35,299 nucleotides of DNA from Clostridia bacterium (GTDB lineage Bacteria > Bacillota > Clostridia > Oscillospirales > CAG-272): assembly GCA_017456545.1 (NCBI GenBank), contig JAFTJE010000005.1:1-35299 (forward strand). Reading direction: 5' to 3'. The position numbers were made by a program, and so were the translations under genes. The notes under the pieces were generated by a model that saw nothing but the letters and a program-made list of their open reading frames with translations, was not told the origin of the DNA and searched no databases. Every line of letters starts with the position of its first letter. Positions within the stretch are counted from its first letter, which is position 1. Below, piece after piece: positions 1 through 35,299 of this stretch.

Positions 1-1
1 C

Positions 2-514
2 GAGGCACCCGATACAGTGCCCGATGCATCTGCACCTGAGTCCGAGAGCACAGACGGGGGCACAGCCTCCGAGGAGCCCAAAGTAGACGAGGGGGATGGG
101 GACACCGACCTTAAGGAATATCTTATGGAAAAAATAGCTCCTGTGGCTGTGGGAGTTCTTACCTCCCTTGTAGCCCTTGCCTCAACTGTAAGCAGAATAA
201 GAGCATCACTCACCTCTCTTGATAAGTCAAGGGATGGGCTCCGTGAGATAAAGGAGACTGTGGATTCCACCATGACGGGTATAAGGGCAGAAATGAAAAA
301 GGGAATGACAAAAATTGAAGACACCCTCAGTACCGTTCCTCAGCTATCTGAGGATTACATGGAGCTTAAGGAAGGCTATGCCAACCTTGAAAGGCAGAGC
401 AGAGAGCTTATGGAGGCAGTAAAAACAGGCTTTTCCTCCATTCCCCCGATTGTGGAGAACGGAGCAGCGAGAAAAATTGCCATTATTGCCAACAGGAGCC
501 GAGAGGAGAAGTAA
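2..514 (+). CDS. Partial membrane-anchored coiled-coil protein, function unknown
   Basis: The frame is already open at the first complete codon of the window, so this is the 3' part of a longer gene; a GTG at 17 is only an internal possibility. The visible 170 residues begin with a strongly acidic, Pro/Ser/Thr/Glu-rich low-complexity stretch, then one hydrophobic segment (IAPVAVGVLTSLVALAST), then about 110 residues of charged heptad-like sequence that should form a coiled coil. I recognise no enzyme motif. The stop is followed two bases later by the next gene, and two more genes follow in the same direction, so it belongs to a cassette with the downstream membrane proteins. It could be a phage or mobile-element accessory protein, but nothing proves that. 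Confidence 0.6.
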   Translation, partial: EAPDTVPDASAPESESTDGGTASEEPKVDEGDGDTDLKEYLMEKIAPVAVGVLTSLVALASTVSRIRASLTSLDKSRDGLREIKETVDSTMTGIRAEMKKGMTKIEDTLSTVPQLSEDYMELKEGYANLERQSRELMEAVKTGFSSIPPIVENGAARKIAIIANRSREEK

Positions 515-516
515 TA

Positions 517-945
517 ATGAAAAAAAGACTTTTGCTATTACTTATGTACATATGCTCATTTGTATGTAGCGTAACCCCTCTTGTGATATACTTCCTTGCA
601 AATTGGGATAAATATGTAAAAAGCTACGAGGACGGAGTAAAGCTCTCTCTCGGTGGCATTATATGTGTAGCTCTTGTGCTTCTTAAAATATCGGGAAGGA
701 TGCATATGCCCTCATCTACCGTTACCCTGGGTATAATCCTTATACTTTCCTATCTTTTAAGGAGCATAACGGATGACCTTATAGTATTTTCCTTTATCGC
801 CCTTATAAGCGATATTACGGATAAAATATTCTTTTCCATTCCCATTAAAAGAATAAAGGAAGGAATTATTATAGACAGGGGAGCCGATGCCACAGCTAAG
901 AGAGTGGAGGAAATTGTAGCCAGATACTACCGAGGTGGGGTATGA
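517..945 (+). CDS. Small polytopic membrane protein, unknown
   Basis: 142 residues with a hydrophobic N-terminus (about 4-27), two or three further hydrophobic segments (about 43-58, 70-86, 89-105) and a charged C-terminal tail of about 30 residues. It starts at an ATG just after the upstream stop, with a GGAG-type ribosome site inside the upstream gene, and its TGA overlaps the next ATG (ATGA), which indicates translational coupling. No family is recognised. The size and topology recall holin-like or small accessory membrane proteins of mobile elements, but no specific similarity can be claimed. Confidence 0.65.
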   Translation: MKKRLLLLLMYICSFVCSVTPLVIYFLANWDKYVKSYEDGVKLSLGGIICVALVLLKISGRMHMPSSTVTLGIILILSYLLRSITDDLIVFSFIALISDITDKIFFSIPIKRIKEGIIIDRGADATAKRVEEIVARYYRGGV

Positions 946-1838
946 AATACGATTTCAAAAGGTTTATGTTCAAAAATATCGGCTTCTTCCTTGTAGCCGT
1001 GGTATCTGCCCTGTACATAGTAAGAGGGCTGTATACCCTGGGAGAAAGCGGAAAGACCGTAATGCAGATTATAGGCGACGGTGCCATTTCTGCCTCTGTA
1101 GGCTTTATAATCGGTCATCTTATGCGACAGACGGGGATAGCCTACGGCAACGAGGATACGGAGGTTATAAAATCAAGGAGCTTTCATTCAAGGCTTCTTG
1201 ATACGGTAGCCCCCTACATAAACGAGCTTGATGATTTCTGCGAAAAGGAGAACAGAGCCTCCTATGAGGCTATAAGAAAGAGAATCCTGTCACGAGCAGG
1301 GGTGGGCTACGAGGAATGCTTTTATCCCGACGGCTCCTCCAGAATGACAGTAATAAAAATCCCAAAGGGTATTGGCAAGGAAGAAAAAAGAAGGCTTAAG
1401 CAAAAGAAAAGAGCCATAAGAAGGGCAGAGGGAGTAAAAATAACTCCCCTGACCCCGGAGGCTCTTTCGGTGGATGGCTCCAAATATAACGACCCCTATG
1501 ATTTTGGTAGGACCCAGGGTCAGTACCTTCGGAGAAGGAGTGGAGCCGATATAATGAACAAGGTGCTCTTCGGTCTGCTTTTCGGATATTATGCCATATA
1601 CCTTACGGAAAACACAGGCAAGGAGGCGATAATCTGGGCATCACTCCAGATAGGAATCTATCTTATTTTCGGAGCCACCCAGATGATGCAGGCGTATATG
1701 TTTGTAAAAACGGAATGCAACGCCAGAACTCTTCGGAAAACCGACGAGCTACAAAGGTTTTTGAACACGGTCGGTAATAAAAAAATGGCTGTGGAGCCCC
1801 AAAAAGAGGCGACACAGACAGCAGATAAAATAAATTAA
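942..1838 (+). CDS. Membrane protein with central basic cytoplasmic domain, unknown
   Basis: 298 residues. Two hydrophobic segments lie near the N-terminus (about 11-30 and 43-63) and two near the C-terminus (about 208-226 and 229-252), flanking a polar, lysine/arginine-rich central region of about 140 residues (for example KRRLKQKKRAIRRAEG). The start ATG overlaps the upstream stop by four bases. I do not recognise a domain. Topology suggests the basic central region sits on the cytoplasmic side and could contact nucleic acid, phospholipid or a partner; that is inference. It is the largest intact member of the left-edge cassette. Confidence 0.65.
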   Translation: MKYDFKRFMFKNIGFFLVAVVSALYIVRGLYTLGESGKTVMQIIGDGAISASVGFIIGHLMRQTGIAYGNEDTEVIKSRSFHSRLLDTVAPYINELDDFCEKENRASYEAIRKRILSRAGVGYEECFYPDGSSRMTVIKIPKGIGKEEKRRLKQKKRAIRRAEGVKITPLTPEALSVDGSKYNDPYDFGRTQGQYLRRRSGADIMNKVLFGLLFGYYAIYLTENTGKEAIIWASLQIGIYLIFGATQMMQAYMFVKTECNARTLRKTDELQRFLNTVGNKKMAVEPQKEATQTADKIN

Positions 1839-1856
1839 GGAAAGGAAAGTAAAAAA

Positions 1857-2117
1857 ATGTTTATAATAAATGAGCTATACGAAGGGGATGTAAATCCTAA
1901 GGACTCCGTTGAAAGGCTTAATGAGGAATATATAAAGAATGCTGTGCTTCTCGAGAGAAAGGCTTTGGAGTCCCTTGACGGAGAAGCGAGAAAAGCCTTT
2001 GAGAGCTATTCCAATGCTATGAAGATGCTTGCTCGCAGTATGACAAGGGACAGCTTTGCAATAGGCTTTGAGACAGGACTTAAGCTTACGGCATACTCTT
2101 TCAGATTTGAGACATAA
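1857..2117 (+). CDS. Small DUF6809-like protein
   Basis: 86 residues, soluble, mostly helical. The pattern of an N-terminal LYxGxxxP-like element (NELYEGDVNPKD), a central helix of aromatic and acidic residues and a C-terminal FxxGFxxGLKL-type helix resembles the small clostridial family DUF6809 as I remember it; this is recognition from memory and not a search. The function of that family is not known, though members often sit in accessory DNA. A strong purine-rich ribosome site (AAGGAAAGGAAAG) precedes the ATG, 18 bases after the upstream stop, so it is co-transcribed with the membrane-protein cassette and is its last gene. Confidence 0.6.
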   Translation: MFIINELYEGDVNPKDSVERLNEEYIKNAVLLERKALESLDGEARKAFESYSNAMKMLARSMTRDSFAIGFETGLKLTAYSFRFET

Positions 2118-2135
2118 ATAAGCATAAAAGATAAA

Positions 2136-2165
2136 AAAGGGGCAGCTTTAATAAACAGCCCCTTT
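2136..2165. terminator. Bidirectional rho-independent terminator
   Basis: An 8-bp perfect stem (AAAGGGGC at 2136-2143 with GCCCCTTT at 2158-2165) and a 14-nt loop, with T-rich sequence after it on both strands. It separates the convergent cassette (ending 2117) from the XRE gene (ending 2169 on the minus strand). Confidence 0.8.
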
Positions 2166-2168
2166 ACC

Positions 2169-2477
2169 TTATTTAATATTATCTATTATGCTTTCGATAA
2201 GCGTGAGCTGGTCATTGTCAAGCCCTTTCATTTTTTCGGATATTCTACTGAGCCTTGACGGGTCAGCAGAATCCATATCAAAAAATTCCTTTGGAGTGAT
2301 TCCAAAATAATCGCAAATGTAGAAGAATACCTGCATCGACGGGAAGCTATGTCTGTTTTCTATTCCGTTAATGTAATTTTCACTCTGACCTAATGACAGG
2401 CTCATATCTCTTGCAGAAACATTTTTTGCCATTCTTAAGCTGATTAAACGCTTATAAAACAACTCCTCATCAAACAT
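2169..2477 (-). CDS. XRE-family helix-turn-helix regulator
   Basis: 102 residues. Residues about 7-62 form a helix-turn-helix of the Cro/CI (HTH_3) type: RLISLRMAKNVSARDMSLSL, then the recognition-helix region GQSENYINGIENRHSFPS, then YICDYFGITPKEFFD. The C-terminal 30 residues (SRISEKMKGLDNDQLTLIES) are the short dimerisation tail common in clostridial one-domain XRE proteins. The start has an AGGTGG ribosome site. It is divergent from the gene at 2617, whose promoter contains a long palindrome, so it is the natural candidate to bind there and probably to autoregulate; this pairing is inference. Confidence 0.85.
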   Translation of the reverse strand: MFDEELFYKRLISLRMAKNVSARDMSLSLGQSENYINGIENRHSFPSMQVFFYICDYFGITPKEFFDMDSADPSRLSRISEKMKGLDNDQLTLIESIIDNIK

Positions 2478-2551
2478 ATATTCTCACCACCTTATATATA
2501 ATTCTACCATACAGCAACAGCTCAAATACACAAATAAATTATAAATATAGG

Positions 2552-2598
2552 TTGACATATATAGTTAAAGTGTGTATAATTGGATTTATACACACTTT
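2552..2598 (+). promoter_or_regulatory. Consensus sigma-A promoter with overlapping 13-bp palindromic operator
   Basis: TTGACA at 2552-2557 and TATAAT at 2575-2580 are separated by exactly 17 bp, a perfect sigma-A match. A perfect inverted repeat, AAAGTGTGTATAA (2567-2579) and TTATACACACTTT (2586-2598) with a 6-bp centre, covers the -10 element and the start site. A protein bound there would block transcription of the gene at 2617. The neighbouring XRE protein is the obvious candidate. Confidence 0.85.
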
Positions 2599-2616
2599 GT
2601 GCAAAGAGAGGATAAA

Positions 2617-2961
2617 ATGAAAATCGAATATAGCGTTGACGATGCATCAAAACAGATTCAAAAGGATATATGCGAGGGATGTATGGTGTATTTTTACAGG
2701 CATAAGCATATGCTGGCAGATAAGAATTATAATTGCGTTTACAGGATAATAAGAAATTCCTATATAAAAAACGGGCTTTATTATGTTTCTGCCGACAATA
2801 TATTGCAATACATTAACAATGAGGTTCTCTCTTTATTGGAAAAATACCCTGTTAACAAAGAGGAGGCTTATGCCTCTGTAATAAATATTCTTGCAGATAT
2901 TGTAGAACATCACTTCTTGTGCGGAAGGTATATTGACCCATTGGAATTTATTGATGGATAA
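2617..2961 (+). CDS. Hypothetical protein under palindromic operator control
   Basis: 114 residues from the ATG that follows a GAGAGGAT ribosome site; an upstream in-frame start at 2572 lies inside the promoter and is rejected. The protein is soluble, rich in Tyr, Ile and Asn, with two Cys and several His in the first half (DICEGCMVYFYRHKHML) and a helical C-terminal half ending in HHFLCGRYIDPLEFIDG. I recognise no family. The strong promoter plus tight operator is the pattern of a gene kept off until a repressor is relieved, as in phage, plasmid-maintenance or defence loci, but function is unknown. Confidence 0.65.
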   Translation: MKIEYSVDDASKQIQKDICEGCMVYFYRHKHMLADKNYNCVYRIIRNSYIKNGLYYVSADNILQYINNEVLSLLEKYPVNKEEAYASVINILADIVEHHFLCGRYIDPLEFIDG

Positions 2962-2966
2962 ACTAA

Positions 2967-2996
2967 AAAACGGACACGATTTCTCGTGTCCGTTTT
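2967..2996. terminator. Bidirectional rho-independent terminator
   Basis: A 13-bp perfect stem (2967-2979 with 2984-2996) with a TTTC loop. A and T runs form the ends of the stem so both strands give a GC hairpin followed by U residues. It lies between the gene ending at 2961 (+) and oadA ending at 3030 (-). Confidence 0.9.
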
Positions 2997-3029
2997 ATCA
3001 ATTGTAATTCAATATCAGCGAAGAAAATA

Positions 3030-4427
3030 TCAGTTACCGAGGTCCTCTACAAAAAGCTCACGAACTGCGTTTTCGGGCTCTGCCGGCTTATCTCTTTCAG
3101 CAAGGAACTTGGGAGCAACCTGGGGGAAGAGTGCACAGGAGAGAACATCCTCGTCACTCTTTGTAATGTCGCCGTACTGCTCACGGTACTTGTCGAGCTC
3201 GGGCTCAAGGAGGTCTGCGGGACGGCAGGTAATAACTGTATCGTCGCCGATAGCCTTCTTTCTTACCTCTTCATTTACCTCACCGGGGAGCATACCGTAT
3301 TCACCACGGAGGAGAGCCTTGGATTCCTTTGTTACCATCTTGTATCTCTCGCCAAGAAGTACATTGTATACAGCCTGTGTACCCACAATCTGGGATGTGG
3401 GAGTTACAAGGGGAGGATAACCGAAGTCCTTACGAACTCTGGGAATCTCAGCAAGCACCTCGTAGTACTTGTCCTCTGCCTTAGCCTGCTTGAGCTGGGA
3501 GATAAGGTTGGAGAGCATACCGCCGGGAACCTGATAGAGAAGAGTATTGGGGTCAACATTGAGCACCTTGGGGTCAAGGGAGCCCTGTGCCTTAAGCTTC
3601 TGTGCTACGCCTCTGAAGTGAGTAGCAATCTCGCTTAAGTTATTAAGGTCAATGCCTGTGTCATATTCTGTACCTGCAAGGGTAGCAACCATAGCCTCGG
3701 TAGAGGGCTGGGATGTACCGTTAGCAAGGGGAGAAAGTGCTGTGTCAACGATATCAACACCTGCCTGGATAGCCATAAGGTAGGTCATATCACCTGTACC
3801 TGTGGTGTTGTGAGTGTGGAGATGGATAGGAGCCTTAACCTTTTCCTTAAGAGCCTTAACAAGGGAGTAGGCATCATAGGGAAGAAGAAGGTTAGCCATA
3901 TCCTTGATACAAATTGTATCGGCACCCATTTCCTCAAGCTTCATAGCGAGGTTTACAAAGTACTCCTCGTTATGAACAGGGCTTGTTGTATAGCTGATAG
4001 CAGCCTCAACATGTCCACCGTATTTCTTTGTAGCCTTAATAGCAGCCTCCATATTTCTGGGGTCGTTAAGGGCGTCGAATATACGGATAACATTAATACC
4101 GTTTTCAATGGATTTCTTTACGAATGCGTCAACTACATCATCTGCATAGTGCTTGTAGCCAAGGAGGTTCTGACCGCGAAGAAGCATCTGGAGCTTTGTA
4201 TTGGGCATAGCCTTACGAAGCTGACGGAGTCTTTCCCATGGGTCCTCCTTGAGGAAACGCATACAGGAGTCGAATGTAGCTCCACCCCAGCACTCAAGGG
4301 ACCAGTAGCCTGCCTTGTCAAGTCCCTCACAAGCAGGGAGCATGTCCTCAAGACGCATTCTGGTAGCTGCCTGAGACTGATGGGCATCACGGAGAATTGT
4401 ATCTGTTATAAGAACTTTTTTAGCCAT
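3030..4427 (-). CDS. oadA: Oxaloacetate decarboxylase alpha-type carboxyltransferase subunit
   Basis: 465 residues. It carries the HMGL-like carboxyltransferase barrel followed by the conserved PYC/OADA domain, which transfers CO2 between a 2-oxo acid (oxaloacetate/pyruvate) and biotin. Visible landmarks are DTILRDAHQS (residues 9-18, metal-site Asp14), the barrel lysine expected to be carboxylated at K175 in CIKDMANL, and the HLHTHN metal site (H204, H206). Unlike the classic ~590-residue OadA there is no C-terminal biotin domain; that function is in a separate gene upstream in the operon. The last gene of a four-gene minus-strand operon, it starts 15 bases after oadB with a GAGAGG ribosome site. 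In a Na+ pump the reaction is oxaloacetate decarboxylation; a pyruvate carboxylase B role is the alternative, but the membrane partners argue against it. Confidence 0.9.
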   Translation of the reverse strand: MAKKVLITDTILRDAHQSQAATRMRLEDMLPACEGLDKAGYWSLECWGGATFDSCMRFLKEDPWERLRQLRKAMPNTKLQMLLRGQNLLGYKHYADDVVDAFVKKSIENGINVIRIFDALNDPRNMEAAIKATKKYGGHVEAAISYTTSPVHNEEYFVNLAMKLEEMGADTICIKDMANLLLPYDAYSLVKALKEKVKAPIHLHTHNTTGTGDMTYLMAIQAGVDIVDTALSPLANGTSQPSTEAMVATLAGTEYDTGIDLNNLSEIATHFRGVAQKLKAQGSLDPKVLNVDPNTLLYQVPGGMLSNLISQLKQAKAEDKYYEVLAEIPRVRKDFGYPPLVTPTSQIVGTQAVYNVLLGERYKMVTKESKALLRGEYGMLPGEVNEEVRKKAIGDDTVITCRPADLLEPELDKYREQYGDITKSDEDVLSCALFPQVAPKFLAERDKPAEPENAVRELFVEDLGN

Positions 4428-4442
4428 TTTTAATTACCTCTC

Positions 4443-5807
4443 TTAACCAAAGAATGCGATAAGCACGCCTGCAGCAATAGCGGAGCCGATAACACCTGCG
4501 ACATTGGGGCCCATAGCGTGCATAAGGAGAAAGTTGCCGGGGTTCTCCTCCTGTCCAACCTTCTGGGATACACGGGCAGCCATAGGAACGGCAGATACGC
4601 CTGCAGAGCCGATAAGGGGGTTGATTTTCTTTCCCTCGGGGAGAAATACATTCATAAGCTTAGCAATAAGCACACCGCTTGCAGTAGCTACACCGAAGGC
4701 AATAACGCCGAGGACGATAATCTTAATTGTGTTCCAGCTAAGGAATGTAGCTGCAGTAGCAGTAGCACCAACGGAGATACCGAGGAATACTGTTACAATA
4801 TTCATAAGCTCATTCTGTACAGTCTTGGAAAGTCGTTCACAAACGCCACACTCACGGAGGAGGTTACCGAACATAAGACAACCAACAAGGGGAGTAGCAG
4901 AGGGAATAATAAGATGAACGAGAATAGTTACAACCACAGGGAAGAGTATCTTCTGTACCTTTGTTACCTGACGGAGGGGCTTCATAACTATCTGTCTTTC
5001 CTTTTTGGTAGTAAGGAGCCTCATAATAGGAGGCTGGATTACGGGAACGAGAGCCATATATGAGTAAGCCGCAACTGCGATAGGACCGAGAATGTGGGGA
5101 GCAAGCTTTGTTGTTACAAAGATAGCTGTAGGACCGTCGGCACCGCCGATAATACCGATTGATGCAGCCTCAGCACCTGTAAAGCCCAAAATGCCTGATG
5201 CCGCAGCAAAGGTAGCGAAGATACCAACCTGTGCCGCAGCACCGAGAACAAGGCTCTTTGGGTTGGCAATAAGGGGACCGAAGTCTGTCATTGCACCAAC
5301 ACCGACGAAGATAAGACAGGGATAAATACCAAGCTTAACGCCGAGATAAAGTACATCTATAAGACCGGGAGTAATGGAGGTTACACCTGCATCGTAGAGA
5401 TTTATAATTGCCGCAGGATGGTTGGAAACCTCGGAGAGCTGGTCAAGGACAGCTCTTATTTCGGGAAGAGAGTTTGCAACAAATGTCTCTTCATTTATTT
5501 CAAGATGGAGACCGTTTACAAATTCCACAATTAATTCTTCTGTAATTTCTGCTCCACCGAAGAGGTCCCAATGTATGTGACCACCGGCAAAGAAGAGCTC
5601 ATTGTATACTCCGGAGCCGAGAAGGTTGGTAAGGAGCATACCGATTGCGATGGGGAGGAGGAGAAGGGGCTCAAATTGCTTTTTGATAGCAAGGTAACAA
5701 AGAACACAAGCTACCGCAATCATAACAAGACTCTTCCAACCGCCGCTTACAAAAAACTGAGCAACACCGGTATCATTCAGGAAGGTTTTGATACTTTCTA
5801 CTAACAT
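4443..5807 (-). CDS. oadB: Na+-translocating decarboxylase beta subunit
   Basis: 454 residues, strongly hydrophobic with about nine membrane segments. This is the integral subunit that decarboxylates carboxybiotin and exports Na+. The diagnostic motif GGADGPTAIFV lies at about 221-231, with D224 matching the essential Asp of the family, and the neighbouring GVGAMTDFGPLIANPKS block (170-185) is also typical. Between the first hydrophobic hairpin and that block is an unusually long polar insert (about residues 70-140, with many Glu, Asn and His) that makes the protein longer than most beta subunits; it should lie outside the membrane. It has a good AGGAGG ribosome site and follows the biotin carrier gene by 15 bases. 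Confidence 0.92.
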   Translation of the reverse strand: MLVESIKTFLNDTGVAQFFVSGGWKSLVMIAVACVLCYLAIKKQFEPLLLLPIAIGMLLTNLLGSGVYNELFFAGGHIHWDLFGGAEITEELIVEFVNGLHLEINEETFVANSLPEIRAVLDQLSEVSNHPAAIINLYDAGVTSITPGLIDVLYLGVKLGIYPCLIFVGVGAMTDFGPLIANPKSLVLGAAAQVGIFATFAAASGILGFTGAEAASIGIIGGADGPTAIFVTTKLAPHILGPIAVAAYSYMALVPVIQPPIMRLLTTKKERQIVMKPLRQVTKVQKILFPVVVTILVHLIIPSATPLVGCLMFGNLLRECGVCERLSKTVQNELMNIVTVFLGISVGATATAATFLSWNTIKIIVLGVIAFGVATASGVLIAKLMNVFLPEGKKINPLIGSAGVSAVPMAARVSQKVGQEENPGNFLLMHAMGPNVAGVIGSAIAAGVLIAFFG

Positions 5808-5822
5808 TTTTGCCTCCTGTAA

Positions 5823-6176
5823 TTATGCAAGAGTGCAAAGAACTGTACCTGCTTCAACGGAAGCACCTGCATTTACATTTACGGAAGAAACTGTACCGTC
5901 GTTGGGAGCCATAATTTCGTTTTCCATCTTCATAGCCTCGAGAACCATAAGAACATCACCCTTCTTAACAGCCTGACCGTTAGCAACATTTACCTTAAGG
6001 ATTGTGCCGGGCATGGGAGCTGTGATTGTTGTAGCACCGGCAGCTACGGGTGCGGGTGCAGCTGCAGGGGCTGCAGCGGGAGCAGGAGCAGCGGGAGTCT
6101 TGATATCCGCCTTGTCAATTACCTCGAGTGTGATTTCATAAACATTTCCGTTTACTGTTACCTTATATGCTTTCAT
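5823..6176 (-). CDS. Biotin carboxyl carrier protein of the decarboxylase
   Basis: 117 residues. An N-terminal segment (1-25, [15 protein letters not shown]) is followed by an Ala/Pro-rich flexible linker (27-47) and a biotinyl domain (50-117) with the biotin-attachment site EAMKMENE; K83 is the expected biotinylated lysine. It carries CO2 from the alpha subunit to the membrane beta subunit. In enterobacterial OadA this domain is fused to the alpha chain; here it is a free subunit, as in methylmalonyl-CoA and glutaconyl-CoA decarboxylases and several clostridial oxaloacetate decarboxylases. Gene order gamma, carrier, beta, alpha with gaps of 15-30 bases indicates one transcript. Confidence 0.93.
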
Positions 6177-6206
6177 TTTCTTTTTTCCTTTCTCAAATCA
6201 GTAAAA

Positions 6207-6527
6207 TTAAAGTTTTTTGAATGATACAACACGGATAGCCGAAATATCAGTGCCGTTTTCCTCTGCAACAGCGGCACATACAGCTGCTACAATTTCAGAA
6301 CGGTTTTCAACAGCTGTGGGAGCTGTGGGAGCCACGGGAGCTGTGGGAGCTGCCTCAACGGGAGTAGCCTTTTTGCTTGCAAGCTTGTCACAGATACGGT
6401 TCATTATTTCAATAACACCGATAAGGATAGCAAGTCCTGCAAATACTACTGCAACGCCGATAAGACAAACGATCCAGATCTGAGGATCCTTCTCAGCTGC
6501 GGCTGAAAAAAGCAAGAATTTTTCCAT
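6207..6527 (-). CDS. oadG: Decarboxylase gamma/delta subunit (OadG family)
   Basis: 106 residues: one transmembrane helix (about 18-42, IWIVCLIGVAVVFAGLAILIGVIEIM), an Ala/Pro/Thr-rich linker (about 55-72) and a short C-terminal domain ending in SAIRVVSFKKL. This is the architecture of the small subunit that holds the alpha subunit and carrier on the membrane beta subunit. Sequence conservation in this family is low, so the call rests on topology, the linker and its place as first gene of the operon. It has a strong AAAAGGAG ribosome site and a promoter about 80 bases upstream. Confidence 0.8.
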   Translation of the reverse strand: MEKFLLFSAAAEKDPQIWIVCLIGVAVVFAGLAILIGVIEIMNRICDKLASKKATPVEAAPTAPVAPTAPTAVENRSEIVAAVCAAVAEENGTDISAIRVVSFKKL

Positions 6528-6601
6528 TTATTCCACTCCTTTTTTATAAAGGGCATCACCGGGGATTTCGACTCTCCCTGATTTAACCCAAATTTTTTTA
6601 C

Positions 6602-6630
6602 ATTTTACCATATTTTTTAACCATTGTAAA
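6602..6630 (-). promoter_or_regulatory. Putative promoter of the decarboxylase operon
   Basis: On the minus strand TTTACA (6625-6630) and TAAAAT (6602-6607) are 17 bp apart, in an AT-rich region upstream of the first decarboxylase gene. It is divergent from the BlaI-like promoter about 95 bp away. No clear operator is seen on this side. A functional promoter is likely but not proven. Confidence 0.55.
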
Positions 6631-6721
6631 TAGCTATATTAAATAATTTAATAAAATTTTACATTCAGCAAAGTGTGGAAAATGTATTTTCAAAGCAAAT
6701 GTGATTTTTTTGTGAAACATA

Positions 6722-6777
6722 TTGACAGGCACTACTCTAATATGTTAGAGTATAGATGAACTCTACTGCATTAGAGA
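6722..6777 (+). promoter_or_regulatory. Promoter with two tandem BlaI-type operators
   Basis: TTGACA at 6722-6727 is a perfect -35; the best -10 is TAGAGT at 6746-6751 (18-bp spacer). Operator 1 is TACTCTAA-TATG-TTAGAGTA (6733-6752), a perfect 8-bp inverted repeat covering spacer and -10. Operator 2, ACTCTAC-TGCA-TTAGAGA (6760-6777), is a weaker copy. Centres are 26 bp apart. Two dyads in front of a BlaI-family gene is the arrangement expected for autorepression by a dimeric winged-helix repressor. Confidence 0.8.
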
Positions 6778-6791
6778 AAGGAGAATATACT

Positions 6792-7175
6792 ATGGAAACA
6801 CCAAAGGTATTTGAGAGTGAGTATCGCTTTTGCCTCATTTTATGGGAGCATGAGCCCATAAAAAGCAGCGAGCTTGTGGCACTGTGCAAGGAGCAGCTGG
6901 GCTGGAAGCCTACAACAACATATACAGTAATAAAGCGTCTTTCCGACAGGGGAGTGCTTGTGAATGACAATACAATGGTCAGGGCACTTGTAACCAAGGA
7001 GGAGATACAGGCATCGGAAATTGACGAGATGATGGAAAAGACCTTCGAGGGCTCCCTGCCTGCCTTTATTGCAGCATTTACAAAGCATCGTAAAATGTCC
7101 GATAGGGAAATTGACGCAATTCAGCATATGATTGACGCATACCGTAAGGAGAGCTCCGGAAAGGAGGGTAAATAA
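6792..7175 (+). CDS. BlaI/MecI-family winged-helix repressor
   Basis: 127 residues. The start chosen is the ATG after AAAGGAGAATATACT; an earlier in-frame ATG lies between the operators. The protein has the BlaI/MecI/CopY fold: FCLILWEHEPIKSSELVALC, then a winged-helix recognition region (WKPTTTYTVIKRLSDRGVL), then a C-terminal dimerisation region with EIQASEIDEMMEKTFEGSL. In this family a membrane metalloprotease partner triggers cleavage of the repressor in response to a cell-envelope signal; that partner is the next gene, overlapping by one base (TAATG). The real signal is unknown and need not be a beta-lactam, as no beta-lactamase is nearby. Confidence 0.92.
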   Translation: METPKVFESEYRFCLILWEHEPIKSSELVALCKEQLGWKPTTTYTVIKRLSDRGVLVNDNTMVRALVTKEEIQASEIDEMMEKTFEGSLPAFIAAFTKHRKMSDREIDAIQHMIDAYRKESSGKEGK

Positions 7176-8878
7176 TGTCCGAGATATTTTTGGAAATAGT
7201 AAATATGAGCATATCGGCAAGCTATCTTATACTTGCAGTGGTGCTTTTAAGACTCGCACTGAAAAAGGCACCTAAGTGGATAAGCGTGGCTCTTTTCGCA
7301 GTGGTGGCAATAAGGCTTGTTTGCCCCTTTACCGTAGAAAGCGTGCTTAGCCTTATTCCCAGTGGAGAAACGGTAAGCTCCGATATTTTAACAAACACAT
7401 CCCCGGGGATATCCTCGGGAATACCGGTGATAGACAACAGTCTTAACCCCGTTATAAACGATACCTTCAAGCCCGAGGTGGGGGCTAGTGTAAATCCTAT
7501 GCAGGTGGCAGTGCTTGTGGCATCTGTTATCTGGCTTGTGGGCGTTGCGGCACTTATTGTCTACGCCCTTATAAGCTACCTCAGGATAAAGCACAGGATA
7601 GCCACAGCAGTTCTTGTAAGCAGAAATATCTACAAGAGTGAAAATGTTGCATCCCCCTTTGTGCTTGGTCTTATTAAACCACGGATATACCTTCCCTTTA
7701 ATACCGACCCCCGTGATGAGGCATATATCATAGCCCACGAGGAGGCACATATCCGACGCAGGGACTATGTATGGAAGCCCCTCGGATATCTTTTGCTCAC
7801 ACTCCATTGGTTCAATCCCTTTGTATGGCTGGGATATATTCTTCTTTGCAGAGATATTGAGAGTGCCTGTGACGAAAAGGTAATAAAGGAGCTCGGAGCA
7901 AATGAAAGAGCAGATTATTCAGAGGCTCTGCTTACCTGCAGCGTAAAGAAAAGACTTATATCCGTTTGCCCCCTTGCCTTCGGAGAAACGGGAGTAAAGG
8001 GGCGTATAAAATCCGTGCTTAACTATAAAAAGCCGGCATTTTGGATAATTGTAATAGCTATAATTGCAGGCGTTGCTCTTGCGGTTTGCTTCCTTACCAA
8101 TCCTCTGAGCTCCGAGGAGCCCACTCCCCCGGAGAATGTAGCAGATGAGAGCATTGTTTACTACGCATGGAAGGGAAATTACACCTCCACAAAGCACAAG
8201 GAGGCTGTAATGGAATATATTTCATCCAGACAGCCCACAGTACACAACAGTGAAAACGGAATCTATATCAAGGCAAATGCAAGGATAAAGGCTGTAACGG
8301 TCCGTGTTTTTTCTGCCAAGGGTATGTCGGATGAGGAAATTGATATGACTGCTAACAGTATGATTGCCCCAATGGTGGAGGGAGAGTATTATGCCTTTGT
8401 TGACATTGGCTGGCTCAACCGTATAGAGGAGTCGGAGAGGGAGTATACAATTCTTTCATACCTTGTTACCGTAAGAGATGAAAATAACGAAAAGCACCAT
8501 TATTATTTCAGAGTAGACTACCGTAAGACCGTTGCCCGTGACCCCTCTGTAATTTCCTCTTTAATGTTTGATATAGACGGCGACGGAAAAGAGGATATGT
8601 GCCAGATAGTAACAGAGGCAGAGGGACTTAATTCTTATATCTACTATGCTATAAAGGATGCGGAAACAGGTGAAGTTAAATATCGCACCGAGAGATTTAT
8701 CGGAGGCACAGGCACAAATTATATTAGTTACCTTCAGGTGTATGGCGATAAATTGCTTGTTGTCAGAACTCACCAGACAAGTGTGGCAGTAGGCTCAACT
8801 CCGGATTATTATAAGCTGAGCATAGATAACGGAGAGCTCAGGATTACATATGTAAGTGAAAATGATTTGTGGAAATAA
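7175..8878 (+). CDS. BlaR1/MecR1-like M56 sensor metallopeptidase with novel ectodomain
   Basis: 567 residues. Three hydrophobic segments near the N-terminus (about 15-30, 37-60, 111-134) precede a cytoplasmic zinc protease with HEEAH at 188-192 (zinc ligands and catalytic Glu) and the downstream E229 in CRDIESACDEKV. The HWFNPFVW motif (211-218) is typical of the M56 family. A fourth membrane segment is at about 288-306. The extracytoplasmic part (310-567) is not the usual penicillin-binding domain: I see no SxxK, SxN or KTG transpeptidase motifs, but there is a DIDGDGKED Ca2+-binding-loop motif at 466-474. It should respond to an outside signal by cleaving the adjacent repressor. Confidence 0.9.
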   Translation: MSEIFLEIVNMSISASYLILAVVLLRLALKKAPKWISVALFAVVAIRLVCPFTVESVLSLIPSGETVSSDILTNTSPGISSGIPVIDNSLNPVINDTFKPEVGASVNPMQVAVLVASVIWLVGVAALIVYALISYLRIKHRIATAVLVSRNIYKSENVASPFVLGLIKPRIYLPFNTDPRDEAYIIAHEEAHIRRRDYVWKPLGYLLLTLHWFNPFVWLGYILLCRDIESACDEKVIKELGANERADYSEALLTCSVKKRLISVCPLAFGETGVKGRIKSVLNYKKPAFWIIVIAIIAGVALAVCFLTNPLSSEEPTPPENVADESIVYYAWKGNYTSTKHKEAVMEYISSRQPTVHNSENGIYIKANARIKAVTVRVFSAKGMSDEEIDMTANSMIAPMVEGEYYAFVDIGWLNRIEESEREYTILSYLVTVRDENNEKHHYYFRVDYRKTVARDPSVISSLMFDIDGDGKEDMCQIVTEAEGLNSYIYYAIKDAETGEVKYRTERFIGGTGTNYISYLQVYGDKLLVVRTHQTSVAVGSTPDYYKLSIDNGELRITYVSENDLWK

Positions 8879-8930
8879 TACGGAGCACTTAGCTTAAAGC
8901 AACAATAAATATCCGAAAAGGAGGATAGAT

Positions 8931-11735
8931 ATGAAAAGGCTACTATACATAATCTGTATATTAATGCTTATAACGGTTGCTCTGACCGTATGTGGCTGTG
9001 ATGATGAGATACCCACAGAGGTCACCGTTGTATTTGATTATAATGACGGAATAAATAAGGAAATACAGATAATAGACGCAGGCACAAGACCTGAGGCGAT
9101 TGACAATCCGGTAAGGGAAAACTACACCTTTGCAGGGTGGTATCTGGGAGACGAAAAAATATCCCTTGACACCTTTATGCCCACAGAAAGTGTTACCCTT
9201 GTTGCAAAATGGATACCGGGACAGTATAAAATCAGCTATGTGCTGGGAGAGGGAGCAAGCAACCCCGACAACCCCACAGGATACATAGTTGATGATGTAA
9301 TTGAGTTCAAATCCCCGACACGCAGTGGATATATGTTTGTGGGCTGGTACACCGAAGCCACCTTTGGAACATATGTATCAAGCACTCAGGGGTACACAGA
9401 GGACCTTACTCTTTATGCAAGATTTATGCCTTACGATGAGGTGCTGGAATTTCAGAAAAACGGGGATACCTATTCCGTAAAGTCCTGCTATGACAAGGCA
9501 GCAAGGGTGGAAATCCCGTCAACCTACAACGGGCTCCCCGTAACCTCAATAGAAAAAGAGGCATTCAAGAATTGTATTAAGCTTGTTACCGTTACAATCC
9601 CCAAGGAGGTAACTAACATAGGGTGGAAATCCTTTGAAAAATGTAATTATCTTAAAGAGGTAATTATTACCGGTGACGGAAAGACAGTGATAGATAGATA
9701 CGCATTTTCAAATTGCCGTTCTCTTAAAAAGGTTAAATTTGAGGGTAGCATAGCCGAAATCAGGTCAGGTGCCTTTGAGAAATGCGTATCTCTTAACGAG
9801 ATAAGCATTCCAAACGGGGTTGAAGGTGTAGAAGCATGTGTATTTGACGAATGCTATTTTCTTGAGAATGTATATCTTCCCTCCGATGTCGAGAGCATTA
9901 ACCCCAATGCCTTCAGCGATTGTGTACGCCTGATGAATGTGTATGTGGATGAGAGCAATCAGACATTTAAGAGTATAGACGGTGTTGTTTTCAGTAAGGA
10001 CGGAACCGTATTGAAGCTGTATCCCATGGCAAGGCAGAAGGAGTCCTATACCGTTTTGGAGGGGGTAACAACCATAGACTCGGGTGCATTCTACAGATGC
10101 ACGCATTTGAAGAGTATAACCCTTCCCGAGAGCCTTACAGCCATAAAGGAAAGTGCCTTCACATACTGTGAAAAGCTCGAAGCCGTTTACATACCGGACA
10201 GCGTAAAGGAAATAGGCAGCTCTGCTTTTTCAAACTGCTACTCCCTTCAAAGGGTCAATATTCCTGTAGGTATAGAGATAATAAGCCCTTACACATTTAA
10301 GGGATGTGGCATGCAGGAAATAGTAATCCCCGAGAGTGTGAAGGAAATAGGATACAATGCCTTTGAGAACTGTGCAATGCTCAAAAGTATTGTTATACCC
10401 GACAGTGTAATTAAAATAGGAAGTCATGCATTCAATTACTGTCTTAACATTAAAGAGATAGTAATTCCCGATAGCGTAACCGAAATAGGATGGTGTGCAT
10501 TCTCAAATTGCACCTCTCTTAAAAGGGCAGTACTTCCCAACAGCACAGCCGTAATAGGAAACGGAGTGTTCGATAGGTGTAAAAGCCTGGAGGAAATAGT
10601 GTTCGGCTCAAATATGACGACCATCAATATAGATATTATCAATCGATGTCCGTCTCTTCAGAAAATAACCGTAGATGAAAGCAATCCGAATTATAAATCC
10701 GTAGACGGTGTGCTGTACAGTAAGGACGGTACAGAGCTTATAAGATATCCGGCAGGAAAAACTGTCTTATCCTTTACAATACCCGAGGGAGTTACACAAA
10801 TAAGAACGGATGCATTCTTTAATTGTACGGGAATAAACAGTATAACCGTACCTGCCAGTCTTACCTCCCTGGGCACTTATGTCTTTGATAGCTTTATCTC
10901 TCTTGAAAGAATAAATGTGGCAGAGGACAATCCTGTTTACAGCTCCATAGACGGAGTGCTGTACAGTAAAGACGGAAAAACTCTTGTGCGTTATCCCATT
11001 GGAAAAAAGGGTACAACCTATGAAATCCCCGATAGAGTGGTTAAATTAGGTGACTACTCCTTCAGCTCTGCTTCTTATCTCAAAACCATAACAATTCCCG
11101 ATAATGTAACTGCAATAGGAATTAATGCTTTCGAAGACTGCGACGGACTTGAAAGCGTAACACTCTCGAGCAAAATAGAGGAAATGGGATATCAAGCATT
11201 CAGAAGCTGCGACGCACTAAGGACCGTGGTTATACCGGAGGGTATGCAGTTTATAGGAGAGGGTGCTTTTACTCAGTGTAAAAATTTGAAAAGCATTACT
11301 ATTCCGGGTAGCGTAAAAACCATCGGAGTAAGTGCATTTTCGTATTGCAATAACTTGGAAAGCGTTGTGATTTCCGAGGGCGTGGAGTGTATAGGAGATT
11401 CTGCCTTCGGATATTGCACAAAGCTGAAGACAATATCTATTCCCGAAGGTGTAATAACAATAGGTAAGTACGCATTCAGCCGATGTGAGTCCCTTACAAG
11501 TGTGGAATTGTCAAGCAGCGTAGCCACCATAGGGGAGGGAGCATTTTTCAAATGCTATGCTCTTGAAAGCGTGATAGTTCCCATAACCGTCACATCAATA
11601 GAAGAAAGAGGCTTCGGATTCTGCAATAAGCTTACCGTATACTGCGAGGCAGAGGCTAAGCCCGAGGGCTGGCACGAAAACTGGGTTACAAGCTCAAAGG
11701 CAATTGTCTGGGGATATAAGCCAAGTGAGGAATAG
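8931..11735 (+). CDS. BspA-like leucine-rich-repeat surface lipoprotein
   Basis: 934 residues. An N-terminal lipoprotein signal peptide (1-22) ends before a Cys (probably C23 in VCGC). Two InlB-type/Flg_new beta-grasp repeats follow (about 30-90 and 95-165, each ending in a GW-Y motif and LxA+F or LVAKW). The rest is about 26 copies of a ~23-residue BspA-type LRR_5 unit with AFxxC at its centre (residues about 195-905). Three longer inserts with DESN and DGV(L/V)(Y/F)SKDG interrupt the series. Such proteins bind host glycoproteins or other bacteria. It has an AAAGGAGGA ribosome site, 52 bases after the sensor gene, with no promoter or terminator seen between, so it may be a target of that sensor. 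Confidence 0.9.
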   Translation: MKRLLYIICILMLITVALTVCGCDDEIPTEVTVVFDYNDGINKEIQIIDAGTRPEAIDNPVRENYTFAGWYLGDEKISLDTFMPTESVTLVAKWIPGQYKISYVLGEGASNPDNPTGYIVDDVIEFKSPTRSGYMFVGWYTEATFGTYVSSTQGYTEDLTLYARFMPYDEVLEFQKNGDTYSVKSCYDKAARVEIPSTYNGLPVTSIEKEAFKNCIKLVTVTIPKEVTNIGWKSFEKCNYLKEVIITGDGKTVIDRYAFSNCRSLKKVKFEGSIAEIRSGAFEKCVSLNEISIPNGVEGVEACVFDECYFLENVYLPSDVESINPNAFSDCVRLMNVYVDESNQTFKSIDGVVFSKDGTVLKLYPMARQKESYTVLEGVTTIDSGAFYRCTHLKSITLPESLTAIKESAFTYCEKLEAVYIPDSVKEIGSSAFSNCYSLQRVNIPVGIEIISPYTFKGCGMQEIVIPESVKEIGYNAFENCAMLKSIVIPDSVIKIGSHAFNYCLNIKEIVIPDSVTEIGWCAFSNCTSLKRAVLPNSTAVIGNGVFDRCKSLEEIVFGSNMTTINIDIINRCPSLQKITVDESNPNYKSVDGVLYSKDGTELIRYPAGKTVLSFTIPEGVTQIRTDAFFNCTGINSITVPASLTSLGTYVFDSFISLERINVAEDNPVYSSIDGVLYSKDGKTLVRYPIGKKGTTYEIPDRVVKLGDYSFSSASYLKTITIPDNVTAIGINAFEDCDGLESVTLSSKIEEMGYQAFRSCDALRTVVIPEGMQFIGEGAFTQCKNLKSITIPGSVKTIGVSAFSYCNNLESVVISEGVECIGDSAFGYCTKLKTISIPEGVITIGKYAFSRCESLTSVELSSSVATIGEGAFFKCYALESVIVPITVTSIEERGFGFCNKLTVYCEAEAKPEGWHENWVTSSKAIVWGYKPSEE

Positions 11736-11782
11736 AGAGCTTTTCATCGAGCCTGAAACATATAAGCATTAAAAAATAAAAA

Positions 11783-11815
11783 AGCCCGACGGAGTGTTGA
11801 TAATTCCGTCGGGCT
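11783..11815. terminator. Bidirectional rho-independent terminator
   Basis: An 11-bp perfect GC-rich stem (AGCCCGACGGA 11783-11793 with TCCGTCGGGCT 11805-11815). On the minus strand it is followed by a strong U run, on the plus strand by a weaker one. It separates the LRR lipoprotein (+) from the oxidoreductase gene ending at 11863 (-). Confidence 0.9.
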
Positions 11816-11862
11816 GTTTAATTTATTGCTGTCTGTTTTTCTGTGATAGAAGGTATATTGAA

Positions 11863-13089
11863 TCAGCGAGGCAGACTCTGCATGTATTTGTGCATGGATT
11901 CTGCAACGATTTTACTGTGGGCAACAGCCTCCACAACGCTTCTTGCACCACTGACCACATCTCCTGATGCAAAAATACCCTCACGGCTTGTATTTCCGTG
12001 CTCGTCAGCCCTTAAAAGCCCACGGGTATTTACATCAAGACCTGTGGTGGAGGATACAATAACATTTCTCGGTCCCTGGCTGATGGCTATAATAACCGAT
12101 GTGGAGGGGTAGAAGGTATCACTGCCCTCGACCTCAACGAAGCTTCCGTTTTCATCCTCGGTAACTTTACGGAAGGTGACCCCTTCCTCAAGAATTTCCA
12201 CAGGCTTAAGATTATATTCGAATTTTACGCCCTCAAGCTTTGCGTACTTGTATTCATATTCACTTGCTGCCACCTTTGGTGTAATGGAAAAGCAGGTAAC
12301 CTCGGCACTGCCCTTACGGATAGCCGTTCTTGCCACATCCATAGCTGCATTTCCGGCACCTATGATAGTAAGCTTGTCCCCCAGCTTATACACATCGGGA
12401 TTGGTAAGGTAATTTATGGCAAAGTGAACATTACCAAGGGTCTCTCCCCTTATATGTAATGCATTGGCACGCCATACGCCCGTGCCTATAAATATTGCCT
12501 TATATCCGTCACGGAATAAATCCTCAATGCCGATAGCGTCGCCGATACGGATATTGGGACGGATTTTTATACCCTTGAGCTCAATGTGTCTGTACTGCAA
12601 ATCCTCAAGCACTCTTTTGGGCAGACGGAATTCAGGTATACCGTACCGTAAAATACCACCTATTTTATCCTTGCTCTCAAAGATAGTAACCTGGTAGCCG
12701 TATCTTGCAAGTATAATTGAAATTGTAAGACCTGCAGGGCCGGAGCCCACAATAGCCACCTTCATACCGTTTGATACTGCCGGACCGTTTGTCATTTTAG
12801 GAGCATAGGCATTTGAAATATAGCTTTCAATAGCAGAAAAATGCACAGGATTGCCCTTTTTTGCAAGGACACAGTGTCCCTCGCATTGCTTTTCGTGGTT
12901 GCATATAAGACTGCATATGGTTGTTAAAGGATTGTTATAAAAGAGTAGCTTACCAGCCTCGTCCAGATTATTGCCTTTTAACAGCTTTATAACCTGTGGG
13001 ATGGGGGTGTTGATTGGGCAACCCTTCACACAGGAGGGATTTTTGCATTCAAGACAACGGTTAGCCTCATCTAAAATGTGTAGTGCCAT
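11863..13089 (-). CDS. GltD/NfnB-like NAD(P)-dependent Fe-S flavoprotein oxidoreductase
   Basis: 408 residues. An N-terminal domain with two 4Fe-4S ligand sets, CLECKNPSC-x3-CP (C12, C15, C20, C24) and CSLICNHEKQCEGHC (C59, C63, C69, C73), is followed by an FAD-binding GSGPAG (115-120) and an NAD(P)-binding GAGNAA (244-249), then the C-terminal FAD motif FASGDVVSGARSVVEAV. This is the glutamate-synthase small-subunit architecture shared by GltD, NfnB and SudA, passing electrons between NAD(P)H and a partner. It is shorter than the ~460 residues of GltD/NfnB. No GltB, NfnA or ferredoxin gene is adjacent, so its partner cannot be told. Good AGGAAGAG ribosome site; follows tadA by 74 bases. Confidence 0.85.
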   Translation of the reverse strand: MALHILDEANRCLECKNPSCVKGCPINTPIPQVIKLLKGNNLDEAGKLLFYNNPLTTICSLICNHEKQCEGHCVLAKKGNPVHFSAIESYISNAYAPKMTNGPAVSNGMKVAIVGSGPAGLTISIILARYGYQVTIFESKDKIGGILRYGIPEFRLPKRVLEDLQYRHIELKGIKIRPNIRIGDAIGIEDLFRDGYKAIFIGTGVWRANALHIRGETLGNVHFAINYLTNPDVYKLGDKLTIIGAGNAAMDVARTAIRKGSAEVTCFSITPKVAASEYEYKYAKLEGVKFEYNLKPVEILEEGVTFRKVTEDENGSFVEVEGSDTFYPSTSVIIAISQGPRNVIVSSTTGLDVNTRGLLRADEHGNTSREGIFASGDVVSGARSVVEAVAHSKIVAESMHKYMQSLPR

Positions 13090-13127
13090 TTTCTCTTCCT
13101 ATCCTTTCTTATATTTATGGTAATGCA

Positions 13128-13158
13128 CCCCGACAGGGGGATTTGTCACCGATGGTGA
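13128..13158. repeat. Pair of small palindromes between tadA and oxidoreductase gene
   Basis: CCCC-GACA-GGGG (13128-13139) is followed seven bases later by TCACC-GAT-GGTGA (13146-13158). Together they fill the short gap and run up to the tadA stop codon. There is no U run, so this is not a standard terminator; it looks like a small palindromic insertion or an mRNA-processing structure. Confidence 0.45.
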
Positions 13159-13163
13159 GGGAG

Positions 13164-13619
13164 TTATTTAGCTCTTTTTTTCTTAAAGAATTCGGTCAGC
13201 AGGGAAGCACATTCATCCTTCAGAACGCCACCCACAACCGTAGGCTTGAAAAGTGGGTATTCCGTAAGATTTAGCATAGTGCCAAAGGCTCCTGCCTTTT
13301 CATCATAAGCACCGAAAACAACTCTTTCAATACGGGAGTTTATAATTGCTCCCGCACACATAGGGCAGGGCTCAAGGGTCACATAAAGGGTACAACGGGT
13401 AAGCCTCCAGCCACCTAAAGCCCGACAGGTGTCGTTAATTACCTTAATTTCAGCGTGGGAAAGGGGATTTTTATCCTTTTCTCTCCTGTTTCTTGCCCTG
13501 GCTATTATCTCCCCGTCACGGACCATTACAGCTCCGACGGGCACCTCGTCGTCAAGGGAGGCAAGCCGTGCCTCCTCCATAGCCTCTCGCATAAATAAAA
13601 TATCCTGCTCGCTTATCAT
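13164..13619 (-). CDS. tadA: tRNA adenosine-34 deaminase
   Basis: 151 residues, normal length. It converts A34 to inosine in tRNA-Arg(ACG), allowing one tRNA to read several CGN codons. The zinc site is visible as HAEI (H55, catalytic E57) and PCPMC (C85, C88), with the family context VPVGAVMV (26-33) and GWRLTRCTLYVTLEPCPMCAGA. The start ATG overlaps the TGA of the upstream topoisomerase gene by four bases, so translation is coupled. Free cytosine/guanine deaminases share the fold but lack this arrangement; confidence in TadA is high. Confidence 0.93.
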   Translation of the reverse strand: MISEQDILFMREAMEEARLASLDDEVPVGAVMVRDGEIIARARNRREKDKNPLSHAEIKVINDTCRALGGWRLTRCTLYVTLEPCPMCAGAIINSRIERVVFGAYDEKAGAFGTMLNLTEYPLFKPTVVGGVLKDECASLLTEFFKKKRAK

Positions 13620-15601
13620 ATATCAGCCTTGTCCATATATTTTGCACTGTTAAGGGCAATAAATTCCTTTCTTGCCACTATATCGTCACCGAGAAGAGTC
13701 TCAAACATTACTCTTGTCGCATTTTCATCATCGGGAGTAATCTGTACAAGACGGCGAGTTTCGGGATTCATGGTAGTTTCCCACATCATTTCCTTAGTGT
13801 TCTCACCAAGACCCTTAGAACGCTGGATGCTGTATTTCTGTCCCTTCAGCTTTTCAAGGAGCTGTGCCTTTTCTGCCTCGTTGTAGGCAAAGTAGGATTT
13901 TTCCTTTACCGTAATCTCATAAAGGGGGGATTCGGCAATAAAAATCTTACCCTCCTTGATAAGGGTGGGGAGCAAACGGAAGAACAGAGTAAGGAGGAGA
14001 GTCCTTATCTGGAAGCCGTCCTCATCGGCATCGGTACAGATAATGATTTTATGCCACTTAAGGTCGCTTAAACGGAAGGTCGCCTTATCTCCCTTAGGCG
14101 TCTTTACCTCAACGCCGCAGCCGATAACCTTAAGCAAATCAACTATAATATCATTCTTAAAAATCTTTTCGTAGGAGCTCTTAAGACAGTTGAGAGTTTT
14201 GCCTCGAACGGGAATAACAGCCTGGAACTCCGCATCTCTGCCAAGTCGGCAGGAGGTCAGGGCAGAGTCACCCTCAACTATATATATTTCACGCTTGTTG
14301 GGGTCATTACTCTTGCACGAAACAAATTTCTCAACCTGGTTGGCAAGGTCGGAGGAGGGGGCAATCTTCTTGTTAATAATCTCGACCCTTATGGATTCTG
14401 CCTTTTCCCTTGAACGCATATTGAGAAGAACCCTGTCGGCAAATTTGTCGGCAATAGCAGTGTTTTCCGTAAAGTAAATAGACAGCTTATTGCGTAAAAA
14501 TTCGCAAAGAGCCTCTTCGATAAATTTGTTATTTATGGCTTTTTTTGTCTGGTTCTCATAGGATGTCTGTGTGGAAACAGAGTTTATAACAAGTACAAGA
14601 CAGTCCTGGATATCAACAAAGCTGATTTTTTCATTTCTTCCGTACTTTCCCCTGTCCTTGATGTACTTGTCCATCTCGGCAAGGAAGGCTCGCTTTACAG
14701 CCTTATCGGGGGCACCGCCGTGCTCCAGAAAGCTGGAGTTGTGGTAATATTCAAGTCGGTTCACCTGTGTGGAGGCACAGAAGGAAACCTCTGCCTTGAG
14801 ATTGTATTCCTCCTTATCCTCTCTGTCCCTACCCTTTGTTTCAAGGTTCCAGAGCACAGGGGGAGTCAGGGACTGCTTTGAGGTAATCTCGCCAATATAG
14901 TCGGAGATACCGTTTTCGTACAGATATTCGGAGGTGGAGAAGGTCTTTGCATCAAGCTGATATTTAAGCACAAGCTTAACTCCTCTGTTGACAACAGCCT
15001 GCTTACGGAGTACCTCTTTATAATGCTCCTCGCTGATTTTGATATCGGTAAACACCTCTAAGTCGGGACGCCATCTGGTAAGTGTACCTGTACGCTGGAG
15101 CTTACGGTCCTCAATGGGAGTAACCTTAAGCTGCCCTACAGCCTTACCCTTTTTGAAGTGCATTTCAGACACGGTGTCCTTCCTGTATGAATAAACATCC
15201 ATAAACTCGGAGGAGTACTGGGTAGCACAGGCACCGAGACCGTTTAAGCCGAGGGAGTAGGTATAGGCACCCTTATCGCTGTTATTATTATATTTACCTC
15301 CGGCGTAAAGCTCGCAGTAGATAAGCTCCCAGTTATATCTTTTTTCCCTTTCGTTGTATCCCAAGGGAACACCACGGCCGTGGTCGTCAACCTCAATTGT
15401 ATTATCCTTATAAACGGTAACGGTAATTACCTTACCGTAGCCCTCACGGGCCTCGTCCATGGAGTTTGATAATATTTCAAAGAAGGAATGCTGACATCCC
15501 TCAAGTCCGTCTGAGCCGAATATAACCGCAGGGCGTTTACGCACACGGTCAGCACCCTTAAGTGATGTAATGGTCTGGTCATTATACTGTTTTGTTGCCA
15601 T
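13616..15601 (-). CDS. Divergent type IIA DNA topoisomerase B subunit (GyrB/ParE family)
   Basis: 661 residues from the ATG preceded by GGGGAGGA; an ATG 11 codons upstream is rejected. GHKL ATPase landmarks: FFEILSNSMDEA (E42, N46), EVDDHGRGVP (D73), GLNGLGA (118-124) and QTK (351-353). Toprim landmarks: IVEGDSA (E443) and TDADEDG (D524, D526, D528). Several family-invariant stretches are changed: RKRPAVIFGS instead of RKRPxMYIGS, and EGDSALTSCRLGRD instead of EGDSAGGSAKQGRD. So this is a paralogue and not the housekeeping GyrB, probably one of the second ParE-like pairs of Clostridia. No A-subunit gene is next to it; tadA is. It should need a GyrA/ParC-like partner encoded elsewhere. Confidence 0.85.
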   Translation of the reverse strand: MATKQYNDQTITSLKGADRVRKRPAVIFGSDGLEGCQHSFFEILSNSMDEAREGYGKVITVTVYKDNTIEVDDHGRGVPLGYNEREKRYNWELIYCELYAGGKYNNNSDKGAYTYSLGLNGLGACATQYSSEFMDVYSYRKDTVSEMHFKKGKAVGQLKVTPIEDRKLQRTGTLTRWRPDLEVFTDIKISEEHYKEVLRKQAVVNRGVKLVLKYQLDAKTFSTSEYLYENGISDYIGEITSKQSLTPPVLWNLETKGRDREDKEEYNLKAEVSFCASTQVNRLEYYHNSSFLEHGGAPDKAVKRAFLAEMDKYIKDRGKYGRNEKISFVDIQDCLVLVINSVSTQTSYENQTKKAINNKFIEEALCEFLRNKLSIYFTENTAIADKFADRVLLNMRSREKAESIRVEIINKKIAPSSDLANQVEKFVSCKSNDPNKREIYIVEGDSALTSCRLGRDAEFQAVIPVRGKTLNCLKSSYEKIFKNDIIVDLLKVIGCGVEVKTPKGDKATFRLSDLKWHKIIICTDADEDGFQIRTLLLTLFFRLLPTLIKEGKIFIAESPLYEITVKEKSYFAYNEAEKAQLLEKLKGQKYSIQRSKGLGENTKEMMWETTMNPETRRLVQITPDDENATRVMFETLLGDDIVARKEFIALNSAKYMDKADI

Positions 15602-15645
15602 ATTTTCCTCCCCTTTCGCTATTTTATAATTCACTCAACATATCC

Positions 15646-15674
15646 ATTTTATCACACGCCATACTTTTTTTCAA
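15646..15674 (-). promoter_or_regulatory. Putative promoter of topoisomerase-tadA operon
   Basis: On the minus strand TTGAAA (15669-15674) and TAAAAT (15646-15651) lie 17 bp apart, about 45 bases upstream of the chosen ATG. It is divergent from the promoter at 15758. Confidence 0.55.
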
Positions 15675-15757
15675 GTATTAAATTTAATTATAAGAGGCAC
15701 AGAAAACGCCAAATGGGGTAAAAGCAGGACATTACCCAAAATTGAATTTTATTTTTC

Positions 15758-15814
15758 TTGACAAAAAACACACCTTATAGTATTATATAATAAAGCTTTG
15801 TGCAATTTTGCACA
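15758..15814 (+). promoter_or_regulatory. Promoter and 5' palindrome of the gtrA-addBA operon
   Basis: TTGACA (15758-15763) and TATTAT (15781-15786) are 17 bp apart. Just downstream of the expected start site is TGTGCAA-TT-TTGCACA (15799-15814), a perfect 7-bp inverted repeat with a 2-bp centre. It is suited to be an operator; as an mRNA hairpin the 2-nt loop would have to open. This is the only clear promoter ahead of the six-gene series to 25289. Confidence 0.7.
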
Positions 15815-15842
15815 GGACAGTCAACAGAAAAGAAGGATAGAA

Positions 15843-16331
15843 ATGAAAAAATTATATAACAAAGCCATGGAGCTTTACAGAAAATACAAGGAAATATTCT
15901 GGTACCTGGTGGTAGGTGGACTTACTACCGTTGTTTCCTACGGTACATACGCACTGTTTTACAGTCTTTTCAGCCTTAATGCCACATTATCGGAGACTCT
16001 ATCGTGGGTATGTGCTGTGCTTTTTGCCTATCCCACAAATAAGCTTTTGGTTTTTGAGAATCACTCGAAAAATATACTGTTAGAGTTTTCATCCTTTGTT
16101 GCATCAAGGGTGGCTACGGGGGCATTCGGTGTAGCGTTTATGTGGCTCTTTGTGGATATGCTCCTTTGCAACGGATATCTTATGAAGGCTATATCAAGTA
16201 TAGTAATACTCGTGCTTAATTATGTTTTCTCCAAGCTCATTACCTTCAGAAAGAAAAAGGAGAAAACCCCGGACCCCGTTACAGAAAATACACAAATATG
16301 TGTGGAGGATACGGAAGAGGGTACAAAATGA
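15843..16331 (+). CDS. GtrA-family membrane protein
   Basis: 162 residues from the ATG after AGAAGGATAGAA; the longer reading starts inside the leader palindrome. Four hydrophobic segments (about 21-40, 44-68, 79-108 and 112-135) and the motifs FWYLVVGGLTTVVSYGTYAL and TNKLLVFE match the GtrA/DPMS group, which are thought to flip or hold undecaprenyl-phosphate sugars for cell-wall or teichoic-acid glycosylation. The last 25 residues are a charged cytoplasmic tail. No glycosyltransferase is adjacent. Its stop overlaps the next start (ATGA). Family call is firm, substrate unknown. Confidence 0.85.
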   Translation: MKKLYNKAMELYRKYKEIFWYLVVGGLTTVVSYGTYALFYSLFSLNATLSETLSWVCAVLFAYPTNKLLVFENHSKNILLEFSSFVASRVATGAFGVAFMWLFVDMLLCNGYLMKAISSIVILVLNYVFSKLITFRKKKEKTPDPVTENTQICVEDTEEGTK

Positions 16332-17167
16332 AGGACTTTTTTGAAAAGGAAAATATAGAGCTTTATGCCTATGTGCCTCTTAAGGAATGTAAGATAATCA
16401 AAAAATATCTCCTTGACAAAAACGGACTTGACGAAGGGTGTGGAGCTCTGATGATGCTCCTCCCGTACAGAAGCGAGGTGTCTCCTGTAAATCTGTCGGT
16501 ATATGCCTCAGTCAGGGATTATCATAAGTATGTGGAGGGGCTTGCCGAAAGGTTGGGTAACTATATAAGTAACCGATACCCGAATGCAAGATATAAGCTC
16601 TTTGCCGACCATTCTCCCATTGACGAGGTACACGCTGCCTGTATCAGTGGGCTTGGCTTTATCGGCAGAAACGGGCTTTTGATAAATGAAAAATATTCAT
16701 CCTTTGTGTTCCTCTGTGAGCTTATTACGGATTTGACCGAAAAGGAGCTTTGTATTCCACAGTATGTGGAAAAAGAGCCGAGGATGTGTATGAATTGTGG
16801 GGAATGTGCAAGGAAATGTCCATCCAACTGTATGGATGAAAGCGACCCCCGTCCAAAGACAGAATGTCTTTCTGCCATAACGCAGAAAAAGGGTCAGCTA
16901 GGTGACTCCGAGATAAAAATGATGCTGGATAATGGCTGTATCTGGGGGTGCGATGTATGTCAAAATGTGTGCCCGTATACAAAAAATGCTGACAAAACCC
17001 CTATTTCCTACTTTAAGGAGGGGATAATTACAGAGCTTACCACAGCTACACTTGATTCCATGTCCGAGGAGGAATTTATCTCCCGTCCCTTTTCCTGGAG
17101 GGGCAGAGATGTGATTCGTCGGAACACGGAGATATACGGAAATAGAAAAGCAGAGAAAAAAAGTTAA
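16328..17167 (+). CDS. Short QueG-like double-[4Fe-4S] protein
   Basis: 279 residues from the ATG overlapping the gtrA stop. The N-terminal part resembles the corrinoid-binding region of epoxyqueuosine reductase, with DHSPIDEVHAA (D94 in the place of the QueG catalytic Asp) and GLGFIGRNGLLIN. Two ferredoxin-like clusters follow: CMNCGECARKCP (C154, C157, C160, C164) and CDVCQNVCP (C208, C211, C215). QueG itself is about 350-390 residues with a C-terminal HEAT-like domain that binds tRNA; here the protein ends soon after the second cluster. It may be a reduced QueG, or a relative acting on another substrate. No other queuosine gene is in the window. Confidence 0.75.
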   Translation: MKDFFEKENIELYAYVPLKECKIIKKYLLDKNGLDEGCGALMMLLPYRSEVSPVNLSVYASVRDYHKYVEGLAERLGNYISNRYPNARYKLFADHSPIDEVHAACISGLGFIGRNGLLINEKYSSFVFLCELITDLTEKELCIPQYVEKEPRMCMNCGECARKCPSNCMDESDPRPKTECLSAITQKKGQLGDSEIKMMLDNGCIWGCDVCQNVCPYTKNADKTPISYFKEGIITELTTATLDSMSEEEFISRPFSWRGRDVIRRNTEIYGNRKAEKKS

Positions 17168-17212
17168 TTTACCCTGTGAGGGGAACAGCTATGAAAGGAG
17201 AAAGGATATTTT

Positions 17213-20200
17213 ATGATAACGGTCTTGTACGGTAAAATGGGTACGGGAAAAAGCACCCATATTATGGAACAAATAAAAAATGACTGTAAGAATAAAAAGC
17301 AGTCCTTTCTTATAGTTCCCGAGCAGAAGGCTATTATTGCCGAGAGAGAAATAGCCGAGACTATGCCACCCTCTGCCCAGCTGTATACAGAGGCAACTAA
17401 TTTTTCAAGACTTGCCAACAGCGTGTTCCGTAAGCACGGAGGACTTGCCTATAACTATATTACAAGAAGCGGAAAAAGGCTTATTATGTACCGTGCTCTT
17501 TGTGAATTGCGTGATAGCCTTACCTCCTATAAAATTCCCAAGGGCAGAGAAAGAGGAGCAGTGGAAATGTTCCTTGATGCAGTGGGAGAGCTTAAGACCT
17601 ACGGTGTATCAACAAATAAGCTGGAGGCAATTTCGGAGTCTATGGTCAGCCCAAAGCTGTATGCAAGGGTCAAGGACCTGAGCCTTGTGCGTAGCGTGTA
17701 CGAAAAAATATTATCGGAAAAATTTAACGACCCCTATGACGATATTCTTCTCCTTGCCGAAAAATTAAAAAATCATCAGTTTTTTAAGGGTGCAAATGTT
17801 TATGTGGACTCCTTCTACGGATTTACGGGAGCCCAATGGAATGTACTTTATGAAATAGCTAAGCAATGCGACAAGCTTGTTATAGCTCTCGATATGCCTA
17901 AGGACGGTAAGGACTCTGACTATGCCAAAATAGTGCAGACCTCCAAGGCTGTTAAAAGGATGAGTCGGAATATAACGGGTAAGGAGCCCAATGTGGAAAC
18001 CTTTGATGAGGACCACCTGCACAAAAACCCCACAATTAAGTATCTTTACGATAATTTATGGGACTTTGGTGCATCCCCCATAGAGGAGCAATCGGGAGTT
18101 ACCTTAGTTACCCCCGAGGACGAGTTTGACGAGTGCGAGTATGTAGCCTCCGAGATAAAAAGACTTGTAATGCAGGGGGCAAGATATTCCGATATTGCCG
18201 TGATTATGGGTAAGGCAGATACATATAACGGCATTATAGATATGACCTTTGATAAATATGAAATCCCCTCATTTTTCGCAAAGCAGACGGATATCAGTGC
18301 AAAGCCCCTTGTAAAAATGATATTCTCGGCAATAAAAGCAGTGGACTCCTACGGACTGCAGGATATTTCCGACTATCTTAAGTGTGGCTACTCCGATATA
18401 GATATGGAGCACGCCTCCGAGCTTGAGGGATATATGTATCGCTGGAAGCTACGGGGCAGAAAGAAATTCGATAACGATGAGTACTGGAATGCCAATCCCG
18501 ACGGATATGTTGTGGAGACCACCGAGTCACAGCTTGAAGAGCTTGCAAGGATAAATGAAACCAGGGACAGGCTTGCAGAGGCACTTTTGCCACTCAGGGA
18601 GGCATTTGATAAAAAGCTCACCTGTCGGGAGGTTCTTATCGCACTTTACAGATTCCTTGAGAATCATAAAATCAGGGAAAAGCTTGATAAGGAAATAAAG
18701 GAATCGAGCAAGGAGGAGGCTATTGAGCTTTCTCAGCTTTACAGTGGACTTATGGGTGCCTTTGACACCGTAAATGAAATAATGGGTGAGGAGATTCTCG
18801 ATGCTGAAGCCTTTGCGGGAGCTCTTCGCTATGCTCTTGACGGAGTAAACGTGGGAGTGATTCCCACAGGTGAGGATAAGGTCACCGTTGGTGAGGCACA
18901 CGGCATAAGAACAAAAAACATCGCCCATGTGTTTATTTTAGGTGCAGTATCGGGTAAATTTCCCGGCACTGTGATTGATGACGGATATTTTACGGACAGG
19001 GATAAAATCGAGCTTGAGGGAGTCGATATAGTTTTATCCTCCAAATCCGATATAAAATCGGCAGACGAGCTTCTTAATTTCAGAAACGCCATAGCCGTAG
19101 CCTCGGAGAGTGTATGTATTTCTGCTCCGAGAGGCTCCATAGGAAGCAGCACACCGTCGGAGCCCTCCATAGGCTATGAAAGAGTTAAAAAGCTCCTTTA
19201 TAATGCTACAGAGAAAAATACCTCTGCCATCCCCCTGTACGAAAGAATCTTTACCGAGGAAGTGGCAAGGGAATATGCCTCCTTTGGAAAGGATGTGGGA
19301 GCAGAGGCAATACGGAGCCTTTTGAATATTGAAAGGAGCAATGTGGACTTTGCAAATGAGAGCATTTGCGTCGGCGAAAAAGAGGCAAAGGAAATATTCA
19401 CCACAGCTATGAATATGTCATACTCCAGAATAGAGACCTTTGTTTTATGCCATTTCAAGTATTATTGCAACTATCTGCTTAAGCTTCGTGAGAATACAAA
19501 AATATCCTTTTCCTCCAGGGATGTGGGCGACCTTACCCATAAGGTATTTGAGCTCTTCTTCCTTAAGGTAAAGGAGGACGGGATTGATTTGTCAGCCCTT
19601 GAGGGGGAGGATATTATCAAGCTTGTTGACGAAATAATTGACGGGTATATTAAGGCAATTTGTCGGGGCAGTCACGCTTCTTCAAAAATGGAGAGGCTCT
19701 TTGACAGACTGAAAAAGCATATTTACATATTCATTGAAAGCATGGTAAATGAATTTTCAGAAAGCAAATTTCTTCCCGAGTACTTTGAGCTTTCCATGGG
19801 CAACGGGGAAAATGATGTGCCCTCCAATGTATTCAGAATTGGAGAGGATGCAACCCTTACAATGCGTGGCTCCTGTGACAGAGTGGATGTATACAGAAGG
19901 GACAAGGATACCTTTATTCGTGTAATAGACTATAAAACAGGCTCCAAGGAATATAACAGGGCAGATGCGGAAAGAGGACTTAATCTTCAGCTCCTTATAT
20001 ATCTTTACTCCCTTTGTAAAATGGGAGACTGTAAAATCAAGCAGGAGCTGGGGGGAGAGATTACCCCTGCGGGAATGATGTATATACCCCTTGAAATCGG
20101 TAAGGCGAAAAACGAAACCGAAAAGGGAATTACCTCAGCCGAGGGAGAAAAGAACGAGGTGGATGCCGTTGTCGGCAAAATGAAACGCAGTGGAATCCTT

Positions 20201-20470
20201 CTTGATGACAGGGAGCTCCTTTCGGCTCAGGACCCCTCAATGGAGGGAAAGTATATACCGACCTATCCACCGAGGGCTAACAGCAAGGAGGAGACCTTTG
20301 TATCAAGGGAACGCTTTGAGGAGATATTCGGGGAGCTTGCCGATACAATAGAGGAAATAGGTCTTCAGATGCTTTCGGGTGATGCAAGGGCAGAGCATCT
20401 TGAAAGAAAAGATAATACCTCACCCTGTAAATACTGTGCAAACCGTGCCGTTTGCAGAAGGAGGAAATGA
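17213..20470 (+). CDS. addB: AddB subunit of helicase-nuclease
   Basis: 1085 residues. It acts with AddA to resect double-strand breaks to Chi-type sites for RecA loading. Walker A GKMGTGKST is at 7-15. The C-terminal RecB-like nuclease has VIDYKTG with D906 and K908. The Fe-S cluster characteristic of AddB is complete: C746 (in LCHFKYYC) and C1072, C1075, C1081 at the extreme C-terminus (CKYCANRAVC). Length is slightly below the ~1150 of Bacillus AddB. Ribosome site GAAAGGAT; 45 bases after the QueG-like gene, and overlapping the addA start. Confidence 0.95.
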   Translation: MITVLYGKMGTGKSTHIMEQIKNDCKNKKQSFLIVPEQKAIIAEREIAETMPPSAQLYTEATNFSRLANSVFRKHGGLAYNYITRSGKRLIMYRALCELRDSLTSYKIPKGRERGAVEMFLDAVGELKTYGVSTNKLEAISESMVSPKLYARVKDLSLVRSVYEKILSEKFNDPYDDILLLAEKLKNHQFFKGANVYVDSFYGFTGAQWNVLYEIAKQCDKLVIALDMPKDGKDSDYAKIVQTSKAVKRMSRNITGKEPNVETFDEDHLHKNPTIKYLYDNLWDFGASPIEEQSGVTLVTPEDEFDECEYVASEIKRLVMQGARYSDIAVIMGKADTYNGIIDMTFDKYEIPSFFAKQTDISAKPLVKMIFSAIKAVDSYGLQDISDYLKCGYSDIDMEHASELEGYMYRWKLRGRKKFDNDEYWNANPDGYVVETTESQLEELARINETRDRLAEALLPLREAFDKKLTCREVLIALYRFLENHKIREKLDKEIKESSKEEAIELSQLYSGLMGAFDTVNEIMGEEILDAEAFAGALRYALDGVNVGVIPTGEDKVTVGEAHGIRTKNIAHVFILGAVSGKFPGTVIDDGYFTDRDKIELEGVDIVLSSKSDIKSADELLNFRNAIAVASESVCISAPRGSIGSSTPSEPSIGYERVKKLLYNATEKNTSAIPLYERIFTEEVAREYASFGKDVGAEAIRSLLNIERSNVDFANESICVGEKEAKEIFTTAMNMSYSRIETFVLCHFKYYCNYLLKLRENTKISFSSRDVGDLTHKVFELFFLKVKEDGIDLSALEGEDIIKLVDEIIDGYIKAICRGSHASSKMERLFDRLKKHIYIFIESMVNEFSESKFLPEYFELSMGNGENDVPSNVFRIGEDATLTMRGSCDRVDVYRRDKDTFIRVIDYKTGSKEYNRADAERGLNLQLLIYLYSLCKMGDCKIKQELGGEITPAGMMYIPLEIGKAKNETEKGITSAEGEKNEVDAVVGKMKRSGILLDDRELLSAQDPSMEGKYIPTYPPRANSKEETFVSRERFEEIFGELADTIEEIGLQMLSGDARAEHLERKDNTSPCKYCANRAVCRRRK

Positions 20471-23400
20471 TGGAGCTTACAGTACCTCAGAAGCAAGCGA
20501 TAGAATTTAAGGACGGAAATCTCCTTGTTTCCGCCGCAGCGGGAAGCGGAAAAACCTCCACGCTTATAAAGAGAATAGTTGAAAGGCTTAAAGACGGGGA
20601 GCAAATCACCGATAAGCTTATTGTAACCTTTACCATTTCCGCCGCCTCCAAGCTCCGTGCCGACCTTATCAAGGGCATAGGAGAGGAGATAGCCAACGGA
20701 CAGGATGGGAAGCATCTCGGGGAGCAGCTTATAAAGGCAGGTAATGCCGATATCTGTACAATAGATGCCTTTTGTATGAAGCTGGTTCGTGCCAACTTCG
20801 ATAGAGTTGGCATAGATGCCGACTTTCGCATAGGTGAGCAGAGTGAAATAGATATCCTCAGCAAGGAGGCAATGGAGGAGACTCTTGACACCTTTTTCGA
20901 GGCTGAGGAGAAGGATGCTGATTTTCTTACGGTATGCGACTGCTTTGGCGATATGAGAAACGAGGATAAGCTGGCAGAAAGCCTTTTGAGTCTTTATTCC
21001 AAGCTTATTACCACTAAGGAGGGAGCAGAGCTTCTCCTTAAAAATAACACCTGTGAGGGGGATTTTATGGACACTCCCCACGGAAAAATCCTTTGTGAAC
21101 GCATAGTAAGACTGGTTGATTACTATAAAAAGTATTACGGACTTCTTATAGATGAGTGTATGAAGGATGGAAAGACAGCAAAGAGCTACGCCCCTACATT
21201 GGTATCGGATATCGGTATTATGGACGGTATATTGAGTCTTTGCAAAAGCTGTAAATACGATGAGCTCAAGACATATCTTGCTTCTGTAAAATACGCAAGA
21301 TTCGGTATTGTAAAGGGAGAATGCTCCGTTGACACAGGAGCCATAAGGGATAAGAGAGACACCTTCAAGGCTAAGCTGAAGGATATTGAAAAACGGTATT
21401 TTTCCACAGACCATAAGGACGCCTGTGAGGCGTATAATCAGAACGGAAAAATGTGCCGTGCCATCTACAAAATAATCAAAGCATTTGAGGATGAGCTTTT
21501 TTTGAAGAAAAAAGCACACTCCATATACAGCTTTAACGATGTGGAACGCTTTGCTCTCTGTCTTCTCTGCAACAGGGACGGGAGCCCTACGGATACAGCC
21601 CTCGAATACAGAAAAAGATACAACGAGGTCTATATCGACGAGTATCAGGATACAAACTCCATCCAGGATGAAATATTTAAGGCTATAAGCAACGGCAACA
21701 GATTTATGGTGGGTGATATAAAGCAGAGCATCTATAAATTCCGTTCTGCCGAGCCGGAAATTTTTGCAGGATACAGAGATTCCTTTACCCCCGTGGACGA
21801 ATTTCAAAGGGGGGATACGGGTGCAGGTATCTTTATGTCAAACAATTTCCGTTCCGATAAGGGAGTTATAGACTTTGCCAACCTTGTATCGGATTATATG
21901 TTCAAAGGCTCACAGGAGATTCCCTACGGACCGAAGGACCGTCTTATATTCTCCAAGGCAAGACTGCCTGAGGGCTATCCCCACGAAAAGGCAGAGGTAT
22001 ATCTTATCAAAGGAAAAAGAAACGACGAAACAGAAGAAAATCCCGAGGCTGACTTTGTTGCAAGGAAAATAAAATCCCTGATAGAACACGGATACCTTCC
22101 CTCAGGTAACAAAATTCAGGCTAAGGACATAACAATTCTTTTGAGGACAAGAACATGCCTTAACGATTATATCAATGCCCTTAAAAGACACGGGGTCAAT
22201 TATCAGTACGAAAACGAGGAGCTGCTTTACGAGAGAAGTGAGATTCTTCTTGTGATGTGTCTTCTTAATGTAATTGACAATCCTATGCGTGATGTGTATC
22301 TGGCAGGTGCTATGCGTTCTCCTGCGTTTGATTTTACCCTGTCAGAGCTTGTAGCTATAAGACAGTCGGGAAGAAGTCTGCCGTCACTCTATGCATCCTG
22401 CAAATCCTATCCCAAGGAGGATAAAATAAGGAAAAAGCTGGATGATTTCTTTGAAAAAATAGAAAAATACCGTAAGGCGTGTCGTAAATTACCCTCCCAC
22501 GAGGTAATTTCTATGCTTTATACGGACTTCGGACTTCTCGGTAGCTGTACCAAGGAGGAGAGAAAAAGCCTTCTCACCCTTTACGATATAGCAAGAAAAT
22601 ATGAGTCGGGCTCATACAAGGGAATCGGCTCCTTCCTTCGCTATACGGACAGAGTGGTGAATGATAAAATAAAGGAGCATGTTTCGGATAATGACGGCCG
22701 GAGTGTGGAGATTATGACCGTACACGGCTCCAAGGGACTGCAAAGACATATATGCTTTCTCTGTGATACTGCAAGAGGCTTTAATACTGAGGATATCAAA
22801 AGTCCCATATATTTTGACAGGTTTCTCGGAGTGTCCGGTTATATTTTCAAAAACGACGGCCTTACAAAATATAACACCTTAATGAGAAAATGCACCTCCA
22901 TGGCTATGGTTAACGGAATTGTAGAGGAGGAAATGCGAAAGCTCTATGTAGCCTTAACCAGAGCAGAGAATAAAATGATAGTTACGGGAATGGACACTGA
23001 CCCTGTAGGGTACATTTGTGAAATGAAGGAAAGGGCAAGATGCCAAACCCCCTACTCAATACTCAATACAACCTCCTGCCTTGACTGGATTGTCGGTGCA
23101 TGCAGCGACACCTCCTCGGACTTTTTTGAAATGTCCGTAATAGACGGGGAGAGAGATACCGTGGAGGCAACGGACGGTGTATATGAGGAAGAAGTACCCT
23201 ATTCCCAAGGGGAGCTTGAGAAAATAAAGAGAGAGCTTAAAAAACGCCTTGAATTCAAGTACAAAAATGAGCATATAAATAAGGTACCCTCCAAGCTCTC
23301 GGCGTCAAAGCTGTCTAAAACAGTTCTTGACAGCACGGAAAACGAGGAGGTAGACCAGAATATATCCCTGGATATTATGCCCACATTCCTGACAGGTGGA

Positions 23401-23958
23401 GAAAAACAGGTAACAGGCTCGGATATAGGTACGGCAACCCACCTGTTTTTGCAATTCTGTGATTTCGGTGAGCTTGAGAAAAACGGAGTCGACAAGGAAA
23501 TGGAGAGACTACGGGGAGAATACCTGTCGGAGTCCGTATGCAAGCTTGTCAACAAGAGCTATATTGAAAAATTTATGGGCTCACGACTGTTCACTGAGCT
23601 GAGAGAGGCAAAAAGCCTCTTAAAGGAATTCAGATATAATATTCTGCTCCCTGCCAATGATTTCTCCGAGAAAACCGATTTCCACGGTGAAAAGGTGCTG
23701 GTGCAGGGCGTGGTAGACTGTATCTACGAAAGAGATAACGGAGAGCTTGTGCTGGTGGACTATAAAACAGACAGCGTAAATATGTCAAATTACCGTCAGA
23801 TTTTAGTCAGCCGTCACAAAAATCAGCTATCGTATTATAAAAAAGCTTGCGAAATGATGATGGAAAGACCCATTTCACAGGTGTTGATTTACAGCGTTCC
23901 CTTAGGCAGGAGTGTTTTCCTGCCCGACGGAAGCGATGATTTTTCAAAGGAGGAATAA
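20470..23958 (+). CDS. addA: AddA helicase-nuclease subunit
   Basis: 1162 residues from the second of two adjacent ATGs (20467 or 20470); GGAGG at 20460-20464 is better spaced for 20470, which overlaps the addB TGA by one base. UvrD-like helicase: Q motif PQKQAIE, Walker A AAAGSGKTS (22-30), Walker B IDEYQDTN, and helicase motifs DIKQSIYKFRSA and TVHGSKGL. The C-terminal nuclease has VDYKTD with D1097 and K1099, so the enzyme should have two active nucleases with AddB. Length is normal for AddA. It is followed without gap by a conserved short gene. Confidence 0.96.
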   Translation: MELTVPQKQAIEFKDGNLLVSAAAGSGKTSTLIKRIVERLKDGEQITDKLIVTFTISAASKLRADLIKGIGEEIANGQDGKHLGEQLIKAGNADICTIDAFCMKLVRANFDRVGIDADFRIGEQSEIDILSKEAMEETLDTFFEAEEKDADFLTVCDCFGDMRNEDKLAESLLSLYSKLITTKEGAELLLKNNTCEGDFMDTPHGKILCERIVRLVDYYKKYYGLLIDECMKDGKTAKSYAPTLVSDIGIMDGILSLCKSCKYDELKTYLASVKYARFGIVKGECSVDTGAIRDKRDTFKAKLKDIEKRYFSTDHKDACEAYNQNGKMCRAIYKIIKAFEDELFLKKKAHSIYSFNDVERFALCLLCNRDGSPTDTALEYRKRYNEVYIDEYQDTNSIQDEIFKAISNGNRFMVGDIKQSIYKFRSAEPEIFAGYRDSFTPVDEFQRGDTGAGIFMSNNFRSDKGVIDFANLVSDYMFKGSQEIPYGPKDRLIFSKARLPEGYPHEKAEVYLIKGKRNDETEENPEADFVARKIKSLIEHGYLPSGNKIQAKDITILLRTRTCLNDYINALKRHGVNYQYENEELLYERSEILLVMCLLNVIDNPMRDVYLAGAMRSPAFDFTLSELVAIRQSGRSLPSLYASCKSYPKEDKIRKKLDDFFEKIEKYRKACRKLPSHEVISMLYTDFGLLGSCTKEERKSLLTLYDIARKYESGSYKGIGSFLRYTDRVVNDKIKEHVSDNDGRSVEIMTVHGSKGLQRHICFLCDTARGFNTEDIKSPIYFDRFLGVSGYIFKNDGLTKYNTLMRKCTSMAMVNGIVEEEMRKLYVALTRAENKMIVTGMDTDPVGYICEMKERARCQTPYSILNTTSCLDWIVGACSDTSSDFFEMSVIDGERDTVEATDGVYEEEVPYSQGELEKIKRELKKRLEFKYKNEHINKVPSKLSASKLSKTVLDSTENEEVDQNISLDIMPTFLTGGEKQVTGSDIGTATHLFLQFCDFGELEKNGVDKEMERLRGEYLSESVCKLVNKSYIEKFMGSRLFTELREAKSLLKEFRYNILLPANDFSEKTDFHGEKVLVQGVVDCIYERDNGELVLVDYKTDSVNMSNYRQILVSRHKNQLSYYKKACEMMMERPISQVLIYSVPLGRSVFLPDGSDDFSKEE

Positions 23959-24363
23959 ATGAGAATTATAGTTTGTCTTGACGAAAGACGGGGTATGATG
24001 TTCAATAAACGCAGACAGAGCAGAGACAGCCTTGTAACAGCCGATATTGTCTCCTCCCTCGAGGGAGAGAAGCTGTTTATATCCCCCTATTCCGAAAAGC
24101 TGTTTGAGGGATTTGACCTTAAGCTTAAGGTCAAGGACAACCCGATAAAATCGGCAAAGAGGGATAGCATATGCTTTATTGAGGATGTGTCCCCAAATGA
24201 ATATGCCAAGGAGATAGACTCCGTTGTCATATATCACTGGAACAGACACTACCCCTGTGATTTCTATTTTGATTTTAATATGGAGGGCTTTAAGCTTGTG
24301 TCAAGCACGGAATTTGCAGGCTCCTCCCACGAAAAAATAACCAAGGAGATATGGATTAAATGA
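23959..24363 (+). CDS. Conserved 134-residue protein of unknown function
   Basis: 134 residues, soluble. The ATG follows the addA stop directly, with a GGAGGAA ribosome site. Landmarks are MRIIVCLDERRGMMFNKRRQ at the start, YHWNRHYPCDFYFDF (about 92-106) and SHEKITKEIW at the C-terminus. From memory a conserved clostridial family has these same blocks and has sometimes been labelled ribonuclease Z, but no metallo-beta-lactamase motif (HxHxDH) is present, so that label should not be used. The stop overlaps the next ATG. Position between addA and a nuclease lipoprotein suggests DNA-related work, but this is only context. Confidence 0.8.
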   Translation: MRIIVCLDERRGMMFNKRRQSRDSLVTADIVSSLEGEKLFISPYSEKLFEGFDLKLKVKDNPIKSAKRDSICFIEDVSPNEYAKEIDSVVIYHWNRHYPCDFYFDFNMEGFKLVSSTEFAGSSHEKITKEIWIK

Positions 24364-25289
24364 AAAAGAGAATTTTATCAATCTTAGCCCTTTTGCTTAT
24401 TGTGGCTATGTCATTCACCTCCTGTAGCCTGTTCTCCGATGAGACAGATGCAACAGGTAGCCCAAGTACAATAGTAATTAACGGAGAGACCGTTCCGTCA
24501 TATACAAATAAAGCATATGTGTATCTGAACAACGGAAAGCCTACCTTTACAGATAAGGAAATTACCACAAAATCCTATGAGTTTTACAGTGAGCTTGATT
24601 CCCTCGGCAGATGTGGTGTTACCCACGCTTGTATAGGTATTGACTTGATGCCCACAGACGACAGAGGAGAGATTGGCTCCGTAACTCCCTCGGGCTGGAA
24701 ATACAACGGCAAGAGCAATAATAATAAGTACGATACCACTCTTGTAGAGGGTGGCTACATATACAACAGATGCCACCTGATCGGCTTCCAGCTGGCAGGC
24801 GAAAACGCCAATGAAAAGAATCTTGTAACAGGCACCCGTTACCTCAACATCGAGGGTATGCTCCCCTTTGAAAATATGATTGCCGACTATGTAAAGGAAA
24901 CAAAGAACCATGTAATGTTCCGTGTTACCCCAATTTATGACGGTAACAATCTCGTTCCCAGTGGCATACATATGGAGGGCTACTCCGTAGAGGATGAGGG
25001 TGAGGGCATATCCTTCAATGTATACGCATACAATGTTCAGCCCGGTATTGAAATTAACTACGCCACAGGAGAAAACTGGCTCTCAGGTAAGGCTCCCGAG
25101 GTAGAACAAACAACAACCCAAGACCCCAACAGCATAACATATATTCTTAATAAAAACAGCATGAAATTCCATAAGGACGGCAGCTCCTGTGGTAACAGCG
25201 TAAAGGAAGAGAATAAGGATATCTATACAGGCAACAGACAAGACCTGATAGATAGGGGGTATTCGCCCTGTGGCACCTGCAAACCCTGA
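24360..25289 (+). CDS. Secreted DNA/RNA non-specific endonuclease lipoprotein
   Basis: 309 residues. Lipoprotein signal peptide with lipobox FTSC (C22). Residues about 70-235 form a beta-beta-alpha-metal nuclease of the EndA/DNA-entry type: NRCHLIGFQLAGENANEKNL, with H139 the likely general base and N154 the likely Mg2+ ligand; the usual DRGH is NRCH. The tail (about 262-309, ITYILNKNSMKFHK...CGTCKP) is the small Cys-rich domain often attached to such enzymes and to clostridial surface nucleases. It should digest DNA outside the membrane for nutrition, biofilm release or uptake. It is the last gene of the addBA operon by four-base overlap. Confidence 0.88.
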   Translation: MKKRILSILALLLIVAMSFTSCSLFSDETDATGSPSTIVINGETVPSYTNKAYVYLNNGKPTFTDKEITTKSYEFYSELDSLGRCGVTHACIGIDLMPTDDRGEIGSVTPSGWKYNGKSNNNKYDTTLVEGGYIYNRCHLIGFQLAGENANEKNLVTGTRYLNIEGMLPFENMIADYVKETKNHVMFRVTPIYDGNNLVPSGIHMEGYSVEDEGEGISFNVYAYNVQPGIEINYATGENWLSGKAPEVEQTTTQDPNSITYILNKNSMKFHKDGSSCGNSVKEENKDIYTGNRQDLIDRGYSPCGTCKP

Positions 25290-25294
25290 TTTGA

Positions 25295-25670
25295 AGCTTA
25301 CTGACACATCGGATTTCTGTGTTGTTCCTCGAGGGTGACCTCGACTATCGTAAAGATAGCCTTCGTCCACCCTCTGTGGTACGCCTTGAAATCCTTGGTC
25401 ATTAAACTTCAAATGTGTAGAGCTTACTGACACATCGGATTTCTATGTTGTTCCTCATCTAAGACCTCGACTATCGTAAGATAGCCTTCGCCCTTAGATT
25501 GCGGTACGCCTTGTCTGTCTCGGTTATTAAACCTAAAATGCCTAGAGCATACTAACGCTTCGACATACTGCGTTGTTCCTCGAGGGTGACCTCGACTATC
25601 GTAAAGATAGCCTTCGTCCTTAGATTGAGGCACACCTTGCTTGTATTATTAAACAGCCTTTAGATGTACT
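25295..25670. repeat. Three tandem ~125-bp structured repeats
   Basis: Units at 25295-25420, 25421-25545 and 25546-25670. The shared core reads GTTGTTCCTC, a 7-nt arm, ACCTCGA, a CTATC-GTAA(A)-GATAG hairpin, CCTTCG, the second 7-nt arm, then GG(T/C)AC(G/A)CCTTG. The arms are GAGGGTG/CACCCTC in unit 1 (25331-25337, 25368-25374) and ATCTAAG/CTTAGAT in unit 2 (25457-25463, 25493-25499): different sequence, same pairing. Unit 3 has the unit-1 left arm (25582-25588) and the unit-2 right arm (25619-25625), which do not pair. Function unknown; not coding. Confidence 0.85.
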
Positions 25671-25686
25671 ATGGTATAAAAAACAA

Positions 25687-25730
25687 GACGCATTTAGTGT
25701 TATATCCCTAAGGGAGTAATGCTAAATGCG
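25687..25730. terminator. Long bidirectional terminator hairpin
   Basis: ACGCATTTAG (25687-25696) pairs with CTAAATGCGT (25721-25730), and pairing continues inward with GU wobbles to an inner TCCC-TAA-GGGA stem-loop. T-rich tracts follow on both strands. It terminates the addBA operon and repeats on the plus strand and the aldo/keto reductase on the minus strand. Confidence 0.85.
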
Positions 25731-25742
25731 TTCTATTTTTAC

Positions 25743-26663
25743 TTATATTTTCTCCATCGCCTCGAAAAGGTCGGGGAGGTGTTCGATTTTCTTTACGCTG
25801 GTTATGGGAATTATGGGATAGGGGGAGCTTGCAAGGTGGAGAATAGATGCCGTCTGAACGGAGCAGGACTCTCTTTCTGCCAGGGCAAGGACCTCCTTAT
25901 ATGCTTCCCTTGTGGCTTCGTTGTCGTATGCACGGACAAGAGAGTCGGGTATTGACACTCCCCCGTGTATTTTTGCGAAATATCCACGGGCTGTGGATTG
26001 ATAGGGTATCAAAGGCTTACCTGTGCTTTGGTGGAACTTTTCCTCCTCTGCACCGTGGATTACAAGGGTCGGGTCGGGATTTGTGTTATATCCCCTGTTT
26101 ACCGTGGCAGAGCTATGCTGATTAGACACAGCACTAAAGCCTCTGATATTATGCTCACGGGCATATTTCTCTGCCTCATATAATCTCTCTGCTGTAAAAT
26201 TGGATGCACCGTAGAGAAGGATTTTGCCCTCGCCCCGCAGCCCTTCCATTGTTTCCAGTATTTCTCCGATATGCTTTGATGTGTCATCCCTGTGCAGCCA
26301 GTAGAAATCAATACAATCCCTTTTAAGAGCAGTAAGGCTCTCCTCAAGGTCAGCACGGATATCCTTCTCATTTAGTCGCATAACAGTAGGTGAATCAAAA
26401 TTATAGTGGGCACCCTTTGTGGCGATGACTACCTGCTTTTTAGTGCTTTTCAGCCACTCTCCGAGGAATTTTTCACTGGCGTTACCGGCACCCTGCACCC
26501 ATTTGCCGTAAACATTGGCAGTATCTATAAAGCTGCCACCCCTGTCCATATACTCATCAAGTATCCGAGAGGCAAGCCTATTATCAACAGCAGTTCCAAA
26601 ATGGTCGGCACCTATACAGATTTTGGACACTGTAAGTATATTATCTATCTTAAATGTAGTCAT
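25743..26663 (-). CDS. Aldo/keto reductase
   Basis: 306 residues, normal length for this TIM-barrel family. The catalytic tetrad is visible as D47 (FIDTANVYG), Y52, K83 (IATKG) and H124 (YWLHRDD). The C-terminal NADPH-binding region is PIIPITSVKKIEHL, typical of the YhdN/Tas type that uses NADPH to reduce aldehydes or open-chain sugars. Ribosome site GGAGTG. It lies 69 bases downstream of the S24 repressor gene on the same strand with no terminator between, so it may be read from that promoter. Substrate cannot be told. Confidence 0.9.
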   Translation of the reverse strand: MTTFKIDNILTVSKICIGADHFGTAVDNRLASRILDEYMDRGGSFIDTANVYGKWVQGAGNASEKFLGEWLKSTKKQVVIATKGAHYNFDSPTVMRLNEKDIRADLEESLTALKRDCIDFYWLHRDDTSKHIGEILETMEGLRGEGKILLYGASNFTAERLYEAEKYAREHNIRGFSAVSNQHSSATVNRGYNTNPDPTLVIHGAEEEKFHQSTGKPLIPYQSTARGYFAKIHGGVSIPDSLVRAYDNEATREAYKEVLALAERESCSVQTASILHLASSPYPIIPITSVKKIEHLPDLFEAMEKI

Positions 26664-26732
26664 TTTTTCACTCCGTTACTGTTTTTTTGTGACAAAACAT
26701 AATTAATTTACGCTTTTAACCGAAATATACTG

Positions 26733-27383
26733 TTAATTTATTCTGAATTGGCACATAACTGCCTTACCGAGGATACGCACGCTTCCACTCTCCAGCTGAG
26801 CACTGTCTACAACGATTGGGGCATAGGACGAATTTGCCGGATTTAATATCATTCGCCTGTTGCCCTTATCAAAATACACACGCTTTAGTGTAGCATCGTC
26901 ATCTATAAGCACAACGGCTATCTGCCCGTTTTCAACAGTAGGCTGTTTTTTTACAAATACTATGCTTCCGTCACGGATGCCTGCCTCTATCATACTGTCC
27001 CCCTTGGCATAAAGGCAGAAGTCTGCATTTATATCCCCCTCAACCGAGGCGTAGCCCTCTAACTGCTCATCTGCAAAAATCGGCTCTCCACAGGCTACAC
27101 TTCCGAGGATGGGAATAGAACGCCTTTTAACAGGCTTGATTCCGTTGACCTCGAGGACATCACGGATATAGCTCCCTCTTTTATCGCTTTCTCCCATAAG
27201 GTACTCACGGGATACATTAAAGTACATAGACAGCATTGTTATCTTCCCGAGAGTTGGGTTTGCTGTTTTCAGATTGCTCTTGAAGTTCTTACCTACGCCA
27301 CTCTCCGTAAAGGCAGTATGCATATTGATTCCCCGTTCACGGCACAGCTTTTCTATTCTTTCTATAAGAACTGTCTTATTCAT
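26733..27383 (-). CDS. S24-type self-cleaving repressor (CI/LexA-like) with HTH domain
   Basis: 216 residues. N-terminal XRE-like HTH (about 4-64, CRERGINMHTAFTESGVGKN, then LSMYFNVSREYLMGES). The C-terminal peptidase S24 domain has the Ser-Lys dyad S130 (GDSMIEAGI) and K167 (DATLKRVY) and a likely cleavage site C98-G99 in VACGEP. Such proteins cut themselves when activated RecA is present, lifting repression after DNA damage; phage CI, ICE repressors and LexA relatives share this plan. It is divergent from a consensus promoter at 27426-27454. The HTH is not the LexA winged type, so a phage/element-type repressor is more likely than LexA. Confidence 0.9.
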   Translation of the reverse strand: MNKTVLIERIEKLCRERGINMHTAFTESGVGKNFKSNLKTANPTLGKITMLSMYFNVSREYLMGESDKRGSYIRDVLEVNGIKPVKRRSIPILGSVACGEPIFADEQLEGYASVEGDINADFCLYAKGDSMIEAGIRDGSIVFVKKQPTVENGQIAVVLIDDDATLKRVYFDKGNRRMILNPANSSYAPIVVDSAQLESGSVRILGKAVMCQFRIN

Positions 27384-27425
27384 AGGACACCTGCTTTCAA
27401 AATGAAATTTATATCAAAATGGCTA

Positions 27426-27454
27426 TTGACAAATTACTAAAATAGGAATATAAT
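27426..27454 (+). promoter_or_regulatory. Perfect sigma-A promoter opposite the S24 repressor
   Basis: TTGACA (27426-27431), 17-bp spacer, TATAAT (27449-27454). Just upstream are two direct CAAAATG copies (27398-27404 and 27415-27421), and GGCTAT/ATAGCC (27421-27426, 27461-27466) flank the promoter as an inverted pair. These are candidate binding sites for the divergent repressor, weaker than the palindrome at 2567. Confidence 0.8.
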
Positions 27455-27500
27455 GTACTCATAGCCCTGTTTACAACAATTATATCACTTAATTTAGGAA

Positions 27501-27695
27501 ATGTCAAGAAAAATCGGGAAAGGAGAAATTACGGAATACAAGTGTCTTAGCTGTAAAACGGAAATATCCGAGGAGGATATCATTGAAAGACGCTACACAC
27601 AGTCCCATCCCTACGGTGAGGGACATGCTTGCGAGGATGTGTGTGAGCTATACTGTCCTGTCTGCGACAGTGGAAGAATACAGATAATATTTTAA
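27501..27695 (+). CDS. Six-cysteine zinc-ribbon-like microprotein
   Basis: 64 residues with CLSC (C15, C18), C44 and C48, and CPVC (C52, C55): two CxxC knuckles that should bind zinc, plus an extra Cys pair. No other domain. The ATG has only a short AGGA one base before it, while a good AAAGGAG lies inside the reading frame at 27519-27525 with no suitable start after it, so the start or the use of this frame is less sure. It is the first gene after the consensus promoter opposite the S24 repressor, and may be an anti-repressor or an accessory DNA-binding factor; this is inference. Confidence 0.6.
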   Translation: MSRKIGKGEITEYKCLSCKTEISEEDIIERRYTQSHPYGEGHACEDVCELYCPVCDSGRIQIIF

Positions 27696-27745
27696 TAAAA
27701 TCTTTTTGCTTGCGGTGTGGCAAAAAGCTTTGGCAAGGAGGTTTT

Positions 27746-28150
27746 ATGACAGTAGAGGATGTAAAAAAGGAGCTCAGGGAGCTCAAGCATATAGAACGGT
27801 GTATAAAGGTAAGAGAAACCATAAGAGATATCAGAACAAAAAGACTTGTAAAGCTTATGGAAATGCCAAAATCTCCCGAGACGGAAAAGGAGATTTCGGA
27901 AATTAAGGAAATAATAAGGTCTCTGAACATTCAGGATTACATAAGGAAGGCCACAGCTCTTGAGAAAAAATACTTTGGGATAATTTCCACTCTCGGTCCC
28001 AAGGAGCAGATAATAGTCTTTGAGTGCTTTGTAAACGGTGATAAAACCTATTGGCAGGTAGGAGAGCAGCTGGGCTACTCCGACGAATGGGTACGGGCAA
28101 AGGTCAGGGAAATAGCGTCAGAGCTTGCAAGACGAATGACAACGGCCTAA
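27746..28150 (+). CDS. Phage-type sigma-like/ArpU-family regulator
   Basis: 134 residues from the ATG after AAGGAGGTTTT; an upstream ATG at 27710 lacks a ribosome site. The first 75 residues are charged helix. The C-terminal part (about 85-130, GPKEQIIVFECFVNGDKTYW then VGEQLGYSDEWVRAKVREI) is a sigma-70 region-4-like HTH as in ArpU and DUF1492 proteins, which control late genes in Firmicutes phages. With the S24 repressor and zinc-ribbon gene it forms a small phage-like control module, but no structural or integrase gene follows. Confidence 0.75.
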   Translation: MTVEDVKKELRELKHIERCIKVRETIRDIRTKRLVKLMEMPKSPETEKEISEIKEIIRSLNIQDYIRKATALEKKYFGIISTLGPKEQIIVFECFVNGDKTYWQVGEQLGYSDEWVRAKVREIASELARRMTTA

Positions 28151-28183
28151 CATCAGCCGAGTAATTAAAAACTGAATAAAAAC

Positions 28184-28211
28184 TAACGCCTGTTCAAATG
28201 AACAGGCGTTA
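28184..28211. terminator. Terminator hairpin
   Basis: A 12-bp perfect stem (TAACGCCTGTTC 28184-28195 with GAACAGGCGTTA 28200-28211), loop AAAT. The U-rich tract is on the minus strand, so it mainly ends the sugar kinase transcript; plus-strand termination is weaker. Confidence 0.85.
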
Positions 28212-28229
28212 ATATGTATATTAAGGAGA

Positions 28230-29804
28230 TTATTCTGCGAAGCTCTCAATTGCAGATTTTTCAACGGGAAGACAAGCCTTGAAATTGGAAAGATAAGCAT
28301 TAAAGCCATCAATATCGGATTTGTCAGCCATTGTTTCCACGGTCTTACAGGATGCGAATATCTTATTGTCGAGATAATCGGGTAGGCTCTCGCCCTCCTT
28401 CTTATCCAGCATATATGCAGCAAGAAGAGCCATACCGTAGGGACCTCCCTCACCCGAGGATTCCATGGTGATAACGGGTGCACCTACAGCAGCAGAGAGG
28501 AACTTAGGTCCTGTTACAGGAGCCTTGAAATATCCACCGTGACCGCAGATACGGTCAATCTTGATATTTTCCTCCTTGATAAGAATATCAAGACCCATTT
28601 TAAGGGTGGAGAGGCAGGTGTACAGATGAGTTCTTGCAAGGTTAGCAAAGGAGAAGTCTGCACCGGGCTTACGCATAAGCACGGGAACGCCCTTGGTAAG
28701 ACCTACATTTGCCTCACCGGAGTAGTAGTTATATGCAACGATACCGTCGCAGTCAGCCTTACCCTCAAGAGCCTTTTCAAATACAAGGTCCATAATCTTA
28801 CCCATAGGAATGTCAACACCGAGTGCATCAGCAAAGTCCTTAAGCATTCCTGCCCATGCATTGAAGTCGGAGGTACAGTTGGAGCAATGAACCATAGCAA
28901 CGGGGGCACCGTCGGGAGTTGTAACAACATTGATTTCCTTATGTAGCTTGGGAGTTTTTTCTGTAACTACCATAGCAAATACAGATGTTCCTGCCGATAC
29001 ATTACCTGTTCCAACTCTTACGGAGTTTGTAGCAGTCATACCTGTACCCGCATCACCCTCTGGAGGAGCAAATTTAACTCCGGGCTTAAGTGTGCCTGTG
29101 GGGTCAAGAAGCATAGCACCCTCATCGGTAAGATAGCCGGCACACTCACCTGCGTTAAGAACACCGGGGAGAAGCTCCTTAAGAGTCCAGGGATAGCCCT
29201 TGTCCTTAATAAGGTCGGCAAAAATGTCAAGGCAATCGTCTCTGTAATCGCATTTAGCACTGTCGATGGGGAACATACCCGATGCTTCACCTATACCGAG
29301 GACCTTGTTGCCTGTGAGTCTCCAATGGATAAATCCGGCAAGGGTGGTAAAGTGGGTAATATCCTTAACATAGGGCACATCCTCTAAAATATCCTTGTAA
29401 AGGTGGGCGATGCTCCATCTTTGGGGAATAGCTGAGTTAAACGCCTTGGTAAGAGTCTCGGAGGATACCTGTGTAATAGTATTTCGCCAGGTTCTGAAGG
29501 GGGCAAGGAGATTGTTATCCTTGTCGAAGGCAAGGTAGCCGTGCATCATACCGGAAATACCGATAGCACCGATAGTGGTAAGCTTTGTGTTATATTTACC
29601 CTCAAAATCCTCACGCATTTTGGAGTAGCAGTCCTGAAGACCACCGATAATATCATCCATTGTGTAGGTCCAGATACCGTCAACATAACGGTTTTCCCAT
29701 GTGTGACCTCCGGAGGCTATAACATTACGCTTTTCGTCAAGCAAAATAGCCTTTATTCTTGTAGAGCCGAATTCAAGGCCCATAGCAAAGCTCTGTAAAT
29801 TCAT
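28230..29804 (-). CDS. FGGY-family carbohydrate kinase
   Basis: 524 residues from the ATG preceded by GAGGTGCTTT; an ATG four codons upstream is rejected. N-terminal phosphate-binding MGLEFGSTRIKA (8-19), the GISGMMHGYLAFD block (about 86-98), the GNVSAGTSVFAM block and a C-terminal GHGGYFKAP... segment mark the ribulokinase/xylulokinase/glycerol kinase superfamily. It phosphorylates a pentose, pentulose or polyol with ATP. Some ribulokinase-like features and length near 520 residues are seen, but there is no isomerase, epimerase or transporter next to it to fix the substrate. The promoter carries a palindrome over its -10, so it may be sugar-induced. Confidence 0.88.
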   Translation of the reverse strand: MNLQSFAMGLEFGSTRIKAILLDEKRNVIASGGHTWENRYVDGIWTYTMDDIIGGLQDCYSKMREDFEGKYNTKLTTIGAIGISGMMHGYLAFDKDNNLLAPFRTWRNTITQVSSETLTKAFNSAIPQRWSIAHLYKDILEDVPYVKDITHFTTLAGFIHWRLTGNKVLGIGEASGMFPIDSAKCDYRDDCLDIFADLIKDKGYPWTLKELLPGVLNAGECAGYLTDEGAMLLDPTGTLKPGVKFAPPEGDAGTGMTATNSVRVGTGNVSAGTSVFAMVVTEKTPKLHKEINVVTTPDGAPVAMVHCSNCTSDFNAWAGMLKDFADALGVDIPMGKIMDLVFEKALEGKADCDGIVAYNYYSGEANVGLTKGVPVLMRKPGADFSFANLARTHLYTCLSTLKMGLDILIKEENIKIDRICGHGGYFKAPVTGPKFLSAAVGAPVITMESSGEGGPYGMALLAAYMLDKKEGESLPDYLDNKIFASCKTVETMADKSDIDGFNAYLSNFKACLPVEKSAIESFAE

Positions 29805-29828
29805 AAAGCACCTCATATAAAATAATTT

Positions 29829-29865
29829 CTGAATTCAGTATAACACAAACAGCTTCCCATTGCAA
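29829..29865 (-). promoter_or_regulatory. Promoter with palindromic operator for FGGY kinase
   Basis: On the minus strand TTGCAA (29860-29865) and TATACT (29837-29842) are 17 bp apart. A 10-bp perfect palindrome CTGAATTCAG (29829-29838) touches the -10. It could be a repressor site. Confidence 0.55.
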
Positions 29866-29940
29866 GAGAAAAGTAAAGCAACAGTACAGAATAAAAATCA
29901 AATAAATGTCACAAATTTGCTTGTAAAATAAAAAATAATA

Positions 29941-29969
29941 TTGATATTGTAAAAAGCTTATGTTATAAT
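29941..29969 (+). promoter_or_regulatory. Promoter of phospholipid operon
   Basis: TTGATA (29941-29946), 17-bp spacer, TATAAT (29964-29969), about 50 bases before the flippase-like gene. The gap 29866-29940 between the two divergent promoters is AT-rich without other features. Confidence 0.75.
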
Positions 29970-30019
29970 ATGTGTGTATGTACTAAATTTATCGAATTAT
30001 GAGGAAGGATGGTGATATA

Positions 30020-31171
30020 ATGGACAATGAAGTCAAGGAAGGCACAGAAGCCACCGCAGAGCAGGATTGCAATTGCGGAAAACCAAAGAAGCAAAGCAAC
30101 CTTAAGACAAAAATGCTTTGGTCTTTAGTTTTTGTAGCTATAGCCGTCCTCACCGTATGGGCGATAACCTCTCAGGAGGGCTTCACCCTGACAAGCTTTA
30201 TTGGATTCATCCGTGCACAGAATCCCATGTGGATCACATTTGCTATTGTAGCGATGCTTGGCTTTGTGGTATTTGAGGCTCTGGCACTTATGACCATTAT
30301 AAAATCCTTCGGATATAAGGCTCCCATACACAGGGGACTTATATATTCCTCAAGCGATATATACTTTTCGGCAATTACTCCATCAGCCACAGGAGGACAG
30401 CCTGCCAGTGCTTATTTTATGATGAGGGACGGCATCCCCGGTGCAGTAACCACGGTTGCTCTTATTCTGAACCTGGTTATGTACACCTTTGCCATACTGA
30501 TAATAGGTATTGTCAGCTTTATAGTACGCCCCGGTATATTCCTCGGCTTTCCCGTGGTTGGCAAGGTGCTTATAATAGTAGGCTGTGTATGCCTTGTGAG
30601 CTTAGCTATATTCTTTATAATGATTCTTTTCAAGAGCCATATACTTTTGAAAATCGGTAATGCATGCCTGACTCTTTTATCTAAGCTCCATGTAATCAGA
30701 AATGTGGAGAGAAAAAGAGAAAGGCTGGCATGCTCTATAAAATCCTATAACGGATATGTAGAGCAGATTAAGGGTAAGCAGAAGAGCATAGTATTATCCC
30801 TGCTGTTTAACATACTGCAAAGGGTATCGGTAATTCTGGTTACGGTATGTGTATTTATGGCAGCCGGCGGAGATTTCAAAATGTGCTGGGATATAGCAGT
30901 GTGTCAATGCATGGTTATCCTCGGCACCAATGTGCTTCCAATACCGGGAGCTATGGGCATTTCGGACTATATGCTTATATGCGCCTTCAGTGCAATAGGC
31001 TTCAGCGAGACGGTAGCACTTAATCTTAATCTGGTCAGCCGTGGAATATCCTTCTACAGCTGTGTAATAATATGTGGTATTTCACTTGTTGTCAGATTGT
31101 TATCCTATAAGATTATAGCATCAAGAAAACAAAAAAAGACAAAAAATACAGATCAGGAGAATCAAAAATGA
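30020..31171 (+). CDS. MprF-N-terminal/UPF0104-like lipid flippase-type membrane protein
   Basis: 383 residues from the ATG after GGAAGGATGGTGATATA; the earlier ATG at 29999 lacks a ribosome site. An acidic N-terminal tail with CNCGKPK is followed by about eight membrane helices. The motif ITPSATGGQPASAYFMMRDG (about 116-135) is the signature of the lysylphosphatidylglycerol synthase transmembrane/UPF0104 family, whose MprF members flip phospholipids. There is no synthase domain. It overlaps pssA by four bases, so its job is probably in movement or partition of phosphatidylserine or phosphatidylethanolamine; that link is from context. Confidence 0.82.
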   Translation: MDNEVKEGTEATAEQDCNCGKPKKQSNLKTKMLWSLVFVAIAVLTVWAITSQEGFTLTSFIGFIRAQNPMWITFAIVAMLGFVVFEALALMTIIKSFGYKAPIHRGLIYSSSDIYFSAITPSATGGQPASAYFMMRDGIPGAVTTVALILNLVMYTFAILIIGIVSFIVRPGIFLGFPVVGKVLIIVGCVCLVSLAIFFIMILFKSHILLKIGNACLTLLSKLHVIRNVERKRERLACSIKSYNGYVEQIKGKQKSIVLSLLFNILQRVSVILVTVCVFMAAGGDFKMCWDIAVCQCMVILGTNVLPIPGAMGISDYMLICAFSAIGFSETVALNLNLVSRGISFYSCVIICGISLVVRLLSYKIIASRKQKKTKNTDQENQK

Positions 31172-31854
31172 TAGGTTATTATAACTACACCGTTTTACTC
31201 ACATATCTTTCCCTCGCATCTGCAACCACAGGTATTGTTATTTCTCTTACAGGAACAGGTCATCCCTTTATCGGTATGTTCTTTATGCTTTTCTGTGCCC
31301 TTTGCGATGCCTTTGACGGCAGAGTGGCAAGAACAAAGAAGAACAGAACCACCGAGGAATGTAAATACGGTATACAGATAGACTCCCTTTCCGATATAGT
31401 TGCCTTTGGCGTATTGCCTGCTTGTATCGGTGCAGCCCTTGTATTCCGTTCTGAAATATATCAGTTCGGCACAAACGGTATAGACCTTGTATATTCAATC
31501 ATATGCTTTGCAATAATGGCATTCTTTGTACTTGCCGGACTTATCCGTCTTGCATACTTCAATGTAACCGAGGAGGAAAGACAGGCAAACGGAGAGGGTG
31601 CGAGAAAATATTATCTCGGCTTGCCCATTACATTAGGCTCAATGATTCTTCCCGCAGCACTTGCAATAGTTCTTATCGTGGAAAAGCTTGCAAAGATAGA
31701 CTTTACACTTTTCTATTTCGGTGCGTTGCTCGGAGTTGGAATCGCATTTATATCAAAGTTCCGTTTGAGAAAGCCCGGTATAAAAATCCTTTTGGGAATG
31801 ATAGGCTTCGGAGCTCTCGAGGCAGGTCTTATGATATACGCACTTCTTATCTGA
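31168..31854 (+). CDS. pssA: CDP-diacylglycerol-serine O-phosphatidyltransferase
   Basis: 228 residues with about six membrane helices. The CDP-alcohol phosphatidyltransferase signature is clear: D47-x2-D50-G-x2-A54-R55 ... G68-x3-D72-x3-D76 (DAFDGRVAR then YGIQIDSLSDIVAFG). The gap between AR and G is 12 residues instead of the usual 8. It makes phosphatidylserine from CDP-diacylglycerol and L-serine. It sits directly before psd, so the pathway to phosphatidylethanolamine is complete. Phosphatidylglycerophosphate synthase is the alternative, excluded by the psd context and the DSLSDIVAFG block. Confidence 0.92.
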   Translation: MIGYYNYTVLLTYLSLASATTGIVISLTGTGHPFIGMFFMLFCALCDAFDGRVARTKKNRTTEECKYGIQIDSLSDIVAFGVLPACIGAALVFRSEIYQFGTNGIDLVYSIICFAIMAFFVLAGLIRLAYFNVTEEERQANGEGARKYYLGLPITLGSMILPAALAIVLIVEKLAKIDFTLFYFGALLGVGIAFISKFRLRKPGIKILLGMIGFGALEAGLMIYALLI

Positions 31855-31855
31855 T

Positions 31856-32695
31856 ATGAAGAAAAAGCAGAAGAAGGAAAGCCTTGGCTTAAGATTTCTG
31901 TATAACACTCTTGTTGGAAGAGCCTGCTTAAAGGTTGCGGCGTCAAGAACATTATCAAAAATTGTCGGTAGCTTTATGGATTCCCGTCTTTCAAAGCCAC
32001 TTATAAAGGGCTTTGTTAAGAAAAACGGTATAAACCTTGACGATTTTTATTCCGATAATTTCAAATGCTTTAACGACTGCTTTACAAGAAAAATAAAGGA
32101 GGACAGGCGTCCTATTGAAATGGACGGAGATGTATTTATCTCCCCCTGCGACGCACTTTTGTCCGCTTACAGAATTGACAAGGATACAAGGCTCAATATA
32201 AAGGACAGCATCTATTCCGTAAAGGACCTTTTTGAAGACGGAGAGATAGCTAAGAAATATGAGGACGGCATATGCCTGGTGTTCCGTCTCTGCGTAACTC
32301 ATTATCACAGATACATATACCTTGATAATTGTGAAAAAGGGGATAATGTGTTTATAAAGGGTAAGCTTCATACAGTACGCCCCATAGCACTGGAGGCACT
32401 TCCTGTGTTCAAGCGTAACTGCCGGGAGTATACCGTTATGAGCACGGAAAACTTTGGAGATGTAACCCAGATGGAGGTTGGAGCTATGCTGGTGGGCAAG
32501 ATTAAAAACCACCACAGAGATGGCGTCCACACCCGTGGAGAGGAGAAGGGAATGTTCCTTTACGGTGGCTCCACAATAGTAGTCTTCCTCGAAAAGGACA
32601 AGGCACAAATTGATGAAAAATACTTTATCGCCACAGAAAAAGGCGAGGAAGTGGATGTTCTTATGGGACAGGCACTGGGAGTAAAGCTTAAATAA
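31856..32695 (+). CDS. psd: Phosphatidylserine decarboxylase proenzyme
   Basis: 279 residues. It converts phosphatidylserine to phosphatidylethanolamine using a pyruvoyl group made by self-cleavage. Visible residues: D99 (SPCDALL), H149/H151 (THYHRYIYL) and the cleavage Ser S239 in GGST (LGST in most bacteria). After cleavage the alpha chain would start at S239. The long form (~280) fits the clostridial PSD type. The ATG lies one base after the pssA stop with no good ribosome site, so translation is likely coupled. Membrane association is expected. Confidence 0.93.
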   Translation: MKKKQKKESLGLRFLYNTLVGRACLKVAASRTLSKIVGSFMDSRLSKPLIKGFVKKNGINLDDFYSDNFKCFNDCFTRKIKEDRRPIEMDGDVFISPCDALLSAYRIDKDTRLNIKDSIYSVKDLFEDGEIAKKYEDGICLVFRLCVTHYHRYIYLDNCEKGDNVFIKGKLHTVRPIALEALPVFKRNCREYTVMSTENFGDVTQMEVGAMLVGKIKNHHRDGVHTRGEEKGMFLYGGSTIVVFLEKDKAQIDEKYFIATEKGEEVDVLMGQALGVKLK

Positions 32696-32702
32696 AAATA
32701 TA

Positions 32703-32733
32703 AAAGTCGCTTGGGGCACGCCCAAGCGACTTT
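32703..32733. terminator. Strong bidirectional terminator
   Basis: A 13-bp perfect stem (32703-32715 with 32721-32733), 5-nt loop GCACG. A/T ends give U runs on both strands. It separates psd (+) from the membrane protein gene ending at 32755 (-). Confidence 0.92.
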
Positions 32734-32754
32734 ATTTTATATTTTACAGCAGGA

Positions 32755-33426
32755 CTATATCTGTATTCCGTTTATTCCGGTATCAAAATTTTGCGAGGTG
32801 GCTCTCTTGCTCACAAAGAGAGGTGACTCTGCAAGGAATATAGCTGTATAGAAGCAGCCGGAAGCCGCAAATACGGTAAAGGAATAAAATGATGGGAACA
32901 TAATAATATTCAGAAGAGCTGTAACACCACCTACGCTGAGAGCAACGATATGGTTAGTCATAGTTGCCTTGCCCTTATAATGCTTAAGTGCAAGTACAAT
33001 ATAGAATGCAACCACAGTACATGCAAAAGCAAACAGTACTATTTCTAAGATACTGTCGACAAGCAGGTCCTGATATGTTTCATACAAGCTATCATAGTAA
33101 GGATCGTCTTTATAATACGGTTTATCCAGATAATCTATTTCATGAATATATTTGAATAAATTTGTTAATAAGTCGCCGGAGGGAATCAATGACAATGCAT
33201 GTATAACCGACATGGAGCTGAATATAAGCTTAGAATTTTTATTTTCATACAGCTTTATAGAATACAGCAGAAGAATAACTGCAGAAAATGCGGATAAAAG
33301 ACAATGCTCGGTCATTATACCGTGTGCAAAAGCTAATATTCCGTATAGGGAAAGAGATACTATAGCCAATATAAACACAGGGAGTAGTTTTTTAGGCTTG
33401 GAATTTGGTATGTAAGAATGATTCAT
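32755..33426 (-). CDS. Membrane protein, paralogue of upstream gene without SHOCT tail
   Basis: 223 residues from the ATG after AAAGGAGAAAGCT; an ATG eight codons earlier overlaps the upstream gene and is rejected. It has about six hydrophobic segments. Two regions match the upstream gene: the N-terminal block (IPNSKPKKLLPVFILAIVSL against IPTAKQKKPKAAFILSIIAL) and the block HYKGKATMTNHIVALSVGGV against HFRGGAYKSNYIIALCISEA. So it is a tandem paralogue. It ends without the C-terminal SHOCT-like region present in the other two operon members. Function unknown. Confidence 0.75.
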   Translation of the reverse strand: MNHSYIPNSKPKKLLPVFILAIVSLSLYGILAFAHGIMTEHCLLSAFSAVILLLYSIKLYENKNSKLIFSSMSVIHALSLIPSGDLLTNLFKYIHEIDYLDKPYYKDDPYYDSLYETYQDLLVDSILEIVLFAFACTVVAFYIVLALKHYKGKATMTNHIVALSVGGVTALLNIIMFPSFYSFTVFAASGCFYTAIFLAESPLFVSKRATSQNFDTGINGIQI

Positions 33427-33446
33427 AGCTTTCTCCTTTCCTGACA

Positions 33447-34274
33447 TCAAGCTTCAGTATCGCTTTTATATACATTCTCGGTATTCTTGCTTTCCTCTGT
33501 GACAGACCCGTTTGCAAGGTCGTTAAGGAGCTTAACCTTAGCAGCCTCAAATTCCTCCTCGCTGATAACACCGAGTGCAAAGGACTTCTGCAGGGATAAA
33601 AGCTCTGCTTCCACACCTGTCGGTGGGGACATGGGCTGAGCTATAGGCTGGGGAGCTGTATAGTATGGGACAGTGGCCGTTACCTTCTTTCTTACAAAGG
33701 AATTGTAGCCTATAAGGAAAATAACGATATTGATTATAGAAATAGCTCCTATATAGAGTATGCACTTTATCAATCCTACTATAGAGAAATGATGATAAAT
33801 CATTAAAGGATTGAGAAGAGCAGCAGCTTCGCTTATGCAAAGTGCAATAATGTAATTGGATTTGTATGCTCCTCCACGGAAGTGCAATATACCCAGTACA
33901 ATATAGGATGCCAATATCAATTCATCAAACAAGTATGAGTAAGATGTAAAATGGTGCATACCATTAATAATAAAGTCGTTCACCAAAGAGGAATAGAAGC
34001 AGGATAATGCAAACACGGACATTATAAGTCCGTAAATTATATGCTTATCCTCCCGTTCGGACAGGTTTTTGCAATATACAATCAGCAATACGGCTGTTAA
34101 AGCAGGGAAAATCCAATCAATATGGGAGATGTAGTAGGGGTGATCGTAATTACTGATTATATCGTATAATTGAATTAAAACAACCACGCCAATCAGGGAC
34201 AGAGCAATAATCGAAAGTATAAAAGCGGCCTTCGGCTTTTTCTGCTTTGCCGTGGGAATATTAAAAATATCCAT
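33447..34274 (-). CDS. Multi-pass membrane protein with C-terminal SHOCT domain
   Basis: 275 residues. Six or seven hydrophobic segments (about 16-40, 53-68, 80-95, 115-135, 140-165, 170-193) are followed by a Pro-rich linker (PYYTAPQPIAQPMSPPTG, 205-222) and a SHOCT-type short helical module (ELLSLQKSFALGVISEEEFE then AAKVKLL). SHOCT modules are oligomerisation or membrane-associated tails in many bacterial proteins. Its first base overlaps the stop of the upstream gene. No enzyme motif. Paralogous to the downstream gene. Confidence 0.78.
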   Translation of the reverse strand: MDIFNIPTAKQKKPKAAFILSIIALSLIGVVVLIQLYDIISNYDHPYYISHIDWIFPALTAVLLIVYCKNLSEREDKHIIYGLIMSVFALSCFYSSLVNDFIINGMHHFTSYSYLFDELILASYIVLGILHFRGGAYKSNYIIALCISEAAALLNPLMIYHHFSIVGLIKCILYIGAISIINIVIFLIGYNSFVRKKVTATVPYYTAPQPIAQPMSPPTGVEAELLSLQKSFALGVISEEEFEAAKVKLLNDLANGSVTEESKNTENVYKSDTEA

Positions 34275-34765
34275 TACTGTCCTCCGTTTTTAATGGAATT
34301 AAGGATATTGTTGCACTCCTCTCTGGAAATCATACCCTTGTTATAAAGGTCAACTGTTGCAGCGTATCTCTTCTGCTGCTCGGGAGTCATTGCAGGAGCA
34401 GTGTTCTGCTGTGCAAAGTTATTAACAGGCTGTGCATAATAATTTGTGGGGCGTGCAGCCACATTGTTTGCTACAGGCAAGGGCTCAACAGCCTCAAGCT
34501 TAACACCGATTTTTCTTGTGGAGCCAACCAATTCACCAAAGCCCCATACAAGATGTGCTGTAAACAGGGTAGATGCAGCAACTATCAATCCACCGAAAAG
34601 AACTATGGGAGAGTAAATGAAGAAATCGTCATCTTCAATAACTCCGAGTGCAAGCATGATAATAAAGCCGATAACAGCCAATCCTGCCAAAACAATGCCT
34701 ATGTAGGACAAGATAGTGGCAATCAATTTAAGAGTTTTTTCTGAGTTGTAGCGTTTTCCAAACAT
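34274..34765 (-). CDS. Two-helix membrane protein with SHOCT-like tail
   Basis: 163 residues: two membrane helices (about 14-40 and 49-73), a Ala/Asn/Gln-rich linker (about 97-125) and a C-terminal helical module (RYAATVDLYNKGMISREECN) like SHOCT. It is the first gene of the operon, with a GGAG ribosome site and a TTTACA/TACAAT promoter 45 bases upstream. No known function. Shared tails suggest the products form one complex. Confidence 0.75.
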   Translation of the reverse strand: MFGKRYNSEKTLKLIATILSYIGIVLAGLAVIGFIIMLALGVIEDDDFFIYSPIVLFGGLIVAASTLFTAHLVWGFGELVGSTRKIGVKLEAVEPLPVANNVAARPTNYYAQPVNNFAQQNTAPAMTPEQQKRYAATVDLYNKGMISREECNNILNSIKNGGQ

Positions 34766-34810
34766 AATTTTTCTCCTTTTGTAAATTTAGTTGATGATTT
34801 ATGTAAATAT

Positions 34811-34839
34811 ATTGTAGCATAAAAATCCATAAGTGTAAA
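34811..34839 (-). promoter_or_regulatory. Promoter of SHOCT membrane operon
   Basis: On the minus strand TTTACA (34834-34839), 17-bp spacer, TACAAT (34811-34816), about 45 bases before the first ATG. Confidence 0.65.
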
Positions 34840-34889
34840 GTAAAAAACAAAAAAGTCAATTTGGATTAGCATTTTGCATAAAAAGAAGC

Positions 34890-34907
34890 CTCCCATCGCA
34901 AAGGGAG
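34890..34907 (-). terminator. Possible minus-strand terminator
   Basis: CTCCC (34890-34894) pairs with GGGAG (34903-34907); on the minus strand the hairpin is followed by GCTTCTTTTT. Short, so only possible. It would insulate the SHOCT operon from transcription coming from the right. Confidence 0.4.
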
Positions 34908-34964
34908 ATTTCATCGTCATCGTTTTTCTGCTGTTATTACATCATAAATTCGTTTGTTTTTTAA

Positions 34965-35145
34965 GTGAAATATTCGGCTTGTGCCGAATGTGAAATAATG
35001 TGTTATCCCACATTGTGAAATATTGCTCCCTGCAGTCGCAATGTGAAATGAAATTTACCCACATTCGCATCAGCGAATATTTCACATTTGCGAAGCAAAT
35101 ATTTCACAGCGAAGCTATTTCACTTGCCCATAAGGGCAAATTTCG
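34965..35145. repeat. Array of seven hairpins separated by GTGAAAT/ATTTCAC boxes
   Basis: GTGAAAT at 34965, 34990, 35015 and 35043, then ATTTCAC at 35079, 35101 and 35117, with ATTTCG at 35140. Between them are hairpins: ATTCGGC/GCCGAAT (34972-34989), AATGTG/CACATT (34997-35014), ATTGC/GCAAT (35022-35042), ATTCGC/GCGAAT (35063-35078), ATTTGC/GCAAAT (35086-35100), AGC/GCT (35108-35116) and TTGCCC/GGGCAA (35124-35139). The left boxes can pair with the right boxes, so the whole can fold as a branched structure. No coding frame. It resembles structured intergenic repeats of gut Clostridia. Confidence 0.85.
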
Positions 35146-35271
35146 TTGAAAAAAACACATGGATTCTCACTGCGTGAGGCTTTTCCTCGAGCCTTATCCT
35201 TGCAAGCAGAGAACGGCTTACTCGGAAAAGAACGAACCAGCTCCTTGCAGGAGCAAGGAGGCAGGTCGAAA
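35146..35271. other. Leader region with further hairpins
   Basis: Holds CTCAC-TGC-GTGAG (35166-35178) and CTCCTTG-CAGGAG-CAAGGAG (35241-35260); the right arm of the second contains the AAGGAGG ribosome site of the possible gene at 35272, so the hairpin could hide it. No promoter is clear. Confidence 0.5.
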
Positions 35272-35299
35272 ATGCTTCCTTATCAACATAAAAAGGACA
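35272..35299 (+). CDS. Possible start of a gene running off the window
   Basis: An ATG opens a frame reading MLPYQHKKD to the window end, 11 bases after an AAGGAGG ribosome site. Only nine residues are seen. From memory, DUF559-type endonuclease-like proteins of Clostridia often start in a similar way (LPYxxK...), and they occur near repeats of this sort, but nine residues cannot decide it. Confidence 0.35.

Follow-up and report, generated by a model that had tools for sequence, protein, structure and literature searches.

Three tandem units found in the window (the whole 35,299-nt stretch of contig JAFTJE010000005.1 that was analysed) belong to a family of long hairpins that is scattered through related Clostridia and reaches into other bacterial groups. 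Our preferred reading, held with evenly balanced confidence, is that they represent a new family of small DNA repeats, dispersed and in tandem, that are imperfect palindromes of the REP and ERIC kind but members of neither, and are mobile or recombining. We read a conventional regulatory RNA as disfavoured, though the constancy of the internal loops remains an argument for recognition of the fold by some factor.

The array in the window

A repeat search of the window located three copies at 25295–25388, 25421–25514 and 25546–25639, spaced 126 and 125 nt apart. Because TTTGAAG pairs with CTTCAAA, the true start of the array is 25290, directly behind the TGA of the upstream gene (Table 1). The covariance model described below matched all three units on the - strand, unit 1 at 25298–25416 (123.7 bits), unit 2 at 25424–25541 (104.4 bits) and unit 3 at 25549–25667 (85.2 bits). 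When the units were folded with RNA parameters and compared with shuffled sequences, the z scores for the + and - strands were -3.7 and -5.9 for unit 1, -0.4 and -2.4 for unit 2 and -1.5 and -1.1 for unit 3, so only unit 1 beats the shuffles strikingly on both strands.

As the preliminary description had stated, the inner arms of units 1 and 2 differ in sequence yet pair within each unit, with GAGGGTG and CACCCTC flanking CTATC/GATAG in unit 1. The 5' outer arm of unit 2 is of the unit-1 type and its 3' outer arm resembles the 3' arm of the first unit in G011, the closest genome, which carries the orthologous array. Unit 3 had been described as chimeric, and this was borne out: 48 nt identical to unit 1 are followed by TTAGATT of the unit-2 type, and the inner arms cannot pair because GAGGGTG faces CTTAGAT. 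The third unit of G011 keeps ATCTAAG as its 5' arm, which would match the 3' arm of unit 3 and therefore supports the recombinant reading. Unit 3 represents half of an exchange.

A terminator scan restricted to loops of 3–8 found none at the far end of the array. Genes for the AddB and AddA helicase-nuclease lie upstream of the array (17213–23958), and a Gut-1 RNA (RF01706) was found at 35074–35148 on the - strand (69 bits).

Table 1. Features of the array and its flanks, in window coordinates
Feature	Position	Strand	Basis or remarks
Upstream gene, DNA/RNA non-specific endonuclease (PF13930)	24360–25289	+	its TGA (25287–25289) abuts the array
Tandem array, three ~125-nt units	25290–25667	+	repeat search and sequence
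Unit 1	25290–25413	+	outer stem TTTGAAG (25290–25296)/CTTCAAA (25407–25413); inner arms 25331–25337/25368–25374
Most conserved internal loop, 5' strand, unit 1	25317–25331	+	complement is the GAGGARCAAC block; alignment and cross-phylum pattern match
Most conserved internal loop, 3' strand, unit 1	25375–25388	+	complement is the AAGGCGYACC block; alignment and cross-phylum pattern match
Unit 2	25421–25541	+	inner arms ATCTAAG/CTTAGAT
Unit 3	25546–25667	+	25572–25619 same as unit 1, then unit-2 type; inner arms unpaired
Terminator-like inverted repeat	25679–25740	.	24-nt arms, 79% complementary, 14 nt between; at far array end, between convergent genes
Aldo/keto reductase gene, ending beyond the inverted repeat	25743–26663	-	

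Distribution of the family

A blastn search of 96 relatives recovered copies in 20 genomes, all of them among the 29 of the same genus. Relatives were also searched, as the preliminary description had proposed, with a covariance model (119 nt, built from 45 units), which found the repeat in 26 of the 29 genus genomes, the richest of which had 30 matches, and beyond the genus in the family (28 of 196 genomes, in 15 of 71 genera). These dispersed copies support the earlier suggestion of a small mobile palindromic repeat.

When species genomes were scanned for both constant blocks of a single internal loop, 45 stretches were recovered. MAGs titled Clostridia or Oscillospiraceae accounted for 34 of them, many with titles naming goat, sheep or deer guts, while the other 11 came from two Selenomonadales, from eight titled Thalassolituus, Oleibacter, Bermanella or Oceanospirillaceae, and from one Sphingopyxis MAG. 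Selenomonadales belong to the Negativicutes, and Thalassolituus is placed in Oceanospirillales. With the model, the two Selenomonadales genomes gave 78 and 14 matches and the two Oceanospirillales genomes searched gave 3 and 2; across the class of the Selenomonadales MAG, 32 of 250 genomes had matches.

The hairpin in Oceanospirillales precedes tRNA-Val in Val-Asp arrays, or tRNA-Met, and its AAGGCG strand is in the tRNA sense. Repeated tRNA-Val/tRNA-Asp arrays with the hairpin before tRNA-Val were seen at L080, L094, L095, L096, L109 and L115. Identity as a tRNA spacer holds for the Oceanospirillales copies and not for those in Clostridia, where one tRNA was found among 56 loci.

The repeats of the window and those of nine loci gave no Rfam match at or above the gathering threshold. 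A phage, plasmid or virus origin was rejected, as no match was obtained in viral contigs with one exact pattern or in phage, plasmid and E. coli collections by blastn of the window array. A coding sequence was also rejected, since by eye the strand is open in some copies and contains in-frame stops in others. Full-text searches with core strings and topic searches, which covered listings and partial texts, returned no paper recognised as describing the hairpin family, and the sole match to the core strings was an unrelated Salmonella study.

Structure and covariation

Read in the orientation AAGGCGYACC...GAGGARCAAC, which is the - strand of the window, a unit forms one long hairpin of approximately 120–135 nt in which helices of variable sequence alternate with constant purine-rich internal loops, A/G-rich on one strand (A 52%, G 27%). 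Pairing was assessed in two alignments. The first (A2) was fitted to the model and contained the best 150 of 163 matches, giving 138 distinct rows from 93 loci; 93.9% of its cells were paired, compared to 70.5% in shuffles. In this alignment 25 of the 26 pairs had changed on both sides, none of 500 shuffles reached the score, and pairing fell to 44% or less when the partners were slid. The second (A1) was aligned with MAFFT, not fitted to the model, and contained 45 of the 46 prepared references (L011:1493–1611 was left out), pre-filtered by score and span. Here 92.3% of cells were paired against 72.5% in shuffles, and one of the five measures, further pair types, was not above the shuffles (290 of 500). 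Pairing across many copies is far beyond chance, as expected from the earlier claim that the arms covary, and the covarying helices looked for in a functional RNA are present. Neither a lack of covariation across many copies nor confinement of the repeat to this locus was observed.

The types of pair were then counted. Outside two constant wobble columns, the cells comprised 3043 Watson-Crick, 55 G-U, 36 A-C and 162 other combinations. A control set of 43 tRNAs from the same loci, counted over their acceptor and T stems, gave 463 Watson-Crick, 40 G-U, 5 A-C and 8 other. The ratios of G-U to A-C (55:36 in the hairpin and 40:5 in tRNA) differ with a Fisher P of 6e-4, which is nominal as the cells are related by descent. 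Outside the constant columns there are therefore far fewer wobbles than in tRNA and little wobble excess, and the G-U count well above A-C that would mark the active strand of a functional RNA was not found there. With the two constant columns included, there are 261 G-U and 36 A-C, and the folded strand therefore does hold fixed G-U positions.

The AAGGCG strand was the more stable in 120 of 137 units using RNA parameters and in 128 of 137 using DNA parameters. A structured RNA, antisense or independent, produced from this strand would fit the better folding, the A/G-rich loops and the tRNA-sense strand in Oceanospirillales. We nevertheless consider such an RNA very unlikely, given that a consensus scan found no promoter-like site on the - strand around the window array, that the outer alignment columns show little conservation and that Rfam gave no match.

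Position behind stop codons

Context was examined in two genomes, G016 and G022, using every contig with a match, whole or in part (55 matches in 46 clusters), and genes from a simple ORF caller. In 32 of the 46 clusters the repeat starts at -8 to +12 nt relative to a stop codon whose gene reads in the GTTGYTCC sense, and in none of the 46 was a stop codon in the opposite sense equally near. Three G016 copies were placed after a terminator hairpin instead. In the Negativicutes genome G345, where most windows (30 of 39) were chosen for holding matches, 13 of 39 copies were adjacent to a stop in the sense orientation and 4 of 39 to one in antisense.

In 16 of 22 usable first units the outer pairing crosses the stop codon and reaches the last codon or beyond, a count that has no control. 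When gene ends were swapped for 21 units, the mean run was 5.57, compared to 4.81 after swapping with a maximum of 5.60 in 200 swaps; the signal of gene-end complementarity is modest. At some other stop codons the gene end was found repeated as a perfect inverted copy of at most 18 nt, with a run of at least 11 in 12 of 819 genes against 1 of 819 in the control. Five of these 12 then carry small tandem ATGAATTGC mini-hairpin repeats, and some resemble ordinary terminators.

Inverted gene-end copies that span or abut the stop codon were seen at L185–L201 (G022 C12 and C19) and L144–L164 (G016 C1 and C12). Examples are an 18-nt copy behind dnaN of G022 (C19, gene 16208–17356) and a 17-nt copy at G016 C12:170560. 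A second palindrome, of the CCCC...GGGGTTCCCC type, was seen inside or beside some repeats, as if nested, at L163 (G016 C12:201849), L146 (G016 C1 near 53700), L020 and L032.

The main rival to a DNA repeat is a 3'-UTR RNA element, in which the hairpin that follows the stop codon would function as part of the mRNA, for example by slowing terminating ribosomes or blocking 3' exonucleases. It is favoured by the adjacency to sense stops, by outer pairing that runs through the stop codon and by the location of the window array between a stop codon and a terminator-like repeat. There is also a published parallel, as the available part of one report describes E. coli REPs within 15 nt of a stop codon that slow ribosomes at termination or block 3' exonucleases (PMC12306157). 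However, the mRNA strand is the weaker folder, wobble pairs are few and stop adjacency is weak in G345. We regard this role as rather unlikely, and it could coexist with the DNA-repeat reading.

Orientation and GC skew

The orientation of the repeats agreed with the local GC skew in 42 of the 46 clusters of G016 and G022 (nominal P 2.6e-9, with clusters or copies treated as independent in this and the other orientation test). A first strand test covered 48 of the 55 hits, with three near-zero-skew hits settled by gene majority; the figure of 42 of 46 is the full count. In the four clusters that disagreed the skew was no larger than 0.014, and one of them (G022 C8) also lay against the majority gene strand. 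In all stretches but one, 27–60% of transcription-unit ends were on the other strand, and gene direction alone therefore does not explain the orientation. That the sense strand follows skew despite these opposite-strand ends also counts against the 3'-UTR element.

On C1 of G016 the repeats change orientation between 147.5 and 157.8 kb, near genes for DnaA, DnaN, RecF-like and ParB proteins, and the skew turns positive at approximately 156–162 kb. From the flip near dnaA and the change in skew sign, we infer that the repeats follow the leading strand. Of the 28 copies in G016, 24 are on C1 and the 120–202 kb part of C12, and none is on the 424-kb contig C13; synteny with G022 ties much of this part of C12 to the dnaA contig. 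In G022, C18:1–20000 (L204) is syntenic with G016 C12 185–200 kb with gene order kept, and there the skew is positive and the repeats are on the strand opposite to that in G016, as if inverted relative to replication.

The 4.36-Mb Negativicutes chromosome of G345 was similar in that orientation followed the local skew in 63 of 77 copies (nominal P 7e-9), with the AAGGCG strand on the G-rich strand, a sign opposite to that in Clostridia. One adjacent pair in G345 is inverted (C2:71981 and 72120). The possibility that the repeats themselves produce the GC skew was rejected, as masking them changes the skew little in G345. Across the G345 stretches (L277–L315) the local skew often changes sign without tracking gene direction, and its size in 20-kb windows reaches about 0.24.

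Turnover and exchange of stems

Orthologues of the window gene were found in eight of the 29 genomes, and the repeat is present behind three of them, with three units in G000, three in G011 and one plus fragments in G020. The model gave no match behind the orthologue in G018, G008, G009, G021 and G027. For the first unit behind this gene, G000 has the outer stem TTTGAAG/CTTCAAA and G011 has TTTTAGG/CCTAAAA, each of which is paired. Among 13 orthologous gene pairs of G016 and G022, hand-picked from genes with a repeat in at least one species, 11 were occupied in one species only. In one such pair the G022 gene is on the leading strand and has the repeat, and the G016 gene is on the other strand and lacks it. 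Presence or absence at orthologous genes is a further point against the 3'-UTR element.

For 96 rows assignable to a genome (L081, L093 and L108 were assigned by coinciding hit series), the nearest core was within the same genome in 57, compared to a mean of 10.1 and a maximum of 22 with shuffled labels. Five of 12 close pairs were between contigs, with cores 94–97% alike and outer arms, each self-paired, only 29–61% alike. In a G022 pair 10 kb apart the core was 71% and the outer arms 89% alike, and three G016 loci had common outer arms around different cores. As near-identical cores are found with both arms at unlinked loci, arms appear to travel in pairs, and the mixing of cores and outer arms indicates that at least part of the stem exchange involves complementary blocks. 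Together with the rarity of G-U pairs and the orientation that follows skew, this paired travel points to exchange and spread at the level of DNA. It follows that the statement in the preliminary description that selection keeps a stem is not proven by covariation.

Exchange and spread might also proceed with no dedicated enzyme, if replication template switching at quasi-palindromes and gene conversion create, perfect and spread hairpins that selection clears elsewhere. The strand bias, the block exchange of complementary arms, the reach of the outer arms into the gene end and the perfect inverted gene-end copies found elsewhere are all consistent with this. We judge it unlikely because the mismatched loops are constant across copies and phyla, though perfecting should erase them, and because gene-end complementarity was modest in the swap test.

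Comparison with known elements

In the available parts of two reports, REP/BIME elements are extragenic imperfect palindromes in many copies, proposed to be non-autonomous and moved by a hairpin-recognising transposase (PMC2817692, PMC12306157). The repeats described here are likewise extragenic, multicopy imperfect palindromes, and the REP location, often at most 15 nt from a stop codon, was matched by the 32 of 46 clusters within -8 to +12 nt. However, REP/BIME units are ~20–40 nt and alternate in orientation, whereas these repeats measure ~125 nt and combine several helices with constant loops; tandem neighbours in the Clostridia arrays examined lie on one strand (G345 has one inverted adjacent pair), and orientation follows skew. 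Y1 transposases (PF01797) were found in 12 of the 29 genus genomes, including the copy-rich G008 and G026, and were absent from G016, G022, G009, G007, G005, G019, G003 and G011, each with at least nine copies and some of them incomplete genomes. A REP moved by a RAYT was rejected on the basis of this absence from several copy-rich genomes.

ERIC is also an imperfect palindrome, and the repeats resemble it in size (near 127 bp) and in being intergenic and dispersed. They differ in that the helices vary, the loops are constant and the base is at the stop codon. ERIC and MITE-like small repeats are covered in the available part of PMC2759123, and stem-loop families in a table of PMC2267715. ERIC is defined by similarity to an enterobacterial consensus of 127 bp; by blastn, the window array had no match in E. 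coli genomes. MITEs are marked by terminal inverted repeats shared with an autonomous IS and by target-site duplications.

Integron attC sites have variable stems and constant unpaired bases, are found behind stop codons and act as folded single strands, and their ends carry R boxes (RYYYAAC and GTTRRRY). The repeats share the variable stems, the constant unpaired positions, the placement behind stop codons and the dependence on strand, and could on these grounds be attC-like sites of a degenerate or other integron. This origin is largely refuted and in our view extremely improbable: an integron integrase above the TIGR02249 cut-off was found in none of the 29 genus genomes, cassette genes were absent among the identified neighbours, and these neighbours are ordinary, for example AddA/AddB near the window array and DnaN at G016 C1:147535. 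Weaker tyrosine-recombinase matches were found in 27 of the 29 genus genomes and likewise in all 14 control genomes. A DUF3800-associated motif was rejected as DUF3800 genes were found in 0 of 29 genomes.

The Nitrosococcus-1 candidate motif, listed in 2010 from Nitrosococcus and Clostridia as of ambiguous RNA status and, in the table, without an Rfam accession (PMC2864571), is found in similar taxa. By this likeness in taxa, Nitrosococcus-1 might be the same motif or a relative. Literature searches for its name found only the 2010 paper.

A possible mechanism

For a repeat family at the level of DNA, a structure-recognising enzyme may act on the hairpin while the strand is exposed in single-stranded form at the replication fork, and would place copies behind genes, where least harm would be done. 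Recombination between copies would then exchange hairpin tips as a whole, altering the two arms at once, and would amplify units in tandem; unit 3 of the window may be such a swap caught half-way. A more specific form, in which a single-stranded DNA hairpin is moved by a replication-coupled enzyme and homes to the 3' ends of leading-strand genes in several bacterial lineages, with the outer stem rebuilt at each gene from its final codons and stop codon and a constant-loop core shared by recombination, is in our estimate decidedly unlikely.

Several observations count against the DNA-repeat reading. No mobilising enzyme was found, Y1 transposases being patchy and no integron integrase exceeding the cut-off, and no target-site duplication was recognised by eye at the ends of the repeats, which pair but differ between copies. 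The A/G-rich loops and the two constant G-U columns are as in structured RNA, and four clusters are discordant with skew. G345 shows weak stop adjacency, the opposite skew sign and an inverted pair. The G022 pair 10 kb apart is alike in both core and outer arms, and the Oceanospirillales copies are in tRNA arrays, in the tRNA sense.

Implications

The hairpins form an additional family of structured repeats, one that has no Rfam match and has near relatives in Clostridia, Negativicutes and Oceanospirillales. The strong covariation seen here arises at least partly through the exchange of complementary blocks between DNA repeats, which is a caution for RNA discovery pipelines that take covariation as proof of RNA. 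The anchoring at stop codons and the strand polarity make the mechanism by which such palindromes move directly testable.
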